62,522 nt of DNA from Bacteroidia bacterium (GTDB lineage Bacteria; Bacteroidota; Bacteroidia; DATLTG01). The position numbers and the translations under genes were made by a program. Positions 1 through 62,522 of the stretch are shown here, one piece after another. Every line of letters starts with the position of its first letter. The stretch's first letter is position 1. The notes beneath the pieces were generated by a model. The model was not told where the DNA came from and searched no databases. It saw only the letters and a program-made list of their open reading frames with translations. The DNA lies in NCBI GenBank assembly GCA_039924845.1, contig JBDTAC010000010.1, positions 1 through 62,522 of the forward strand, given 5' to 3'.

Positions 1-1539
1 GTGGATGACAAAGAAGGAACTGCCGATTGTTACGGATGTATTGGAAGTGCGTATACCAAACAACACAATTATTCAGAAGCGATTAAAAATGATTTACTCA
101 GCTTGCAAATGCTGCAAGAAATTGGCAGTAAAAATGGAATCGCAACGTTGTACAGCATACTCGGAACTTTGTATGCAGACGAAAAAAATTATGGAGACGC
201 GTTGAAAAATTATTCGTTCGCTTTGTCTATTCGAAAAGAAATTGGCGACAAAGAAGGTATCGCACAATCGTACGAGAATTTTGGAAATCTATACATTCAA
301 CAAAAACATTTTGCAGCAGCGATAACTGTTCTTGAAAATGCAAAAGTAATGGCAGATTCTATCGGAGAAAAAAATATTTTGAAAGATACCTACAAACTAC
401 TTTCCGAAGCCAATTACGGAGCAGGTAATTTTAAAGCAGCGTATGAATTTCATGAAAAATATACGAATTTAAAAGATACCATTCTAAATGACAAAAATCA
501 AAAGCAAATTGCCGAAATGAGCACCAAATATCAGAGTGAAAAAAAAGACAAAGAAATTCAATTACTTAATAAAAACAAGGATTTAACGGCAGTAGAAATA
601 CAAAAACAAAAAGCGGAGCGAAATGCATTTATTGTCGGATTTATATTAATGATTGTTTTGGCATTTTTTATTTTTAGAAGTTACCGTGAAAAACAAAAAG
701 CGAATGAAATAATTACCGCACAAAAGATAGAAGTGGAACATCAAAAAACAATAGTAGAAGAAAAAAACAAAGATATTACCGATAGCATTTATTACGCTCG
801 ACGAATACAACGCGCCTTGCTTATTTCTGAGCAATATTTAAAAAAACAATTGCCCGATTATTTTATTTTATACCAACCAAAAGACATTGTGAGTGGCGAT
901 TTTTATTGGGCATTAAACATACAGAATACTTTTTTAATTGCTACCGCAGATTGTACTGGACACGGTGTTCCTGGAGCATTTATGAGCATGCTTGGCATCA
1001 ATTTTCTAAATGAAATTGTGGTTGAAAAAAATATTTTAGAGCCGAATAAAATAATGGATGAATTGCGTCAAAATATTATCCACGCACTTAATCCTGAAGA
1101 TACACAAGAGGAAGCGAAAGATGGAATGGACATGGTTTTATGCGCGTTCGATTTCAAGAATAAAAAATTAAAATTGGCAGCCGCCAATAATCCAGTTTGG
1201 ATTGTTCGAAATACTACAAATGAAATGCCTTTTTTGGAAGAAATAAAACCGGATAAATTTCCTATTGGGAAACACGATCAAGATCAAATTCCGTTTACGG
1301 CACACGAAATAAGTTTGCAAAAAGGCGATGTTGTTTATACGTTTACAGATGGTTACGCCGATCAGTTTGGTGGATCGAAAGGAAAGAAATTTAAGTACAA
1401 ACAACTAAAAGAATTAGTACTCGCTAACTTTTCAAAACCGATGAACGAGCAACAAAAAATAATAGCAGAAACGCTTGTCAACTGGAAAGGCAATTTAGAG
1501 CAAGTGGATGATATTTTACTGATTGGAATTAAAGTGTAA
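1..1539 (+). CDS. TPR-transmembrane-SpoIIE-type PP2C phosphatase (5' partial)
   Basis: The reading frame is open from base 1, so the true start lies outside the window. The first ~165 residues are tandem tetratricopeptide repeats (recurring Y-x-x-A-L/I-x-x-Y/L patterns). A charged coiled coil follows, then one membrane segment near residues 208-227 (AFIVGFILMIVLAFFIF), a second short coil, and a PP2C/SpoIIE serine phosphatase domain from about 285 to the end. SGDFYW and ADCTGHGVPGAFMS are the usual metal-binding Asp motifs and DDILLIGIKV is the usual SpoIIE C-terminus. In Bacteroidota such proteins are membrane sensors that dephosphorylate anti-sigma antagonists or similar partners; the partner is not visible here. 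Domain calls are secure; the signal sensed is unknown. Confidence 0.85.
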   Translation: MDDKEGTADCYGCIGSAYTKQHNYSEAIKNDLLSLQMLQEIGSKNGIATLYSILGTLYADEKNYGDALKNYSFALSIRKEIGDKEGIAQSYENFGNLYIQQKHFAAAITVLENAKVMADSIGEKNILKDTYKLLSEANYGAGNFKAAYEFHEKYTNLKDTILNDKNQKQIAEMSTKYQSEKKDKEIQLLNKNKDLTAVEIQKQKAERNAFIVGFILMIVLAFFIFRSYREKQKANEIITAQKIEVEHQKTIVEEKNKDITDSIYYARRIQRALLISEQYLKKQLPDYFILYQPKDIVSGDFYWALNIQNTFLIATADCTGHGVPGAFMSMLGINFLNEIVVEKNILEPNKIMDELRQNIIHALNPEDTQEEAKDGMDMVLCAFDFKNKKLKLAAANNPVWIVRNTTNEMPFLEEIKPDKFPIGKHDQDQIPFTAHEISLQKGDVVYTFTDGYADQFGGSKGKKFKYKQLKELVLANFSKPMNEQQKIIAETLVNWKGNLEQVDDILLIGIKV

Positions 1540-1548
1540 AATGAGTCT

Positions 1549-1568
1549 TCGAAAAAATATTTTTTCGA
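1549..1568. repeat. Copy of dispersed palindrome between convergent genes
   Basis: TCGAAAAAATATTTTTTCGA is a perfect 20-base palindrome between the convergent phosphatase and DUF2480 genes. It could act as a bidirectional terminator. It is one member of the dispersed family described in the findings. Confidence 0.8.
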
Positions 1569-1595
1569 GCGGACAAAAATAAAAAACAAAAAAAA

Positions 1596-2102
1596 TCAGC
1601 TTTTCTTTTTGTACAAAGGCACAGTTGAGCAAGGTTCGCCATACATAATACTTTTTGCAAGTGGTCGTAAAAGTCTTGTCAATTCTACGTAAGCAGAAAC
1701 AGGAACCGAAATTTTACTACAACCTTTTATCACTACGCGTTGATCTGCAAACGACTGTACATCTAACTTAGAAAGACTTTCTTGAAATAAATTTATTTCT
1801 AAATTTTCCATTGTTCCGAAAAATATTTTTTTGGCGAAAGGCTCTAAAACCACTGTTAACAACATATACGCCCAAGTTGGAACAATCGCATCGGAGGAAC
1901 AAATAATAGCTACAAATTTATTTTTGTACTGTTCCCAATTTTCATTTTTCACAAATTCCCGAAACTCTTTTTCGCGTAAAATCAATCCTTGAAACAAATG
2001 TTCTTTTATATCGAAAACAACACGGTCACCCTTTTGATAAAGGTCTCCCAGATTAATTTCCATCAATCCACTTTGTGAAACTTTGTTTACGATTGGTTCC
2101 AT
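1596..2102 (-). CDS. DUF2480 family protein at the end of the suf operon
   Basis: A 168-residue cytosolic protein without signal peptide or membrane segment. It resembles the Bacteroidota-specific DUF2480 family, which is commonly found beside Fe-S assembly genes. The C-terminal half has a CSK motif (VVIKGCSKISVPVSAY) and a second Cys near the end (GEPCST). It is the last gene of the suf operon, only 5 bases after sufT, so co-expression is very likely and a role in Fe-S metabolism is inferred from position. The biochemical function is unknown. Confidence 0.75.
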   Translation of the reverse strand: MEPIVNKVSQSGLMEINLGDLYQKGDRVVFDIKEHLFQGLILREKEFREFVKNENWEQYKNKFVAIICSSDAIVPTWAYMLLTVVLEPFAKKIFFGTMENLEINLFQESLSKLDVQSFADQRVVIKGCSKISVPVSAYVELTRLLRPLAKSIMYGEPCSTVPLYKKKS

Positions 2103-2107
2103 TTCGT

Positions 2108-2437
2108 TTACATAAATCCCAATTCCAATTGTGCTACTTCACTCATCATTTCTTTTTCCCAAGGTGGTTCAAAAGTAAGCTCTACTTTCGCAAGCCTCAC
2201 TCCTTCTACTTCTCCGAGTTTAATTTGAACATCTGGCGGCAAGGTTTCCGCAACAGGACAGGAAGGCGAAGTGAGTGTCATTTTTAAATTCACATCGTTT
2301 TCAACACTTACTTTTATCTCGTAAATCAATCCCAATTCCCATATATCTACAGGAATTTCAGGATCATAACACGTTTTGAGCATGTCAATTATCTTTTGCG
2401 ACAACTCGGTATTTTCGGAAATAATTACTGCGGGCAT
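2108..2437 (-). CDS. sufT: SufT / MIP18 (DUF59) family Fe-S assembly factor
   Basis: A 109-residue single-domain protein. LKTCYDPEIPVDIWELGLIY near residue 26 is the classic DUF59 signature (DPE-P-I-D-GL-Y), and LTSPSCPVAE carries the conserved Cys. The family (SufT, PaaD, CIA2) helps mature Fe-S proteins in the cytosol. It sits between sufE and DUF2480 with short gaps, which supports the Fe-S role. The length is typical of the stand-alone form. Confidence 0.88.
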   Translation of the reverse strand: MPAVIISENTELSQKIIDMLKTCYDPEIPVDIWELGLIYEIKVSVENDVNLKMTLTSPSCPVAETLPPDVQIKLGEVEGVRLAKVELTFEPPWEKEMMSEVAQLELGFM

Positions 2438-2454
2438 TTGTATTTATTTTATTT

Positions 2455-2883
2455 CTATTGACTTGATAATTTACTTTTATATGCAATCGCATCTAATTTC
2501 ATTTGCTTTATCATGCTTAGCAAACCGTTGCTGCGCGTAGGAGACAGATGTTGTTGTAATCCAATTTTATTTATAAACTCCATTTTTGCATCTAATATTT
2601 CTTGAGGCGTATGATGCGATAACACTCGAATAATCAATGCTACCAATCCCTTCGTAATAATCGCATCACTGTCGGCTGAAAAAATAATTTTTTCGTCCAA
2701 CAATTCGGAATGCAACCAAACCTTGCTCTGACAACCTTTTATCAAACGATCATCCGTTTTAAATTCGGCTTTTATCATTGGCAACGATTTTCCTAATTCG
2801 ATGATGTGTTCGTATTTTCCCATCCAATCGTCAAACAATTCGAACTCTTCAATAATTTCTTGTTCGGTTTCAGTTATGTTCAT
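2455..2883 (-). CDS. sufE: SufE cysteine desulfuration enhancer
   Basis: A 142-residue SufE. It accepts persulfide sulfur from SufS and passes it to the SufBCD scaffold. The persulfide-accepting Cys is in KGCQSKVW (about residue 51), the usual position. The longest open frame begins one codon upstream with TTG, but the ATG at 2883 giving MNITETEQ is the better start. It overlaps the end of the upstream secreted-protein gene by 14 bases, so translation may be coupled. A copy of the dispersed palindrome lies inside the gene near 2677-2694. Confidence 0.92.
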   Translation of the reverse strand: MNITETEQEIIEEFELFDDWMGKYEHIIELGKSLPMIKAEFKTDDRLIKGCQSKVWLHSELLDEKIIFSADSDAIITKGLVALIIRVLSHHTPQEILDAKMEFINKIGLQQHLSPTRSNGLLSMIKQMKLDAIAYKSKLSSQ

Positions 2884-3982
2884 CAATATAAAAATTTTGC
2901 ATAGGATATTTTAAGTTTAATTTTTTAAATAAATCATCATCAATAAATGTTTGATATAAAGCCATTTTTCCGGTATTTAATGCTTTAGAGTTTTTAATTT
3001 CTGAGTATGGAATCCAAAATATATTATCAGAATTGAGCAATCCTTCTGAATCATAACAATTAAAGTTTATTCCAATAGCATTAATTTTTTTTGAAATAGT
3101 TATTGCAGCAGGAACATAATTCGAGTCATTTTTGGGAATACTAAAAATCCATTTTTCTTTTATCATAAGATTAGAATATAAATGGGTTTCAGGTAATATA
3201 TCATTTGCTCCTTGAGAAGTTTTGAGAGTATCTTTACAAATATTTCCCAGTTCATCTCTCGTTACCTCTTTTTTGCAATCTGCATCAGTAAATGCTTCCA
3301 CATTTCCTCCAGAAACAAAATTTGATAATTGGGAAACCCAATAAGTTAATGGCATAATAGTTAATGAATCAGCATTTTTAAAACTGATACTTCTGATTGA
3401 AATATTTTTCTCGGTCAGCGAATCATCATCATAGTCGTTAATATAATTAATAAAAATATCTTCGATAATCGAGGATAATCGTTTTGTTTCAGAAGGACTA
3501 AGAAATTTATCGTAATCATTTAATGGAACTGCGAATAAAGGTTCTTTAATAGTCGTAATAGTATTATATCTATAATTATTCTCGTTGTAATAATAGAGTC
3601 TCGAGAAGCCAAGTATTTTCGCATTAGTAAGGGTTGAATCCCATTGAATTTCAATTTGGTATTGATTGGTTTTAAATTTTCGTATTTTATTAAAATCATT
3701 TTCTCGCACTTGGTATAATGTATATGGAATATCAAAAAAACAACTTGTATATTTATCAACATAAAGAGGAAGATAAACGGCATTTTTATTTTGTTTTTTT
3801 TCTTTGTAATTTTTATTCAGAATGCTCATTTCGGCAACTATATTCATTAATTTTGTTTCCACAGAATCTAAAAAATGGATTTCGGAAGTATCTCGTATAT
3901 CAACAATAATTTTACTTGTTTGTGCATTTATTTTTAATGCATACGACAAGAAAAAGATTCCGCAAAAAATTATTTTTTTCAT
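2870..3982 (-). CDS. Secreted protein of unknown function inserted between sufS and sufE
   Basis: A 370-residue protein with an N-terminal signal peptide (MKKIIFCGIFFLSYALKINA-Q), so it is probably periplasmic or surface exposed. No family was recognised. The body is Asn-, Asp- and Tyr-rich with many short polar segments, and a pair of Cys residues lies in the second half (DADCKKEV, GNICKD). It is out of place among cytosolic suf genes, starting 4 bases after sufS and overlapping sufE. The first codons coincide with a dispersed-palindrome-like copy (about 3962-3984, encoding MKKIIF). It looks like an accessory insertion carried in the operon. Confidence 0.7.
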   Translation of the reverse strand: MKKIIFCGIFFLSYALKINAQTSKIIVDIRDTSEIHFLDSVETKLMNIVAEMSILNKNYKEKKQNKNAVYLPLYVDKYTSCFFDIPYTLYQVRENDFNKIRKFKTNQYQIEIQWDSTLTNAKILGFSRLYYYNENNYRYNTITTIKEPLFAVPLNDYDKFLSPSETKRLSSIIEDIFINYINDYDDDSLTEKNISIRSISFKNADSLTIMPLTYWVSQLSNFVSGGNVEAFTDADCKKEVTRDELGNICKDTLKTSQGANDILPETHLYSNLMIKEKWIFSIPKNDSNYVPAAITISKKINAIGINFNCYDSEGLLNSDNIFWIPYSEIKNSKALNTGKMALYQTFIDDDLFKKLNLKYPMQNFYIDEHN

Positions 3983-3986
3983 GTTT

Positions 3987-5246
3987 TTACTTTAACATTT
4001 TAATTGCGCGCTCAAGACCTTTCACAAATTCATCCACTTCTTCTGTCGTATTGTAAAAAGCAAAAGTAGCACGTATCGTTCCCGGAATTTTATAAAACAG
4101 CATCAGCGGTTGTGTGCAATGATGACCAGTGCGCACAGCAATCCCGAGCTGATCTAAAATGGTGCCTATATCAAAAGGATGCGTGCCCTCAATAAAGAAA
4201 GAGAGAACGCCTGCTTTTTCTTTTGCTGTACCAATGATGCGTAAATCTTTTATGCGACTTAATTTTTCGGTGGCATAATGCAATAATTTTTGCTCTTGAA
4301 AAAATATTTTTTCGAGACCGATTTTTTGGATGTAATGAAGTGCCTCTGCTAAGCCGATAACGCCTGCAATGTGTGGCGTTCCAGCTTCAAATTTCAAAGG
4401 CAAATCTTCGTAAATTGTTTTTTCGAACGTAACCGTTTTTATCGTTCCGCCACCAGTTTGATAAGGCGGAAATGCATTTAGAAATTTTTCTTTTCCGTAC
4501 AAAACGCCTATTCCTGTTGGACCAAAAACTTTATGTCCGCTGAAACAATAAAAATCAGCATCCAAATCTTGCACATCTATTTTTGTGTGAGGCACAGCCT
4601 GCGCGCCATCTACCAATACTGGAATATTTTTTTCGTGCGCCAAAGCAATCATTTCCTTTATCGGATTAATCGTTCCGAGCGTATTGGAAATGTGCGTTAT
4701 CGCTACAATTTTTGTTTTAGATGAAAATATTTTTTTGTATTCATCTAATACTAATTCTCCAGTTTCATTAATCGGAATGACTTTTAAAACTGCGCCTTTT
4801 TCTTCGCAGATTTGTTGCCACGGCAGGATATTGCTGTGATGTTCCATCGCGCTGATAATAATTTCATCGCCTTGAAAAATATTTTTTTTCGCGAAACAGG
4901 TCGCAACCAAATTTATCGATTCAGTAGTTCCTTTAGTGAAAATAATTTCATGAGAAAATTTCGCGTTGAGATGTTTTTGAACAGTGATTCGTGCTGCTTC
5001 GTAAGCTTCGGTAATCTCTCTGCTCAAGGCATGTACGCCGCGATGAATGTTTGCATTTTCATTTGAATAATAGTTAGAAATCGCATCAATAACCGATTTT
5101 GGTTTTTGTGCTGTAGCTCCGTTATCGAAATAAATCAAAGGTTTCCCGTTTACTTTACGCGATAAAATAGGAAAATCCGAACGAATTTTTTGTAGATCAA
5201 TGGCAGTATCAACTGTCACCAAATTAATTGGTTTTAGTGTTGTCAT
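3987..5246 (-). CDS. sufS: SufS cysteine desulfurase (group II)
   Basis: A 419-residue PLP-dependent desulfurase that takes sulfur from cysteine for Fe-S clusters. The PLP lysine is in FSGHKVFGPTG, and the catalytic Cys is in RTGHHCTQPLM near residue 370, the group II pattern that works with SufE. The open frame extends 6 codons upstream to a TTG at 5264, but the ATG at 5246 (MTTLKPIN) is preferred. This start overlaps the sufD end by 23 bases. Two dispersed-palindrome copies (4296-4315 and about 4876-4892) lie within the gene; the first encodes LEKIFFQEQ. Confidence 0.94.
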   Translation of the reverse strand: MTTLKPINLVTVDTAIDLQKIRSDFPILSRKVNGKPLIYFDNGATAQKPKSVIDAISNYYSNENANIHRGVHALSREITEAYEAARITVQKHLNAKFSHEIIFTKGTTESINLVATCFAKKNIFQGDEIIISAMEHHSNILPWQQICEEKGAVLKVIPINETGELVLDEYKKIFSSKTKIVAITHISNTLGTINPIKEMIALAHEKNIPVLVDGAQAVPHTKIDVQDLDADFYCFSGHKVFGPTGIGVLYGKEKFLNAFPPYQTGGGTIKTVTFEKTIYEDLPLKFEAGTPHIAGVIGLAEALHYIQKIGLEKIFFQEQKLLHYATEKLSRIKDLRIIGTAKEKAGVLSFFIEGTHPFDIGTILDQLGIAVRTGHHCTQPLMLFYKIPGTIRATFAFYNTTEEVDEFVKGLERAIKMLK

Positions 5247-6570
5247 CTTGTAATCTTTTCTCAATCAACTTTTCTATATACACTTTCAACGCCTCTATTT
5301 TCAGGGTGTTTACCACATCCACGGCAAAAGCATACATCAATAATTTTTTTCCAGATGCTTCACTTAATCCGCGCGAACGCAAGTAAAATAAAGCATCTTC
5401 GTCTATTCTTCCAGTGGATGTTCCGTGCGAACATTTTACATCATCTGCATAAATTTCCAATTGCGGTTTTGCATTAATAGTCGCGTCATCACTTAATAAA
5501 ATATTTTTACTGCTTTGATACGCATTTGTTTTTTGCGCATCTTTTCGAACCATAATTTTTCCGTTAAAAACACCCGTTGATTTCTCATTTAAAATGCCTT
5601 TGTACAACTGCCGACTTTCACAATTCGGCGCACAATGATCCACCAAAGTATGGTTATCCACGTGCTGATTTCCTTTCGTGATAAACAAGCCGTTGAGGTG
5701 CGTTTCGCAATGTTCCGCGTTTAGCGCGATGTTTAAATTATTGCGAATCCATGATCCACCTAAAGTAAAAGTATTGGTGTCGAAATGCGAATTAGCTTGT
5801 TGTGAAACATTTGTAGCATGAATCCGATTTCCGTTTTCACATTCTTTTTGAAGCGTATAATAATGCATTTTTGCATTTTCCGCAATCGAAATTTCAGTAA
5901 CTGTATTCGTAATTATTTTTACAGGAAGGTCAAAAGTATCAATCGTTTCAATGATTTTCAGTTCAGATTTTTTTCCAATCAAAAATAAATTTCGCTGATT
6001 AAAAAAAGTCGACTGTTTTGCCGTTACAAGATTTAAAATGTGCAACGGTTTTTCTAAAATGATATTTTCTGGAACATAAATAAAAAGCCCATTGTCCGTA
6101 AAAGCGGTGTTTAGCGCGACAAATGCGTCGGAATTAATGTCTGCATAATTTGAAAAATGTTTTTCAAAAATAGCAGTATGTTGTTTCGAAGCTTCTAAAA
6201 AATCACATACAATAATCGTTTTCGGAAGGTTTTCTAACATCGAATTTTCTTTCGAAAAAATTCCGTTTACAAGCACAACAACATCCGTATTCAAATGCGG
6301 AATAAGTTGTTTTTCTATTTCCTTTTGAGAAATTTTTGCCAATGAATTTTGGTATGCAAATTCCTCTTTGAAAAATAATTTTTCAGGAGAAGAATATTTA
6401 TATTCTTCATTTTTTCTATTTGGAAATCCTTGTTTCAAGAAACTTTCCATCGCTTTCGCGCGACTATTTTTCAAAAAAATACTGCCCGAAAAATTATTTT
6501 TTTGACGCTCATATTCTGTGGCAAAAATTGCGGCAGTATCTATTTTTTCTATGCTTGCGGTCATCGACAT
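5224..6570 (-). CDS. sufD: SufD Fe-S scaffold subunit
   Basis: A 448-residue SufD that forms the SufBC2D scaffold. The SufBD core is evident from residue ~180 onward: the beta-helix region, LNGLFITKGNQHVDNHTLVDH, and the C-terminal KCSHGTSTGRIDEDALFYLRSRG block that is diagnostic of SufD. The frame is open to 6606, but that would overlap the preceding gene. ATG at 6570 (MSMTAS) starts right after the upstream stop, and ATG at 6564 is an alternative. Palindrome copies at about 6367-6385 and 6486-6506 encode EKLFF and KNNFSG. Confidence 0.93.
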   Translation of the reverse strand: MSMTASIEKIDTAAIFATEYERQKNNFSGSIFLKNSRAKAMESFLKQGFPNRKNEEYKYSSPEKLFFKEEFAYQNSLAKISQKEIEKQLIPHLNTDVVVLVNGIFSKENSMLENLPKTIIVCDFLEASKQHTAIFEKHFSNYADINSDAFVALNTAFTDNGLFIYVPENIILEKPLHILNLVTAKQSTFFNQRNLFLIGKKSELKIIETIDTFDLPVKIITNTVTEISIAENAKMHYYTLQKECENGNRIHATNVSQQANSHFDTNTFTLGGSWIRNNLNIALNAEHCETHLNGLFITKGNQHVDNHTLVDHCAPNCESRQLYKGILNEKSTGVFNGKIMVRKDAQKTNAYQSSKNILLSDDATINAKPQLEIYADDVKCSHGTSTGRIDEDALFYLRSRGLSEASGKKLLMYAFAVDVVNTLKIEALKVYIEKLIEKRLQDDNTKTN

Positions 6571-6571
6571 T

Positions 6572-7057
6572 TTAATTCTTATTACTGTGCTTAAATTTTT
6601 TTTCAAGTGCTTCTATATCCGCTTTATCTTGTGTTCTGCCTGTGCTTAATTTATTTTTTTTGAGATCTTCGTAATGAATATAACGAAGTGAAATACCTTG
6701 AATTTCTTTTGTCAATGCTCGTTTAGTACAATCTGAAAACTCAACTCCGTCAATAGAAGTTAGTACTTCAATCCTTACCGGTTCTCTTCCAAAACTAATA
6801 CCTGGCGAAGGATTTTGTTTGGTTGCATTTTGTAATAATTGTTCTTTATTTATTTGCGCAAGAGGTCCTCCAAAATCGCTCACTACTTTTAATAAACGGT
6901 CGGCATTTTCATCCGTTTTTTGTATCCAAATATCTAAATCTCCCGTATATCTTGGGTGTCCGTGAAGACCAACTGCATATCCTCCAACAACCATATACGC
7001 AACATTATGATGATTTAACAACTTAATAAAATCCCAAAAATCTTTGTTGATATTCAT
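6572..7057 (-). CDS. Nucleotidyltransferase-fold protein (MNT/AbiEii-like)
   Basis: A 161-residue protein with a minimal nucleotidyltransferase fold: MVVGGYAVGLHGHPRYTGDLD near residues 22-43 has the GG...DLD active-site pattern of the DNA polymerase beta superfamily. Such proteins occur as one half of two-gene modules, including MNT-HEPN and AbiE-type toxin-antitoxin pairs. The start overlaps the end of the upstream 71-residue gene by 4 bases (ATGA), typical of a co-translated pair. The two together interrupt sufC-sufD. A toxin-antitoxin or defence role is inference; the partner is not a HEPN protein as far as can be seen. Confidence 0.78.
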   Translation of the reverse strand: MNINKDFWDFIKLLNHHNVAYMVVGGYAVGLHGHPRYTGDLDIWIQKTDENADRLLKVVSDFGGPLAQINKEQLLQNATKQNPSPGISFGREPVRIEVLTSIDGVEFSDCTKRALTKEIQGISLRYIHYEDLKKNKLSTGRTQDKADIEALEKKFKHSNKN

Positions 7058-7269
7058 CTGTATTCGAAATAAGTTCTATCCATTTTAGGAGAAAGTTGGT
7101 TCATTTCTATCCACTGCGCACGTAAAAATTCTATGGCGTAATAGCGTTCTTCCACAGAGCGTTCTATCCAAAAAATACTTTCCATTTCCGCTTCTTCCGC
7201 AGAGGAAACATTTTTTACAATGGTTCTGTCCATCTTAAAAAAACTTGATATATCGAATTCTTCCGTCAT
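7054..7269 (-). CDS. Small acidic partner of the nucleotidyltransferase
   Basis: A 71-residue acidic protein with no signal peptide or membrane segment. SSAEEAEMESIFWIERSVEERYYAIEF... resembles short proteins (pattern W-x-x-x-S-x-x-E-R) that precede nucleotidyltransferase genes in Bacteroidota and Cyanobacteria. The ATGA overlap with the downstream gene indicates a two-gene unit. It starts 1 base after the sufC stop. It may be the antitoxin or substrate-binding half; this is inference from gene order. Confidence 0.65.
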   Translation of the reverse strand: MTEEFDISSFFKMDRTIVKNVSSAEEAEMESIFWIERSVEERYYAIEFLRAQWIEMNQLSPKMDRTYFEYR

Positions 7270-7270
7270 A

Positions 7271-8029
7271 TTATGCCATTAATTCGGCTTCTTTTTTTAT
7301 CCAATCGTATCCTTTTGCTTCTAATTCCAACGCTAATTCTTTGGTTCCAGATTTCACAATTTTCCCTTGATACAAAACGTGAACGAAATCTGGAATAATA
7401 TAATCTAAAAGCCTTTGATAATGCGTGATAACAACGGTTGCATTTTCTTTTGTCTTCAACATATTTACGCCATTTGCCACAATCCGCAAAGCGTCAATAT
7501 CAAGTCCACTGTCGGTTTCATCCAAAATAGAAAGTTTTGGATTCAACATTGCCATTTGAAAAATTTCGTTGCGTTTTTTTTCTCCTCCACTGAAACCTTC
7601 GTTTACCGAACGATTCGCCAATCCGCCTTGCAACTCCACCAAGGCTTGTTTCTCTTTCACCATTTTCAAAAAATCTTTTGCTTCGATAGGCGGTAACCCT
7701 TTGTAAGCACGAATTTCAGTAATAGCTGTTTTCAAAAAATTAATATTGCTCACACCCGGAATTTCTACTGGATATTGAAATGCGAGAAATAATCCTTCTG
7801 CAGCGCGTTCTTCAGGAGCAAGGTCTAAAATATTTTTGTCGTTAAAAAAAATTTCTCCAGCAGTAATTTCATATTCTGGTCTACCCGCTAACACATTTGC
7901 CAAGGTGCTTTTGCCAGAACCATTTGGTCCCATAATAGCGTGTATTTCACCTTTCTTTATCTCCAGATTAAATCCTTTGAGAATTTCTTTTCCGTCAATA
8001 CTTGCGTGTAAATTTTTTATGGATAACAT
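7271..8029 (-). CDS. sufC: SufC Fe-S assembly ATPase
   Basis: A 252-residue ABC-type ATPase without membrane domains. Walker A is [12 protein letters not shown] near residue 34, the signature is [17 protein letters not shown] near 144, and Walker B with the SufC-specific [13 protein letters not shown] near 171. SufC drives conformational change in the SufBCD scaffold during cluster assembly. It follows the four-helix-bundle gene by 18 bases and is followed directly by the small acidic gene. Confidence 0.96.
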
Positions 8030-8047
8030 ATTTTAAGTTATAATGTT

Positions 8048-8446
8048 TTAAGGTTTAGAAGTTGTAATATTTTGTTTCATTTTAAATTCTTTCAAATAAG
8101 TTATAAAAGAACCTAACTTTTTACTCACATCTAAAGCCTCATTGTTTATTTTTTTAAATTCTGATTCTGTTATGTAATTCTGATTTTTTGAAATTAATAA
8201 TTGTGTTCTCAATTCTCCTGCCGAACCTTTCGCAATTACTAAAAAATATTTAAATTGATTCGTACTGTTTCGTTCAAATCCTTCCGCGATATTAGAAGGC
8301 ACCGAAATTGCCGATTTCCTTATTTGATCTCTTAACGCAAAATCTTTACTAAAAAAATTATTATTTGTTATTGCATAAATGGAATTTGTCAATAGAATCG
8401 CTAATTGCCAAACGACTAACTCTTCTATTTTCTCCACTTTTGCCAT
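8048..8446 (-). CDS. Four-helix-bundle protein (23S rRNA-intervening-sequence family)
   Basis: A 132-residue helical protein. VWQLAI, LRDQIRKSAISVPSNIAEGFER and the later KGSAGELRTQL match the four-helix-bundle family first found inside 23S rRNA intervening sequences and now common as stand-alone genes in Bacteroidota. The function is not known. It sits between sufB and sufC, an unusual place, with gaps of 42 and 18 bases. It may be a small mobile-like insertion tolerated in the operon. Confidence 0.88.
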   Translation of the reverse strand: MAKVEKIEELVVWQLAILLTNSIYAITNNNFFSKDFALRDQIRKSAISVPSNIAEGFERNSTNQFKYFLVIAKGSAGELRTQLLISKNQNYITESEFKKINNEALDVSKKLGSFITYLKEFKMKQNITTSKP

Positions 8447-8488
8447 ACAACTTTAAAGCTTTTTAACCTTTCAACTTGTAACAAAGAA

Positions 8489-9940
8489 TTAACCCACACT
8501 TCCTTCTAAACTAACTGCTAATAATTTTTGTGCTTCAACGGCAAATTCCATTGGCAGTTTATTTAATACTTCTTTGCAATAACCATTTACTATTAATCCG
8601 ATTGCTTTTTCTGTCGGAATGCCGCGTTGATTGCAATAAAATAATTGATCTTCGCCAATTTTAGAAGTGGTTGCTTCGTGTTCTACAATCGCTGTTTTGT
8701 CTTTTATTTCGATGTACGGAAATGTATGCGCGCCACATTTATCGCCCATTAATAAACTATCACATTGCGAAAAATTACGTGCATTTTTTGCGCCTTTCGA
8801 AATTTTTACCAAACCTCTGTAACTGTTGTTGCTAAAGCCTGCTGAAATTCCTTTCGAGATAATTGTGGAGCGTGTATTTTTTCCGATATGTGTCATTTTT
8901 GTTCCAGTATCCGCTTGCTGATAATTATTGGTAACCGCAACAGAATAAAATTCTCCGACAGAATTGTTTCCTTTCAAAATCACGGAAGGATATTTCCACG
9001 TAATGGCAGAACCGGTTTCTACTTGTGTCCAAGAAATTTTTGCGTTATCGCCCAAACAAATTCCGCGTTTGGTAACGAAATTAAAAACGCCACCTTTCCC
9101 GTTTTTGTCGCCTGGATACCAATTCTGAACAGTTGAATATTTTATCTCACCATTTTTATGCGCAATTAATTCTACCACTGCAGCGTGTAATTGATTCTCA
9201 TCGCGGCTTGGAGCGGTACAGCCTTCCAAATAACTTACATAAGCGTCTTCGTCGGCGATGAGTAAAGTACGCTCAAATTGTCCAGTTCCGGCTGTATTAA
9301 TCCTAAAATAAGTGGATAATTCCATCGGACAACGAACGCCTTTCGGGATGTAGCAAAAAGAACCATCCGTGAAAACGGCAGAATTTAAAGCCGCATAAAA
9401 ATTATCGGTATAAGGAACAACGGTGCCCATATATTTTTTCACCATTTCGGGATGTTCTTGCACAGCTTCGCTGAACGAACAAAAAATAATTCCTTTCTCT
9501 GCCAAGGTTTCTTTAAAAGTAGTTTTCACCGAAACGCTGTCCATCACAATATCAACCGCAATGCGTGATTCAACGCCACTTAAACGTTTTTGTTCTTCTA
9601 TAGAAATACCTAATTTTTCAAATGTTTTTAGTAATTCCGGATCTACTTCATCCAAACTACCAAGTGTTTTTTTAGGTTTTGGAGCCGAATAATAAATAAT
9701 GTTTTGAAAATTGGGTTTGATGTAGGAAACGTGTGCCCAGTTAGGTTCTTCCAATGTAAACCAGTGGCGCAAGGCTTTTAAACGATATTCCAACATCCAT
9801 TCTGGTTCGTTTTTTTTAGCCGAAATAAAACGAATAATATCTTCATTTAAGCCTTTTGGCGCATTGTCTGCTTCAATATCGGTAACGAAACCGTACTTGT
9901 ATTCTTCGTTAATTTTCTCCGCTAATATCTCGTTTGCCAT
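8489..9940 (-). CDS. sufB: SufB Fe-S scaffold subunit
   Basis: A 483-residue SufB, full length. Recognisable blocks include [25 protein letters not shown] region, [42 protein letters not shown] and the C-terminal [20 protein letters not shown]. These are the conserved SufB features, including the Cys and Glu used in cluster assembly. It follows sufA by 6 bases and should be translated from the same message. Confidence 0.96.
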
Positions 9941-9946
9941 TTTCTT

Positions 9947-10273
9947 TTATACTGAAAAACTTTCTCCACAACCGCATGTTCTGCTTGCATTTGGATTAAT
10001 AAATACGAATCCTTTTCCGTTCAATCCGCCGGAATAATCCAGTTCTGTTCCGATGAGGTACAAAAAACTTTTTTTATCCACTACTACTTTAATACCTTTG
10101 TCTTCAAACACTTGATCGCCCTCTTTCATCTGGTTATCAAATTCTAATTTATACGATAAACCAGAGCAACCGCCACCTTCTACCCCAACGCGGATAAAAC
10201 TATCCAAAGGATGTTTTTCTTGTTGTATCAAGCTCAGGGCGTGTTGTTTAGCATTTTCTGAAACTGTTATCAT
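9947..10273 (-). CDS. sufA: SufA/IscA-type A-type Fe-S carrier (HesB family)
   Basis: A 108-residue A-type carrier and the first gene of the suf operon. The three conserved cysteines are in GGGCSGLSY (residue ~36) and the C-terminal TCGCGESF. These proteins receive clusters from the SufBCD scaffold and pass them to target enzymes. The operon promoter lies 62-90 bases upstream. Family assignment is secure; SufA, IscA and ErpA cannot be told apart by sequence alone, so the symbol follows context. Confidence 0.92.
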   Translation of the reverse strand: MITVSENAKQHALSLIQQEKHPLDSFIRVGVEGGGCSGLSYKLEFDNQMKEGDQVFEDKGIKVVVDKKSFLYLIGTELDYSGGLNGKGFVFINPNASRTCGCGESFSV

Positions 10274-10310
10274 AACATATTGATTTTCAAATTTATACTC
10301 GCAATTCTTA

Positions 10311-10327
10311 TTTAGATTAAATCTAAA
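10311..10327 (-). promoter_or_regulatory. Perfect dyad, candidate metal-regulator operator of the suf operon
   Basis: TTTAGATT-A-AATCTAAA is a perfect 8+1+8 inverted repeat just downstream of the suf -7 element, where a bound repressor would block initiation or early elongation. The TTTAG...CTAAA arms resemble operators of DtxR/IdeR/MntR-type metalloregulators. The dyad is seen directly; the regulator assignment is inference. Confidence 0.6.
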
Positions 10328-10334
10328 GAGAGTA

Positions 10335-10365
10335 CAAAATTACCTAAAAAGAGGGATACTTGCAA
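10335..10365 (-). promoter_or_regulatory. suf operon promoter
   Basis: On the minus strand a TTG (10363-10365) is followed after 20 bases by TAATTTTG (10335-10342). This matches the Bacteroidota primary sigma consensus TTG-N19/21-TAnnTTTG. Transcription would start near 10328, 55 bases before the sufA ATG. Confidence 0.75.
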
Positions 10366-10425
10366 ATAATTAATAGAGTTTTTTTAAGGAATTTTTGTGT
10401 GAATTAAAATCCCTTTTTTTACTGC

Positions 10426-10493
10426 TCGAAAAATTATTTTTTTGAACGTGCTTTTTTGAAGTAGAAAAACGTGCCTGAAAAATTATTTTTTCA
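10426..10493. repeat. Two copies of the dispersed palindrome
   Basis: Copies at 10426-10445 and 10476-10493 share the core GAAAAATTATTTTTT and lie about 50 bases apart between the divergent suf operon and the VOC gene. Neither sits at a gene end, so a terminator role is unlikely here. Confidence 0.75.
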
Positions 10494-10560
10494 AAGAAGC
10501 AGAAATTATGATTCTAAAAAGAACTATTTTTATGCGTCCAAACTAAAATCTAAAAACATA

Positions 10561-10989
10561 ATGGCACGAATCAATCCTTACCTCACGTTTAACGGCAATT
10601 GCGAACAAGCATTTATTTTTTATCTTTCTGTTTTTGGCGGAAAATTCAAAGATTTTAGTCGTTTCGGAGAATTTTCTCCTATTAAAGGACAAGAACTTCC
10701 AGAAAGTGACTTAAATAAAATAATGCACGTTTCGCTTCCAATTAGTAAAGAAACTATTTTGATGGGCAGCGATGCACTTCCCATACATGGCGCCATTACC
10801 ATTGGTCAGAACTTGTCACTTTCCGTAGATACTGATACGAAAGAAGAAGCAGATAAAATTTTTAACCAACTTGCAAAAGGCGGAAAAATAACTATGCCGA
10901 TTGCTACTACTTTTTGGGGTGCGTATTTCGGAATGTTAATCGATCCATTTGGTATTATTTGGATGGTAAATTACGACGAAAAAAAATAA
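10561..10989 (+). CDS. VOC (glyoxalase/PhnB-like) family protein
   Basis: A 142-residue VOC-superfamily protein. MARINPYLTFNGNCEQAF, the middle MHVSLPISKETILMGSD and the end FWGAYFGMLIDPFGIIWMVN are typical of the PhnB / 3-demethylubiquinone methyltransferase-like group. These bind metal or small ligands; substrates are mostly unknown. The frame is open upstream to 10471, but that part consists of the palindrome copy and has no family match, so ATG at 10561 is the start. It is transcribed alone. Confidence 0.85.
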   Translation: MARINPYLTFNGNCEQAFIFYLSVFGGKFKDFSRFGEFSPIKGQELPESDLNKIMHVSLPISKETILMGSDALPIHGAITIGQNLSLSVDTDTKEEADKIFNQLAKGGKITMPIATTFWGAYFGMLIDPFGIIWMVNYDEKK

Positions 10990-11118
10990 ATATGTAAACA
11001 TTTATAGTTCTATTTACTCCCGAATAGACCTATTTTATTCATCTTCAGAGAAAATAATTTGTTTAAAACGTGTCGGGCGATTGTTAAAAAGAAAAAAAAA
11101 GAGTTCTTTCTTTTTTCG

Positions 11119-11126
11119 TATTTTTG
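11119..11126 (+). promoter_or_regulatory. Candidate -7 element for dnaB
   Basis: TATTTTTG fits TAnnTTTG and lies 80 bases upstream of the dnaB ATG. No TTG at the right distance is visible, so confidence is modest. Confidence 0.4.
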
Positions 11127-11206
11127 AGTAAGAAATTTTTTAAAATCAGTTTTGGTTTATTTGCAGGCACAACGCTGAAAAGACGGAACTATTACATAAA
11201 AACAGC

Positions 11207-12721
11207 ATGAACGAAACTAACGACAAACTAAAAACAGAACAAAAACGCAAATTCACACCTTCTAAATCTTACAATAATTTTTCAGAAACAGGGAAACTTC
11301 CACCACAAGCTGTTGAATTGGAAGAAGCAGTGTTGGGCGCATTAATGCTCGAAAAAGACGCACTCACCAATATAATTGATGTGTTGCAACCAAAAAGTTT
11401 TTACAAAGAAGCGCACGAACGTATTTTTTCTGCCATCCAACAATTATTTATGCGCTCCGAGCCAGTGGATATTTTAACGGTAACCAATCAATTAAAAAAA
11501 ACGGGCGAACTCGATATAGTAGGTGGCGCGTATTACATTACACAACTCACCAATCGCGTGGCATCGGCTGCTAATGCAGAGTTTCATGCGCGGATTATTG
11601 CACAAAAATACATTCAGCGCGAATTGATTCGTGTTTCCACGGATACCATTAAAGATGCGTACGAAGACAGCACCGATGTGTTTGATTTATTAGACACTGC
11701 CGAAAAAAATCTTTTTTCGATTGTGGAAGGAAACATCCGTAAAAATTACGATAAAATGAGCACGCTTATCAACAAAGCGCTCATTCAAATTGATACCGCA
11801 AAAAATTTAAAAACAGGTGTAACAGGCGTTCCTACAGGTTTTACAGAACTCGACAGAGTTACTTCTGGCTGGCAAAAATCTGATTTGTTAATTCTAGCAG
11901 CACGCCCTGGTATGGGTAAAACAGCTTTTGTACTTTCCATCGCGCGCAACGCAGCGATTGATTTTCAAAAGCCAGTAGCTATTTTTTCTTTAGAGATGTC
12001 GTCGATACAGCTCGTAAATAGGCTTATTGCGAGCGAAACGGAATTATCGGCAGATAAATTACGCAAAGGACAATTGGAGCCACACGAATATCAACAACTG
12101 CATGCAAAAATAACACATCTCGCGGAAGCGCCTATTTACATTGATGATACACCGGCTATTTCGGTTTTCGAATTGCGTGCCAAAGCACGACGATTGAAAG
12201 AAAATCATAAAATAGAAATGATCGTAATCGATTATTTGCAATTGATGACGGCTGGAAGCGACAACAATCGCGGAAATCGCGAACAAGAAATTAGTACCAT
12301 TTCGCGTTCCTTAAAAAGTTTAGCGAAGGAATTAGAAATTCCAGTAATTGCACTTTCTCAATTAAGCAGGGCGGTGGAAACGCGCGGTGGTTCTAAGCGT
12401 CCGCAACTTTCCGATTTACGTGAATCGGGAGCGATTGAGCAAGATGCCGATATGGTGATGTTTATTTATCGCCCAGATTATTACGGAATGGAAGGCGAAC
12501 ATCCAGATGCGGTACAAGGCGAAGCGCAAATTATCATTGCGAAACATCGTAATGGAGCCTTGAAGGATGTGAAATTGCGTTTTATTGATCGCTTGGCGAA
12601 ATTTGTGGATGCGCCGTCTGAAGGCAATTACGCGCCTTTGGAACCTTCCAACGATTTTGATCCAACAAACAATATCATTCGCGGTTCGAAAATGAATGAC
12701 ATCGAAGAATCTCCTTTTTAA
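11207..12721 (+). CDS. dnaB: Replicative DNA helicase DnaB
   Basis: A 504-residue hexameric helicase that unwinds DNA at the fork. The N-terminal domain (PPQAVELEEAVLGALML...) covers residues ~30-130. The RecA-like domain follows, with Walker A ARPGMGKTAF near 233, VIDYLQLM (Walker B) near 340, and SQLSRAVETR and LRESGAIEQDADMV near 390-410. No intein is present. It is flanked by unrelated genes and appears to be a single-gene unit. Confidence 0.97.
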   Translation: MNETNDKLKTEQKRKFTPSKSYNNFSETGKLPPQAVELEEAVLGALMLEKDALTNIIDVLQPKSFYKEAHERIFSAIQQLFMRSEPVDILTVTNQLKKTGELDIVGGAYYITQLTNRVASAANAEFHARIIAQKYIQRELIRVSTDTIKDAYEDSTDVFDLLDTAEKNLFSIVEGNIRKNYDKMSTLINKALIQIDTAKNLKTGVTGVPTGFTELDRVTSGWQKSDLLILAARPGMGKTAFVLSIARNAAIDFQKPVAIFSLEMSSIQLVNRLIASETELSADKLRKGQLEPHEYQQLHAKITHLAEAPIYIDDTPAISVFELRAKARRLKENHKIEMIVIDYLQLMTAGSDNNRGNREQEISTISRSLKSLAKELEIPVIALSQLSRAVETRGGSKRPQLSDLRESGAIEQDADMVMFIYRPDYYGMEGEHPDAVQGEAQIIIAKHRNGALKDVKLRFIDRLAKFVDAPSEGNYAPLEPSNDFDPTNNIIRGSKMNDIEESPF

Positions 12722-12758
12722 AAAAATAATTTCTAAGAAATAAATTCAATAAATTCGT

Positions 12759-14027
12759 TTGAAAAAATATTTTTTTATATTGATTTTTCTCGCTGCAACA
12801 ATTGTTTGTAAGGCAAGTTTCATTTTAATTCCGATGGATGATACGCAAAAGAATCAACTTAAATCCTACGGAATTGCCTATTGGGAATTAGAAAATAAAG
12901 TGGAAGTACAGTGGTTGTTAAATTACCGCGGTGGCAGTTTTTTATTTCCGGATAATAAAATTTCAGAAAACGAATGCAACATTCGCGGCGTTTCTTACGA
13001 AGTAATTGCGGATGTGCAAGCCACTGCAATTCTTCAACAAATTGCCGATCCGCAAGTAAATATGGATGCTGTTAAATTAGATAAAGCTCCGAAAATTGCG
13101 GTCTATTCGCCCAAAACAAAATTGCCTTGGGATGATGCTGTTACGCTCGTGCTTACGTATGCTGAAATTCCGTACGATGTTGTGTATGATGATGATGTGT
13201 TGGCAGACAAGTTGCCGCAATACGATTGGTTGCATTTGCATCACGAAGATTTTACTGGACAATACGGAAAGTTTTTTGCTGCTTATAGTAATGCGCCTTG
13301 GTATCAGGAAGAAGTACGTTCTTCCGAAGCAGAGGCTCATAAATTAGGATTTAAAAAAGTATCGGAATTAAAATTAGCAGTGGTTAAAAAAATTCGTGAT
13401 TTTACGGCTGGCGGTGGATTTTTATTTGCGATGTGTTCTGCGCCAGATTCGTACGACATTGCTTTAGCTGCTGATGGCGTGGATATTTGTCAAAGCGTTT
13501 TTGACGGCGATCCTGCTGATCCAGATGCAAATAAAAAATTAGATTACTCTAAAACCTTTGCCTTTACAGGATTTACTTTGGATATGAATTTAGGCGATTA
13601 CGAAAAATCAAACATTGATACTTATTCTATTCGCAGTTCGCAATATCACATTACCGAAGCAAATGATTTTTTTACGTTGTTCGATTATTCCGCCAAATGG
13701 GATCCTGTTCCCACCATGTTGTGCCAAAATTATATGAAATTAATTAAAGGCTTTTGGGGACAAACGGCTGGTTTCAACGAAGCGTATATCAAGCCGGAAG
13801 TGTTGATAATGGGCGAAAATAAAGCTGCTAACGAAGCGCGTTACATACACGGAGATTACGGAAAAGGCACTTGGACTTTTTATAGCGGGCATGATCCGGA
13901 AGCTTATCAACACCGCGTTGGCGACCCTCCAACAGATTTGAATTTACATCCTAACTCACCCGGATACCGCTTGATTCTGAACAATGTTTTGTTTCCCGCA
14001 GCGAAAAGGAAAAAACAGAAAACGTAA
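12759..14027 (+). CDS. Secreted protein of the Bacteroidota 'asparagine synthetase B'-annotated family
   Basis: A 422-residue protein with a signal peptide (MKKYFFILIFLAATIVCKA). The next block, LIPMDDTQKNQLKSYGIAYW, is characteristic of a Bacteroidota family often labelled asparagine synthetase B, a name probably inherited from a weak match. No glutaminase or synthetase active site is visible. The middle part (HLHHEDFTGQYGKF, GGGFLFAMCSAPDSYD) suggests a class I glutamine amidotransferase-like fold. It starts with TTG at 12759; no better start exists before the signal peptide. True activity is unknown. Confidence 0.7.
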   Translation: MKKYFFILIFLAATIVCKASFILIPMDDTQKNQLKSYGIAYWELENKVEVQWLLNYRGGSFLFPDNKISENECNIRGVSYEVIADVQATAILQQIADPQVNMDAVKLDKAPKIAVYSPKTKLPWDDAVTLVLTYAEIPYDVVYDDDVLADKLPQYDWLHLHHEDFTGQYGKFFAAYSNAPWYQEEVRSSEAEAHKLGFKKVSELKLAVVKKIRDFTAGGGFLFAMCSAPDSYDIALAADGVDICQSVFDGDPADPDANKKLDYSKTFAFTGFTLDMNLGDYEKSNIDTYSIRSSQYHITEANDFFTLFDYSAKWDPVPTMLCQNYMKLIKGFWGQTAGFNEAYIKPEVLIMGENKAANEARYIHGDYGKGTWTFYSGHDPEAYQHRVGDPPTDLNLHPNSPGYRLILNNVLFPAAKRKKQKT

Positions 14028-14035
14028 TTTTGGTT

Positions 14036-14056
14036 TTGAAAAATTATTTTTTTGAA
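14036..14056. repeat. Dispersed palindrome copy downstream of a gene
   Basis: TTGAAAAATTATTTTTTTGA lies 8 bases after the preceding stop codon, where it could act as a terminator hairpin. It belongs to the dispersed family. Confidence 0.7.
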
Positions 14057-14098
14057 GACTCCTTTTTAATTTTAGATTTTTATTGAAATAATTACAAT

Positions 14099-14293
14099 AT
14101 GGATAAGCTAAAAGACAAACTGATAAAATACGATTCCGTAATCTGCATTATAGCAGGTATATATGGGTTAAGCGTTCTTTTTTGTTGGAAAACAGGAACA
14201 TCTTTTATGGGAGATGTTGCCGCTGGAATATCAACAATATTGGCTGGAATTTATTTGTTTTTTAGTGCCATTTTTTTGAAAAAAAAGCGCTAA
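14099..14293 (+). CDS. Small two-helix membrane protein
   Basis: A 64-residue protein with two hydrophobic segments (IICIIAGIYGLSVLFCW-like and AAGISTILAGIYLFFSAIFL) and a basic C-terminus (KKKR). No family was recognised. ATG at 14099 follows an AT-rich leader. It may be co-transcribed with the two following small genes. Confidence 0.6.
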   Translation: MDKLKDKLIKYDSVICIIAGIYGLSVLFCWKTGTSFMGDVAAGISTILAGIYLFFSAIFLKKKR

Positions 14294-14328
14294 TAATAAC
14301 AGGCAATTCAAGTTATATTAAAACAAAA

Positions 14329-14487
14329 ATGACAACAACTTCAATAGGACATATTTACAAGGACTATCGAAAGGATCATAAAGGAACGCCTTCCTTTATG
14401 ATTGACTTTTACAATGAGCATTTTATTTTTCTTAACAACATTAAATCATTCTCCGACAGCGAAGAATTAAGCATATCTACAAATTGA
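14329..14487 (+). CDS. 52-residue small protein, translationally coupled to the next gene
   Basis: A short open frame, beginning MTTTSIGHIYKDYRKDHKG. The middle (PSFMIDFYNEHFIFLNN) looks protein-like and there is no membrane segment. Its TGA stop overlaps the ATG of the next gene by one base (TGATG), the usual sign of translational coupling and the main reason to believe it. The function is unknown. Confidence 0.45.
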   Translation: MTTTSIGHIYKDYRKDHKGTPSFMIDFYNEHFIFLNNIKSFSDSEELSISTN

Positions 14488-14984
14488 TGGAAATATTTAA
14501 AAGTGAATTATCTCAAGCTCAAATTATAAAAAAAGGAATAGTAAATACTTTTTTTAAGATATTACTATTCAACCTAATTTGTCTAATTGTAAGTGATTTT
14601 GGAACAAAAAAAAATGAAATTTGGTGGATTTTTAACACTTTGATTATATTACTTATCGGATTAAATGTATTAAAAAAAAGAAATAGAAATGTTCTCAAAA
14701 TAATTTTTAATGAGGATGAAAAAAGCATACACATTGAATACTTAAAATATTTTTTAAAAAAGGAACAAACAGATATTTCTTTTAAGGAATTGGGTTTTTA
14801 TTTTGGACAAAATACTTATGGGCGCGGAGCGTTGACTTTAACACTTGTTTTTTTTAAAAATAGAAAATATTTATTTGAAATTAAATGCATTAGTAACGTA
14901 TGGGATTGGGAAAAAGTAAAAGAAGTACAAGAAAAATTGAAGCTTTTAGCGACAAATCTAAAGTATCCAAACGGTAGTGGGTAG
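14487..14984 (+). CDS. Two-helix membrane protein of unknown function
   Basis: A 165-residue protein with two hydrophobic segments near residues 23-38 (FFKILLFNLICLIVSD) and 45-61 (IWWIFNTLIILLIGLNV), followed by a ~100-residue cytosolic domain rich in Lys and aromatic residues. No family was recognised. The layout resembles small two-TM proteins with a PH-like tail, but this is only a guess. Base composition is more AT-rich than in neighbouring conserved genes, which fits an accessory or recently acquired gene. Confidence 0.6.
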   Translation: MEIFKSELSQAQIIKKGIVNTFFKILLFNLICLIVSDFGTKKNEIWWIFNTLIILLIGLNVLKKRNRNVLKIIFNEDEKSIHIEYLKYFLKKEQTDISFKELGFYFGQNTYGRGALTLTLVFFKNRKYLFEIKCISNVWDWEKVKEVQEKLKLLATNLKYPNGSG

Positions 14985-15036
14985 TGTTTCTATTTGCACC
15001 CAACAAATAATTGACAATGGAGAATTGAAAAAGACC

Positions 15037-15057
15037 TTCGAAAAATTATTTTTTCAA
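15037..15057. repeat. Dispersed palindrome copy
   Basis: Core GAAAAATTATTTTTTC with TTC and AA flanks, in the gap between the small membrane gene and the thioesterase. Read on the minus strand it supplies the codons KK-stop of a gene remnant. Confidence 0.8.
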
Positions 15058-15213
15058 AGCAATTACTTCATCCATTAGTTCGCATAAATTTATTGTGAGA
15101 TTTTTGCGCGAATATTTTTCGATGTGTGTGTTGGTAGTTTGCAAATTATTTTTTTTGTACAAATCGTAATAATTAGAAATTATTTTTTTGAAGCCGTAAA
15201 ATCTTATCTTATT
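15046..15213 (-). pseudogene. Possible remnant of the 3' end of a minus-strand gene
   Basis: On the minus strand 55 sense codons run to a TAA at 15046-15048 with no ATG start. Residues such as NYYDLYKKNNLQTTNTHIE and LCELMDEVIALKK look like a real protein tail. The last codons are formed by the palindrome copy, just as in the intact genes ending at 21629 and 54003. It may be the decayed end of a gene, or chance. No family was recognised. Confidence 0.25.
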
Positions 15214-15229
15214 TCAGCTGATTTTACAA

Positions 15230-15237
15230 TACCTTTG
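15230..15237 (+). promoter_or_regulatory. -7 element of the thioesterase gene
   Basis: TACCTTTG matches TAnnTTTG and lies 32 bases before the ATG at 15269. No clear -33 TTG. Confidence 0.55.
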
Positions 15238-15268
15238 CAACGAAAATTAAAAAACTAATTAGATACTT

Positions 15269-15781
15269 ATGAAATCAAAAACTGCCCAAGAAACGATTGC
15301 TGTTTCTACTCAAATTGTTCTTCCGAATGATACCAATACGCTCGGAAATTTAATGGGTGGACGCTTATTGCATTGGATGGACATTACGGCTGCCATTGCG
15401 GCGCATCGCCTTTGCAGACGAGTAGTGGTAACGGCTTCGGTGAATAATGTAACATTTAGTCATCCGATAAAATTGGCGGATATTGTAACACTCGAAGCAA
15501 AAGTTTCGCGCGCTTTTACTACTGCGATGGAAGTCTTTATTGATGTGTGGGTGGAAAATCACGTAACCGGAATCAAAACAAAATGCAACGAAGCCATTTA
15601 TACATTTGTGGCGGTGGATCAAATGGGAAATCCGATTTCTGTGCCGGAATTGATACCTGAAACGGATTTGGAAAAAGAGCGTTTTGCAGGTGCTTTACGC
15701 AGACGACAATTGAGTTTGATATTTGGTGGAAAAATGAAGCCACACGAAGCTACTGAGCTAAAAGCCTTGTTCGAAAAATAA
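15269..15781 (+). CDS. Acyl-CoA thioesterase (hotdog fold, YciA/BFIT type)
   Basis: A 170-residue single hotdog-domain thioesterase that hydrolyses acyl-CoA in the cytosol. LPNDTNTLGNLMGGRLLHWMD near residues 20-40 holds the catalytic Asn and Asp region of the family. ASVNNVTFSHPIKLADIVTLEAKV follows in the usual order. The stop codon lies within a palindrome copy (15771-15789). The substrate chain length cannot be told. Confidence 0.88.
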   Translation: MKSKTAQETIAVSTQIVLPNDTNTLGNLMGGRLLHWMDITAAIAAHRLCRRVVVTASVNNVTFSHPIKLADIVTLEAKVSRAFTTAMEVFIDVWVENHVTGIKTKCNEAIYTFVAVDQMGNPISVPELIPETDLEKERFAGALRRRQLSLIFGGKMKPHEATELKALFEK

Positions 15782-15826
15782 TTTTTCGAGAGTTGTTTTT
15801 GTGCTTCAAAAAAATAATTTTTCAAG
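15771..15826. repeat. Two dispersed palindrome copies downstream of the thioesterase
   Basis: TCGAAAAATAATTTTTCGA at 15771-15789 overlaps the stop codon, and a second copy with CTTC...CAAG flanks lies at 15804-15826. Either could fold into a terminator-like stem. Confidence 0.8.
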
Positions 15827-15867
15827 GCGCTAAAAACACCTTCCAATTTATCCCGATAAAAAAATTT

Positions 15868-15875
15868 TATCTTTG
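15868..15875 (+). promoter_or_regulatory. -7 element for adk and the downstream gene string
   Basis: TATCTTTG is a strong TAnnTTTG match 33 bases before the adk ATG. It could drive the whole run of packed genes to 21629. Confidence 0.6.
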
Positions 15876-15907
15876 AAGATTCTTAGCATTTAAAAAGAAA
15901 TCTGAGC

Positions 15908-16486
15908 ATGTTGAACATTGTATTATTTGGACCTCCGGGAGCGGGCAAGGGAACGCAATCCGAAAAATTAATTGAAAAATTTCAACTCGTACATTTATCT
16001 ACGGGAGATATTTTACGCGCCGAACGAAAAGCCGGAACTCCGCTCGGACAAAAGGCGCAAGCGTTTATCGAAAAAGGAGAATTGGTACCCGACGAAGTCG
16101 TAATTGGAATGATTGGTTTGCAATTGGCTAAAAATAAAAATGCAAACGGATTTATTTTTGATGGTTTTCCTCGAACTACGGCTCAAGCAGAAGCATTGGA
16201 TAAATTGTTAGCAGAAAATAAATCATCCATAACCTTAATGTTGGCGCTGGAAGTAAACGAATTGGAATTGAAAAAAAGATTGTTGTTGCGCGGAAAAGAT
16301 TCTGGTAGAGCAGACGATCAAAATCCGGAAATTATTCAAAATAGAATTGATGTTTACAATCGAGAAACAGCTCCTGTAAAGGATTTTTACTCGAAGCAAA
16401 ATAAATTTTTCGTCGTTGATGGAATTGGAACGATTGATGAAATTTTCGGAAAATTGAGTGTCGCAATTGAGAAAAATAATAAATAA
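15908..16486 (+). CDS. adk: Adenylate kinase
   Basis: A 192-residue enzyme that converts ATP + AMP to 2 ADP. The P-loop [14 protein letters not shown] starts at residue 8, [10 protein letters not shown] at ~31 and [14 protein letters not shown] at ~84 bind AMP, and the lid region (GRADDQN) lacks the Zn-binding Cys set. It is of the short-lid form, common in Bacteroidota. It begins the string and is 11 bases upstream of obg. Confidence 0.97.
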
Positions 16487-16497
16487 AATACATAAAA

Positions 16498-17511
16498 ATG
16501 TCAGATTCGAACTTTGTTGATTATGTGAAAATATGTTGCCGCTCGGGCAAAGGAGGCGCAGGTTCGATGCATTTGCACCGCAGTAAATTAACGGCGAAAG
16601 GTGGTCCAGATGGTGGAGATGGCGGCAGAGGCGGACATATTATCTTAAAAGGCAACAGACAATTGTGGACTTTGATTCATCTAAAATACCGAAAACACGT
16701 AATTGCAGAACCGGGCGGAAGTGGCGGAAGTGCGCTCTGTACGGGTGCTACAGGAAGAGATGAAATATTAGAAGTGCCACTCGGAACGATTATCAGAAAC
16801 GCAGAGACGGGCGAAGTAGAATTTGAAATTACGGAAGACGGTGAAACAATTATCATTGTTCCCGGCGGTCGTGGCGGCAAAGGAAACGATTATTTTAAAA
16901 CGTCTACGATGCAAACTCCGCGTTTCGCACAGCCTGGTGGACCTGGTAGAGATGAATGGAAAATTTTTGAATTAAAAATATTGGCGGATGTAGGATTGGT
17001 GGGCTTTCCGAATGCAGGAAAATCAACGTTACTTTCTGTAGTATCTGCGGCAAAACCGGAGATTGCGAATTATCCTTTTACCACGCTGGTTCCGAATCTA
17101 GGAATTGTTTCGTATCGTGATGAAAAATCTTTTGTAATGGCGGATATTCCTGGAATTATTGAAGATGCCCATCTCGGGAAGGGCCTCGGAATGCGTTTTT
17201 TGAGACACATCGAGCGCAACTCTTCTTTGCTTTTTATGGTTCCGGCAGATAGTCCGGACATTGTAGCGGAATATAAAATTTTATTGAACGAATTAAAACA
17301 ATACAACCCGGAATTGCTCGACAAGAAAAGAGTTTTAGCGATTTCTAAATGCGATTTATTGGATGCAGAGTTGATGAAAGAATTGAAAAAAGAAACAAAG
17401 TCAAAATTCCCAGATAAAAAAAATGTGCCGATTGTGTATATTTCTTCTCAGGCACAACAAGGGATTACGGAACTAAAAGATGTGTTGTGGGAACAAATGA
17501 ATAAGTCATAA
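16498..17511 (+). CDS. obg: Obg/CgtA ribosome-assembly GTPase
   Basis: A 337-residue GTPase. The glycine-rich N-terminal Obg fold ([39 protein letters not shown]) spans ~1-158. The G domain has [13 protein letters not shown] near 166, [22 protein letters not shown] and SKCDLLD. Obg acts in late 50S assembly and stress signalling. The adk-obg order is common. The variable C-terminal domain is absent, as in many Bacteroidota. Confidence 0.96.
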
Positions 17512-17517
17512 AAAGAG

Positions 17518-18096
17518 TTGATAGAGAAAATAAAAAATATCGATACTCAATTTTTTCTCGCTATTAACGGGGCTCACACTAATTTTTTCGACGTCGTTAT
17601 GTATTGGGTTTCCAATAAGTTTTTTTGGATTCCGTTTTATCTTTTTCTCTTAATTCTCATCATATTACAATTCAAAAAAAAAATAATTCTTATTTTACCG
17701 ATGATCGTGCTTGCTGTTACGCTGAGCGATCAATTGGTAGTTCGACTTTTCAAAAATGTGTTTAAACGTTATCGCCCGAGCCACAATTTGAACATTCAAA
17801 ATATCGTACACATTGTAAATGGGCATGCTGGCGGACAATATGGTTTTATTTCCAATCATGCCAGCAATGCCTTTGTCATCGTTGTTTTTATCAGTATTTT
17901 GTTCCGTCAAAAAAATAAATTTTTGTCTTATTTGATGTTTGCTTGGGCTTTGCTTATCATGTACAGTCGCGTTTATTTGGGAGTTCATTATCCAATGGAT
18001 GTAATATGTGGCGCGCTTTTCGGTAGTTTTATTGGCTTTTTGATTTGGAAACTTTATTTTTACACGGATAAAAAAATATTCCCATCACATGAATAA
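17518..18096 (+). CDS. PAP2-family membrane phosphatase
   Basis: A 192-residue integral membrane protein with about five hydrophobic segments. The three PAP2 motifs are present: KNVFKRYRPSH (~80), SNHASNAF (~110, in place of SGH) and YSRVYLGVHYPMDV (~145-158). The family dephosphorylates undecaprenyl-PP or other lipid phosphates. The start is TTG at 17518, 6 bases after the obg stop; no ATG is available before the first conserved segment. The end overlaps crcB by 8 bases. Confidence 0.88.
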   Translation: MIEKIKNIDTQFFLAINGAHTNFFDVVMYWVSNKFFWIPFYLFLLILIILQFKKKIILILPMIVLAVTLSDQLVVRLFKNVFKRYRPSHNLNIQNIVHIVNGHAGGQYGFISNHASNAFVIVVFISILFRQKNKFLSYLMFAWALLIMYSRVYLGVHYPMDVICGALFGSFIGFLIWKLYFYTDKKIFPSHE

Positions 18097-18457
18097 TATA
18101 CTTGCTGTTTTTATTGGAGGTGGACTTGGAAGTCTTGCCAGATATGGGATTTCAATTGCTTTGATTGGTAGAATAAAAGCCAGTTTCCCTGTTTCTACTT
18201 TTTGTTCTAACATTCTTAGTTGTTTTATTTTAGCGATTACCGTTTTTGTTTTGGCAGATAAAACAACAATGAATCCTTTACTGAAATTTTTTATTGTTAC
18301 CGGTTTTTGTGGCGGATTCAGTACATTTTCTACATTTAGTTTTGAAACGGTAGAATTATTTCGTAGCGGAGATGTGTTTTATGCCTTATTAAATATCCTT
18401 ATCAGTTTAATTGCTGGAATTGCCATTATTTATTTTTTTGCTAAAAATATACAATGA
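18089..18457 (+). CDS. crcB: CrcB/Fluc fluoride channel
   Basis: A 122-residue membrane protein with four helices. GGGLGSLARYGIS near residue 10 and GFCGGFSTFSTFSFE near 75 are the CrcB signatures, including the central TM3 break and the phenylalanine box. Fluc channels export fluoride as antiparallel dimers. One gene encodes the homodimeric form. It overlaps the PAP2 gene, so it is part of the string. No fluoride riboswitch was seen. Confidence 0.92.
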   Translation: MNNILAVFIGGGLGSLARYGISIALIGRIKASFPVSTFCSNILSCFILAITVFVLADKTTMNPLLKFFIVTGFCGGFSTFSTFSFETVELFRSGDVFYALLNILISLIAGIAIIYFFAKNIQ

Positions 18458-18473
18458 AAAAAATATTTTTTCG
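18455..18473. repeat. Dispersed palindrome copy filling a gene junction
   Basis: The copy begins with the TGA stop of crcB and ends immediately before the ATG of the phosphopantetheinyl transferase gene. It therefore occupies the whole junction between two genes of one operon, where an efficient terminator would be counterproductive. Confidence 0.75.
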
Positions 18474-19109
18474 ATGCCTCTTTTTTTGATAAAAAAAATT
18501 TCTGAGAATTTAAAAATAGGTATTTGGAATATCACCGAAACACCTGTCGGTATTGCTTCTTCACTCTTTTTAAATAAATACGATTTGAATGTTCTTTCAA
18601 GTTTTACGAATGATAAACGTAAAGTAGAATGGCTGGCAGCACGCGTTTTAATCAATGAATTAACAAATGAAAATTGTGCAATTGAATACAGTGAATTTCA
18701 CAAACCTTTTATCATAGATTCTAAAAATAAAATTTCCATTTCACATTCGCGCGATTATGTGGCTGTGGCTTTAAATACTTTATCCGAAACGGGAATTGAC
18801 ATCGAAGAAATTCATCCGAAAATACAAAACATCGCCTCAAAATTTATGAGCGATGCAGAATTAGCGGCACTTCCACTCAATAATTTTATTGAACCGATGT
18901 TGGTTTATTGGTGCGCCAAAGAAGCTTTGTATAAATTGTATGGTGATAAAAATCTTGTCTTTGCGGAGAATTTAAGTATTCAGCCTTTTAAATACAATCC
19001 CGAAAAAGGAAAAATAAAAGCGTGCATTTGTAACGAAAAATTTAATCGCGAATATATTTTAGTGTACGAAAAAATAAATAATTATCTGATGGCGTATGTA
19101 TTGGAGTAA
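18474..19109 (+). CDS. 4'-phosphopantetheinyl transferase (Sfp type)
   Basis: A 211-residue enzyme that loads phosphopantetheine from CoA onto acyl or peptidyl carrier proteins. TGIDIEEIH (D-x-E metal motif) near residue 108 and WCAKEALYKLYG near 146 are the Sfp-superfamily signatures; ISHSRDYVAVA precedes them. The frame extends upstream to 18411, but that part overlaps crcB, so the ATG at 18474 is the start. Confidence 0.9.
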   Translation: MPLFLIKKISENLKIGIWNITETPVGIASSLFLNKYDLNVLSSFTNDKRKVEWLAARVLINELTNENCAIEYSEFHKPFIIDSKNKISISHSRDYVAVALNTLSETGIDIEEIHPKIQNIASKFMSDAELAALPLNNFIEPMLVYWCAKEALYKLYGDKNLVFAENLSIQPFKYNPEKGKIKACICNEKFNREYILVYEKINNYLMAYVLE

Positions 19110-19141
19110 ATTAATTTATCTATTTTAGATTCAAATTTTTG

Positions 19142-19873
19142 ATGCAAAATAATTACCTACATATCTGCGAAAAAAAAAGCAAGAAAAAAAAGCAACTTGC
19201 CTTGTTGATTGATCCTGATAAGTTTCATTCTCTTGAAATTATTGATGCTGCGAACAAAGCGCAAGTAGATGTATTATTGGTAGGAGGAAGTATTTTAACT
19301 TCTGGAAACATCGAAGAAACAATTCTCAAAATAAAAAAACAAACCACAATTCCTGTTATTATTTTTCCGGGAAATACGATGCAAATTAGTAATAAGGCAG
19401 ATGGAATTTTATTTCTTTCTTTGATTTCAGGACGCAATCCGGAATTGTTAATTGGAAACCATGTCATCGCGGCACCGCTTTTAAAATCAAGCCAAATAGA
19501 AGTTATTCCGACAGGTTATATGTTGATTGAAAATGGAAAACAAACTGCCGCCGCTTACATGAGTCAGTCGTTACCGATTCCGGCAGATAAAGATGAAATT
19601 GCGGTGTGTACTGCATTAGCAGGCGAAATGTTGGGATTGAAAATGATTTACATGGACGCAGGAAGTGGTGCAAAAAATCCAATAAGTGCTTCGATGATAA
19701 AAGCGGTACGAAAAAATATTTCTGTGCCTTTAATAATTGGCGGTGGAATAAAAACGGCGGAACAAGCTGTTGTTGCTTGCGATGCAGGCGCAGATATTGT
19801 CGTAATTGGTAACGCATTCGAAAAAGATTTTTCGCTTGTTGAAACGATTTCAAAAAGTATTCATTCATTTTAA
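19142..19873 (+). CDS. pcrB: PcrB-type (geranylgeranyl/heptaprenyl)glyceryl phosphate synthase
   Basis: A 243-residue TIM-barrel prenyltransferase. LALLIDPDKF near residue 20, VGGSILTSG, FPGNTMQIS, GYMLIENG, YMDAGSGAKNPIS and IIGGGIKTAEQA follow the family order. It joins a polyprenyl diphosphate to sn-glycerol-1-phosphate, the first step of archaeal-type lipids; the bacterial product in Bacteroidota is less well defined. ATG at 19142 is preferred to the TTG one codon upstream. Confidence 0.92.
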   Translation: MQNNYLHICEKKSKKKKQLALLIDPDKFHSLEIIDAANKAQVDVLLVGGSILTSGNIEETILKIKKQTTIPVIIFPGNTMQISNKADGILFLSLISGRNPELLIGNHVIAAPLLKSSQIEVIPTGYMLIENGKQTAAAYMSQSLPIPADKDEIAVCTALAGEMLGLKMIYMDAGSGAKNPISASMIKAVRKNISVPLIIGGGIKTAEQAVVACDAGADIVVIGNAFEKDFSLVETISKSIHSF

Positions 19874-19886
19874 TAGGATTTCATTT

Positions 19887-20516
19887 ATGCAACTAATTGT
19901 TATTTCCAGCTCCACTAATTTCGAAAATGAAATGGAAATTGTTGGAAAACTTTTTGAAGCTGGACTCGAAACGTTTCATCTGCGAAAGCCAAAATTTTCC
20001 ACGCGAGAATTAAAGAAATACATTCAGCAAATTTCACCAAATTTTCACAATCGAATTGTGATTCATTCTCATCACAGTTTAGCCGGAAAATTCAAATTAA
20101 AAGGCATTCATCTTACGAAAACACATCTCAACAGAAACCTAAAAACAAGCTTAGTTGTGAAATGGCTTCGATTTAGAAATCCCAAGCTTACTATTTCTAC
20201 TTCATACTCTAAATTAATCAGTATTTTCGAGGAAGACAAACGTTTTTCATATGTTTTTTTAAGCCCTGTTTTTGATAGTTTAATCGGAAAATATCAATCT
20301 GGTTTTACGGAACACAGCATGAAAAAAGCAATTGAAAAAACTTCGCATAAAGTAATTGCGCGTGGTGGCGTAGACATTCATTGTTTGCCGAAGGCAAAGG
20401 AATTGGGTTTTGCTGGAATCGCTATTTATTCCGGACTTTGGAATAAAAAAAATCCATTGACAGAATTTGAAAGCATAATTAAAAAATGTTATGAATTAGG
20501 CATTCCAATTGAATAA
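19887..20516 (+). CDS. Thiamine phosphate synthase-like (ThiE/TenI) protein
   Basis: A 209-residue TIM-barrel protein of the ThiE/TenI superfamily. LETFHLRKPKF, VIHSHHSLA, KGIHLTKTHL, SPVFDSLIGKYQSGF and VIARGGVD match the ThiE segment order, but several catalytic and phosphate-binding residues differ from canonical ThiE. It may therefore not make thiamine phosphate. The frame opens 27 codons earlier but would overlap pcrB; ATG at 19887 is the start. It overlaps pnuC by 8 bases. Confidence 0.78.
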   Translation: MQLIVISSSTNFENEMEIVGKLFEAGLETFHLRKPKFSTRELKKYIQQISPNFHNRIVIHSHHSLAGKFKLKGIHLTKTHLNRNLKTSLVVKWLRFRNPKLTISTSYSKLISIFEEDKRFSYVFLSPVFDSLIGKYQSGFTEHSMKKAIEKTSHKVIARGGVDIHCLPKAKELGFAGIAIYSGLWNKKNPLTEFESIIKKCYELGIPIE

Positions 20517-21099
20517 TCTGATTTCCTATATTAGCAATAACGCGTTGGAAATTTCTGCAACGCTGATTACTATTATTGGGATTTGGCTTGCTGCAAAAGC
20601 AAATAGTTGGAATTGGTTATTCTCAATTGTTGCGAGCGCTGTTTATACGTACATATTTTTTCATTCTCAATTGTATGGTGATGCTACACTGAATTTTATT
20701 TTTATCATTCTTAGTTTTTACGGCTGGTACGAATGGGTTTTTAGTGGAATAAAAAACAATTCGCTTAAAATTTCTTCTGTAAAGAAAAATAAAAAAATAA
20801 TTTTCACACTTTGTCTCTCCTTTATTGTAGGAGCTATATTTACTATTTGGCTGTTAAAAAAAACCAACACGAATGTCCCGTACTTAGACGGAATTACTAC
20901 TGTTTTAAGTCTTATTGCAACTTGGATGAGTGCGAAAAAAATAATTGAAAACTGGATAATCTGGATTTTTACAAATACGATTTACATCGGAATATATTAT
21001 TACAAGCACTTGTATCCGACGGCTGTGCTGTATTTTATACTTGCATTATTGGCAATTTACGGAATGTATGAATGGAAGAAAATAATGAAAACAGCTTGA
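20509..21099 (+). CDS. pnuC: PnuC-family vitamin precursor transporter
   Basis: A 196-residue membrane protein with about seven helices. WLAAKANSWNWLFSIVAS, YGDATLNFIFIILSFYGWYEW and the C-terminal YLILALLAIYGMYEWKK-like segment are PnuC signatures. PnuC imports nicotinamide riboside; close relatives import thiamine. The following gene encodes a NadR-type kinase, which would trap nicotinamide riboside by phosphorylation, so the nicotinamide substrate is favoured. The start is TTG at 20509. Confidence 0.88.
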   Translation: MNNLISYISNNALEISATLITIIGIWLAAKANSWNWLFSIVASAVYTYIFFHSQLYGDATLNFIFIILSFYGWYEWVFSGIKNNSLKISSVKKNKKIIFTLCLSFIVGAIFTIWLLKKTNTNVPYLDGITTVLSLIATWMSAKKIIENWIIWIFTNTIYIGIYYYKHLYPTAVLYFILALLAIYGMYEWKKIMKTA

Positions 21100-21629
21100 A
21101 ACAGCAGAACGATATCCTAAGGATTGCCGTATTAGGTCCAGAAAGCACTGGAAAATCAACTCTTTCCGAGCAATTGGCAATACATTACAAAACAATTTGG
21201 ATGCCAGAATATGCACGCGAGTATTTGAAAAACAAAGCGGATTCATACAATTTGGAAGATATCTTGAAAATTGCGCAGCACCAATTACAACTTGAAAAAA
21301 ATAATTTTTCAAACGCCAAAAAAATAATTTTTGCAGACACCGAATTAATTATCGCAAAGGTTTGGTGTGAGGCTGTTTACAAAATTTGTCCAGATTGGAT
21401 TTCAAAAAATATGATACAAAATAAGTACGATTTTTATTTGCTTACCTATCCAGATATTCCTTGGGAGCCTGATCCTTTACGTGAAAATCCACATCGTAGA
21501 GACTTTTTTTTTCGTTGGTACGAGCAAGAGTTAAAAAATATGAATGCTCAATATGCCATTATTAAAGGCTTTGGGAAAGATCGCTTACAAAATTCGATTA
21601 GCGCAATCGATCACTTTTTGAAAAAATAA
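21072..21629 (+). CDS. NadR-type ribosylnicotinamide kinase / AAA_28 ATPase
   Basis: A 185-residue P-loop kinase. VLGPESTGKSTLSEQL near residue 20 and MPEYAREYL near 46 match the kinase domain of NadR, which phosphorylates nicotinamide riboside. The adenylyltransferase domain is missing, as in many Bacteroidota. It overlaps pnuC by 28 bases, so uptake and trapping are co-expressed. A palindrome copy at 21292-21312 encodes EKNNFSNAKKIIF, and another begins at the C-terminal FLKK-stop. Confidence 0.85.
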   Translation: MEENNENSLKQQNDILRIAVLGPESTGKSTLSEQLAIHYKTIWMPEYAREYLKNKADSYNLEDILKIAQHQLQLEKNNFSNAKKIIFADTELIIAKVWCEAVYKICPDWISKNMIQNKYDFYLLTYPDIPWEPDPLRENPHRRDFFFRWYEQELKNMNAQYAIIKGFGKDRLQNSISAIDHFLKK

Positions 21630-21633
21630 TTTT

Positions 21634-22665
21634 CTAAACCGTCATTTCTCCCCGCAAGTTTATTTGCAAATTATTTTTTACTTCTTGTATAGATTTATTT
21701 TTTTCGAGCAAAAACATTAGTTTGGTAATTGCGGCTTCTATCGTCATATCGTTTCCGCTGATAACACCTATTTTCGCTAATTGCGCGCTGGTTTCGTATT
21801 TTCCTTGAATGACACTTCCGGCAACACATTGCGAAATATTTAAAATAATTTTTCCAGATTCGATGGCATGTCTTAGTTCGTTCAAAAATATTTTTTCAGT
21901 GAAGGCATTTCCAGAACCAAATGTTTCGAGAATAATTGCTTTTATATTTTTCAATTTCAAACTATTTTTCACTACTTCCATCGGAATACCCGGAAAAAGT
22001 TTCAGAATTAAAATTTTATTGTCCAATGAAGTATGCACTACGAGCGATTTTTCACTGGATTTCATAATCGCTGAAAAGTTATAATGTATATGAACACCCG
22101 CATTTGCCAGCACTGGATAATTGGGTGAGCGAAAGGCTTCAAAATCTTCCGAATTAAATTTATGTGTCCGATTTCCTCGGTACAATTGGTATTCAAAATA
22201 AATACACACTTCGGAAATAATTGGCTTCCCATTTTTTTGTGCTGCCGCGAGTTCGATGGCAGTAATTAAATTTTCTTTTCCGTCGGTGCGGATAGTACCA
22301 ATAGGCAATTGCGAGCCAGTGAGAATAACCGGCTTCGATAAATTTTCCAACATAAAACTCAAAGCAGATGCTGTAAATGCCATTGTGTCGGAGCCATGCA
22401 AAATGACAAATCCATCTACTTTAGAATAATTTTTTTCGATGATTTTTGCGATTTGAACCCAATGTTTTGGCTGCATATCGGAGGAATCAATCGGTTTTTC
22501 AAACGACACAGAAGAAAGTTGGGCATCCAATTTTTTTAATTCTGGGATTTGATCTGTGAGATGTTTAAAATCGAATGGTTTCAAATGTCCACTACGATGA
22601 TCTTCCATCATACCAATGGTTCCGCCGGTATAAATTAAAAGAATGTGTGCTGATTTATTTTTCAT
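21634..22665 (-). CDS. ansA: Type I L-asparaginase
   Basis: A 343-residue asparaginase. The first catalytic Thr is in IYTGGTIGMMED (residues ~11-21) and the second in GFVILHGSDTMAFTASAL (~88). Lys in VILTGSQLP follows. The absence of a signal peptide points to the cytosolic type I enzyme, which makes aspartate and ammonia. The start overlaps the tatD stop by 4 bases (ATGA). A palindrome copy at 21880-21898 is inside the gene. Confidence 0.94.
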   Translation of the reverse strand: MKNKSAHILLIYTGGTIGMMEDHRSGHLKPFDFKHLTDQIPELKKLDAQLSSVSFEKPIDSSDMQPKHWVQIAKIIEKNYSKVDGFVILHGSDTMAFTASALSFMLENLSKPVILTGSQLPIGTIRTDGKENLITAIELAAAQKNGKPIISEVCIYFEYQLYRGNRTHKFNSEDFEAFRSPNYPVLANAGVHIHYNFSAIMKSSEKSLVVHTSLDNKILILKLFPGIPMEVVKNSLKLKNIKAIILETFGSGNAFTEKIFLNELRHAIESGKIILNISQCVAGSVIQGKYETSAQLAKIGVISGNDMTIEAAITKLMFLLEKNKSIQEVKNNLQINLRGEMTV

Positions 22666-23432
22666 ATTCCGAATATTTTTTTTGAATTAAGTGTTGTTAT
22701 TTCCGCTACTTTTTCCACAGAAATATTTTTTATTGTTGCCAACTTTTCAGCAATAATAACTAAAAAAGAAGGTTCGTTTCGCTTGCCTCTGTGCGGCGCG
22801 GGAGCTAAAAAAGGAGCGTCTGTTTCGAGTACGAAATGTTCCAAATCAATTTCTCTCACCACATTATCTAAGCCCGAATTTTTAAAGGTAAGTACGCCGC
22901 CGATGCCCAGTTTAAAACCGCCGAGTGCGATTATTTTTTCGGCTTGCACTAAAGTTCCTGAAAAACAATGAAATATTCCTTTTAGCTTGTTGTCGTTGAG
23001 TTCTGATAAAATTTCGAACACTTCTTCAAATGAATTTCTGGAGTGAATTACAATCGGCAAATCGTATTTTTTTGCCCATTCAATTTGTGTACGAAATACT
23101 TTTTGCTGTTGCGAAAAAAAAGTTTTATCCCAATACAAATCAATTCCGATTTCGCCGATGGCAACAAATTTTTCTTTGGACAAATAATTTTCAGCAATGG
23201 CTAATTCTTCTTCGTAATTTTCTTTGACAGAACAAGGATGCAAGCCCATCATCGGAAAACAGTGTTCCGGAAATTTTTTTTTCAAATCCAATAACCCGGC
23301 TATTGAAGTTTGATCAATGTTTGGTAAAAAAAAACGCTCGACGCCTTTACCAATAGCATTTTCAATTAAAAGAATTCGATCAACATCAAATTCTTTTGCA
23401 TACAAATGCGTGTGCGTATCGGTAAAAATCAT
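22662..23432 (-). CDS. TatD-family metal-dependent DNase
   Basis: A 256-residue TIM-barrel hydrolase. Metal ligands lie in DTHTHLYAKEF (residue ~5), GEIGIDLYW (~93), VIHSRNSFEE (~128), IFHCFSGT (~153) and LETDAPFLAP (~205). The family acts on DNA 3' ends and RNA; the cellular role is repair or quality control. The length is typical. The upstream side faces the divergent glycosyltransferase. Confidence 0.94.
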   Translation of the reverse strand: MIFTDTHTHLYAKEFDVDRILLIENAIGKGVERFFLPNIDQTSIAGLLDLKKKFPEHCFPMMGLHPCSVKENYEEELAIAENYLSKEKFVAIGEIGIDLYWDKTFFSQQQKVFRTQIEWAKKYDLPIVIHSRNSFEEVFEILSELNDNKLKGIFHCFSGTLVQAEKIIALGGFKLGIGGVLTFKNSGLDNVVREIDLEHFVLETDAPFLAPAPHRGKRNEPSFLVIIAEKLATIKNISVEKVAEITTLNSKKIFGI

Positions 23433-23455
23433 TTAGCAAATGTAAGCGAAAGGGC

Positions 23456-23488
23456 TTGAAAAATAAATTAAAAAATAGTCTATTTTTG
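23456..23488 (+). promoter_or_regulatory. Promoter of the glycosyltransferase 9 gene
   Basis: TTG at 23456-23458 is followed after 22 bases by TATTTTTG (23481-23488). The first possible start codon of the open frame (TTG 23456) is the promoter's own -33 element, which argues that translation begins further down, at 23510. Confidence 0.6.
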
Positions 23489-23509
23489 TTCTGTAAAAAA
23501 ATTCTGCAT

Positions 23510-24475
23510 TTGCCAAAAATTCTCATTATACGATTTAGTTCCATTGGCGATATTGTCCTTACGACGCCTGTTATCCGTTGTTTAAAGCAACAATTAAAAG
23601 ACGCGGAAATACATTTTCTTACGAAAAATAATTTTCGAGACGTGTTGAAAAACAATCCGTACATCCATAAAATTCATAGTATTGAAAAAAATAGTTCAGA
23701 AATTATTGAAGAATTAAAAAAAGAAAATTTCGATTTTATTATTGATTTACACCATAATTTACGATCGTTTGAGATAAAAAGGCATTTGAAAAAGAAATCT
23801 TTTTCGTTCGATAAACTGAATTTGCAAAAATGGCTATTAGTGAATTTGAAAATTAATTTTTTACCGCCCATTCACATTGTAGATCGTTATTTAAAAACGG
23901 TTAAAAAATTAGGTGTAAAAAACGATGGAAAAGGCTTGGATTATTTTATTGCCGACGAAGACAAAATTTCACTATCCTCGCTACCAGGTTCTCACCAAAA
24001 GGGTTTTATTGCATTTGTAATTGGGGCTAAACATTTTACCAAACGATTACCAATTGAAAAAATAATTTCCATTTGTAAAAAAATAAATCAGCCTATTATT
24101 TTATTGGGCGGAAAAGAAGATGCAGAAAAAGCTGCTATCATTGAAAAATCGAATGAGAAATTAATTTTCAGCGCATGTGGAAAATATTCGATTGCCCAAT
24201 CTGCTTCCTTGATACAACAAGCAAATGCTGTGATTACGCACGATACGGGTTTGATGCACATCGCGGCAGCTTTCCGAAAAAGAATTTTTTCGGTGTGGGG
24301 AAACACCGTTCCGGCTTTTGGAATGAGTCCGTACATGCCTGTGAATGGCTCGAAAATAGTGGAAGTTCAAAATTTATCCTGCCGACCGTGTTCCAAAATC
24401 GGATACGAAAAATGTCCAAAAAAACATTTTAAATGTATGATGGATATTGACGAAAGCATTTTTTTAGAGCTTTGA
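23510..24475 (+). CDS. Family 9 glycosyltransferase (heptosyltransferase-like)
   Basis: A 321-residue GT-B enzyme. Starting at TTG 23510 gives LPKILIIRFSSIGDIVLTTP, exactly where this family begins. VIDLHHNLRS, a variable middle, and THDTGLMHIAAAFRKRIFSVWG are its later motifs. The enzymes add heptose or related sugars to lipopolysaccharide core. The last part has a Cys pattern (LSCRPCSK, KCPKKHFKCM) common in this group. The acceptor cannot be told. A palindrome copy at 23621-23638 encodes KNNFRDV. Confidence 0.88.
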   Translation: MPKILIIRFSSIGDIVLTTPVIRCLKQQLKDAEIHFLTKNNFRDVLKNNPYIHKIHSIEKNSSEIIEELKKENFDFIIDLHHNLRSFEIKRHLKKKSFSFDKLNLQKWLLVNLKINFLPPIHIVDRYLKTVKKLGVKNDGKGLDYFIADEDKISLSSLPGSHQKGFIAFVIGAKHFTKRLPIEKIISICKKINQPIILLGGKEDAEKAAIIEKSNEKLIFSACGKYSIAQSASLIQQANAVITHDTGLMHIAAAFRKRIFSVWGNTVPAFGMSPYMPVNGSKIVEVQNLSCRPCSKIGYEKCPKKHFKCMMDIDESIFLEL

Positions 24476-24498
24476 AAAATTAATTTTTCAAATGCTCT
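24466..24498 (+). terminator. Terminator of the glycosyltransferase gene built on a palindrome copy
   Basis: A 22-base perfect palindrome at 24471-24492 (TTTGAAAAATTAATTTTTCA plus AA) is extended by AGAGC/GCTCT arms with one bulged T and followed by T residues. The TGA stop is inside the stem. It fits an intrinsic terminator. Confidence 0.75.
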
Positions 24499-24608
24499 TT
24501 TCAACTATTATTTTCATTGTTAAAGGAATATGTAAATTTGTGTGTTGTTTTAATTTATAACCCGTCTCGTAGAACAATTTAATTTAACAAACTTTTTTAA
24601 TATAAATT

Positions 24609-24831
24609 ATGGACACAAAACTCGTTGATAGGCTTTATAACATTGTTTTAGAAAGCAGAAAAATTCAACTACACATTACAACGTATCAAATTTTTATGGG
24701 CTTGCGAAAAAACCATTGCTGAAAATCCTAACTTAGACTTTCGCGATTGGACAATTGCTGGCCGGATTTACTTAAATTTAGTCATAGATTTTCCAGATAT
24801 TGATCTTGGACCTATAATACAACCGTTATAA
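24609..24831 (+). pseudogene. Small gene with a frameshift
   Basis: ATG at 24609 opens 37 codons (MDTKLVDRLYNIVLES...) ending at TGA 24720-24722. From the run of five T at about 24700 a second frame continues as LWACEKTIAENPNLDFRDW and ends at TAA 24829-24831 with a protein-like C-terminus (DFPDIDLGPIIQP). Read with one base change in the T run it gives one protein of about 73 residues. It may be a decayed gene, a sequencing error or a programmed frameshift. No family was recognised. Confidence 0.45.
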
Positions 24832-24876
24832 TGTGTAGTTGAAATTTCATGCTGCGAAACTTATCCGATTAATCCT

Positions 24877-24900
24877 CTTCAAAAAAATAATTTTTCAAAG
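24877..24900. repeat. Dispersed palindrome copy
   Basis: CTTC...AAG flanks around a TAATTTTT-type core, in the gap between the frameshifted gene and the outer-membrane protein. Apart from this copy and the -7 element, nothing else was seen in 24832-24971. Confidence 0.75.
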
Positions 24901-24940
24901 CATTTTTCTTCATCACCTAATCACTTCCTCACTTAATATA

Positions 24941-24948
24941 TATATTTG
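24941..24948 (+). promoter_or_regulatory. -7 element of the DUF5686-type gene
   Basis: TATATTTG matches TAnnTTTG and lies 24 bases before the ATG at 24972. Confidence 0.5.
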
Positions 24949-24971
24949 CTTATTGATTTTATAAATTGTTG

Positions 24972-27419
24972 ATGTCGAATTTACTTTCAAAAAAATATTT
25001 TTTCGTACTGCTTTTATTTCCGTTTTTCTCGCAGGCAACTGTGATAAGCGGTAAAATTACAGACGAGCAAAATCAGCCCGTTCCTTTCGCCAACGTATAT
25101 ATTGAAAATACCACCGTTGGTACTATTGCCAATCCTGACGGTTTATATTCCTTGGATGTTCCACAAGGAAAATGTTTGTTGGTTTTTAAAATGATTGGTT
25201 ATAAAATGCAGGTGGAAACGCTTGCTGTAAATCAAAATCCGATTAAATTAAATGTACAATTACACATTGAAAAAACCGAATTACAAGCCGTAACTATTTC
25301 TGGAAGTGGCGAAGATCCTGCGTATCGCGTGATGCGCCAAGTTATCAAAAAAAGAAAATTTTATTTGGATCAAGTGAATTCGTATTCCTGCGATGTATAT
25401 ATAAAAGGCTTGCAGCGGATTTTGAAACATCCCGATAAAATTATGGGTTATAAAGTGGATCCGGGTGGCGATATCGACAGTACTTCTGGCATTTTTTATT
25501 TATCCGAATCGGTTTCGAAATTTAATTTTGAGCAGCCCGATAAAATTCGAGAGAAAATGATTTCCTCCAAAGTAAGCGGTGATAACAAGGCATTCAGTTA
25601 TAATCAGGCTTCGGATATGTTGCTTAATTTTTACGAAAACGTTTTGCAAATTCCGATGCTCAGTACGCGCGGATTTATTTCGCCCATTGCTGGCGATGCG
25701 TTTTTGAATTACCGTTATAAAATGCTCGGCTCCTTTTTGGAAAACGGTTTGATGATTGATAAAATTTTGGTGATTCCAAAATATCCACATGCTCCGCTGT
25801 TTAGCGGCGTTATTTATATTGTGGAAGATCAATGGCGCATTCACAGTTTGGATTTAGAATTGACGAAAGAAAATCAATTGCGATTTTTAGATACGTTTAA
25901 AATTAAGCAAACTTTCTTGCCCGTTAACGCTGATGTGTGGATGCCCTTTTCCAATAAAATTAGTTTTGATTTTAGTATTTTCGGGATAAAAGGTAATGGC
26001 GTTTATTTGGGCGTTAATTCCAATTATCAATTGAATCCTGTTTTTCCGAAACATTTTTTTAATGGCGAAGAATTAGATGTTTCTGATAGCGCGAATAAAA
26101 AAGATTCTACGTATTGGTCGCGTGTAAGGCCTGTAACGCTTACGAAACAAGAAAAGAAAGATTATCATCAGCGTGATAGTTTGATGACGAAGCGAACGTC
26201 AAAAGCGTATTTAGATTCGGTGGATCGCATCAATAATAAATTTAGTCCAGCAGATTTAATTTTTGGTTACACCAATCAACATCAATACGAAAAATACGAA
26301 TTTAATTTTTCTCCTTTTATAAAGAATATTGCGTTCAATACCGTTCAAGGTTGGAATTTGGCGCTCAATACAAGTTATTATAAATACAACGAGGATACGC
26401 ATAAAAGCGATCGTTTTACGATGCATTTCGGTTATGGATTTTCGGATAAAAAACTTTTGCTGGGCGCAGAATGGAAGCATGTTTATCTGCCCGTAAAATT
26501 TGGTGAGTTTACTCTTAAAGCCGGAAAATCAGACAATCAATTTAATGAAAACGAGCCGATATCAACGCTTGTAAACAGTGTGTATTCTTTGTTTGATAAA
26601 ACGAATTATATGAAATTGTATCAAAAAGAATATGTTCAAGCACATCATCAAATAGAACTTTTTAATGGATTTCTTTTTTATACAGATGTCGAATTTGTCG
26701 ATCGCTCGCCTTTATTGAATACTACTGATTTCAGTATTTATCAGAATAAACATTTTTATACTTCTAATGATCCTCAGAACGCAGAAAATTTTTCTAATTC
26801 GTTTTCTGAAAATAAAATTTTTGATATTGATTTAGGATTTCAATTTTCTTTCAAGCAACGTTATTTGATGCGTCCGAATGAAAAAATAATTTTGCGATCG
26901 AAATTTCCTGTCTTGAAAGTTTCGTATAAAAAAGCGATTGAGAGTGTTTTTAACAGCACTGCCAATTATGATTTATTGAAGGCAGAATTGACTGGCAGAA
27001 TAAATTTGAAAATGCTCGGACATTCTATTTACAACGTCAGTGTAGGAAAATTTTTAAATTCCGAAAATGTAAGTTTTATGGATTATCAACATTTTAACGG
27101 CAACCAAACATTGATTTCTAATTTCGATATTAACACTTTTGATTTGTTGAATTATTATACTTACAGCACGAAAAATTATTTTTTACAAGGTGCCTTTGAA
27201 CAAAATTTCGGAGGATTTATTCTCAATAAAATTCCACTCATTCGAGAATTAAAATTTCAAGAAATAGCAAGTGTGAAAGTGCTTACAGACGATCAATTGC
27301 ATCGTTACACCGAGTTTTCTGTAGGTGTTAAAAAATTATTTTTCAGAGCTGAATTTGTAACTTCCTTTTCGGATAATCAAAAATTAAATTCCGGATTTAG
27401 GTTTGGATTATTATTCTAA
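24972..27419 (+). CDS. Outer-membrane DUF5686 family protein with carboxypeptidase-like regulatory domain
   Basis: An 815-residue protein with a signal peptide (ends ...FFSQA). Residues ~22-105 form a carboxypeptidase-like domain (ISGKITDEQNQPVPFANVYI, GTIANPDGLYSL). The rest is a large beta-rich region of the DUF5686 type ending in an aromatic strand (GFRFGLLF), which fits an outer-membrane barrel. The function is not known; such proteins are common in Bacteroidota. The ATG at 24972 is chosen over the TTG at 24966. A palindrome copy near 24986-25005 encodes SKKYFF in the signal peptide. Confidence 0.85.
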   Translation: MSNLLSKKYFFVLLLFPFFSQATVISGKITDEQNQPVPFANVYIENTTVGTIANPDGLYSLDVPQGKCLLVFKMIGYKMQVETLAVNQNPIKLNVQLHIEKTELQAVTISGSGEDPAYRVMRQVIKKRKFYLDQVNSYSCDVYIKGLQRILKHPDKIMGYKVDPGGDIDSTSGIFYLSESVSKFNFEQPDKIREKMISSKVSGDNKAFSYNQASDMLLNFYENVLQIPMLSTRGFISPIAGDAFLNYRYKMLGSFLENGLMIDKILVIPKYPHAPLFSGVIYIVEDQWRIHSLDLELTKENQLRFLDTFKIKQTFLPVNADVWMPFSNKISFDFSIFGIKGNGVYLGVNSNYQLNPVFPKHFFNGEELDVSDSANKKDSTYWSRVRPVTLTKQEKKDYHQRDSLMTKRTSKAYLDSVDRINNKFSPADLIFGYTNQHQYEKYEFNFSPFIKNIAFNTVQGWNLALNTSYYKYNEDTHKSDRFTMHFGYGFSDKKLLLGAEWKHVYLPVKFGEFTLKAGKSDNQFNENEPISTLVNSVYSLFDKTNYMKLYQKEYVQAHHQIELFNGFLFYTDVEFVDRSPLLNTTDFSIYQNKHFYTSNDPQNAENFSNSFSENKIFDIDLGFQFSFKQRYLMRPNEKIILRSKFPVLKVSYKKAIESVFNSTANYDLLKAELTGRINLKMLGHSIYNVSVGKFLNSENVSFMDYQHFNGNQTLISNFDINTFDLLNYYTYSTKNYFLQGAFEQNFGGFILNKIPLIRELKFQEIASVKVLTDDQLHRYTEFSVGVKKLFFRAEFVTSFSDNQKLNSGFRFGLLF

Positions 27420-27430
27420 AAAAAATCAGA

Positions 27431-28051
27431 TTATTTATAATCTTCGATTTTTAATTCTTGATTGCAAAAATTATATTCATGTTTCTGTTCGTTGGAACAA
27501 ACAATAACGATGCGGTTCTTCGTGTGATTTTTAATTAAGTTTTGATACCATTCAATCGCATTTTTATCCAAATTGGAAGCTGGTTCATCCAATAATAAAA
27601 AAGGCGTATCGCTTAAAATAGCCAAGGCTAATTTCACACGTTGTTTCATCCCGGAAGAATAATTTTTCAGTATTTTATCTTTCGCATAAGCCAATTGTGT
27701 CGACTCAATTACTTTTTCTAAATCCCATCCCGAAAAATATTTTTTGAACTTGAAATGAAAATCAATCATCTCCGAAAGCGTATATTTTTCTAATAGTTCA
27801 AGGTATGGAGAAGCAAAACTGATTTGCGAAAATATTTTTTCTTCCAAAATTATTTTTTCATTTTCGGAGTAAGAAATGGTGCCTTCAGATGCCAATAAAT
27901 TTCCAGCAATAAGTTGTAATAAAGTTGATTTTCCAGAACCGTTAGATCCGATAATTACATACGCATTTCCATCCGAAAATTCGTAATTTACATTTCGGAA
28001 AATCCATTCGCGGTTATAACGTTTACCAATATTAGCAAGGCTTATAGACAT
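27431..28051 (-). CDS. ABC transporter ATPase subunit
   Basis: A 206-residue single ABC ATPase. Walker A is [14 protein letters not shown] near 33, the signature is KNYSSGMKQRVKLALA near 129, and Walker B FLLLDEPASNLD near 152. No permease gene is adjacent. It is of the CcmA-like size, but cytochrome c maturation genes are absent, so the substrate is unknown. Palindrome copies at 27730-27748 and about 27828-27862 are inside it. Confidence 0.88.
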   Translation of the reverse strand: MSISLANIGKRYNREWIFRNVNYEFSDGNAYVIIGSNGSGKSTLLQLIAGNLLASEGTISYSENEKIILEEKIFSQISFASPYLELLEKYTLSEMIDFHFKFKKYFSGWDLEKVIESTQLAYAKDKILKNYSSGMKQRVKLALAILSDTPFLLLDEPASNLDKNAIEWYQNLIKNHTKNRIVIVCSNEQKHEYNFCNQELKIEDYK

Positions 28052-28052
28052 T

Positions 28053-28074
28053 CTTGAAAAAATATTTTTTTGAG
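28053..28074. repeat. Dispersed palindrome copy between lpxA and the ABC ATPase gene
   Basis: CTTGAAAAAATATTTTTTTG lies downstream of lpxA and just upstream of the ATPase start codon. It could end the lpx message. Confidence 0.7.
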
Positions 28075-28088
28075 GATAGAAATTTTTA

Positions 28089-28862
28089 TTAAGAAATTCC
28101 TCTCATAATTCCGTCCGTTGATTCGCGGATAAATTGGATGATTTGATTTTTTTCGGCAGATGCTGGAGCTTCTTGTTCCACAATGTGTATCGCGTTGGTT
28201 ACATTGTGTCCACGCACATAAATAGTGCGGTACATATCTTCAATTTCCAAAATAATTTCATTTGAAAAACCTCTGCGTCGCAAGCCAACCGAGTTAATCC
28301 CGACATACGAAAGTGGTTCGCGTCCGGCTTTTGTAAATGGCGGAACATTTTTTCGCACCAAGGAACCGCCTGTTATAAAAGCGTGCGCGCCAATCCGAAC
28401 AAATTGTTGAACGGCAACCAATCCTTCTAAAATCACGTAATCTTCAATGGTAACGTGCCCTGCGAGATTTACACTGTTGGCAACTATTACATGATTTCCT
28501 AAAATGCAATCGTGTGCAATGTGCACATACGCCATAATCAAACAATTGCTACCAACTGCAGTTTTCATTTTATCTTTGGTTCCGCGATTAATCGTTACGC
28601 ATTCGCGGATAGTAGTATTATCACCTATTTCAGCAGTTGTTTTTTCTCCTTCAAATTTTAAATCTTGCGGAATAGCGGAGATAACAGCTCCCGGAAAAAT
28701 TTTGCAATTTTTCCCGATGCGTGCGCCTTCCATAATGGTTACGTTTGGACCAATCCATGTACCATCGCCAATTTCAACATTTTGATAAACGGTTGAAAAT
28801 GGCTCTACGATTACATTCTTTCCAATTTTTGCTTCAGGATGTATGTACGAGAGTGGGTTCAT
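28089..28862 (-). CDS. lpxA: UDP-N-acetylglucosamine acyltransferase LpxA
   Basis: A 257-residue left-handed beta-helix acyltransferase for the first step of lipid A synthesis. Hexapeptide repeats start at residue ~8 (IHPEAKIGKNVIVEPFSTVY) and include the catalytic His in AYVHIAHDCILG near 124. The C-terminal helical part follows. It overlaps the lpxC/fabZ gene by 29 bases, the usual Bacteroidota order. Confidence 0.95.
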   Translation of the reverse strand: MNPLSYIHPEAKIGKNVIVEPFSTVYQNVEIGDGTWIGPNVTIMEGARIGKNCKIFPGAVISAIPQDLKFEGEKTTAEIGDNTTIRECVTINRGTKDKMKTAVGSNCLIMAYVHIAHDCILGNHVIVANSVNLAGHVTIEDYVILEGLVAVQQFVRIGAHAFITGGSLVRKNVPPFTKAGREPLSYVGINSVGLRRRGFSNEIILEIEDMYRTIYVRGHNVTNAIHIVEQEAPASAEKNQIIQFIRESTDGIMRGIS

Positions 28863-30264
28863 TGTTTTTAACTTTTACTATTTGTGCCATCATTTCGGCT
28901 TCCATTACTGCTTTTTTTCCTACATACGCTATTCCTTTCATGTGGCAAATTCCGCGTCTGATAGGGGTTAGCAAGTAAAGATCAAAAACGACAGTGTCTC
29001 CAGGACGAACCATTTGTTTGAATCGGACTCCATCAATTTTCATAAAATACGTCAAATAATTTTCCGGATCAGGAACTGATTTTAGCGCCAAAATGCCTCC
29101 TGTTTGTGCCATTGCTTCTATTAATAAAACGCCCGGCATTACTGGGTTTCTCGGGAAATGTCCCTTGAAAAATTCTTCGTTCATGGTTACATTTTTCACA
29201 CCCACAATGTGATTGGCAGTGTGTTCCATGATTTTATCAATGAGCAACATCGGCTGGCGATGTGGTAATATTTTCAGAATATCGTTGATGTTGTAAACAG
29301 GCTCTTTATCTAAATCAAAAGTGGGGATATTGTTTTTTTTCTGTTGTTTTTCTTTTTTGATGAGTTCTTTTATTTTTTTCGCGAAAGCAACATTGCCAGC
29401 ATGTCCCGGACGAGCCGTTAAAATATGTGCTTTTATGGGCATTCCAATCAGTGCGAAATCGCCAACAATGTCTAATAATTTATGACGAGCCGGTTCATTA
29501 AAAAAATGCAAAGTGGTATTATTCAAAACACCTTTGCCTTTTATTTGCACATCGGGTCTATTAAAAACTTTGGCGAGATGATCTAATTTTTCTTGCGGAA
29601 TAGGACGATCCACAAGTACAATCGCGTTATCAAGATCGCCGCCTTTAATTAAATTATGTTGTAATAAAGTTTCCAATTCGTGCAGAAAAACAAAGGTTCT
29701 GCATTTCGCAATTTCTGTTTTAAATTCGTGAATGTTGTAAATGGTTGCGTGCTGCGTTCCCAGTACTTCCGAGTTATAATCTACCATTACGGTAATTCGC
29801 AAATCGTCTTGCGGAACCGCCAACATTTCTACCTTTTTGATAGGATCTTCGTACGATAAAATTTCTTTCAGTTCGAAATAAATGCGCTCCGCTTTTTGTT
29901 CTACGAAACCTGCTTTTTCAATTGCTTGCACAAACAGCATGGAGCTTCCATCCATAATCGGAATTTCAGGTCCGTCTATTTCAATCATCGCATTGTCAAT
30001 TTCCATCCCAACCAATGCTGCCAACACGTGTTCTGTTGTGCTTACTCTGCCGCCGTTTTGCTCTAATGTAGTTCCGCGTTCGGTATCTACTACATTGTCC
30101 ACATCGGCATCAATAACAGGCTGATTTGGTAAATCAATACGCTTAAATTTATATCCGTGATTTTCTTCAGCCGGTTTAAATGTCAGGGAAACTTTTTTTC
30201 CGGTGTGTAATCCTACACCCGAAATCGTTATCGGATTTTTGATTGTTCTTTGTTTCACGCTCAT
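28834..30264 (-). CDS. lpxC/fabZ: Bifunctional LpxC deacetylase / FabZ dehydratase
   Basis: A 476-residue fusion. Residues ~1-310 are UDP-3-O-acyl-GlcNAc deacetylase: STTEHVLAAL is the zinc-binding motif and the later HKLLDIVGDFALIG is typical. Residues ~325-465 are hydroxyacyl-ACP dehydratase FabZ (ILPHRQPMLLIDKI with the catalytic His, FFKGHFPRNPVMPGVLLIEAMAQ). The fusion is a hallmark of Bacteroidota and couples lipid A and fatty acid synthesis. It overlaps lpxD by 4 bases. Confidence 0.97.
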   Translation of the reverse strand: MSVKQRTIKNPITISGVGLHTGKKVSLTFKPAEENHGYKFKRIDLPNQPVIDADVDNVVDTERGTTLEQNGGRVSTTEHVLAALVGMEIDNAMIEIDGPEIPIMDGSSMLFVQAIEKAGFVEQKAERIYFELKEILSYEDPIKKVEMLAVPQDDLRITVMVDYNSEVLGTQHATIYNIHEFKTEIAKCRTFVFLHELETLLQHNLIKGGDLDNAIVLVDRPIPQEKLDHLAKVFNRPDVQIKGKGVLNNTTLHFFNEPARHKLLDIVGDFALIGMPIKAHILTARPGHAGNVAFAKKIKELIKKEKQQKKNNIPTFDLDKEPVYNINDILKILPHRQPMLLIDKIMEHTANHIVGVKNVTMNEEFFKGHFPRNPVMPGVLLIEAMAQTGGILALKSVPDPENYLTYFMKIDGVRFKQMVRPGDTVVFDLYLLTPIRRGICHMKGIAYVGKKAVMEAEMMAQIVKVKNNEPTLVHTS

Positions 30265-31328
30265 AGTTCTTTTTCGATTCCTGCGGATTTTAATTTTAAT
30301 TCTGCAATTGTATTTTCGAGAGTTTTAATTTTCATTTGTAATTCAGGTAATTTCCGGAAAACAACATACGCGCGTTTGTAATCGCCAATGCTGAATGCTG
30401 GTGATCCTTGTACAATATCACCTTCTGTCAAAATACTATTTCCAACGCCTGATTGTGCGGCAATTTTCACTTTATTGGCAATGGTTAAATGTCCTATAAT
30501 ACCTACTTGTCCTCCAACCATGCAATCCTTACCAATTTTTGTAGATCCTGAAACGCCTGTTTGCGAAGCAACAACAGTGTTTTCACCGATTTCTACATTG
30601 TGTGCAATTTGAATTAAGTTATCCAATTTCACGCCTCTTCGTAAAATGGTGGATCCAAGTGTTGCTCTATCAATCGTAGTGTTGGCACCTATTTCCACGA
30701 AATCTTCTAACACAACATTTCCTATTTGAGGCACTTTTTTATAATTATTATCTGTTTGTGGTGTAAAACCAAATCCATCTCCGCCAATAACAACGCCTCC
30801 ATGAATGTCGCAATTTTTTCCGATAACAGTATCCGAATAAATTTGAACTCCTGAAAAAACAATTGTGTTATCGCCAATCGTAGTATTTTCTCCAATAAAA
30901 ACATTCGGAAAAATCTTTACATTTTTTCCAATTTTTACATGATCGCTAATGTACGCAAATGATCCGATGTATGAATTTTCGCCAACAGTCGCGCTTTCCG
31001 AAACGAACGCAAATTTTTCGATTCCTGTTTTATTAAATTTTATTTGATTGTACGCTTCTAATAATTTGGCAAAAGCTTCGCGTGCTTCCGCAACACGAAT
31101 AAGTGTGCAACCTTCTTTTAGTGGGCGTTCTGCCACAAAATCATGATTTACAATCACGATGGTAGCTGCCGTAGTATAGATGTAGGACGTGTATTGAGGG
31201 TTTCCTAAAAACGATAAAGAATTCGGCTCGCCTTCTTCTATTTTCGATAATTTGCTAACCGTTGCTGCGGGGTTTCCTTCCACTTTTCCATCAAGCATTG
31301 CCGCGATTTGTTGAGCTGAAAATTTCAT
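30261..31328 (-). CDS. lpxD: UDP-3-O-acylglucosamine N-acyltransferase LpxD
   Basis: A 355-residue trimeric acyltransferase for the third lipid A step. The N-terminal uridine-binding domain (1-100) is followed by hexapeptide repeats (IGENTTIGDN..., ANTTIDRATLGS, IQIAHNVEIGEN with the catalytic His near 250) and a C-terminal coiled helix. It is the first gene of lpxD-lpxC/fabZ-lpxA and has a promoter directly upstream. Confidence 0.95.
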   Translation of the reverse strand: MKFSAQQIAAMLDGKVEGNPAATVSKLSKIEEGEPNSLSFLGNPQYTSYIYTTAATIVIVNHDFVAERPLKEGCTLIRVAEAREAFAKLLEAYNQIKFNKTGIEKFAFVSESATVGENSYIGSFAYISDHVKIGKNVKIFPNVFIGENTTIGDNTIVFSGVQIYSDTVIGKNCDIHGGVVIGGDGFGFTPQTDNNYKKVPQIGNVVLEDFVEIGANTTIDRATLGSTILRRGVKLDNLIQIAHNVEIGENTVVASQTGVSGSTKIGKDCMVGGQVGIIGHLTIANKVKIAAQSGVGNSILTEGDIVQGSPAFSIGDYKRAYVVFRKLPELQMKIKTLENTIAELKLKSAGIEKEL

Positions 31329-31349
31329 TTCGTTTAGTTAAAATATGGA

Positions 31350-31380
31350 CGAAGATATTATTTATCTGTAAGATAAACAA
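31350..31380 (-). promoter_or_regulatory. lpxD promoter with a dyad in the spacer
   Basis: On the minus strand a TTG (31378-31380) is 20 bases from TATCTTCG (31350-31357), close to the Bacteroidota consensus. The spacer holds TTTATCT-GTA-AGATAAA (31361-31377), a perfect 7-base dyad placed where a repressor could block polymerase. Confidence 0.55.
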
Positions 31381-31532
31381 AAACAACTTTCGAACACAAA
31401 AAAGAGATACGAACTTTTGATTCTTCAGAATTATTTATTGATGGAAAAAAGAGTCTCAGAAATAAATTTTTTACTCTTTAGTAAGTTCAAATTTTTCTAC
31501 TTTCAATACTATTTTTGAAAGAAATTCATTTT

Positions 31533-31568
31533 ATGATTTATATCATACTATTTCATGAGATGTATCAT
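31533..31568 (+). promoter_or_regulatory. Two operator-like dyads upstream of nirK
   Basis: ATGATTTATATCAT (31533-31546) and ATGAGATGTATCAT (31555-31568) both read ATGA-N6-TCAT. Their centres are 22 bases apart, two turns of the helix. From a start near 31604 they lie at about -43 and -65, usual positions for a CRP/FNR-type activator. Sites are seen; the regulator is inferred. Confidence 0.55.
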
Positions 31569-31591
31569 AGAACTCGAAAAAGGTATTTATC

Positions 31592-31599
31592 TATTTTTG
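31592..31599 (+). promoter_or_regulatory. -7 element of nirK
   Basis: TATTTTTG matches TAnnTTTG and lies 25 bases before the ATG at 31624. No TTG is seen at -33, which fits a promoter that needs an activator. Confidence 0.55.
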
Positions 31600-31623
31600 T
31601 CCCGTTATAAAACAAAAACCTAT

Positions 31624-33117
31624 ATGAAAAGGCTACTAAACACTAAAAATTATTTTTTACTGCTGCTTGCAGCTGTAATTTTTCAAACAAACTTTAACAG
31701 TTGTACAACCGAACCTTCGGTTACTAAACAAAAAGCCGATTCCACTTATGGTGGTCAATACGAAGCAAGGCTTTCGTATGCTCCCAATGTCCCGGAGGAA
31801 GTTAATTATGGTCATCCAATGAAGGTGGTTGTGCATTTGAATATTATCGAAAAAGTAATGCGTTTGGCAGATGGTGTAACGTATGATTTTTGGACATTTG
31901 GCGGACAAGTGCCAGGTAAATTTATTCGTATCCACGTGGGGGATGAAGTTGAATTTCATCTCAGTAATGACCCGAACGATAAAATGCCTCACTCCATTGA
32001 TATGCATGCTGTAACAGGACCAGGTGGAGGCGCAGAAGCTTCTATGACCGCTCCTGGACACACATCCATATTTTCATTTAAAGCCCTTGAAGCAGGATTG
32101 TTCCTTTATCATTGTGCGACCGCTCCAGTTGGAATGCACATTGCCAACGGAATGTATGGATTAGTATTAGTAGAACCTCGCGAAGGACTTCCGCACGTTG
32201 ATAAAGAATTTTACATCATGCAATCGGAAGTATATACTACTGGTAAATATGGCGATCAAGGACTTCAAGCATTTGACATGCAAAAAGCATTACTCGAACA
32301 ACCTAATTATGTTATATTTAATGGTTCTGTCGGTTCTACTATCGGGGCTAATGCTTTACACGCAAAAGTGGGCGAAAAGGTGCGCTTTTATGTAGGAAAT
32401 GCCGGACCAAATTTTGTTTCTTCTTTTCATATTATTGGTGAAATCATGGATACAGTAAGAATAGACGGTGGTACCTTAGAAAATCACAATGTACAAACTA
32501 CTCTTATTCCTTCTGGTGGAGCTGAAATAGTGGAGTTTACTTGTAAAGTGCCAGGGACTTATACGATTGTTGATCATTCTATTTTTAGGGCATTCAACCA
32601 AGGAGCTTTGGCTCAACTGATAGTTTCAGGTCCAGAAGACAGTGCGATTTATTCTCATAAACAACAAGATATAGTGTATCTGCCGGAAGGATCCATATTA
32701 CAGTCGATGTCTCAACCTGTACAACCTGCAATTGAAGAGAGAACAATGGAAGAGCGATTGACATTGGGAAAAATAAGATTTGAAAGCACTTGCGCCGCAT
32801 GTCACATGTTTAATGCACAAGGCGTACCGGGATCTTTTCCTCCGCTTGCTGGCTCTAATTTCTTAATGCCTCGTCAAGATAAAGGAATTCAAATTCTATT
32901 ACACGGTTTAACAGGTGAAGTTACGGTTAATGGAAATAAATTTAACGGAGTAATGCCGCAATTGGGATTAAGTGATGATGAGATTGCCAATGTATTAACG
33001 TATGTTCGTAATAATTTCGGAAATAAAGACGGATTAGTTACAGCGAAAATGGTAGCAGATTATAGAAAACAAGGCGATAAACCTGCAGTAACACATCCAA
33101 GTAAAAAGAAAAAATAA
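31624..33117 (+). CDS. nirK: Copper nitrite reductase with C-terminal cytochrome c domain (lipoprotein)
   Basis: A 497-residue NirK that reduces nitrite to nitric oxide. A lipobox (FNSC) ends the signal peptide. Two cupredoxin domains carry the copper ligands: HSIDMHAVTG (type 2 His plus active-site Asp), LYHCATAPVGMHIANGM (type 1 His, Cys, His, Met) and SFHIIGE (type 2 His in domain 2). The C-terminal ~100 residues are a cytochrome c (CAACHMF, with FNGVMPQLG as likely Met ligand). This is the three-domain fused form. The frame starts at 31555, but ATG at 31624 matches the signal peptide. Confidence 0.95.
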   Translation: MKRLLNTKNYFLLLLAAVIFQTNFNSCTTEPSVTKQKADSTYGGQYEARLSYAPNVPEEVNYGHPMKVVVHLNIIEKVMRLADGVTYDFWTFGGQVPGKFIRIHVGDEVEFHLSNDPNDKMPHSIDMHAVTGPGGGAEASMTAPGHTSIFSFKALEAGLFLYHCATAPVGMHIANGMYGLVLVEPREGLPHVDKEFYIMQSEVYTTGKYGDQGLQAFDMQKALLEQPNYVIFNGSVGSTIGANALHAKVGEKVRFYVGNAGPNFVSSFHIIGEIMDTVRIDGGTLENHNVQTTLIPSGGAEIVEFTCKVPGTYTIVDHSIFRAFNQGALAQLIVSGPEDSAIYSHKQQDIVYLPEGSILQSMSQPVQPAIEERTMEERLTLGKIRFESTCAACHMFNAQGVPGSFPPLAGSNFLMPRQDKGIQILLHGLTGEVTVNGNKFNGVMPQLGLSDDEIANVLTYVRNNFGNKDGLVTAKMVADYRKQGDKPAVTHPSKKKK

Positions 33118-33122
33118 TAATT

Positions 33123-33908
33123 GTGGGGCGGAAAAAAATTATCTGTCTGTGTATTGTGATTGGCTTAACGTCAGCTTTTGCTGACGTTAAGGCTTATTCT
33201 GCAAACATCGGAGAAAATAAGTCTATCGTGCATACTGGAATGGTTAAAATTCCGGAAGGTTATTTCGCACCTTTTTTCAAAACGTATGGCGGAAGCAAAA
33301 TAAAAGTTCCGAGTTTTTATTTGGATATTTATCCCGTTACCAATCAAGAGTTTCTTGCATTCGTAAAAGCCAATCCAATTTGGTCGAAATCAAAAGTAAA
33401 TCGTTTATTTGCCGACACGAATTATTTAAAAGATTGGAAAAGTGATTTCAATTTTGGTGGAAATCTTAGCAATGCGCCCGTTACAAATGTTTCTTGGTTT
33501 GCTGCAAATGCGTATTGCAAATGGAAAGGAAAACGCTTGCCTACGCTGGCAGAATGGGAATATGTTTCAGCAGCCAACCCTATCGGCAGAAATAGTTACG
33601 ACACTGTTTCATTGGCTACTTACATCTTAAATTGGTACAACAAACCAACGCCAAAAACGATTCCAGCTATTCACAGCACATTCGAAAATAAATTAGGTGT
33701 TTGGGATATGAACGGATTGGTATGGGAATGGATTTTTGATTTTAACATTCCTTCGAGTTCGTCATCCACTTGTGCAGGAATATCTATAGGCGTTGTGAAT
33801 AAAGAAAATTATGCTGCCTTCCTTCGCTATTCTTTTAGGAGCAGTTTAAAAGCAAATTATGCTGTCAGAGATTTAGGTTTTAGATGCGCTATGGACGCGT
33901 CCAAATAA
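33123..33908 (+). CDS. nirV: NirV-like formylglycine-generating-enzyme family protein
   Basis: A 261-residue secreted protein (signal peptide to ~residue 25) of the FGE-sulfatase fold: VKIPEGYF, FYLDIYPVTNQEFLAFV, PVTNVSWFAANAYCKWKGKRLPTLAEWEYVS, WDMNGLVWEW and a final DLGFRCA. Proteins of this kind next to nirK are called NirV; their role in nitrite reductase maturation is not settled. The start is GTG at 33123, 5 bases after nirK, so both share a message. Confidence 0.85.
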   Translation: MGRKKIICLCIVIGLTSAFADVKAYSANIGENKSIVHTGMVKIPEGYFAPFFKTYGGSKIKVPSFYLDIYPVTNQEFLAFVKANPIWSKSKVNRLFADTNYLKDWKSDFNFGGNLSNAPVTNVSWFAANAYCKWKGKRLPTLAEWEYVSAANPIGRNSYDTVSLATYILNWYNKPTPKTIPAIHSTFENKLGVWDMNGLVWEWIFDFNIPSSSSSTCAGISIGVVNKENYAAFLRYSFRSSLKANYAVRDLGFRCAMDASK

Positions 33909-33942
33909 ATAGAGATTAACAAAATATAATTCTAGAAAGAAG

Positions 33943-34569
33943 ATGAAAACAATTAAAAACATATTGCCAGTCGGATTGATTTTAGGAGTTCTACTTTTTA
34001 ATTCGTGTACCAATAAAAAAGTGCCAGATTGTTGTAAAAATAAGATGAAAGATACCACTTCTTCCAAAACAGAAAGCACTTCCGATTTGTCTATTTATCA
34101 ATTAAACGGAACTTGGGAAACGCAAAACAATCAACAAATTAATCTTACTGCATTAAAAGGAAAAATACAAGTCCTTACTATGTTTTTTAGCAATTGTACG
34201 TATGCGTGTCCGCGTATCGTAAACAATCTGAAAAATATAGAAAAAGAAATTCCAGCTAACTTAATTCCGCAAGTCGGATTTACACTTGTCTCTTTTGATA
34301 CGAAAAGAGATACGGTTGCCAGATTAAAAGCTTTTGCCAAGGAAATGAAGTTGGATGGAAATTGGACATTGCTTCACGGAGATGAAAATGAAGTGCGCGA
34401 ATTATCTATGTTGTTGAACGTAGATTATCAAAAGCAAAGCGATGGAAACTTTGCCCACGCGAGCGTTATTAATGTGTTGGATAAGGATGGAAAAATAATT
34501 TTTCGACACGAAGGTTTAGATTCCGATTCAACTGAAGTAGTTCAAAAAATTATTTCCGCACTGAAATAA
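33943..34569 (+). CDS. SCO1/SenC-family copper chaperone lipoprotein
   Basis: A 208-residue lipoprotein (signal peptide with lipobox LFNSC). The thioredoxin-like SCO domain has the copper-binding motif SNCTYACPR (CxxxCP) near residue 88 and the conserved His in NFAHASV near 174. SCO proteins insert copper in cytochrome oxidase; here the place after nirK-nirV suggests supply of copper to NirK. A second cysteine cluster DCCKNK lies near the N-terminus. Confidence 0.9.
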   Translation: MKTIKNILPVGLILGVLLFNSCTNKKVPDCCKNKMKDTTSSKTESTSDLSIYQLNGTWETQNNQQINLTALKGKIQVLTMFFSNCTYACPRIVNNLKNIEKEIPANLIPQVGFTLVSFDTKRDTVARLKAFAKEMKLDGNWTLLHGDENEVRELSMLLNVDYQKQSDGNFAHASVINVLDKDGKIIFRHEGLDSDSTEVVQKIISALK

Positions 34570-34727
34570 ATTGGAATATTTTTTCAAAAATTGTTTTTTT
34601 ATTTGTGTTTTTTGATAGATACTACAAACCTTAAATTTTTATTTGCTTATTTCAAGACAAAAGAAAAGGAAGGTAAAATACCAGTTTGAAAAAATATTTT
34701 TTGAAGGCATCTGATTTCGAACAAATT

Positions 34728-34779
34728 ACCTCACCAAAATCCTCTCCTTTAGAGAAGGGATGAGGATGAGGATGAGGTC
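34728..34779. repeat. CCTCTCC...GAGAAGGG hairpin repeat
   Basis: An outer ACCTCA...TGAGGT pair encloses CTCTC-CTTTA-GAGA and three GATGAG units. Similar CCTCTCC/GGAGAGG intergenic repeats occur in many genomes; this looks like a worn copy. Confidence 0.45.
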
Positions 34780-34915
34780 GGAAGCTAAAATGAAATGAGA
34801 AATCAAAGCCTTGAATTTTTGGTTCTTTTTTTTAAGAAAAATTGAACCGAATGCGAGACGAAGTACAGACGATAATCAAAAATTAAAAAAAATAATTTGA
34901 ATGTTCAAGGTTTGT

Positions 34916-34923
34916 TATCTTTG
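34916..34923 (+). promoter_or_regulatory. -7 element of the peroxiredoxin gene
   Basis: TATCTTTG, a strong TAnnTTTG match, lies 67 bases before the ATG at 34991. A TTG at 34897-34899 is slightly too close to be a standard -33 element. Confidence 0.55.
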
Positions 34924-34990
34924 TCAAAACTTCGTGTATAAGTTCTTAATCCAAGAAACCTCTTAATTCATAAAAATAAATCCACAACTT

Positions 34991-35512
34991 ATGTATAAAT
35001 TCATTTCTATCACTTTTTTGGCAGTGCTGTTATCTGCTTCTGGCTACGCTCAATCACGTCCATTGAGTGTAGGCGATAAAATGCCTTTGTTTTCTCTGAA
35101 AGATCAGGATGGCAAAACATTTAACATGAAAGATTCTGTCGGGAATAAATTATTTGTTATTTTTTTCTATCCGAAAGATGAAAGTCCGGTTTGTACAAAA
35201 GAAGCCTGTACTTTCAGAGACAGCTTAAATATGTTTGCACAAGCAGGTGCGGAAGTGATTGGAATTAATCAAGGTACAGTCGAGAGTCATAAAAAATTTC
35301 AGCAAGATGATAAACTCAATTACGAATTATTGAGCGACCCAGACGAAAAAGTAATCAAAGCATTTGGCGTTAAAAAAGGATTATTTACTACCCGAATAAC
35401 TTTTATCGTAGATATTTCAGGAGAGATTGTTTTCGAGTACGAATCAAAGTTTGATGGTAAAAAACATGTTGCGGAAGCACTTAATTTTGTAAAGACATTG
35501 AAGAAACAATAA
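34991..35512 (+). CDS. Secreted BCP/PrxQ-type peroxiredoxin
   Basis: A 173-residue peroxiredoxin with a signal peptide (ends GYAQ). LFVIFFYPKDESPVCTKEACTF has the peroxidatic Cys and, 5 residues on, a resolving Cys as in PrxQ/BCP. It reduces peroxides, here in the periplasm, probably with a thioredoxin-like partner. It may protect against oxidative or nitrosative stress with the nearby nitrite reductase genes; this is inference. Confidence 0.9.
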   Translation: MYKFISITFLAVLLSASGYAQSRPLSVGDKMPLFSLKDQDGKTFNMKDSVGNKLFVIFFYPKDESPVCTKEACTFRDSLNMFAQAGAEVIGINQGTVESHKKFQQDDKLNYELLSDPDEKVIKAFGVKKGLFTTRITFIVDISGEIVFEYESKFDGKKHVAEALNFVKTLKKQ

Positions 35513-35530
35513 GGAATTTGATATCGATTT

Positions 35531-36205
35531 TTATCCTTTTACCAAACTCGTAATTCCAGATATAGCAATTTGTAATCCCACACAAAATATAAGGAAAGCA
35601 GAAATGCGATTAATAATTATTTCTCCGTTAGAACCTAAATAATTGATAATCGTTTTTGTATTGAGGTAACACACATAAACCATCGTACACATCACTATTA
35701 TCGCCAAAAAAATGGCACTTGTATTAACCAAATAATCAATCGTGCTCCCCCGTGCCGCATGTGCACTTAACGTAAACAATACCGATATGGTTCCAGCTCC
35801 AGTAGTAACCGGAAAAGTAATTGGATAAAATAATTGATTGGTGATGCGGGAATAATTATTTGGCTCGATTTCCGCTCCCGCATTAAGCTCTTTTTCTGTT
35901 GTTTTTTTATCGGACGAAAGCGATTCCCAGCCCATTTTACAAATCATAATTCCTCCCGCTAATTGAATAACAGGAATGGAAAGTCCAAATAATTTTAATA
36001 TCCAATGTCCAGCAAATAAAGAAATCGTGCAAATTGCAAAAGCATAAAACGTAATTTTTCTAACCGCTTTTTTCTTTTCCTCTTTTGTCAGATTGGCAAA
36101 ATAAGGTGTTACCATAAACGCAGATCCAAAGGGATTTACCACTGGGAACAAGGCAATCACTCCAATAAAAAGCAAATGTACAAATGAATGATAATTTATA
36201 TTCAT
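35531..36205 (-). CDS. MarC-family inner-membrane protein
   Basis: A 224-residue protein with six hydrophobic segments. FIGVIALFPVVNPFGSAFMVTP near the N-terminus and GGIMICKMGWESL, FPVTTGAGTISVLFTL are typical of MarC/UPF0056. Despite the name, no drug-resistance role is established. It faces the convergent peroxiredoxin gene with an 18-base gap. A terminator separates it from the NHL-repeat gene upstream. Confidence 0.88.
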   Translation of the reverse strand: MNINYHSFVHLLFIGVIALFPVVNPFGSAFMVTPYFANLTKEEKKKAVRKITFYAFAICTISLFAGHWILKLFGLSIPVIQLAGGIMICKMGWESLSSDKKTTEKELNAGAEIEPNNYSRITNQLFYPITFPVTTGAGTISVLFTLSAHAARGSTIDYLVNTSAIFLAIIVMCTMVYVCYLNTKTIINYLGSNGEIIINRISAFLIFCVGLQIAISGITSLVKG

Positions 36206-36250
36206 GCAGTAAACATAAGGTAATTTTTCGTGTGAGAACGCATTCTTTTA

Positions 36251-36280
36251 TAGTTACGAAAAAATAATTTTTCGTAACTA
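36251..36280 (-). terminator. Terminator of the NHL-repeat gene built on a palindrome copy
   Basis: A near-perfect 30-base inverted repeat begins with the TAG stop codon of the gene: TAGTTACGAAAAA pairs with TTTTTCGTAACTA. It is the strongest stem among the palindrome copies here. Confidence 0.7.
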
Positions 36281-37615
36281 TTGTACCACAATTTTTCCGT
36301 CAGAAATTATTTTTCCATCATCCGAAAAAATTTTGCAAAAATAAATTCCTTTTGCTTCAGCACTTAAATCAATTTGTGTTTGCGCTGAATTGAGCGTTTG
36401 AAAAATTATTTTTTCACCCAACACATTATAGACTTCTATATTTAGCTTTTGAAAATTATTTTTTTGAACGACATTAAAAATTCCGTTATTCGGATTTGGA
36501 AAAATATTAATTGAAGCATTTGAAAAAATATTTTCCGAAACACCTGTTGTTCCTGTTACTTCACGAATTCGCGCACCTGTGGCAATGTAAATATTGTAAG
36601 ATGCATCAACAGCAACACCCTGAATGGTATCAATTGCGGCATTAACCGCAGGTCCTCCATCGCCACTATAATTATTTATTCCATTTCCAGCAACAGTGGT
36701 AATAATCCCAGATGTATTTACTTCACGAATTCGAAAATTGCCCCAAACAGCTATATATATATTTCCAACTGCATCAACCGCTACTCCAGAAGAAAAATTT
36801 AATTCAGCTGCGGTTGCCACTCCACCATCTCCACTATAACCTTGGATTCCATTTCCGGCAATGGTCGTAATAATACCGCTTGTATTTACTTTTCGAATGC
36901 GTTGATTGCCTTCATCAGATATATATACATTTCCAGTTGCATCAACCGCTACTCCGTTAGGGTCATTTAATTCAGCTACGGTTGCCAATCCGCCATCTCC
37001 ACCATAACCAGAAGTTCCATTTCCAGCAATGGTCGTAATAGTTCCACTCGTATTTATTTTGCGTACACGATAATTGTTGCCATCAGATATAAATACATTT
37101 CCAGTTGCATCAACCGCAACTCCGTTAGGGTAATTTAATTCAGCTGCGGTTGCCGCTCCACCATCTCCACTATAACCTTGAATTCCATTTCCCGCAATGG
37201 TGGAAATAATTCCACTGCTATTTATTTTGCGAATGCAATTATTTTGCGTGTCGGCAATATATACATTACCTGCTACATCTACTGCTACTTCTTGGGGATA
37301 ACTCAATTGTGCTGCAGTTGCAACTCCTCCATCTCCACTATAACCAGCGGTTCCATTCCCAGCAATGGTGCTTATAATACCACTCGTATTTATTTTTCGA
37401 ATCCGATTATTGAATTGATCTACAATAAATACATTTCCACTGGCATCCACTGCTATTCCATAAGGAGAATTAAATTCTGCAGAAGTTGCAGCAAATCCGT
37501 CTCCACTAAAACCTTGAATTCCATTTCCCGCAATGGTGTTTATGATTTGTGCATTTCCTTTGTTAGCAAAAGCAAATAATGCAATTGCGATTGTAGAGAG
37601 TAGGATTTTTTTCAT
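36278..37615 (-). CDS. Secreted NHL-repeat protein with type IX secretion C-terminal domain
   Basis: A 445-residue protein with a signal peptide (ends KGNAQ). Six similar repeats of ~53 residues (I-x-T-I-A-G-N-G-x-x-G-Y-S-G-D-G-G, G-V-A-V-D-x-x-G-N-V-Y-I-x-D, RIRK-V/I-NTSG) form an NHL beta-propeller. The last ~80 residues (SINIFPNPNNGIFNV to GKIVVQ) are a type A T9SS sorting domain. It is likely a surface or released protein of unknown binding role. Palindrome copies at 36396-36416, 36448-36468 and near 36520 fall in the sorting domain. Confidence 0.93.
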   Translation of the reverse strand: MKKILLSTIAIALFAFANKGNAQIINTIAGNGIQGFSGDGFAATSAEFNSPYGIAVDASGNVFIVDQFNNRIRKINTSGIISTIAGNGTAGYSGDGGVATAAQLSYPQEVAVDVAGNVYIADTQNNCIRKINSSGIISTIAGNGIQGYSGDGGAATAAELNYPNGVAVDATGNVFISDGNNYRVRKINTSGTITTIAGNGTSGYGGDGGLATVAELNDPNGVAVDATGNVYISDEGNQRIRKVNTSGIITTIAGNGIQGYSGDGGVATAAELNFSSGVAVDAVGNIYIAVWGNFRIREVNTSGIITTVAGNGINNYSGDGGPAVNAAIDTIQGVAVDASYNIYIATGARIREVTGTTGVSENIFSNASINIFPNPNNGIFNVVQKNNFQKLNIEVYNVLGEKIIFQTLNSAQTQIDLSAEAKGIYFCKIFSDDGKIISDGKIVVQ

Positions 37616-37714
37616 GGCGCTATTTTTTGTTTCTGTAAATGTATTTTATTTAAAATTGAAAAACAAACCAAACTTCATTAATAATTCATACGTTTGAAGA
37701 GGTGTTTTTTAGAC

Positions 37715-37736
37715 TTCGAAAAAATAATTTTTCAAA
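37715..37736. repeat. Dispersed palindrome copy in a divergent gap
   Basis: TTCGAAAAAATAATTTTTCA lies between the divergent NHL-repeat and oxidoreductase genes, upstream of both. A terminator role does not fit this place. Confidence 0.75.
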
Positions 37737-37781
37737 TAACATTTTTTAACACATCTAAAAAAAATATTAATTATTTGCATG

Positions 37782-37789
37782 TAACTTTG
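37782..37789 (+). promoter_or_regulatory. -7 element abutting the start codon of the FAD oxidoreductase
   Basis: TAACTTTG ends 4 bases before the ATG at 37794. Transcription from here would begin at or within a few bases of the start codon, giving a leaderless message. Confidence 0.5.
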
Positions 37790-37793
37790 CGTA

Positions 37794-39131
37794 ATGATTT
37801 TACAAGATTGGTGGTACACCACACTCCTCGGCATTGAGCGCGCTATTCAGCCGCCTTTAAAAGAAAATATTAAAGCAGATGTAGTTATTGTTGGTGCCGG
37901 CGCAGCCGGACTTTCGGCAGCGATGGCTTTTGTTGGAACTGGATTGAAAGTAGTAGTGCTCGAAAAAAATATTTGCGGCGGCAGTTCCACCGGAAAAAGT
38001 GCCGGATTTTTAACGCCCGATAGCGAATTAGAACTTTCGCAATTACTCCGTCGTTACGGAGTGGATGGTGCACGCGACCTTTGGGAATTGGCTTCTTCGG
38101 GAGTTGATAAAATTGTTGCTAACGTAAAAAGATACAATTTAAATTGTGATTTAATTGCACAGGACAGTTTATTTTTGGGCAATGATGCAGAGGGAATGAA
38201 AGAAACCATCGAAGAAGTAGAAGCTCGAAAAAAATTAGGTTACGAAGTTCAGTTATACAACAAAAAAGAAGTAAATGAACTGGTTGGTTCGCATTCTTAC
38301 ACAGGCGCTGTAAGGTATTCAGGGACATACGGAATTAACGCTTTGCGTTATGCACACGGAATAAAAAATGTGTTGATGGATAACGGCATTCAGATTTACG
38401 AATCATCCGAAGTGCGACATATAAAAGAACATACCGTTTATACACATCTGGGTTCTGTTACGGCTGAAAATATTATTTTTTGTGCCGATAAATTGGATCC
38501 GCGATTAACGGATTATTCTAAAGATATTTTTCACGCACAAACTTTTTTATCCATCAGCGAACCTTTGGATGATCGTGACTTGAATTATTTATTTCCGAAA
38601 GGACAATTTCAATGTTGGGATTCGGATTTAGTATATTCCTATTTCCGTTTAACGGGAGATAATCGCTTATTGCTTGGCGGCGGAACTTCGCTCAGTACTT
38701 TTTCCAGTAATTACACTACTTCGCCACACATTATAAATGACGTTATCAATAAATTTAAAGCGAAATTTTTGGGAATAAAACGCTTGGAATTTATTCAGTA
38801 TTGGCCCGGATTAATTGATACAACCAGAGATTTAATTCCCACCGTTGTGCGCGATGAAAAACAACCTTATATCCATTTTGTATTAGGTTGCGTTGGTTTG
38901 CCTTGGGCAACTTTTTGTGGCGATTTTGCTGCACGTCATGTGATTGATGATAAATCGTGTAACGATCATAAATATTATCAATACTTAAGTGCCGATCGGA
39001 AATTTTTTGTGCCGATTTGGATGGAAAATATTTTCGGGAAACAACTTGTTTTCTCCATCAATAACGGTTGGGCAAAATATTATCAAGTAGATAAAAACAA
39101 AGAAATTGCTTTTAAAGAAAACCGTTTTTAA
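37794..39131 (+). CDS. FAD-dependent oxidoreductase (DAO family)
   Basis: A 445-residue flavoprotein. The dinucleotide-binding motif VVIVGAGAAGLSAAMAF starts near residue 29, after a short N-terminal part (LQDWWYTTLLG). GGSSTGKSAGFLTPDSE and a C-terminal PGLIDTTRDLIPTV, GCVGLPWATFCGDFAA match DAO-type oxidases acting on amines or amino acids. The substrate is unknown. No signal peptide is seen. It is probably transcribed alone. Confidence 0.88.
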   Translation: MILQDWWYTTLLGIERAIQPPLKENIKADVVIVGAGAAGLSAAMAFVGTGLKVVVLEKNICGGSSTGKSAGFLTPDSELELSQLLRRYGVDGARDLWELASSGVDKIVANVKRYNLNCDLIAQDSLFLGNDAEGMKETIEEVEARKKLGYEVQLYNKKEVNELVGSHSYTGAVRYSGTYGINALRYAHGIKNVLMDNGIQIYESSEVRHIKEHTVYTHLGSVTAENIIFCADKLDPRLTDYSKDIFHAQTFLSISEPLDDRDLNYLFPKGQFQCWDSDLVYSYFRLTGDNRLLLGGGTSLSTFSSNYTTSPHIINDVINKFKAKFLGIKRLEFIQYWPGLIDTTRDLIPTVVRDEKQPYIHFVLGCVGLPWATFCGDFAARHVIDDKSCNDHKYYQYLSADRKFFVPIWMENIFGKQLVFSINNGWAKYYQVDKNKEIAFKENRF

Positions 39132-39144
39132 AAAATAATTTTTC

Positions 39145-39170
39145 GCACAAAGATTCTTGTATCTTTGTGC
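39145..39170 (+). promoter_or_regulatory. Dyad overlapping the -7 element of the Cys-rich gene
   Basis: GCACAAAGAT-TCTTGT-ATCTTTGTGC is a perfect 10-base inverted repeat with a 6-base loop. Its right arm contains the -7 element TATCTTTG (39160-39167). There is no T run after it, so an operator is more likely than a terminator. Confidence 0.5.
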
Positions 39171-39232
39171 CACTTAAATTTTTACATTCACAAAAAAATA
39201 ATTTTTTCAACCCTTAAAAAATAAATTTCAAA

Positions 39233-39724
39233 ATGAAAAAAATCATAAAACTATTATTTGTTTCCGTACTTGCTGGCGGACTTGCTTTCGCGATGTCATC
39301 GTGCAACGGAAAAGATTCAAAAACTGGCGCTAATGGAAAAGACAGCACTGCCGTGAAAACATGTTCGAAAGACACCAGTAAAATGGCTTGTTGCAAAGGA
39401 GGACACGAGTGTATGAAAGGTTGCGACAAAGGTTGCAAAACGGATTCGGCTTGTATGAAAAATTGTGGGCCAGAATGTGGAAAACAAGGCATGATGCAAT
39501 GTATGAAAGACCATGGTTGTTCTGCACACGAGTGTATGAAAGGCTGTGATAAAAATTGCAAAAGCGATTCGGCTTGTATGAAAAGTTGTGGCGAAAAATG
39601 CAGCAAATCAGGTGCTTCTTGCACTGCAGGAGGTTGTATGAAAGGTTGCGATATGGGCTGCAAAAATAAAGCAGAATGTATGAAGAACTGCGGAGAAAAA
39701 TGTGCTAAAGGACATACGATGTAA
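39233..39724 (+). CDS. Cys/Met-rich lipoprotein with repeated metal-binding-like units
   Basis: A 163-residue lipoprotein (signal peptide with lipobox MSSC). From ~residue 45 it is built of four or five related units of about 20-26 residues, pattern ECMKGCDKGCK-(T/S)DSACMK(N/S)CG-x-(E/K)CGK. Cys occurs roughly every four residues, with Met before many of them (CMKGC, CMKNC). Such spacing suits soft-metal (copper, zinc) binding or a disulfide-rich rod. No known family was recognised. Its own promoter and terminator flank it. The position near copper nitrite reductase and SCO genes is suggestive only. Confidence 0.85.
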   Translation: MKKIIKLLFVSVLAGGLAFAMSSCNGKDSKTGANGKDSTAVKTCSKDTSKMACCKGGHECMKGCDKGCKTDSACMKNCGPECGKQGMMQCMKDHGCSAHECMKGCDKNCKSDSACMKSCGEKCSKSGASCTAGGCMKGCDMGCKNKAECMKNCGEKCAKGHTM

Positions 39725-39749
39725 TTTTTTTTCGAAAAATATTTCTAAA

Positions 39750-39777
39750 AGCTTCGTGTAAAAACGAGGCTTTTTTT
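39750..39777 (+). terminator. Intrinsic terminator of the Cys-rich gene
   Basis: AGCTTCGT pairs with ACGAGGCT (one T-G wobble) around a short loop and is followed by seven T. A standard rho-independent terminator. Confidence 0.8.
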
Positions 39778-39780
39778 ATG

Positions 39781-39802
39781 CTTCAAAAAATAATTTTTCA
39801 AA
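39781..39802. repeat. Dispersed palindrome copy between convergent genes
   Basis: CTTCAAAAAATAATTTTTCA lies just after the terminator and 8 bases from the stop of the convergent permease gene; it may serve as the permease terminator. Confidence 0.75.
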
Positions 39803-39809
39803 CGCCTTT

Positions 39810-41066
39810 TTAAGTGCCCATTAATTGGTCATCGCTTCCCGACTTAGTGTCTAAGGCGTCGCGTAACCCGTTACCGAGCAATACAAATGCCAGTACCATT
39901 AACATAATGGCAAGTCCTGGTAAAAAGGCAAGGTAGGCAGCGTCCGCGATAATGTATCCGCGATGCGCATTAATCATTTCTCCCCAAGAGGCTGTTGGCG
40001 GTTGCGCGCCGATACCCAAAAAGCTTAATCCAGCTTCGATTAAAATCGCAGAAGCAAAATTAGCCGCAGAAATAACGATAACCGGTCCCATTACGTTGGG
40101 AATAATGTGTTTAAAAATCAAGCGATAATTAGTAAAGCCCAATGCCCTACCCGCTTCTACAAATTCCTTTTCGCGGATACCCAGTATTTGTCCGCGTACA
40201 ATACGGGCTACATCTACCCACATGGTAAGTCCTACGGCAACAAAAACTTGCCAAAAGCCTTTTCCTAAAACAAGCGTAATCGCAATCACCAATAACAGTG
40301 TTGGAATAGACCAAACTACGTTGATAACCCACATCACAGCATTGTCCACCCAACCTCTAAAAAAACCGCCCAGTGCGCCCATTAAAATACCGACTACAAT
40401 AGAAATAAAAACGGACACAAAGCCCACCGCCAAAGAAACGCGCGTGCCAATCATTAATCGGCTTAACATATCGCGTCCTTCGCGATCCGTTCCTAAAATA
40501 TATTTGCGCCATACCAAATTGTTCGCGATAATACTTTCTTGCATTTCGCGCACTTGCTTTTTCATTTTCGTGTTACTTCCAAATTCGTAAAATTCCTCAT
40601 AGCCTTCCATTTGATTGTTTACAACGGGCGAATTGTAATTGATGGCATAAACCACATCTGCCACATTGTATTTTACCATGGTGCCTTTGTTGGGTGTTTC
40701 TCCAGTGTATTCCTCACACACAATATCATTGTCTTCAAAATAATAACGATAAATAGGAACATCCGTATAATCGCTTTCTTCTCCAAAAAGCATTTTATAT
40801 AAAAAATTTACATGATGGCTTTTTTCATTTTTCCGGACGCGCAATAATTGCACTCTGAAACCAGGTGGTTTAATAGAAAGCTCCAACAATTGCTCGTTAG
40901 CATTTGGCGTGGCATCGGGTGTGATGAGGTATCCCGCCAAGGCAATAATTACAGAAAAACTGATTACTACCAAACCAAACATCGCCAATTTATTTTTGCG
41001 AAGGCGTTGCCAAGCGTAAAACGTTAACGACTCTGAATAACTATTTTTTTCTCTGCGAACCGACAT
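39810..41066 (-). CDS. OppC/DppC-type ABC permease with a large extracytoplasmic insert
   Basis: A 418-residue permease. N-terminal cytosolic part and first helix (MFGLVVISFSVIIALAGYL) are followed by ~130 residues of non-membrane sequence, then the core: YILGTDREGRDMLSRLMIGTRVSL near 190, five more helices, and the EAA loop ARALGFTNYRLIFKHIIPN. It is the second permease of oligopeptide/nickel importers. The partner OppB-type permease and ATPases are not adjacent in this window. The insert is longer than usual and may be a Bacteroidota feature. Confidence 0.88.
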   Translation of the reverse strand: MSVRREKNSYSESLTFYAWQRLRKNKLAMFGLVVISFSVIIALAGYLITPDATPNANEQLLELSIKPPGFRVQLLRVRKNEKSHHVNFLYKMLFGEESDYTDVPIYRYYFEDNDIVCEEYTGETPNKGTMVKYNVADVVYAINYNSPVVNNQMEGYEEFYEFGSNTKMKKQVREMQESIIANNLVWRKYILGTDREGRDMLSRLMIGTRVSLAVGFVSVFISIVVGILMGALGGFFRGWVDNAVMWVINVVWSIPTLLLVIAITLVLGKGFWQVFVAVGLTMWVDVARIVRGQILGIREKEFVEAGRALGFTNYRLIFKHIIPNVMGPVIVISAANFASAILIEAGLSFLGIGAQPPTASWGEMINAHRGYIIADAAYLAFLPGLAIMLMVLAFVLLGNGLRDALDTKSGSDDQLMGT

Positions 41067-41071
41067 TATTG

Positions 41072-42217
41072 TTACTTACTTATAACTCTATTTTTCCAAT
41101 TTATTTTCCCGAAACTACCAAAAACACTCATGTACAAAACATATATTGGATAAAAAACCACTATAATCAAGATGCACACGACATAGCTCCTTTTTTCGAA
41201 AAAAGAAACGGCTAAAAATAAGAACAAAAAGTCAATTATACATTTTGTTGCGAAAAGAAATAAAAATAAGGCGATGAAAGTCTTATTATAAGCGATGAAA
41301 CATGCACTGAAAAGCACTAAAAAATTCATGCTCCAAATAATTCCACCTGTCCATAAAATAAATTTACTTTTTAAGCGTACCGTTTTGGATGCCCAACGTT
41401 TTCGTTGGGAAATAAATGATTTTAAATTGGGTGCTTCTTTTGTAAAAACAGTCGCTTCCGCGGATTTCAAAAATTTTATTTCGGATGGATATTTTTTTCG
41501 AATTTTTTCCATCAAAAATAAATCGTCGCCGGAAGAAATGTGTTCGTTTCCTTCGAAGCCGTTTACCTCTTGAAAAATTATTTTTTCGAACGCCAAATTA
41601 GCACCGTTGCACATCAAGGGAAAATTGAAATATGCGGATGCGCCACCAACAGCAACTAATCCAGCGAATTCTACACTTTGTAGTTTTTGAAAAAATGTTT
41701 TTTTATCCGCGAAAATGACGGACGAAAAAATAAATTTCGGGTGGTTTTTTTCATAAAATAAAACGATGGTCGAAAGCCATTTTTGAGGAAATGTACAATC
41801 TGCATCCGTCGTGATAATGAGCGTTCCAGTTGCTTTTTCGATGCCAGAAGAAATGGCATTTTTTTTTCCTGCTTTTTGCGATGAAATTAAAATGACGTTT
41901 GAAAAATTATTTTTTTGAAGCGCGTTTTTCAGAAGTAAAAAAGTCTCATCTTCCGAAAAATCATCGACGATAATTAGTTCTGTTAATTCTTTCGGATAAT
42001 CTTGTAACAAGAGGCTCTCTAAACATTTTAAAATATTATTTTCTTCGTTCCGAACCGGAATAACAATCGAAATTTTTGTACCTCCAAAAATTATTTTTTC
42101 AGACGACGAAAAAAAATTTGTGCGTATCCATCCCACCATTAAAAATAAAAAAAATACGGCGTACAAAAAAGCAATCGTAATAGAAAAACAGAAAATAATA
42201 TTGGTAAAAAAAATCAT
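41072..42217 (-). CDS. Family 2 glycosyltransferase, membrane bound
   Basis: A 381-residue GT-A enzyme with an N-terminal helix, a catalytic domain (KISIVIPVRNEENNILKCLESLL near 50, VDDFSEDET, TDADCTFPQ, SQRKRWASKTVR) and two or three C-terminal helices. It likely transfers a sugar to a lipid or polysaccharide. Its start overlaps the upstream membrane-protein gene by 4 bases. Three palindrome copies are inside, encoding EKIIFQ, KNNFSN and EKIIFG. Confidence 0.88.
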   Translation of the reverse strand: MIFFTNIIFCFSITIAFLYAVFFLFLMVGWIRTNFFSSSEKIIFGGTKISIVIPVRNEENNILKCLESLLLQDYPKELTELIIVDDFSEDETFLLLKNALQKNNFSNVILISSQKAGKKNAISSGIEKATGTLIITTDADCTFPQKWLSTIVLFYEKNHPKFIFSSVIFADKKTFFQKLQSVEFAGLVAVGGASAYFNFPLMCNGANLAFEKIIFQEVNGFEGNEHISSGDDLFLMEKIRKKYPSEIKFLKSAEATVFTKEAPNLKSFISQRKRWASKTVRLKSKFILWTGGIIWSMNFLVLFSACFIAYNKTFIALFLFLFATKCIIDFLFLFLAVSFFEKRSYVVCILIIVVFYPIYVLYMSVFGSFGKINWKNRVISK

Positions 42218-43188
42218 TTTTGTTTGAAAAAAGGAATCTTAAAAATAGTAAAACTGCCTATTAATGCAGGAAGTGCAATATTCACAATCCAAAGTGCGAT
42301 GGATGCCAACGCAATTCCGATTACATTGGGCGAAAAAATTCCGAGAAATAAAATGGCGGCAGAACTGCGTACACCCAGCTCTGTGAGCGCAAAAGTTGGA
42401 ATAAAAGTAGTGGTAGAAAAAATCATTACGATTAAAATACACGCTGATAGAAAAGGTATTTCTACTCCAAAAACACACAACAAAAAATAAAATTGCATCG
42501 TAAAAATAATATATCTACAAAAAGAAAAAAACAACAAATTCAAGAGTTCTGACGATGAAAAGGTAAAAAACAAATTTATTTTTTCTTCGTGTTTTCGTAA
42601 AAATTTTAGTTTAAAAAAATATTTTTTGAAACGTTCGTTTTTGAAATAAATAAGTGGAAAAAAAATAATAATTAGCACCATCAATAAATCAATAAGTATT
42701 AAAAAATAATTTTTCAAAGGCGTAAAAAAAGCCAAATAAAACATAAAAACAAAAGCACCAATTACAATAGTAACAAGCAATTGAGCCGTATTTCCGAGAA
42801 AAGTAAGTACAATCCCTTTGCTTCGATTTTCGGGTTCCAGAAAAAAAATTCTGCCACCAAATTCACCCACTCTATTGGGTGTAAAAGCGCTTACGGTAAT
42901 GCCTGCCATCACGGCTTTTAGCGAGGTATAAAAATTAATTTTTTGGATTTTCTCGATTAAAATTTTCCATTTAATAGCTTCAAAACTCCAATTTACGACC
43001 ATGAAAACGAGTGTTAAAACAATTAAAAAAATGTGCTTCGAAAAAATATTTTTTTGAAACAAATTTTCTGAATTACTTGTTATTGTTGAGTTATAGAATA
43101 TTTTATAAAAAATATACGCAAAAGAAATAACGACAATAAGTATTTTAAACAAAAGACTTATAACTTTGTATGTGTTGTTTTTTTTCAA
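42214..43188 (-). CDS. Lysylphosphatidylglycerol synthase TM-region-like (UPF0104) membrane protein
   Basis: A 324-residue integral membrane protein with about eight hydrophobic segments. SLKAVMAGITVSAFTPNRVGEFGGRIFFL near 85-113 is the family hallmark. These are flippase-like domains; the substrate is unknown. The order with a family 2 glycosyltransferase suggests a lipid-linked glycan. The start is TTG at 43188; no ATG is close. A palindrome copy at 43036-43058 encodes FQKNIFSKH. Confidence 0.85.
   Translation of the reverse strand: MKKNNTYKVISLLFKILIVVISFAYIFYKIFYNSTITSNSENLFQKNIFSKHIFLIVLTLVFMVVNWSFEAIKWKILIEKIQKINFYTSLKAVMAGITVSAFTPNRVGEFGGRIFFLEPENRSKGIVLTFLGNTAQLLVTIVIGAFVFMFYLAFFTPLKNYFLILIDLLMVLIIIFFPLIYFKNERFKKYFFKLKFLRKHEEKINLFFTFSSSELLNLLFFSFCRYIIFTMQFYFLLCVFGVEIPFLSACILIVMIFSTTTFIPTFALTELGVRSSAAILFLGIFSPNVIGIALASIALWIVNIALPALIGSFTIFKIPFFKQK
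43161..43168 (+). promoter_or_regulatory. -7 element of ruvC
   Basis: TAACTTTG matches TAnnTTTG, 61 bases before the ruvC ATG. It lies inside the start of the divergent membrane-protein gene. Confidence 0.45.
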
Positions 43189-43215
43189 CGACGATGCGAA
43201 TTGATTTTATCTAAA

Positions 43216-43223
43216 CAAATGTA
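43216..43223 (-). promoter_or_regulatory. -7 element of the minus-strand LPG-synthase-like/glycosyltransferase/permease genes
   Basis: TACATTTG on the minus strand lies 27 bases before the TTG start at 43188. Confidence 0.45.
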
Positions 43224-43228
43224 CTAAA

Positions 43229-43780
43229 ATGGCGGCAGACAGGATTGTTTTGGGAATTGATCCGGGTACAACGGTGATGGGTTATGGCTTGATTCATATC
43301 CAAGGAAGTACGATGAAACTGATTGCTGCTGGCGTTTTGAAGCTCGATAAATTAGAAAATCATCCAATGAAATTGAAAAAAATTTTTGAGCGGACTACCT
43401 ATTTAATTGAAGAATACAAACCCGATGAATTGTCGATTGAAGCTCCTTTTTTTGGAAAAAATGTGCAATCGATGTTAAAGTTAGGAAGAGCGCAAGGCGT
43501 TGCCATTGCGGCTGCCCTAAATAAAGGCTTACCTGTTTTTGAATATTCTCCCAAAAAAATAAAACAATCCATTACCGGAAATGGAAATGCCTCGAAAGAG
43601 CAAGTGGCGGCAATGCTGAAAAGTTTGCTCGGGTTTAAAGAAATGCCCACTTATTTAGATGCTACGGATGGCTTGGCAGCGGCGGTTTGTCATTATTTTC
43701 AAAAAAATAATTCTGGTGGCGAAAAAAAATTTTCGGGATGGAAAGCGTTTGTTACTGAAAATCCTGGAAGGAAAGCCTGA
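43229..43780 (+). CDS. ruvC: Holliday junction resolvase RuvC
   Basis: A 183-residue endonuclease that cuts Holliday junctions. The acidic active site is visible: [14 protein letters not shown] (first Asp), [14 protein letters not shown] (Glu), and [15 protein letters not shown] (two Asp). The length is normal. The 3' end overlaps the convergent HIT gene by 29 bases. Confidence 0.96.
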
Positions 43781-44156
43781 TTTTCTCGGCTGTTTTTGCT
43801 AATTCTTCGTTTGAAAAAATTTTTTTCGGAAGGGCAAAATTCATATCGCTTACGCGATTGATGGGAATGAGATGAATATGCGCGTGCGGAACTTCTAAGC
43901 CAATAACGGCAACACCGACTTTTTTACACGGAATTGATTTTTTGATGGCTTGAGAAATTTTTTTTGCGAAGAGCGTTAAAGCTGTGTATTCAGCATCTTC
44001 TATATCAAAAAAATTATCGATTTCTTTTTTCGGAATTACCAATACATGTCCTTCTGTTAAAGGCGAAATATCTAAAAAAGCGAGACAAGAATCGGTTTCC
44101 GCAATTTTATGACAAGGAATTTCTCCATTTATTATTTTACTGAAAATAGTTGCCAT
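43752..44156 (-). CDS. HIT-family hydrolase
   Basis: A 134-residue histidine triad protein. [21 protein letters not shown] near residue 30 and the catalytic [11 protein letters not shown] near 94 are the family signatures. Bacterial HIT proteins act on nucleotide conjugates. It starts 3 bases after greA and shares its message. The end overlaps ruvC tail to tail. Confidence 0.94.
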
Positions 44157-44159
44157 TTT

Positions 44160-44633
44160 TTAGCGAGAAATTTCAATGATTTGGAATTGGACGCTTCCAG
44201 ATGGGACTTTGATATCCACTTTATCGCCTACTTTTTTTCCGAGTAAGCCGTGCGCAATGGGCGAATTAATGGATATTTTTCCGGCTTTTAAATCCGCTTC
44301 ATTTTCCGCCACAAGCGTATAAACCATGGTAGCACCATTTTTTATGTTTTTAATTTTTACTTTGGAAAGAATCAATACTTTGGAATTATCTAATTGCGAC
44401 TGATCAATCAGACGTGCATTATTGAGCACTTGCTCCATTTTAGAAATTTTCAATTCGAGCAATCCTTGTGCTTCTTTGGCGGCATCGTATTCTGCATTTT
44501 CCGACAGGTCACCTTTATCTCGCGCTTCCGCGATTTGCTTGGAAATGGAGGATCTTTCTTTTGTTTTCAAAAAATTTAATTCGTCCTTCAGTTTTTTCAA
44601 ACCTTCATCTGTAAAATAAGATAATTGTGTCAT
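44160..44633 (-). CDS. greA: Transcription elongation factor GreA
   Basis: A 157-residue factor that rescues backtracked RNA polymerase. The N-terminal coiled coil has the acidic tip DKGDLSENAEYDAAKEAQ near 39-56, and the C-terminal FKBP-like domain has NSPIAHGLLGKKVGD. The length equals the usual 158. Confidence 0.97.
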   Translation of the reverse strand: MTQLSYFTDEGLKKLKDELNFLKTKERSSISKQIAEARDKGDLSENAEYDAAKEAQGLLELKISKMEQVLNNARLIDQSQLDNSKVLILSKVKIKNIKNGATMVYTLVAENEADLKAGKISINSPIAHGLLGKKVGDKVDIKVPSGSVQFQIIEISR

Positions 44634-44656
44634 GTTATAGGCTATTAAATAAGTGT

Positions 44657-44689
44657 AAAAAGAGAATCCCGCAATGGAATTCTCTTTTT
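44657..44689 (-). terminator. Intrinsic terminator of the PorV-like gene
   Basis: AAAAAGAGAAT pairs perfectly with ATTCTCTTTTT across an 11-base loop. It lies 25-57 bases after the PorV-like stop and ends in T on the minus strand. Confidence 0.8.
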
Positions 44690-44713
44690 AACAAAATTAA
44701 GAAAAAAAACGAA

Positions 44714-45799
44714 TCAGAGACTTATTCTCGCTCCAATAGTGTTTGTTCCTTGGAAAGGATCGCTTGCTCTGTAAGAATAATCAATTGAAAAAGTAGATTT
44801 TTTTGCATGTCCAAAAGGTAATTGAACGGTAAATCCAGCTGTTGGACCAGTATATGCTGTTAAACGGCCCGCATCAATAGCATCAAAAATTCCGTTTTCG
44901 TAACAAAATCCAACTCGTAACATCAAATAGCTTCTGAAGCCGTATTCCAATCCCAATTGGTATTGATCTTGTGAAAATGAATTAGATGTGAAATTTGCCG
45001 CGATTGTTAAACGTTGCGTTTTAAGTGCAGAACTGTCTTTCGAAAAGTTAATGTCGTATCCAGCACCAATATTAACTAAAGAAGGCAACTCAAACTCTTG
45101 AGAGCGTTGTTCTACCGTCATATTAAACGGATTTCCGTTTGGCAAAGCTGTTCGGAAAGATAAACCATCACCTCTGAAGACCATTGTAGGACCTACATTT
45201 TTCAATGAAATACCGAAATGGATATTGTTGGTAGGACCGGTAACATACTGAACGCCGGCATCTACTGCAACACCTTTTGCACTGACGTTAGAAATGGCTT
45301 CTGAAATTACTTTCATATTGATTCCACCATAAATATTGTCTGAAAATGCTTTAGCATACGACATTCCTAAATTGACAAACGAAGGGCTGAATGTTCCCAA
45401 ACCTCCTTCTGGATTGTCAGTCGTCGTAATCATAATATTTCCAAAATCCATTGACATCACATTAAACCCAATAACACCTGTTTTGCCAACACGTTGAGAC
45501 AAGCCGAAAGTGTTAATTCCAATTCCTGTGCCTACCAACCAGTTGGTATGATCGAATATTAATTCTGTTTGGGGAGTAAAAGCAAGACCTGCAATATTGA
45601 GGTAAGATGCTTCTATGCCCTGACACATAGCAGTATTCGCTCCTGCCCATCCAGAAGAACGAGCCCAAGGGTTAATTAACAACTCTGTTGCTCCAGCAGT
45701 ACCTGCCCTATCGGGATTTCCTGCAAACAAATTAGTGGGCATCAATGCTGCTAATCCTATCAGTAAAGCGGGGGTCAGAAACTTATAAGATTTTTTCAT
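44714..45799 (-). CDS. PorV/PorQ-type outer-membrane beta-barrel protein
   Basis: A 361-residue protein with a signal peptide (MKKSYKFLTPALL...LFAG). AGATELLINPWARSSGWAGANTAMCQGIEASYLNIAGLA near residues 34-70 is the PorV/PorQ (DUF3308) hallmark, followed by alternating beta strands to a C-terminal ARISL. PorV carries T9SS cargo out of the translocon. This copy follows a T9SS-type protein gene, so it may be a dedicated partner. The start is ATG 45799, not the TTG-type start further up. Confidence 0.85.
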   Translation of the reverse strand: MKKSYKFLTPALLIGLAALMPTNLFAGNPDRAGTAGATELLINPWARSSGWAGANTAMCQGIEASYLNIAGLAFTPQTELIFDHTNWLVGTGIGINTFGLSQRVGKTGVIGFNVMSMDFGNIMITTTDNPEGGLGTFSPSFVNLGMSYAKAFSDNIYGGINMKVISEAISNVSAKGVAVDAGVQYVTGPTNNIHFGISLKNVGPTMVFRGDGLSFRTALPNGNPFNMTVEQRSQEFELPSLVNIGAGYDINFSKDSSALKTQRLTIAANFTSNSFSQDQYQLGLEYGFRSYLMLRVGFCYENGIFDAIDAGRLTAYTGPTAGFTVQLPFGHAKKSTFSIDYSYRASDPFQGTNTIGARISL

Positions 45800-45855
45800 A
45801 CTATTGGTTTTAATGTGATTCACTTTTAATAACACAACTTATATATTTTATTTTT

Positions 45856-48800
45856 TTAGAACGAATTTAAGTCTATCGGACGCATTACTCCAAACCATTT
45901 TAATGTTTTTTCACCCACTCCCGGAACATCCACATGAATAATATACATTCCGCTGGCAATAGGTACTTCAGCTTGGTTTTTCAAATCCCAGTCTAAATAA
46001 GTAACTGGAGAATTTTTCTTGTACAAGCGAATAAGTGTACCATTTAACGTAAAGATGGTAATGGTACAATTTTGCGGCAAACAAGTAATCTTCACTCTAT
46101 TATCTACTGCATTGGTTTCGTAAGCCGAATAAGCATAGTAAGGATTCGGAACGATGTTTATTAAAGCCAAGGCATTTTGTGCCGCATTCAAATTACTGGT
46201 TTTTGTTTGTAAATCAGCGGTATTGAATGTGTACATCGGATAATTGGTGTTTTGTGCTGGACTCGCGCTATCAATTGAAGGAGCGGCGTTACTTGCGCCA
46301 TAACGTGCAGCATAAGCTCTCATGTATGGTCTTCCAACTCTAATTCTGATTTTAACATCTGTTTCCAACAATTGATGTCCAGCATTAAGTAAAGGAATAT
46401 TTACCCACATGGCATCCGCAAAAACAGAGCGTTTGTTTACAGCGTTAGTAGGACCTGAAGCATCGTCCAACAAAGTGCGCATTTTAAAACCGGCATCGTA
46501 TTTCGATACACTGGTTGGGCTATCGCCATTATGTCCAAACACATAAATATAATGCTTACCACCCCAAAGTTCGCTCAAAGCCGGATTATTAAAATTAACT
46601 GGATTAGAATACAAATCAGCAGTAGGATCCCATTTCATATCGGCACCATTCTCTGATGTCAGCCAAGAATCTTCTCCAAAACAAATATTTAGACGCTCTC
46701 CTGTTTCCACATTGATGGCATAACCTGGAAACCAACCCATACCCATTGCAAAATCACTGTTGTCGGTCGAAGGGTAATTGGCAACGCCATTTTTATCTAC
46801 GGATGGTGATTTACGAATGTCCAATTTCGATGCATTACCTATAGCTAAAGACGAAGCTTCTTCCATCTCAAAAACAGGACATCTGGACCATTTGGATTTA
46901 TCTGCCGTAATGACAACATCAATACTTGCTAAATCGCTCAATTTACTGAGCTGAGGTACTGATGAATTACATTGAGGACCACCTAAAGAAGTATTCGATG
47001 CATCAGTATGTAAACACATAAAATAAGGAGCCCAAGTACCACCAATTATTTTGGTAAAATCACCGTTTGGATCCGCCCATTTAGCTCCTATTTTATAGGA
47101 ATTATACGCTGGTGCTGATGCCGGAGGAGCTGGAAGTGAAACGGTCCCAGACATAATCCATGTTTGCGGTTGCCCTCCTCCTTGATAAGGAACTCCTGTA
47201 AGCCAATTTTTGGTCGGATCTGCAAACGTCATTGTGGCTTGAAGTACACCGCTGCTTGGCAATATAGCACTTGTTGTTAATGGCAATGTTTGACCCACTG
47301 TATTAAATGTAGTGGGTGCTTGTGTACCCGGCACAGATACTTGTTGTGCAACAACCGATAAACCCCATTGTGGAATAATTTGTTCATTATTCGAATGAAT
47401 CGTTGTATCTGATTTAACAATAACACCCGTAGTCAAATCTGTTAATGTCCAATGAGAATTATAATTTACACCTTGATAAAACTTCAATACAAAATTATTA
47501 TTCGGAACATTTAACGGATCTATCACTTTTACTAATACCGGTCCTCCTCCATTAACATAAGTAGGAGTTGTTACACTGTTAGTTGGTGAATTTAAGATAT
47601 TAGTAACTGTTTGAGGTGTTAAATCTAAGATGTTACCACCGTTACCTTGTCCTTCTACTCTTGTTAAAGAAGGTCCATTAGCATAACTTGCTGCTTGAAC
47701 CGTGCCTCCGTTTTGAGGTTCTGGAATATGCGGAATGCCCGTATAAACCTGAATATTATTTCTACCTTGTAAAAAAGGCACTTTTTGTCCGCCTATAGTA
47801 GCCGGATTTCCTTGATCATAGGTTTCATAATTATTCCAAGCATAAGATATCACCATATAGTAGTATTGTTTGTTATCTACTAAAGTAGGATTTCCAGAAG
47901 TATTGAATAAATCCTTGGTAATGTTAAAAGAATGGGTAATTCCATTGTTTGCCCCTGTTACTTCTAATGTAGGAACGTTGGCATTTAATGTTTGGTCAAA
48001 TGTAAAATTAACCATTTGTATAATGGAATCGTGTACATCACATTGCGCTACTAAACGTGCTTGGTTCGGATCTAATAAATTAGACGCAGTAACTGAAGCA
48101 TTTTGTAATTGGAAAATCTCATACCCTTCAAATACGTATTGTGTATCTTTGAACGTTTTAGCAATGGTCGCAGATGTTTGAGCATACTTTTCCAAATAAT
48201 TATTAGAAGTTTGTTTATTGGAAAGCGTCAAAATCAATTCATTTTGGAGTTCTTGGATTGTTAAATCTGGAGCATCCGGACCATCCAATACTTTGAAACA
48301 ATTGTCGAACAAAGCTTGTGCTTTATCATCTGCTGCTTGCAAAAGAGGTATCGGAGTTATATTATTTCCGTTAGTCGCTCTTGCCCAAACGGCTCCATCC
48401 GTTACATAATTAACAGCACCTGGATCTAATCGAAAAGGACCAGCAGATTGGATAAAACGTCTATCTCCAAAAGGGTTTGGAATCGCAGCTTCGTCCCAAA
48501 TAGAGCCTGGATTAACTCCTCCAGTACCTTTGTAAGCGATGTCTGTTGTTGAGTTATTGAATGGATCACCAGGAAACATAAAATCGCATTTTACACCACC
48601 TGTATTATGTCCATTGCCGCCCCACTGCATGGGAGTTCCATCTCTCCAAACACCTTGTAAATAATTGTAATAATCCGTCGCATTTTGTGGATTTCCAACA
48701 ATGGTAAAGTCATTGTTGTAGTACATAAATTTGGTCATCGGAATGTTTCCATGACTGTCTACAAAACTAGTTCCGTAACTGTCCACTCCTGCACCTGGTC

Positions 48801-49860
48801 CAACTGCTTTTGGTCCTTGAAAAAAGTCCACACCAATAGCTGGAGGATATTGACCATAAGGTAATTCTCCTGCTGGACAATTTTGGTCAATGGCTTCTCC
48901 ATTATAACAATAGCCAAAGCCTCTTCCCACATCACAACCTACATAATCATCTGTACCGCAACCTAAGTCAGGATCTACCCATTGTCCGAAATACACATTG
49001 TTTACTTGATACGAAGAACGATTGATGACTTGGTATTGATAAAAGGTACAATTATTTATTTCATCATTGGTAGCAAAAGCGAAAGCTTGCGCCCTAATTT
49101 CTAATCCGATGGCTTGTCCTCCTGTTTCGGTATGGATATTTCCTTTATCGTTATACACCCACCAAATTGTTTGGTCGCCATAAAGTTGTCCTTGGCAAGT
49201 GGTGGCTTTTCCTGTTAAATTATAGGCAGGATAATCTCCTACGGAAGGATCGTAATGTCCATCTCCCACTACATCCACGAAAGGAGCTAAATACTTACCT
49301 TGCCCTTGAGATTGATCTCCATTACCTGGCCATGTTAAAATAGCCTGTGAAGGACCCGTATACCCCGGAGGAGGCGTTCCATGCAAAAAAGAATAATAAT
49401 CTTGTACTTCTTGGCGAGTTATCAACCAATGTTTATCGTATTGGCTACAAACAGTTTGGTTGGTAGAAGCGGTAATTGTATCTAAAGGACCTGGCCAAAA
49501 GTCATTTCCATTTTGACGATACGTCATAGCAGCTATTTTTAACTGACCACCTGCATCAATACCTCCAATCCATAAAGCTCCAGCAAACAAGGCATCAACG
49601 CCTCCTCCTTTTGGTACTTCATACTTAGGATTCTGTAATAAATCCCACCACATATCTCCTCCGCCCAGTATTCTGGCTCGGACATTGTTAAAGTTCAAAT
49701 CTTGCTGCGAGGTCGCAGGGTTACATGCGGATGCCAATGTAGTCGGTGGGGGGGCTGGACGATGTTGTCCAGACTGACCTACATTTTCTCTTGCAGTAAC
49801 ATTAGCCATAAATGCGATAGATGCTGCAAAGGCTAAGAGGTGATTACATTTAGTTTTCAT
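45856..49860 (-). CDS. Large secreted protein with T9SS-like C-terminal domain
   Basis: A 1334-residue protein with a signal peptide (LAFAASIAFMANVTA). Aromatic, Gly- and Asn-rich sequence without recognised enzyme motifs fills most of it. The last ~100 residues (NIVPNPYYAYSAYE, ITIFTLNGTLIRLYKK, ASGMYIIHVDVPG) form a sorting-domain-like end. It is encoded between a TonB-dependent receptor and a PorV-like gene, a trio also seen in other Bacteroidota. A surface or adhesin-like role is inferred from the architecture. Confidence 0.8.
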   Translation of the reverse strand: MKTKCNHLLAFAASIAFMANVTARENVGQSGQHRPAPPPTTLASACNPATSQQDLNFNNVRARILGGGDMWWDLLQNPKYEVPKGGGVDALFAGALWIGGIDAGGQLKIAAMTYRQNGNDFWPGPLDTITASTNQTVCSQYDKHWLITRQEVQDYYSFLHGTPPPGYTGPSQAILTWPGNGDQSQGQGKYLAPFVDVVGDGHYDPSVGDYPAYNLTGKATTCQGQLYGDQTIWWVYNDKGNIHTETGGQAIGLEIRAQAFAFATNDEINNCTFYQYQVINRSSYQVNNVYFGQWVDPDLGCGTDDYVGCDVGRGFGYCYNGEAIDQNCPAGELPYGQYPPAIGVDFFQGPKAVGPGAGVDSYGTSFVDSHGNIPMTKFMYYNNDFTIVGNPQNATDYYNYLQGVWRDGTPMQWGGNGHNTGGVKCDFMFPGDPFNNSTTDIAYKGTGGVNPGSIWDEAAIPNPFGDRRFIQSAGPFRLDPGAVNYVTDGAVWARATNGNNITPIPLLQAADDKAQALFDNCFKVLDGPDAPDLTIQELQNELILTLSNKQTSNNYLEKYAQTSATIAKTFKDTQYVFEGYEIFQLQNASVTASNLLDPNQARLVAQCDVHDSIIQMVNFTFDQTLNANVPTLEVTGANNGITHSFNITKDLFNTSGNPTLVDNKQYYYMVISYAWNNYETYDQGNPATIGGQKVPFLQGRNNIQVYTGIPHIPEPQNGGTVQAASYANGPSLTRVEGQGNGGNILDLTPQTVTNILNSPTNSVTTPTYVNGGGPVLVKVIDPLNVPNNNFVLKFYQGVNYNSHWTLTDLTTGVIVKSDTTIHSNNEQIIPQWGLSVVAQQVSVPGTQAPTTFNTVGQTLPLTTSAILPSSGVLQATMTFADPTKNWLTGVPYQGGGQPQTWIMSGTVSLPAPPASAPAYNSYKIGAKWADPNGDFTKIIGGTWAPYFMCLHTDASNTSLGGPQCNSSVPQLSKLSDLASIDVVITADKSKWSRCPVFEMEEASSLAIGNASKLDIRKSPSVDKNGVANYPSTDNSDFAMGMGWFPGYAINVETGERLNICFGEDSWLTSENGADMKWDPTADLYSNPVNFNNPALSELWGGKHYIYVFGHNGDSPTSVSKYDAGFKMRTLLDDASGPTNAVNKRSVFADAMWVNIPLLNAGHQLLETDVKIRIRVGRPYMRAYAARYGASNAAPSIDSASPAQNTNYPMYTFNTADLQTKTSNLNAAQNALALINIVPNPYYAYSAYETNAVDNRVKITCLPQNCTITIFTLNGTLIRLYKKNSPVTYLDWDLKNQAEVPIASGMYIIHVDVPGVGEKTLKWFGVMRPIDLNSF

Positions 49861-49907
49861 GGTCGTTATTTTTATTGTTGTTTATTTTCTATACTCTATT
49901 TATAATA

Positions 49908-52900
49908 TTAAAAATCCAAAGCTACTCCTATACGTATTCTTCTCGGTAAACTGTAATTGCTTGGATCATTCACTTTCACTCCATACAAATCGGTAAAAGA
50001 TTGAGGGCTTGTTTGTGTCGCAATCAATTGTTGTCCTTGAGCTGAACTTAAAAAGCCATCATCTCCTGGATTTCCAGTAGCTCTATAAACAGCTAATACA
50101 TTTTGTGTGTTAAATAAATTCAGCACTTGAACATAAATATCCAAATCTGCTTTTTTGCGACTATCTTCTCCTTCTTTTTTCTTACCGAAAGTTAAAGGAA
50201 TATCTTTATCCACTTTTAAATCTGCTCTAAATTGCCATGGCAAATTCGATCCATTTGGATTTCCTTCGATAACGGATTGTTGAGCAACTCCAATTGCCAC
50301 ATTTTGTGTATTCACATCTCCTTGTGTAATATTGAACTGTCTGGTATAAGGTGTTCCCGAACCAAGACGGAATACTAAATTAGCTCCCATATTTGCCAAC
50401 AATTGCAATGTTTTTTGTCCGTCTTTCCCTTTGTGTGTGGTTAAAGTAGGACCATTGTAATCGGAACCAGAAGGAAAACGATAATCAATATTTGTTACAA
50501 ATTGATTCCGTTGGTCATAATCCAATGGAATAATTGTTCTAAGGTTAGGTAAGCCAGCACTCACTAAATTAATCTGCTCTGACGCATTAGAACCTGTTCC
50601 ATCTGCAAATTGTAAAGTATAACTCGCAGTTAAACGAATATTATTTGTTCTTCTTAAATCATAAGCAATGGTTAATCCTTTTACGGTTCCAAAATCTACG
50701 TTTCCATAGGTGTTATAAGTAGTTGGATAAGCATCTACCACTCCTTGTACTTGAATCAAATCTCTAATTTCCCGATAAAATGCAGAAATAGTAATTGCTG
50801 AATTTTTACTTTCATTCAACGCTTGTCTGAAACCCAATTCATAATCGGTAGTTCTTTCTGGTAATAAATTCGGGTTGTTGATAACTGAACCAGCTTGTAA
50901 TTGCTGTAAATACTCATAACTGAATGGGTCCAACCGATTTACTGCACCCGCTGCCGAACCTGCAGTAGGGCGTTGCGTCAATACATCATAATGTGCAAAA
51001 AAGTCAGCTACATCCGAAATAGGAAAAGAAAAAGCCAAACGTGGCATCACATTTATTTGTGGCGTATAGCTTTGGAAAGCAGCCGTTGTTAAAACCTGGT
51101 TGTTTGGGTTTTCCAAATATGGAGCTATTTTTCCGGTAGATGTTGCCAAAGCCAATACCGTAGGATCTTGTAATTGATTACCTTGTGAATCATACCAAGT
51201 ACTTCCATTTCTGAATCCTACTATTTGAGTTGGATTGTTGACATCGTTCACATACACTACATAATTGGAACCGATGTTAGCAGGAATGGCACCTAAATTA
51301 GTTACCTCTGCGGCTGTTTTAGCAGGATACAACAAATAAGGATCGCTTAGCACTTGTTGATTAGCATCGTAACGGTCGATACGAACACCCACGTTAAATT
51401 TTAAATCTTTAAAATCGAAATGATCTTGAATATATCCTGCCACATAAATTGGACGGAAAGGGGCTACCTCTCTGGACAAATCACCTCTCGAATCTACCTT
51501 ATTAAAATAATCACCTAAAGTTGGGTTGCCTGTTTGCGCACTTCCATCATAATTATAACCATAATAATTAACGTAAGAGCCTCCGCTGTTTAGTAAATCA
51601 CTTGCACTAAACATGTTTAAAGAATACATACTTGGGTTATAGGAATCAATGTCCAACCATTGTGTGCTGTTTTGGGCTATCCCAAGTTCTTGTCTCAAGC
51701 TTTTATCAAAACGCGTTTGTGTACTTCCGTCGTACAAACGGTTGTATTCATAATAATTGTAAGTACCAGAACTTGCTACTATAGGATGCGCTGTGTCTAA
51801 TTGAGTTAAATGTAAATTCGCCAATTGACGCATCAAAGTCCATAAACCGATTGGATTCACACTAAAATAACGGTCTGTTCTTTGTTCGTATTCAAAACCT
51901 ACTTGAATCGCATGGTTTTTAATATTCGCAGAAAAATCCGTTACTACTCTAAACTGATTGTTATCTATAACAGTATATCCATTGTATTGGCGACCAGTAT
52001 TGTACCATAACGAATAAATATTAGAAGGGCGATCTCCATTCAACATCCCCAAGCCTTGTTCTACTTGTGCACCAGTAGTTACGTTTTGTGCACCTGTGTA
52101 TTTGTAAAAATCGCTCGTGTAAGCGGCTCCTTGAGCGTTGATATTGGAAGGAGTAAAGGTAAGTAAGGAATCCGAGAAAGCAGATTGATAATACCCTGCG
52201 GCATGTCCCGGTGTTCCATTTTGAAATTGATATGTTCTGGATTTATATTGATGAAACTGACCAACGTATCCATAATCGAATAAATTAGAACCTTGTGTCG
52301 CATCTTCTTGAATACTGTGATAATTGGTGTATCCAGCTTCTATACTATAATAAGCATTTCGGATATTCGACGTTGATTTTTCATCTTTAGATTGTGTGTC
52401 GGCGAAACGTTGTGTTAATCTGCCAAAAACTCTCCAAGTATTATTGGTGAATAAAGGATTGTGTGTTGGATTAAACAAAGCATAATCGTAAACAAAAGCA
52501 TTGTATTTATTGTAATCCTCAGAACCGCCTAATGTTAATGTAATGTTTTTAGAAGGTGCATAATCCAACTTTGCATTTACGATAAACTCCGTAGAACCTA
52601 CATTTTGGCGCGCTTTGATATGTGTTAAATCATTCATAGTAACATACTCCGCATTTCTCACAAAACCAGCGCCATTAGCTGCTGGAGAAATAGGATTGGC
52701 TTGCAATTGCGATAATACATCGCTGTTTACTTGATAAGCTCCAACAGCAGATGGACTTGGATCAATATCGTGTTCTGCTTGACCAGAAATAATAAATCCG
52801 AGTACCGATCTTTTTGTGTGGGTCGTGGTATCTTTTTTCATGATAAGCGGACCACCAAAACTAAAGTCAAATAAATTGTATCCGTAAGAATCTGTTAATT

Positions 52901-53648
52901 GAGACGAAACTGCTTCCACGCCACCAAAGTAAGTGCTTTGTGGTCCTTTTGTCGTAACGTTAATAACACCACCCGTTACATCTCCGTATTGTGCAGGAAT
53001 ACCTCCCGTAATAACGGAAATTTGCTCAATATCGCTTTGCGGAATGCTGCTGGAACCTCTTACTCTTTGTCCATCAATAAAAATAGCCGTTGTACTTTCT
53101 TCGTCAGCATCTGCATTACCAGTAGCACGCGCTCCTCTAACACTGATATTTGTTCCTTCATCTTGCTGATAAATACCCGGAACCGTGGATGCCACAGATC
53201 CCAAATCTTTGGATGCCATGTGCGTATAATCTTGCGCATCAATGGTTCCTCCAGTTTTCACATCTTTATCAATAATAGGAACTTTATATTCTACTTTCGT
53301 AAACGTTTTTAACTGAACGCCGTTTCCATTGTCCATCGCTGCAGGTACCTCCGATATTCTATCTGCATTTACAAAAATACCAGATATTTGCAATGGGTTG
53401 TATCCAAGCACTTGAATTTTTACATCATATTTCCCAGGAGGGAGTGGTTTAATATCGGCAATACCGTCAAAATCAGTTTGCCCGCTTCCAACTTGCGCGC
53501 CTCCATTTTCAACCACCACAGCAGCAAAAGGAATGCCCTGTTTCGTTGTTTTATCAACAACTTTCACTTTCATCTCGCCGGTTTGAGCCAACACTAATGT
53601 TGTTCCGACAAAAAAAACAGCTAACGTAGCGTAGAGTTTACGTATCAT
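49908..53648 (-). CDS. TonB-dependent receptor with carboxypeptidase-like N-terminus
   Basis: A 1246-residue outer-membrane receptor. A signal peptide (ends VLAQT) is followed by a carboxypeptidase-like domain (GEMKVKVVDKTTKQGIPFAAVVVENG, residues 23-105), a plug (TNISVRGARATGNADADEES, GGIPAQYGDVTGGVINVTTKG near 165-235) and a ~1000-residue barrel ending in an aromatic residue (IGVALDF). The substrate is not identified. It starts the receptor/T9SS protein/PorV-like unit. No SusD partner is present. Confidence 0.94.
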   Translation of the reverse strand: MIRKLYATLAVFFVGTTLVLAQTGEMKVKVVDKTTKQGIPFAAVVVENGGAQVGSGQTDFDGIADIKPLPPGKYDVKIQVLGYNPLQISGIFVNADRISEVPAAMDNGNGVQLKTFTKVEYKVPIIDKDVKTGGTIDAQDYTHMASKDLGSVASTVPGIYQQDEGTNISVRGARATGNADADEESTTAIFIDGQRVRGSSSIPQSDIEQISVITGGIPAQYGDVTGGVINVTTKGPQSTYFGGVEAVSSQLTDSYGYNLFDFSFGGPLIMKKDTTTHTKRSVLGFIISGQAEHDIDPSPSAVGAYQVNSDVLSQLQANPISPAANGAGFVRNAEYVTMNDLTHIKARQNVGSTEFIVNAKLDYAPSKNITLTLGGSEDYNKYNAFVYDYALFNPTHNPLFTNNTWRVFGRLTQRFADTQSKDEKSTSNIRNAYYSIEAGYTNYHSIQEDATQGSNLFDYGYVGQFHQYKSRTYQFQNGTPGHAAGYYQSAFSDSLLTFTPSNINAQGAAYTSDFYKYTGAQNVTTGAQVEQGLGMLNGDRPSNIYSLWYNTGRQYNGYTVIDNNQFRVVTDFSANIKNHAIQVGFEYEQRTDRYFSVNPIGLWTLMRQLANLHLTQLDTAHPIVASSGTYNYYEYNRLYDGSTQTRFDKSLRQELGIAQNSTQWLDIDSYNPSMYSLNMFSASDLLNSGGSYVNYYGYNYDGSAQTGNPTLGDYFNKVDSRGDLSREVAPFRPIYVAGYIQDHFDFKDLKFNVGVRIDRYDANQQVLSDPYLLYPAKTAAEVTNLGAIPANIGSNYVVYVNDVNNPTQIVGFRNGSTWYDSQGNQLQDPTVLALATSTGKIAPYLENPNNQVLTTAAFQSYTPQINVMPRLAFSFPISDVADFFAHYDVLTQRPTAGSAAGAVNRLDPFSYEYLQQLQAGSVINNPNLLPERTTDYELGFRQALNESKNSAITISAFYREIRDLIQVQGVVDAYPTTYNTYGNVDFGTVKGLTIAYDLRRTNNIRLTASYTLQFADGTGSNASEQINLVSAGLPNLRTIIPLDYDQRNQFVTNIDYRFPSGSDYNGPTLTTHKGKDGQKTLQLLANMGANLVFRLGSGTPYTRQFNITQGDVNTQNVAIGVAQQSVIEGNPNGSNLPWQFRADLKVDKDIPLTFGKKKEGEDSRKKADLDIYVQVLNLFNTQNVLAVYRATGNPGDDGFLSSAQGQQLIATQTSPQSFTDLYGVKVNDPSNYSLPRRIRIGVALDF

Positions 53649-54002
53649 ATTAAATAGGTTTAATGTTTAGTTTTCCTCGTGCAAAAAATAGAGGTCGTAA
53701 ATATAGAAATAATAAAACTTAATTTCCAAATATTTTTTTTTATGTGCTTGGAAATAATACCGTTAAATTATTTCCGTCCTCTGCAGCCAGCAATAAAAGC
53801 AAGGCTTTGCGCGAAACGAAAAAACATTTCAATAAATTTCAAATTTTATGATTGTTCACTTCAGAACAAAAAGGGGGGAATTTTTTTAATGATAAGTCAA
53901 CGAACTAAAAAACAAATCTGCTGCTTATATGGACAAAGATATACAAAAAGTTTCATCCTATCCAAATTTATTTTTGGAAATTATTTTTTTACGTTCGAAA
54001 AA
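53649..54002. other. Gap of 354 bases
   Basis: It should hold the receptor promoter, but no clear TAnnTTTG was found on the minus strand. A palindrome copy lies at 53994-54013. A plus-strand open frame (53679-54281) runs through it but looks non-coding. Confidence 0.5.
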
Positions 54003-54332
54003 TTATTTTTTCGTGGCTCTTTTTTCGAACCAACGTTTTACAAAAAACTCTCGTTTGTTTTGATTGACACGCGCGGCATGGCGACGATCTTTCCGCATCC
54101 GTTTTTGCACTTTTTTTGTTTGCGTTTCCTTTTGATAATCACGAATTTTTTTCTTTTCTGCTCTATCTTGCAAGCGTTTTTGTTTCCAAGCTTTTTTATC
54201 TGCTTGTCTTTGTGCGCGCGAGGTAGGTGGACTTTTCTGCGCAGCATTTTCTTGCGAAAACGCCATCACCGGCAAGGCTAAAAAAGCCATCAGAAAAATA
54301 ATTTTTCGAACTATTTTTAGTTTTTCATTCAC
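54003..54332 (-). CDS. Small secreted highly basic protein
   Basis: A 109-residue protein with a signal peptide (ends VMAFSQ) and a mature part of ~80 residues very rich in Lys, Arg and Gln with coiled-coil-like spacing (QRQADKKAWKQKRLQDRAEKK). Similar basic secreted proteins are common but uncharacterised in Bacteroidota. The start is GTG 54332. A -7 element TATCTTTG (54337-54344) sits 4 bases before it, giving a possible leaderless message. The last codons TKK-stop are part of a palindrome copy. Confidence 0.7.
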   Translation of the reverse strand: MNEKLKIVRKIIFLMAFLALPVMAFSQENAAQKSPPTSRAQRQADKKAWKQKRLQDRAEKKKIRDYQKETQTKKVQKRMRKDRRHAARVNQNKREFFVKRWFEKRATKK

Positions 54333-54336
54333 GATG

Positions 54337-54344
54337 CAAAGATA
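54337..54344 (-). promoter_or_regulatory. -7 element of the basic secreted protein gene
   Basis: TATCTTTG on the minus strand, ending 4 bases before the GTG start. This places the transcription start at the start codon. Confidence 0.45.
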
Positions 54345-54352
54345 ACGTTTAA

Positions 54353-54404
54353 AAAAATAATTTTTCGAGCATCAAAAAACACATTCGAAAAAATAATTTT
54401 TCAA
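54353..54404. repeat. Two dispersed palindrome copies
   Basis: Copies at about 54353-54370 and 54384-54404 (TTCGAAAAAATAATTTTTCA) lie between the basic-protein and SET genes; the second is 22 bases after the SET stop. Confidence 0.75.
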
Positions 54405-54425
54405 ACCGATTTTTTGGTGGTGAAA

Positions 54426-55037
54426 TTATTTGCTGTGTTTTTCTACTCCGTTTCCGTAGTAATGGCACGTTAAAATAGAATCCATTTTTGTTTCGCCTTT
54501 CGCGATGGAATGCGCTTTTTGAAGCGTTTCTTTGTCCAATAAGTTAGCCAAAGGTTGCTCCACATTTAAAAAATTTTGGAAGGCAGAAATTAATTTTTCA
54601 TCCCAAATTTTATGATTATTTAAAATATCATCGGGCATTACACGCGTGCGCGTGCAGCCTTTTTCAGGAACGCAATCAAAGGGTTCCGACACATTCAAAT
54701 AACCGTAATCGTCCGTCAATTGTTCTCCTGGTAAAATATCGCGCACCGCAATTTCAAATTCGTACGCCGTGCTAATGCAGCTGGAATTGAAGCTATGATT
54801 GACAAATCTGGAATTATCCCAACACAAAATAAAATGTCCTTTATTGTTTCGATAACTATAAACGTCCAAAATAGTGTGATAAGGTTCCTCCATTTCCTCC
54901 ATTTCTTTTGGAGAGAAAATACGATCAAACTTATCTAAAGCCCACGTAATTGTGCCTTTTGGAATGAGTTGAGTGGCTACCACTCCGTAACCAATTTCAT
55001 CACTAATAAAACGAACTTCTGTATGAGGGTGTATCAT
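54426..55037 (-). CDS. SET-domain protein (putative lysine methyltransferase)
   Basis: A 203-residue protein of the SET fold. GYGVVATQLIPKGTITWA near 16-33, RFVNHSFNSSCISTA near 79 (the NHxxxxC motif) and PGEQLTDDYGYL near 104 (the GE-L-DY motif) are the diagnostic S-adenosylmethionine and active-site motifs. A C-terminal Cys (KGCTRT) follows as in post-SET regions. Such proteins methylate lysines in eukaryotes; bacterial targets are mostly unknown. It is transcribed on its own. Confidence 0.85.
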   Translation of the reverse strand: MIHPHTEVRFISDEIGYGVVATQLIPKGTITWALDKFDRIFSPKEMEEMEEPYHTILDVYSYRNNKGHFILCWDNSRFVNHSFNSSCISTAYEFEIAVRDILPGEQLTDDYGYLNVSEPFDCVPEKGCTRTRVMPDDILNNHKIWDEKLISAFQNFLNVEQPLANLLDKETLQKAHSIAKGETKMDSILTCHYYGNGVEKHSK

Positions 55038-55129
55038 GCAATTTTTTTGAAAAAACGAAGTAAATGTATTTTAAATGTGAATAAAAAACACAATTGTTTG
55101 TTTATTTTATTTAATTGAAAATCAATATA

Positions 55130-55210
55130 TTGAAAAATTATTTTTCCGAAGCCTTATTTTTGCCTGAAATAAAAAGGTAGAAAAGTCATCTCAAAAAAAT
55201 AATTTTTCGA
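55130..55210. repeat. Two dispersed palindrome copies in a divergent gap
   Basis: Copies at 55130-55150 and 55191-55210 lie between the divergent SET and lipoprotein genes, upstream of both. Terminator roles are unlikely here. The rest of 55038-55320 holds only the promoter below. Confidence 0.75.
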
Positions 55211-55263
55211 AGCATTAAATATGCACTTATTTTTATTTTTCATCTTTTATAATAAAAAAATAC

Positions 55264-55271
55264 TATTTTTG
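55264..55271 (+). promoter_or_regulatory. -7 element of the 300-residue lipoprotein gene
   Basis: TATTTTTG lies 50 bases before the ATG at 55321. Confidence 0.45.
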
Positions 55272-55320
55272 AAAACTCAATTTTGAAAATATCAAGAAAC
55301 AATAAAACGCTTTTACGATA

Positions 55321-56223
55321 ATGAAAATACGACTATTACAAATCAAAAGCATTTCGCTGATTTTAGCCGCCTTCTCTTTGCTCTCTTTCGGATGCAAAAG
55401 CAGCGGAGATAAGTCTTCAGATGCTTCTACGGCACCGAAAATAGACAGCAACAAAACAACAGTTGTAAATGTAAACGGACATTTATTCAGCATTCCTTCG
55501 CCCATTCAAACTGCTTTTTTAATCCAAAAAAGTGGGGCAACGTACGACAAAACGATTTTAAATCCAGCTCAAAAAACGGCCAATTACACTTCTAATTTTC
55601 AGAAAGCCATTAATTTAGGCATTTACGGAGCAGATTTGGGTTATGTAACAATGTATGATCAACCGCAAGATGCCATTGCCTATTTGCATTCCGTAAAAGG
55701 ATTGGCAGATGCTTTGGGCGTTTCTTCCGCATTCAGCAAAGAAACCTTGGAACGCTTTGAAAAAAATATTGGGAATAAAGATTCTTTATTAATGTTGGTT
55801 TCCGTGGCGTATCGCGAAAGTGATGCCTATTTGAAAAACAATCAACGCAACAATGTAAGCGGATTGATTTTAGCTGGCGGTTGGATTGAAAGTTTAAATT
55901 TTGCGACGATTGTTTCAAAAACAAAAAACACAACAGAAATTCAAAATCGTATTGCCGATCAAAAAACATCTTTGCAAAGTTTAATCGCAATGTTAACACC
56001 TTATGCAGACGATGCTGATTATAAAAAATTAGTAGATAATTTAAACGATTTATCAAAGTTATTTGAAACGGTTCAAATCAATTACGAATATATAAAACCA
56101 ACTGTTGACGTGCCGAATAAAACAACCACCATCAACAGTAAATCGGATGTTAAAATTACAAGCGAACAAATACAGGCAATTACTCAAAAAATTCAATCCA
56201 TCAGAACACAAATTGTAGGCTAA
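55321..56223 (+). CDS. Lipoprotein of unknown function
   Basis: A 300-residue protein. The signal peptide ends in a lipobox (LSFGC). After a Ser/Asp/Lys-rich linker it is mainly helical (FQKAINLGIYGADLGYVTMYDQPQDAIAYLHS, VKGLADALGVSSAF). No family could be named, though similar lipoproteins are common in Bacteroidota. It is followed by a secreted-protein gene after one base, so they are co-transcribed up to the terminator at 56678. Confidence 0.75.
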   Translation: MKIRLLQIKSISLILAAFSLLSFGCKSSGDKSSDASTAPKIDSNKTTVVNVNGHLFSIPSPIQTAFLIQKSGATYDKTILNPAQKTANYTSNFQKAINLGIYGADLGYVTMYDQPQDAIAYLHSVKGLADALGVSSAFSKETLERFEKNIGNKDSLLMLVSVAYRESDAYLKNNQRNNVSGLILAGGWIESLNFATIVSKTKNTTEIQNRIADQKTSLQSLIAMLTPYADDADYKKLVDNLNDLSKLFETVQINYEYIKPTVDVPNKTTTINSKSDVKITSEQIQAITQKIQSIRTQIVG

Positions 56224-56224
56224 A

Positions 56225-56653
56225 ATGAAAAAGGGAATACTTAAATTTTTATTAGTGGCGTGTGGCTTCGTATATGCGAGCACAGCGTCAGCACAGTGCG
56301 ATACGATTGCAAACGTTTGCGCAAAACATTTGGAAACGGGTTTTATATCTGACGGACAACAATACCGTGCACTTTTATTGAACTCAGATGAAACAGCAGA
56401 ATTTCATGCTACTTTTTACGGGGGATCTACATACAGAATTGCTGCTTGCAGTGGATTGACAGACGGAAATTTAATTTTCTCAGTATATGATAGTCAACGT
56501 AATTTATTGTTTACCAATAAAGATTATAGCAACGCAGCGTATTGGGATTTTAAAGTTACGTCCACATTGGATTGTACCATTGAAGCACATTTAGATCCCT
56601 CAACCAATCAAGGTTCCGGATGTGCCGTGATTTTAATCGGCTTTAAACAATAA
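56225..56653 (+). CDS. Small secreted beta-rich protein
   Basis: A 142-residue protein with a signal peptide (ends ASAQ). The mature part has five Cys (QCDTIANVCAKH, AACSGL, DCTIEAH, SGCAVI) and beta-type sequence (TAEFHATFYGGSTYRI, NLIFSVYDSQRNLLF), resembling pre-peptidase C-terminal-like folds. The function is unknown; it pairs with the upstream lipoprotein. Confidence 0.7.
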   Translation: MKKGILKFLLVACGFVYASTASAQCDTIANVCAKHLETGFISDGQQYRALLLNSDETAEFHATFYGGSTYRIAACSGLTDGNLIFSVYDSQRNLLFTNKDYSNAAYWDFKVTSTLDCTIEAHLDPSTNQGSGCAVILIGFKQ

Positions 56654-56677
56654 GAACTTATTTTATTTCTGTAAAAG

Positions 56678-56711
56678 GACATGATACACTTTCGTATGAT
56701 GTCTTTTTTTT
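56678..56711 (+). terminator. Intrinsic terminator of the lipoprotein operon
   Basis: GACATGATAC pairs with GTATGATGTC (one G-G mismatch), loop of 6, followed by eight T. A clear rho-independent terminator. Confidence 0.85.
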
Positions 56712-56750
56712 ATATTTTTAGCTTCTCATCACAAATACAAAATGTAATTT

Positions 56751-59700
56751 ATGAGTGAACGAATTCTGAAAGCCTTAATGCAATTGTTCGCAATTATTGC
56801 GCGCGTGGATGGCATTACCAATAATGGGCGCGAGATTGTTCAGTCGTTTTTAAAACAACAACTCAATCAAGAATTGGTAGATCAATACTTGGTTATTTTT
56901 GATGGCTTTTTAGAAGTGCTTCATCAATCATCGAAAAAAAAAGACGGCAGCGAAAAACGTACTTCACTTAATTCCGTTAAAGTTTTACGAATTTGTACTC
57001 AGATAAATGCAGAATTAACGCAGAAACAAAAAATTGTTGTCCTCATCCGTTTGCTCGAATTTGTTAATTCGAATCAGGAAATCAGTCCGCAGGAATTAGA
57101 ATTTGTTTCTACCGTTTCGGAAACATTTAACATCGAAGAAGGTGAATTTAAACGCTGCATGAATTTTGTGAAAATGGGATTGGAAACAGTTCCTGATTCT
57201 GACAAAATTTTAATTATTGATCACACTAAAAATCCGTCTTTTCATCTTACAAAACATATTTTTTCGGAAACACTTTCTGGACAACTCAGAGTACTGAATA
57301 TTCCGAGTGTTAACATGTACGCGATTCGTTATTTCGGTGCAAGCGAATTGCACTTGAACGGACAATTAATGGTCGGCGATCGTATTTATATTCTCACGCA
57401 AGGCTCGTCGATACGCAGTTCCAAAGTACAACCAATTTATTACAGCGATATTATCAGTTCTTTTTTAAGCGATAAATCTAAATCCAAAATAACATTTATT
57501 GCCAAAAATATTGACTATAAATTTAAAGGTGGAAAAACAGGATTGCACAATATTAATATTGCAGAAGATTCCGGAAAATTAATTGGGATTATGGGTGGCA
57601 GCGGTGCTGGGAAATCTACCTTGTTAAATGTTTTAAACGGAAATGAAAAGCCTTCGAAAGGAGAAATTTTAATCAATGGAATAAATATTCATTCAAAAAT
57701 CTCCAATATCGAAGGTGTTATCGGACATGTTTCGCAAGATGATTTATTGATTGAAGAATTAACAGTTTTTCAAAATCTTTTTTACAATGCAAAACTTTGT
57801 TTCGGTAATTTAAATGATGCTGAAATTACAAAAATAGTACTCAATTTGCTTACCAACATTGGCTTGTACGAAACCAAAGATTTAAAAGTTGGAAGTCCGT
57901 TGGATAAAAAAATAAGTGGCGGACAACGTAAGCGACTCAATATTGCGCTGGAATTAATTCGCGAACCTTCGGTTCTTTTTGTAGATGAACCCACTTCTGG
58001 ATTGTCTTCCAGAGATTCTGAAAACATTATGGATTTGCTGAAAGAATTGGCGTTGAAAGGAAAATTAATTTTTGTGGTGATTCATCAGCCTTCTTCCGAA
58101 ATTTTTAAAATGTTTGATAAGTTAATGATTTTAGATGTGGGCGGACATCCGATTTATTATGGAAATCCAGTGGATGCGGTGATTTATTTTAAAACGATTG
58201 TGAATCACGTTAACTGTAATGAGAGCGAATGCGTGGTGTGCGGAAATGTCAATCCAGAACAAATTTTTAATATCATCGAAGCGAAAGTATTGGACGAATA
58301 TGGCAATTTAACATACAACCGAAAAATTTCTCCGCTCGAATGGAATGCGAAATACAAGAAAGAAATAGAACATAAAATTTCGGATGCCGATATGGAGCAC
58401 ACCGAAATTCCGAAAGGAATTTTTAAAATTCCGAACAAACTAAAACAGCTCAAAGTTTTTGTGGTACGCGATGTGCTTTCTAAATTAACAAATACGCAAT
58501 ACCTCGTAATTAATTTATTAGAATCTCCTTTGCTTGCCTTTATTCTCGCGTATTTAGTAAAATATTACAATACAGATGTGTCGAATAAAGCAGGTTATAT
58601 TTTCCGTGAAAACGAAAACATTCCGGCGTATTTATTTATGGCAGTAGTGGTAGCATTATTTATCGGTTTAACCGTAAGTGCGGAAGAAATTATTCGCGAT
58701 CGAAAAATCCAAAAAAGAGAATCGTTTTTGAATTTGAGTAAAGGCAGTTATTTGATTTCAAAAATTAGCATCATGTTTGTTTTGTCTGCGATACAAACAC
58801 TTTTATTTGTACTTGTTGGCAATACGATGTTGCACGTACATGGCATGCTGCTTGATTATTGGCTCGTACTTTTCAGTGCATCTTGTTTCGCGAATATGCT
58901 CGGGTTGAATATTTCGGCAAGTTTTAATTCGGCAGTAACCATTTATATTTTAATTCCGTTTTTAATTATTCCACAATTATTATTGAGCGGCGTGATTGTG
59001 AAATTTGATAAATTAAATCCAATTATTACGTCGCAAAATTCAGTTCCATTTGCCGGACAAATAATGACTTCTCGCTGGGCTTTTGAAGCGTTGGCGGTAG
59101 ATCAATTTAAAAACAACGACTACGAAAAACCCTTGTACAAGTACGATAAACTTATGAGTATTGCGAGTTTCAAAAAAGATTTTTTGATAAGCAATTTGAA
59201 TGGAAAATTAGATGTGTGTCAAAGTAATTTGAAAGACCCAGCAAGTGCAACTGTTGTGAAACAAAATTTAGCGGTATTGAAAAATGAAATTGCGAAAGAA
59301 ATGAATTACACAGTGGACATTAAATTTAATTATTTAGACAGTTTGAATTCTGCTTCGTTTACGCCACACATCGCTGAATTAACGCGTAATTATCTAAAAC
59401 AATTGTCGGATTATTACATCAAATTGTGGAATAGCGCAAGCGATCAACGCGATAATTTAATTACGAAATGGAACAGTACGCCGCAAGGAAAACAAGATTT
59501 TTTGAATTTAAAAAATGAAAATGAAAACGATAATCTTTCTGATTTAGTAACCAATAAAAACGATTTAAATAAAATTTTAGAAGAAAAAGGAATGCTGATA
59601 CAGCAAGCCGATCCCGTGTTTTTAGATCCTATTTATTCCAATTTTGGGAACGCACAATTCTTTGCACCCAGAAAAAAAATTCTTGGAAACTATTACGATA

Positions 59701-59840
59701 CCTATTGGGTAAATGTTTTGGTTATTTGGTTGATGTCGTTGTTGCTTACCGTTACTTTGTATTTTGATGTACTCCGAAAAATAATTGACGGAATAGGACT
59801 TCTTTCCGAAAAATTTTCACGCAAAAAATCAGCATTCTGA
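56751..59840 (+). CDS. ABCG-type half transporter with N-terminal helical domain
   Basis: A 1029-residue fused transporter. Residues ~1-130 are helical, TerB-like in pattern; ~150-240 a small beta domain (GASELHLNGQLMVGDRIYI). The ATPase spans ~245-480: GGSGAGKSTLLNVLNG, KISGGQRKRLNIALEL, VLFVDEPTSGLSSRD. A cysteine cluster follows (VNCNESECVVCGN). Helices lie at ~590-770, then a ~200-residue helical extracytoplasmic region and one last helix near 985. This is the ATPase-before-membrane order of eukaryotic ABCG proteins. The substrate is unknown. Confidence 0.88.
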   Translation: MSERILKALMQLFAIIARVDGITNNGREIVQSFLKQQLNQELVDQYLVIFDGFLEVLHQSSKKKDGSEKRTSLNSVKVLRICTQINAELTQKQKIVVLIRLLEFVNSNQEISPQELEFVSTVSETFNIEEGEFKRCMNFVKMGLETVPDSDKILIIDHTKNPSFHLTKHIFSETLSGQLRVLNIPSVNMYAIRYFGASELHLNGQLMVGDRIYILTQGSSIRSSKVQPIYYSDIISSFLSDKSKSKITFIAKNIDYKFKGGKTGLHNINIAEDSGKLIGIMGGSGAGKSTLLNVLNGNEKPSKGEILINGINIHSKISNIEGVIGHVSQDDLLIEELTVFQNLFYNAKLCFGNLNDAEITKIVLNLLTNIGLYETKDLKVGSPLDKKISGGQRKRLNIALELIREPSVLFVDEPTSGLSSRDSENIMDLLKELALKGKLIFVVIHQPSSEIFKMFDKLMILDVGGHPIYYGNPVDAVIYFKTIVNHVNCNESECVVCGNVNPEQIFNIIEAKVLDEYGNLTYNRKISPLEWNAKYKKEIEHKISDADMEHTEIPKGIFKIPNKLKQLKVFVVRDVLSKLTNTQYLVINLLESPLLAFILAYLVKYYNTDVSNKAGYIFRENENIPAYLFMAVVVALFIGLTVSAEEIIRDRKIQKRESFLNLSKGSYLISKISIMFVLSAIQTLLFVLVGNTMLHVHGMLLDYWLVLFSASCFANMLGLNISASFNSAVTIYILIPFLIIPQLLLSGVIVKFDKLNPIITSQNSVPFAGQIMTSRWAFEALAVDQFKNNDYEKPLYKYDKLMSIASFKKDFLISNLNGKLDVCQSNLKDPASATVVKQNLAVLKNEIAKEMNYTVDIKFNYLDSLNSASFTPHIAELTRNYLKQLSDYYIKLWNSASDQRDNLITKWNSTPQGKQDFLNLKNENENDNLSDLVTNKNDLNKILEEKGMLIQQADPVFLDPIYSNFGNAQFFAPRKKILGNYYDTYWVNVLVIWLMSLLLTVTLYFDVLRKIIDGIGLLSEKFSRKKSAF

Positions 59841-59882
59841 AAAACATTTTTTTGATTTCCTAAAATAGCGGATACTGAGACG

Positions 59883-60539
59883 ATGAAAAATAATTCAAAA
59901 AAAACGATTCGAAAAATTATTTTTTTGACGCTACTTTTTACAAGCACGTTCACACCACTTTTTGCACAAGTTTTCCAGCACAAAAAATACGATCTTGTCG
60001 CAAAAAAAGATTCTGTTAATCTAAAAGAAACAATTGTCATCAACAATAAAATATTTAAAATTTATAACAACTGGCTTTCTGGCGGCGGCGGACAGGCATA
60101 CAACTCCGCGCTAACAAAATCACAATTTGTTTGGGGAGCAGATTATAATTTCCATATCCAAGCGCATTATTATCAATTGGGATTTCTCCTTGCTGGAGAT
60201 GCTTTCGGGAATTATAACAACACGCAATTACACATTTGTTATGGTGGTAGAAAAGAAAATGAAGTATTCAATTTGGCGTATTTTATCGGACCTTCTTACG
60301 CCATCATTTATCCTAAGGACAGCACGGGTTATAGCGTTAATTCCGTTTCTGCATTCGGGGTATTCGGAGAAGTACAAATGGTTCGGAAAATTTCGTACGA
60401 CACTGGTATTGGTGCGGATATTTTTGTGAATGTTAACAGCTACCAAACCATCGCAGGATTGCGAATTATCCTTTATTTTTCAGGCGCGTATCAAGGGCTG
60501 AAAAATAAATATGCCGATAAAGCTCCTACTATTTATTAA
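59883..60539 (+). CDS. Secreted protein of unknown function, possibly outer membrane
   Basis: A 218-residue protein with a signal peptide (ends PLFAQ). The mature part is beta-rich with aromatic strands (HIQAHYYQLGFLLAGDAFG, AGLRIILYFSGAY), compatible with a small outer-membrane barrel. No family was recognised. It starts 42 bases after the transporter, so it could share the message. A palindrome copy at 59907-59929 encodes RKIIFL in the signal peptide. Confidence 0.7.
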   Translation: MKNNSKKTIRKIIFLTLLFTSTFTPLFAQVFQHKKYDLVAKKDSVNLKETIVINNKIFKIYNNWLSGGGGQAYNSALTKSQFVWGADYNFHIQAHYYQLGFLLAGDAFGNYNNTQLHICYGGRKENEVFNLAYFIGPSYAIIYPKDSTGYSVNSVSAFGVFGEVQMVRKISYDTGIGADIFVNVNSYQTIAGLRIILYFSGAYQGLKNKYADKAPTIY

Positions 60540-60558
60540 AAAAAATTCTTTTTTTCCT

Positions 60559-60578
60559 TTCGAAAAATAATTTTTCAG
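60559..60578. repeat. Dispersed palindrome copy downstream of the secreted-protein gene
   Basis: TTCGAAAAATAATTTTTCAG lies 19 bases after the stop codon and could terminate the message. Confidence 0.7.
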
Positions 60579-60665
60579 CCGCTATTTTTTATTTCGATTG
60601 AGATGCCTAAAAATTAGACGATGTTAAAATAAATGCTAACTTGCATTAAATTTATTACCTCGTCC

Positions 60666-61004
60666 ATGAAAAAATTGAAAATCATCTTTCTTGTCGCTTT
60701 GTTTTTTACAGGATTAACAAGCTTCTCAGAAACGCACTCGGTTACAGGAAAACTCAGCAATCTGCGTCCCTTTAACGACGAATATCAGATAACTGTCGGA
60801 AACACATCCTTGGTTCTGATAAAAAATTTAAAAGACAAGACTAAAACAAGTTTTGAAATAAATTCGGAATACAAGGATATTCTTGTTGAAACGAATGGCA
60901 AGTATGAAATTAATCCAAAATATGTAAAAAAAGTATTTAAGATATCGTATTACATAAATGGAAAAGGATGGAAGTGCATTCAAAAAATAGTGCTATCAAA
61001 ATAA
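60666..61004 (+). CDS. Small secreted protein upstream of a lysozyme gene
   Basis: A 112-residue protein with a signal peptide (MKKLKIIFLVALFFTGLTSFS). The mature ~90 residues are beta-rich and charged (VTGKLSNLRPFNDEYQITVG) with one Cys (WKCIQK). No family was recognised. The stop is 2 bases before the ATG of the GH25 gene, so the two are co-transcribed. It may be a partner or inhibitor of the lysozyme; this is inference from position only. The frame opens 11 codons earlier, but ATG 60666 gives the better signal peptide. Confidence 0.65.
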   Translation: MKKLKIIFLVALFFTGLTSFSETHSVTGKLSNLRPFNDEYQITVGNTSLVLIKNLKDKTKTSFEINSEYKDILVETNGKYEINPKYVKKVFKISYYINGKGWKCIQKIVLSK

Positions 61005-61006
61005 TA

Positions 61007-62522
61007 ATGAAAAAACAAATACAATTTCTTATAGTAGTTGCACTTCTGAGTATAAACGTAAATGCTCAGACTATACTTGGCATTGATGTTTCTTCTTACC
61101 AAGGCACTGTCAATTGGACACAAGTAAAATCAGCAGGTATTACATTTGCTTACGCAAAAGCTTCTGAAGGAGTAAGTATCACAGATGCTTATTTTACGAG
61201 TAATCAGATAAATGGAACTTCGGCAGGAGTGGTAATGGGAGCCTATCATTTTGCGCGTCCAGAAGACAATACGGCAATTGCAGAGGCGAATCATTTTGTG
61301 AGTGTGGCAGGTCCTTATATTAAATCTTGTTATTTACCACCTGTTCTCGATTTAGAAGATCCTCCCAGCGGACCTGCTCTCGAAACTTTTTTCAGCAGTT
61401 CACAATTAACAGCTTGGGTTCAAGCTTGGATGAAAACCGTTTACGATTCGACAGGTATAGAGCCAATTCTCTATACCGATGGAAGTATTTCAGGATACCT
61501 AAATAATTCTTTAAATATCTACGGTCTTTGGATGGCTGACCCTGATGGCAATTCATCCACTCCTCCTGCTACTACTGGAGTATGGACTACATGGGATTTT
61601 AAACAATGGTCTTTTACTGGTACCGTTACAGGAGTTTCTGGTCAAGTGGACGAGGATGTTTTTAATGGTACTAATACTGCATTTAATGCTTTAACAGCTT
61701 GTGTTCCTTGCGTGCATGCCTATACACCCTTACCCTACTCCACTTCATTTGAAAGTGCATGGATAGCGGATCCATGCAGCGGAGGTGCTCAGCGCATCCC
61801 TGATAAATATTGGTCAAGCAGCGTAGGAGGCACTTCTCCAGATGGTGATGATTATTGGCACAGAAACGATTATACCGGTGTTGATTGGACTTCGCCTACT
61901 TTAGGGGTATATTCTCCTGCTGCATCTGCAGGTTCATACAGTGCACGGTTTCACAACGATCCGCCTCCGGCAGGCTCAAAAGGATTTTTCGATTTATATG
62001 TAAATCTTTCTGCGGCAGGCACTAAAGAAATTAAATTCGATTATATCCACAATGAATTATCAGCATCTCCTTTCGCCTTTGATGTGATGCTTTCTACAGA
62101 TGGAGGGAATACGTTTTCAACTACATTACTAAGTATTCCATCAAAAATTTCTGCTTGGACAACCCAAACGATTACTACAACAGCAATTTCAGCAACAAGT
62201 GTTATTCGTTTTGTTGTTACAGACAAAGGTGCTGCAGATGTTGGCATAGATAACCTTAGCGTAACAAATACGCCAACTGCCTCTTATACTACGACAAGCT
62301 CTCCAGTATGTAAAGGATCTTCGATTACTTATACAAGCACATCCTCTGGCGGACCAACGAGCTATAGTTGGGTATTTCAGAGTGGGACTCCTGGCACATC
62401 AAGCACTGCAAGTCAAGTTGTAACTTATAATACGGCAGGAACTTATACCGTTAGTTTAACAGCTACTAATTCGAATGGATCGAACACAACTACTTCAAGC
62501 ATTGTTGTGAATCCGACTCCAA
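61007..62522 (+). CDS. Secreted GH25 lysozyme with C-terminal beta domains (3' partial)
   Basis: An open frame of 505 codons that runs off the window. A signal peptide (ends VNAQ) is followed by a GH25 muramidase domain of ~200 residues: LGIDVSSYQGTVNW with the catalytic Asp, FAYAKASEG, GAYHFARPE, PPVLDLEDP (catalytic Asp-x-Glu) and the closing FKQWSFTGTV, GQVDEDVFNG. It cuts the glycan of peptidoglycan. A ~200-residue beta domain (FDLYVNLS, DNLSVTN) and the start of a PKD-like domain (PTSYSWVFQSGTPG) follow. These suggest a long T9SS-exported protein, but the sorting domain lies beyond the end. Confidence 0.9.
   Translation, partial: MKKQIQFLIVVALLSINVNAQTILGIDVSSYQGTVNWTQVKSAGITFAYAKASEGVSITDAYFTSNQINGTSAGVVMGAYHFARPEDNTAIAEANHFVSVAGPYIKSCYLPPVLDLEDPPSGPALETFFSSSQLTAWVQAWMKTVYDSTGIEPILYTDGSISGYLNNSLNIYGLWMADPDGNSSTPPATTGVWTTWDFKQWSFTGTVTGVSGQVDEDVFNGTNTAFNALTACVPCVHAYTPLPYSTSFESAWIADPCSGGAQRIPDKYWSSSVGGTSPDGDDYWHRNDYTGVDWTSPTLGVYSPAASAGSYSARFHNDPPPAGSKGFFDLYVNLSAAGTKEIKFDYIHNELSASPFAFDVMLSTDGGNTFSTTLLSIPSKISAWTTQTITTTAISATSVIRFVVTDKGAADVGIDNLSVTNTPTASYTTTSSPVCKGSSITYTSTSSGGPTSYSWVFQSGTPGTSSTASQVVTYNTAGTYTVSLTATNSNGSNTTTSSIVVNPTP

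Follow-up and report, generated by a model that had tools for sequence, protein, structure and literature searches.

The window analysed here, the whole stretch of 62,522 nucleotides, contains a small gene for a Cys/Met-rich repeat lipoprotein, which lies among the following features.

39145–39170 (no strand): perfect 10-bp inverted repeat, GCACAAAGAT-TCTTGT-ATCTTTGTGC, able to form a hairpin and occurring once in exact form in the genome
39160–39167 (+): TATCTTTG, a sigma-A −7 promoter box (TAnnTTTG, motif per PMC9723704) 73 nt before the ATG, of a kind enriched upstream of ORFs
39233–39724 (+): open reading frame of the 163-residue lipoprotein, which has no Pfam, NCBIfam or PDB relative
39233–39304 (+): putative signal peptide with lipobox MSSC and lipidated Cys24, read off the sequence
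39404–39490 (+): unit 1, HECMKGCDKGCKTDSACMKNCGPECGKQG, residues 58–86, six Cys at spacings of 4, 4, 6, 4 and 4 (E 2.1e-14 with a profile that includes this unit)
39527–39613 (+): unit 2, HECMKGCDKNCKSDSACMKSCGEKCSKSG, residues 99–127 (E 1.5e-13, same profile, this unit included)
39632–39715 (+): unit 3, GCMKGCDMGCKNKAECMKNCGEKCAKGH, residues 134–161, aligning with the terminal module of membrane pyrophosphatase tails in alignments A1 and A4 (E 5.4e-14, same profile, this unit included)
39747–39774 (+): intrinsic terminator

The product is a predicted bacterial lipoprotein. A Sec signal with a lipobox Cys, read directly as MKKIIKLLFVSVLAGGLAFAMSS-C and terminating in LAFAMSSC, leads through a short Ser/Asp/Lys linker into three six-Cys units. 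The 139 residues past the lipidated Cys include 24 Cys (17%), 12 Met (8.6%) and 25 Lys, whereas Leu, Ile, Phe, Trp and Tyr are all absent. A hydrophobic core is thus impossible, and any fold must depend on Cys. An earlier note on this DNA had described a Cys/Met-rich repeat lipoprotein, lipid-anchored outside the inner membrane. The reading frame and its composition bear out the description, and the lipobox signal supports a protein that would be membrane-anchored and extracytoplasmic.

How regular are the repeats? All three units follow the pattern C-x3-C-x3-C-x5-C-x3-C-x3-C, with Met after C1 and Gly after C5, while Cys 44, 53, 54, 90, 96 and 130 lie loose outside them. The four or five units of the earlier note are therefore three complete ones plus loose Cys, but the repeat nature of the protein stands far above chance (E from 2e-14 to 2e-13 in a genome search, the profile itself including the three units). 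Alignment A5 comprises 37 units; all six Cys are kept in 33 of 34 units, C1 being lost in the remaining one, and the six Cys of unit 3 are invariant in alignment A4 with the modules of the pyrophosphatase tails. Units 1 and 2 differ mainly at synonymous positions (dN 0.14, dS 0.78); in the pairs that involve unit 3, synonymous sites are saturated. We conclude that purifying selection has acted on the protein sequence.

Probably the gene is transcribed on its own, since the terminator, which the earlier note had also placed there, lies 3′ of it and the downstream gene is convergent. That note had further called the unit regulated-looking, on account of a promoter embedded in a perfect dyad. The dyad is real and, in exact form, unique genome-wide; as RNA, its hairpin has a folding energy of −13.8 kcal/mol (z −6.2), and its right arm contains TATCTTTG. 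But TAnnTTTG is the standard flavobacterial sigma-A −7 box (PMC9723704), and 20 copies precede ORFs in this window where 6.4 would be expected. The dyad thus overlaps a housekeeping promoter box and does not establish regulation. Dyads that span a promoter can act as operators; alternatively, this one may be the 3′ hairpin of the preceding gene, starting as it does 13 nt past that gene's stop codon. A looser form, CAAAGAT-N2-14-ATCTTTG, occurs at three places in 2.66 Mb. Both copies elsewhere are intergenic: one (L142), which includes TATCTTTG as well, lies 18 nt ahead of a start codon, the other (L141) behind a gene on the opposite strand. The three sites share nothing else and define no regulon, and the idea of a dyad regulon was dropped. 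The L142 copy, at 1501–1518 of that locus, reads CAAAGAT-CTC-TATCTTTG and follows a cytochrome c lipoprotein gene. Of perfect inverted repeats with arms of at least 10 bp the window has four others, of 12–14 bp (14375–14402, 33164–33191, 36250–36281 and 44656–44690), which are apparently intergenic and possibly terminators. No riboswitch was found.

Does the protein belong to a known family? Searches with the lipoprotein returned no Pfam or NCBIfam family at E ≤ 10 and no match among PDB sequences, in agreement with the earlier view that it does not closely resemble metallothioneins or known copper chaperones. Profile matches of the unit to BPTI in the PDB (E 0.7–5) were set aside as chance, being confined to the stretch EDCMRTCG. 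Whole-protein searches gave a single match in GTDB contigs, itself a membrane pyrophosphatase tail, and, among 99 class relatives, two such tails and one signal-peptide match (L003). In the latter it is a similar lipoprotein signal (VFAMASC) that matches; by eye L003 is an NlpE-like lipoprotein. Plasmids yielded no match for the lipoprotein and none for a tail.

The search for homologues by profile, which the earlier note had proposed, led to a point that it had missed: the module recurs on the C-terminal tails of Bacteroidia membrane pyrophosphatases (M-PPases, PF03030). The earliest matches were to the C-termini of M-PPases of 800–900 residues (L004, L005 and L006). With profile A1, built from six units, the unit was found in 26 of the 395 Bacteroidia genomes sampled, that of the window included, and in one family it is present in 23 of 36 genomes. 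In all 25 other carriers it belongs to an M-PPase tail. The translated loci of 23 of them read on in frame from the conserved last membrane helix (GPSMNILIKLMSIVSLVIAPYIAV, or a close variant of it) into the unit; in the other two (G019 and G054) an interruption directly after the M-PPase gene precedes the unit. In G054 (L051 and L030; contig C4, 83500–84500) a stop codon separates the second module of the tail, module A, from its terminal Cys module, which may mean that the gene is broken, that the sequence is in error or that the stop is read through; the break in G019 is similar.

Module A, KCDMxKCxxMTKEECAxYCDSMKCSPEEKAMC, accompanies the unit in most tails and occurs in 55 of the 395 genomes. 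Its listed matches are M-PPase frames of about 790–906 residues or shorter, apparently contig-cut frames, and none among them is a small free-standing gene. In a sample of 296 genomes from across the phylum, all 13 carriers belong to the same class. A phylum draw searched with profile A2 (used only for this search, and having one row with two residues, HH, that are absent from the locus) yielded no further genome; the genomes of that draw differ from those of the class draw.

Only in the window's genome did we see the free-standing form. Here the unit does not sit behind a last M-PPase helix but in an open reading frame with its own signal peptide, and the M-PPase of the same genome ends in a YceI domain (E 4e-31) in place of the Cys module. 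We therefore class the lipoprotein as a free-standing variant of the module. It shares with the M-PPase tails the unit itself, the invariant Cys positions, the extracytoplasmic face and a membrane tether. It differs in having three copies alone on a lipid anchor, whereas the tails usually have one copy, mostly with module A, at the end of an integral ion pump.

What else do M-PPases carry at this place? Reading about 110 M-PPase C-termini, a set biased to long frames and carriers, we distinguished tails that are absent or short and tails of YceI, OmpA, FKBP or Cys-rich type; by a simple threshold 59 of 113 tails are Cys-rich in this set. Example loci are L007 (874–3573, −), with the YceI tail of the window's own genome; L053 and L093, with OmpA; L092 and L103, with an FKBP-type prolyl isomerase; and L052, L058 and others, with Cys-rich tails. 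Judged by these sequences, Bacteroidia M-PPases carry interchangeable C-terminal domains. Structures of the family have established that the M-PPase C-terminus lies outside, and YceI and OmpA, both extracytoplasmic domains, agree with this. Because unrelated domains share the position, we infer that the M-PPase provides an anchor in the periplasm and that the window's lipoprotein obtains the same result with a lipid. M-PPases pump ions outward to the periplasm (PMC11210485). An OmpA-like tail, the only one of these types that we found described, is reported in the same 2024 review, in which the word ‘cysteine’ does not occur (PMC11210485); we found no literature that joins M-PPases with cysteine-rich or YceI tails. 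The Cys tails match nothing in NCBIfam or the PDB, and in Pfam only by chance (E ≤ 1). Two tails from other families, L107 (G037) and L063 (G041), consist of simple Cys/His/Met repeats, ECHHMGDKECHHMG and CHGKMESCHGKMES respectively, and look like plain metal-ligand arrays.

Composition and spacing were determined for 57 distinct Cys tails (median 126 residues, 18 Cys). They contain 13.8% Cys, 8.4% Met and 3.0% Leu, Ile, Phe and Trp together; in tails without Cys, Met is 2.2%. Composition predicts about 140 occurrences each of CxC and CxxC, of which two and five were seen, while CxxxC (265 against 139 expected) and C-x7-C, the +8 spacing (299 against 134), are in excess. The lipoprotein agrees, with no CxC, no CxxC, 12 CxxxC and seven C-x7-C. 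Spacing of this kind marks Cys that line one face of a helix, and the near-absence of CxC and CxxC excludes motifs of the metallothionein and thioredoxin types. Odd Cys counts, found in 30 of the 57 tails, are about as frequent as even ones, and the second Cys of module A is lost alone in four sequences; the family as a whole therefore does not conform to an obligatory internal pairing of all Cys, although a left-over Cys could bond with one of another subunit. In an AlphaFold2 model unit 2 forms a helix–turn–helix (residues 98–109 and 113–126) with a pLDDT of about 83 for residues 101–120; overall confidence is low, the mean pLDDT being 56, and 73 for an isolated unit.

Three known systems invite comparison. 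The Csp copper storage proteins bind Cu(I) through helix Cys, with Met and His at the entry, and Csp1 is exported (PMC7558416). The lipoprotein resembles Csp1 and Csp3 in its many CxxxC-spaced Cys with Met or His nearby, these Cys lying in helices predicted with moderate confidence only. It matches neither the Csp family model nor the solved Csp chains, and its two-helix units without a hydrophobic core, on a lipid or M-PPase anchor, differ from the four-helix bundle of a Tat-exported tetramer. With bacterial metallothioneins of the SmtA type it has in common small size, richness in Cys, the lack of a hydrophobic core and, probably, folding upon its ligand. CxC and CxxC are the usual metallothionein motifs; here they are nearly absent, and the protein is extracytoplasmic and Met-rich. 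Finally, the CxxxC...CxxxC helix-hairpin pattern recalls the α-hairpinins, plant peptides whose two helices are joined by disulfides C1–C4 and C2–C3. The units differ from these in having three Cys per helix, in being bacterial, Met-rich and tandem, and in the odd Cys counts of their relatives; there is also no match to a PDB sequence.

The immediate neighbours of the gene encode a DAO-family oxidoreductase and an Opp permease. Upstream lie the following genes.

31555–33117: nitrite-reductase-like multicopper protein fused to cytochrome c
33943–34569: SCO1 lipoprotein
34991–35512: peroxiredoxin

The first two belong to a row (31555–34569) that also encodes a formylglycine-generating-enzyme-like, NirV-type protein. 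The N-terminus of the SCO1 lipoprotein, DCCKNKMKD, resembles the KACCKDK motif of the Cys tails. Situated about 5 kb from the lipoprotein gene, these copper genes are no more than suggestive and may be unrelated to it.

What, then, might the lipoprotein do? The reading we prefer, in which we place about even confidence, is that it is the stand-alone, lipid-anchored form of the Cys/Met module of M-PPase tails and acts as a membrane-tethered buffer of Cu(I) or other soft metals. It would work like the copper storage proteins, with no sequence relation to them. Each unit would consist of two short helices with three Cys apiece at four-residue spacing, whose six thiols, facing each other and with Met as neighbours, could hold clusters of Cu(I) or another soft metal; among periplasmic metals Cu(I) is the likeliest because of the Met. 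As there are no hydrophobic residues for a core, the chain would be largely unfolded without ligand and would fold around metal (or cystines). The tether, lipid here and an integral membrane protein in the relatives, would make it a high-capacity metal sink on the periplasm-facing membrane. The earlier note's proposal of a metal buffer thus gains indirectly, from the enrichment in Met, the Cys/His/Met repeats of sister tails, the odd Cys numbers, the CxxxC spacing and the copper genes 5 kb away; metal binding as such we infer. Against it count the absence of a metal transporter from the operon, of an identified copper-responsive element and of any solved or annotated relative in Pfam, NCBIfam or the PDB sequences. 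Moreover, periplasmic thiols are readily oxidised, and an even Cys total, 24 besides the lipidated one and six per unit, also fits disulfides.

That last point brings in the disulfide rod, which the earlier note had offered as its other possibility. Pairing C1–C6, C2–C5 and C3–C4 would staple each unit into an α-hairpinin-like rod, serving as a stable spacer or as an appendage of the surface that resists proteases, and having no role in metal binding. The unit is indeed the α-hairpinin pattern plus one rung, and the near-complete retention of its six Cys, the modelled helix–turn–helix and the oxidising periplasm all suit such a rod. But the odd Cys numbers, the lone losses in module A and of C1 in one unit, the irregular repeats of sister tails and a Met enrichment that would be purposeless in a rod weaken it, and we regard it as rather unlikely while leaving it a real share of probability. 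A helical, thiol-lined binder of soft metal suits the tail statistics better than a fully disulfide-bonded rod, and on balance we take the soft-metal buffer to be about twice as likely.

Could the thiols and Met instead absorb oxidants outside the cytoplasm, such as reactive chlorine or the nitrosative stress of denitrification, and be recycled by periplasmic reductases, with metal binding incidental? Cys and Met are the fastest-oxidised residues, and the nitrite-reductase-like and peroxiredoxin genes lie upstream. Yet no reductase partner and no dedicated operon were found, and CxxC, the usual motif of thiol–disulfide exchange, is strictly avoided, which leaves this explanation improbable. 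More doubtful still is a regulatory or assembly module of the M-PPase, cross-linking the dimer or gating the pump by redox state and acting here in trans as a lipoprotein. Every other genome in which the module was found has it as part of an M-PPase; however, the M-PPase of this genome has YceI instead, and in others the position is taken by OmpA, FKBP or a short tail. The pump can thus do without the module, and the tail has the look of cargo that can be exchanged.

Returning to the soft-metal buffer, we tentatively suggest, as a possibility that we hold somewhat short of even, that CxxxC helix hairpins with Met constitute a new extracytoplasmic metal-thiolate family on Bacteroidia membrane anchors, mostly at the outer end of an ion-pumping pyrophosphatase and here as a repeat lipoprotein. 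Csp1 is, to our knowledge, the main known case of metal-thiolate storage outside the cytoplasm. If the suggestion is true, the module would serve as a copper sink tethered to the membrane in the periplasm, and most carriers would have it coupled to an ion pump. This would be a second, unrelated solution to storage, one that a large bacterial class has fused to an energy-coupling pump and that neither Pfam nor NCBIfam contains. The alternative tails, whether Cys/Met, YceI, OmpA or FKBP, suggest the M-PPase as a general periplasmic anchor, and the link to it turns an orphan into a family open to testing. The finding would open up periplasmic copper handling in the Bacteroidota and point to an unsuspected second role for M-PPases.

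Follow-up and report, generated by a model that had tools for sequence, protein, structure and literature searches.

A small exported protein encoded directly before a GH25 muramidase in Bacteroidia: a candidate partner for periplasmic self-protection

Introduction

How does a bacterium survive while a muramidase that it secretes in two steps waits in its own periplasm? This directly testable question is raised by the end of a 62,522-nucleotide stretch of DNA from a Bacteroidia bacterium, the whole of which is called the window here. There, a gene for a small exported protein lies immediately before a gene for a GH25 muramidase. T9SS is the export route of many Bacteroidota, and its substrates are reported to enter the periplasm via Sec before they are exported (PMC7073777). 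The logic of effectors and their immunity proteins is well worked out for T6SS; our literature search found little for T9SS. A preliminary description of the window proposed that the small protein is either a periplasmic inhibitor of the enzyme or a partner in its export. We retain both as hypotheses. The evidence leans toward an inhibitor, through the immunity-protein fold predicted for a lipoprotein that is encoded at the same position in sister lineages.

Results

The gene pair and its surroundings

The window is the entire contig C10 of an assembly of 101 contigs and 2.66 Mb. The small gene occupies positions 60666-61004 of the forward strand and encodes 112 residues. Its stop codon (61002-61004) is separated by two nucleotides (61005-61006) from the ATG of the GH25 gene at 61007, which confirms the earlier account of a secreted-type protein ending 2 bases before that gene. 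An alternative in-frame ATG at 60633 would give a protein of 123 residues; the start at 60666 is preferred because homologues align from the MKK encoded there. Inspection of the sequence and the alignment indicates a signal-peptide-like N-terminus in residues 1-21 (60666-60728; MKKLKIIFLVALFFTGLTSFS, followed by E), with a basic start, a hydrophobic core and no lipobox cysteine. Similar N-termini are seen by inspection in the complete copies of the protein, and no T9SS sorting tail is seen in them by eye. The copy in genome G323 carries a short extension rich in lysine and serine.

The GH25 gene runs on the same strand from 61007 to the contig end at 62522, with 505 residues visible and the 3’ end missing. 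Residues 26-210 (61082-61636) form the catalytic domain and match all of the Pfam profile PF01183 (positions 1-180 of 180, E 3.2e-36, score 125.7 bits, cut-off 27). Among solved sequences the nearest is 1jfx, the 1,4-beta-N-acetylmuramidase M1 (E 8.3e-36). D27 in the GIDVS motif (61085-61087) and D115 and E117 of the D-x-E in LDLE (61349-61357), which we take to be the catalytic residues, align with 1jfx and are conserved in 10/10 pair members. Judged by its sequence, the window enzyme is a GH25 muramidase with intact catalytic acids.

The visible part of the gene ends in a PKD domain (PF00801, residues 426-501, 62282-62509). The preliminary description spoke of PKD-like repeats; one such domain can be seen, and more than one is not visible in the 505 residues. 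The domain is nearly identical to the PKD modules that end contigs C58 and C13. The contig break lies inside the module, which matches the ends of those contigs over 214 nt at 93% identity, and the gene is left open at 62522 because C10 ends within this repeat. The module at 62273-62486 is common to the GH25 gene and two large proteins on C58 and C13 with BNR-like repeats (by eye), which suggests recent exchange of PKD modules. Contig C73 starts within a T9SS tail and was considered as the missing 3’ end. It was not assigned to the GH25 gene, because it shares no 19-mers with the last 220 bases of the window beyond the threshold of five, and because three genes break in the same PKD repeat and any of them could own it.

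Scans for promoters and terminators in the window found nothing beyond consensus matches. Just 5’ of the pair on the same strand, 59883-60539 encodes a protein of 218 residues that matches no Pfam family and, by eye, starts like a secreted protein with a signal peptide. Positions 56751-59840 encode a 1029-residue protein whose N-terminal TerB-like domain (24.7 bits, against 24.4 at the cut-off) is joined to an ABC ATPase and an ABC-2 membrane domain.

The small gene is consistently linked to GH25

The preliminary description had named, in advance, a lack of linkage in other genomes as one result that would refute the pairing. Sampling 395 genomes of the class gave eight with a match to the small protein at E 0.001, the genome of the window being counted among them. 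A nine-row profile search of three families (11, 12 and 87 genomes) added copies in G443 and G446. In a sample of 395 genomes from the phylum, the matches listed include the copy of the window and a partial one that spans 33 residues. All of these searches sampled larger groups, so copies may have been missed. Besides the window, ten copies were obtained. Nine are complete and come from eight genomes; the tenth (L076 in G446) is a good match whose ORF runs off its contig, and it was left out of the linkage count. Two of the MAGs encoding the protein are Nextera44_MAG5 and Nextera84_MAG7 (L035 and L040). Agreement of hit coordinates places the copies of G254, G233 and G147 probably in palsa_965, Nextera52_MAG2 and Nextera78_MAG5, respectively. 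The 60 relatives of the window genome belong to the same class only, none being from its genus, family or order.

A GH25 gene lies directly 3’ on the same strand in 9/9 complete other copies, so the proposed pairing was not refuted, and the small gene is the upstream partner in all ten testable pairs, the window included. The linkage greatly exceeds what chance would give. The matches listed for the genomes examined, which are samples, include no full copy that is unlinked. With GH25 start codons chosen by rule, the gaps in the ten pairs are, window first, 2, 12, 11, 20, -4, -4, -4, -4, -23 and -4 nt. Half of the ten have a 4-nt ATGA overlap. The two genes form one tightly spaced unit, probably with translational coupling. 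By eye, G147 has two such pairs in tandem, and in G233 the order GH25-small-GH25 is flanked by similar genes. Distances between small proteins correlate weakly with those between their GH25 partners (r 0.30; 348 of 10,000 permutations are as high, with shared ancestry not removed).

Nine weak matches (L006, L007, L069, L071, L077, L078, L079, L083 and L085) were left out. They have E values of 1.8e-4 to 8.1e-3, are partial and lie mostly inside long ORFs. No GH25 gene is present within about 1.5 kb either side of the first seven. No relative of the small protein was found in phage and plasmid records (tblastn, E 0.01), nor among 77 pattern-matching stretches from IMG/VR viral contigs.

The paired enzymes belong to a T9SS-type GH25 clade

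The preliminary description had looked to the missing downstream sequence for a T9SS domain. This domain cannot be read in the window copy because the gene is cut by the contig end. A T9SS type A sorting domain (TIGR04183) scores over its cut-off in 9/9 complete partner enzymes, and of its 70 matches at E 0.01 in the window’s own genome, 60 exceed the cut-off. These tails support the guess, and the GH25 of the window is itself probably exported by T9SS. Elsewhere in the window, a tail of this type over the cut-off is found at 36281-36505 on the minus strand, at the end of another ORF (open frame of 455 residues).

We constructed a tree of 49 GH25 domains, in which 42 of T9SS type are split from seven ordinary ones with support of 99/98. 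By eye, the tail is present at most complete C-termini of the T9SS-type clade. The ten paired enzymes fall inside a clade of 23 (99/96), alongside 13 that have no adjacent small gene. The label for the small gene requires at least four changes on this tree, three of them forced by well-supported branches, which implies repeated gain or loss of the gene.

In 20 of the 42 T9SS-type enzymes, neither the small protein nor the lipoprotein described below is encoded next to the GH25 gene; the known partners are thus dispensable for enzymes of this type. Downstream of 15 of these 20, the hairpin motif of the partners occurs in no listed ORF. Three close paralogues without a partner (L036, L037 and L038) come from genomes that also encode the small protein, which may provide protection in trans; the genome of a fourth (L039) does not encode it. 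About 40 nt downstream of the GH25 gene at L037, a 163-residue ORF (6886-7374) has a signal-peptide-like start and lacks the hairpin motif. It might be another kind of partner. Genome G014 has three GH25 paralogues of the clade (L094, L095 and L096), none with an adjacent small protein. In two Bacteroidales MAGs (L051, 1077-6793; L057, 3-4022), a GH25 ORF directly follows a large ORF with a T9SS-like tail, and at L051 the preceding ORF is a GH25 too.

The small protein is predicted to be OB-fold-like

Against Pfam and NCBIfam, the small protein stays below every cut-off. The sole weak Pfam match of the window protein is Ig_NOMO (E 0.13, under the cut-off), and two relatives have weak unrelated matches or none. 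The known lysozyme-inhibitor families Ivy, MliC, PliI and PliG show no sequence match to it in Pfam and NCBIfam. A search of PDB sequences with its profile gave neuropilins as the best match (E 0.036) over a 19-residue stretch, which was judged to be chance.

The mature protein was modeled from a three-row alignment as a small β-barrel-like fold (pLDDT 79, pTM 0.66). Structural matches to this model are mostly OB-folds of low significance. The best Foldseek E value is 0.022, with none at or below 0.001, and many OB-folds match at Z 5.6-6.6, where values under 8 may reflect merely a common arrangement. They include CusF (Z 6.3), TIMP-1 (Z 5.9) and an engineered OB-fold bound to hen lysozyme (Z 6.1). 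No fold of a natural lysozyme inhibitor is among the matches listed. Based on the model, the small protein is predicted to be OB-fold-like.

The nine-row alignment has 13 invariant columns, seven of which fall in the stretch N-G-K-G-W-x-C-I near the C-terminus. NGKGW (residues 98-102, 60957-60971) is present in 10/10 complete copies and forms the exact turn joining the last two strands of the model (model residues 77-81), placing it at the tip of a predicted hairpin. A disulfide through the one conserved cysteine of the protein was considered and rejected, since the ten partner GH25 domains have, by eye, no cysteine in common.

A lipoprotein with a predicted Tsi3-like fold takes the same position in sister lineages

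Directly 5’ of 12 related GH25 genes we found a different protein, of about 200 residues and with a lipoprotein-like start (by eye). These loci (L043, L044, L045, L048-L054, L056 and L062) come from MAGs labeled Flavobacteriales, Flavobacteriaceae, Bacteroidales, Saprospiraceae and Chitinophagales. The protein at L052, as translated, is missing the cysteine. Homology between the two partner families was rejected by profile comparison (hhalign probability 7.9). The 12 genomes hold a lipoprotein by construction, and only the lack of second full copies is informative: none was found in them, and the two extra matches (G817 and G818) are N-terminal stretches of 36 positions. The lipoprotein profile has no hit in 390 class genomes among the matches listed; that search was run without a positive control and has no bearing on the frequency of the family.

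The lipoprotein model (pLDDT 92, pTM 0.86) has among its best matches BT_1490 (Z 13.5), the T6SS immunity protein TplEi (Z 11.4, rmsd 3.4, 128 residues aligned), several PsbP proteins and the chains of Tsi3 (Z 9.9-10.0, rmsd 3.0-3.1, 112-113 aligned). It matches 3wa5_B in Foldseek with an E value of 1.2e-4. The model thus has a Tsi3-like Mog1/PsbP fold.

Both partner families have a motif with a basic residue at a predicted hairpin tip

In the lipoprotein model, a nearly invariant D/N-G-K-G lies exactly at a hairpin turn (DGKGH, residues 95-99). The motif [ND]G[KR]G is present in 10/10 small proteins and 11/12 lipoproteins, the twelfth having DIKG, against a background of two occurrences in 16,400 residues of window ORFs of 200 residues or more. 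Its placement at the hairpin tip is read from one model per partner family. Because an N-G or D-G turn is structurally favored at the tip of a hairpin, it is chiefly the lysine or arginine of the motif that argues for function.

The partners and enzymes also differ in charge. Mature small proteins have a pI of 8.5-9.6 (10/10) and their GH25 domains one of 4.05-4.87 (10/10); 10 of the 12 lipoproteins are above 8.5. In comparison, 28% of 36 window ORFs exceed 8.5. These opposite charges, calculated from sequence, fit with binding. Ordinary GH25 domains are not acidic (mean pI 7.54, n=14). Clade members without a partner are as acidic as the paired enzymes (mean pI 4.49, n=18), indicating that acidity is a trait of the clade and not of the paired enzymes.

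Discussion

A model for self-protection in the periplasm

On balance, we favor a model in which the pair consists of a T9SS-exported antibacterial or scavenging muramidase and a partner that protects the producer in the periplasm. Such self-protection may be of a kind not yet described. Both proteins would cross the inner membrane via Sec. The GH25 would probably fold in the periplasm beside the peptidoglycan of the producer before T9SS moves it out, and an active muramidase there would threaten the wall. The small protein would be translated first and, lacking a T9SS tail, would remain in the periplasm. We propose that this small, basic, OB-fold-like protein binds the acidic catalytic groove and holds the enzyme inactive, with the lysine of the invariant NGKGW hairpin pointing at the catalytic Asp and Glu. 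The enzyme would then be set free, active, outside the cell. In sister lineages, the unrelated Mog1/PsbP-fold lipoprotein would perform the equivalent job.

What speaks most strongly for inhibition, as opposed to other roles, is that an unrelated protein fills the same slot and is predicted to fold like a known muramidase immunity protein. It makes inhibition the most likely function of the small protein, followed by that of a chaperone. A more specific form of the model, in which two unrelated families, a soluble OB-fold-like protein and a Tsi3-like lipoprotein, came separately to serve one protection slot of a T9SS-delivered muramidase weapon and both block GH25 by inserting a Lys-tipped [ND]G[KR]G hairpin into the acidic groove, is put forward tentatively and is possible at best. 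Two unrelated folds with one hairpin tip would represent clean convergence on a single active site.

Other roles for the small protein

Instead of inhibiting the enzyme, the small protein could serve as its dedicated chaperone or pilot in the periplasm, keeping the multi-domain GH25 soluble or export-competent and delivering it to T9SS. The linkage, gene order and spacing would be expected to be the same, and a protein without a T9SS tail would likewise stay inside. The Mog1/PsbP fold also occurs in photosystem II and in T6SS chaperones, two of which, EagT6 (Z 9.8) and SciW (Z 8.9), match the lipoprotein model. However, Eag proteins work in the cytosol, where they bind transmembrane segments, of a kind that the GH25 does not have. 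The 60 T9SS tails over the cut-off in the genome of the window, against one small protein among the matches listed, indicate that tailed proteins generally do not need it, and close GH25 paralogues occur without an adjacent small gene. A chaperone is rather unlikely in our view, yet it is the most serious alternative to an inhibitor.

Another role would be to coat the peptidoglycan or outer envelope of the producer instead of binding the enzyme, in the manner of VisP/YgiW. VisP, a periplasmic OB-fold protein, is reported to bind peptidoglycan, possibly via NAM and NAG (PMC5636140). The basic, OB-fold-like model of the small protein would suit this role, and YgiW (1nnx; Z 5.8, rmsd 2.4, 63 aligned) is among its matches, tied with many unrelated OB-folds. 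However, no Pfam family scores over its cut-off, the BOF family of YgiW/VisP is absent even from the weak Pfam matches at E up to 1, and the strict pairing of one small protein with one GH25 points to a specific client, which makes coating improbable.

OB-folds often bind oligosaccharides, and the tight spacing of the genes suggests joint expression. The small protein might thus be released together with the enzyme as an accessory, for example for binding to substrate or surface, and work with it outside the cell. We regard this as quite improbable, given that complete copies have no T9SS tail (by eye) and no evident route across the outer membrane. Finally, it is highly improbable that the pair is a conserved operon without functional partnership, its first gene having an unrelated envelope role: all copies come from one class and may descend from one event, and the tree needs four changes of label, but adjacency persists at 36-71% identity of the small protein while the flanking genes differ in most loci (by eye), no full copy stands alone among the matches listed for the sampled genomes, and an unrelated exported protein takes the equivalent slot elsewhere.

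Significance

Should both partner families prove to block GH25, they would be the first inhibitors of these lysozymes to be found in nature, and also the first immunity proteins of a T9SS-sorted muramidase. Neither was found in our literature search, which left subscription papers mostly outside. GH25 includes phage endolysins and industrial muramidases, and a natural inhibitor would be a useful reagent.

Comparison with known systems

Ivy, MliC/PliC, PliI and PliG are small periplasmic proteins that block muramidases, and MliC has a conserved lysine near the catalytic acids of its target. They differ from the small protein in that none of these families matches it, their targets are the c-, i- and g-type lysozymes of hosts, and to our knowledge they are not encoded with a muramidase. 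BOF/YgiW-VisP and CusF share with it the architecture of a small periplasmic OB-fold, but no sequence match, and we know of no coupling of either to muramidase genes.

Among Bacteroidetes, the TANFOR toxins (BaCT/BaCTic) are reported to have adjacent immunity genes and have been proposed to be linked to T9SS; they differ in being described as DNases with the immunity gene downstream (PMC7073777). In a T6SS study, an effector linked to vgrG is reported to have a putative GH25 muramidase domain (PMC6971182). The pair PseM-PA0990 is similar in gene order, with a signal-peptide-bearing muramidase and its immunity gene upstream. It differs in the fold of the enzyme, in an immunity protein predicted to have a Nudix domain, and in being dependent on T6SS, as reported (PMC12494544).

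A further comparison is with Tsi3, the immunity protein of the T6SS muramidase Tse3 from Pseudomonas aeruginosa. Charged hairpins of Tsi3 are described as plugging the substrate groove of Tse3 and touching the catalytic Glu, and its authors noted its likeness to Mog1 and PsbP (PMC3792639). The enzymes belong to different families, GH25 and Tge, and T9SS export, as indicated by the tails of the relatives, replaces T6SS injection. Unlike Tsi3, the small protein of the window is predicted to be OB-fold-like. As in Tse3-Tsi3, we propose a muramidase with a dedicated neutralizing protein, and the lipoprotein of the sister lineages is predicted to have the fold of Tsi3 itself.
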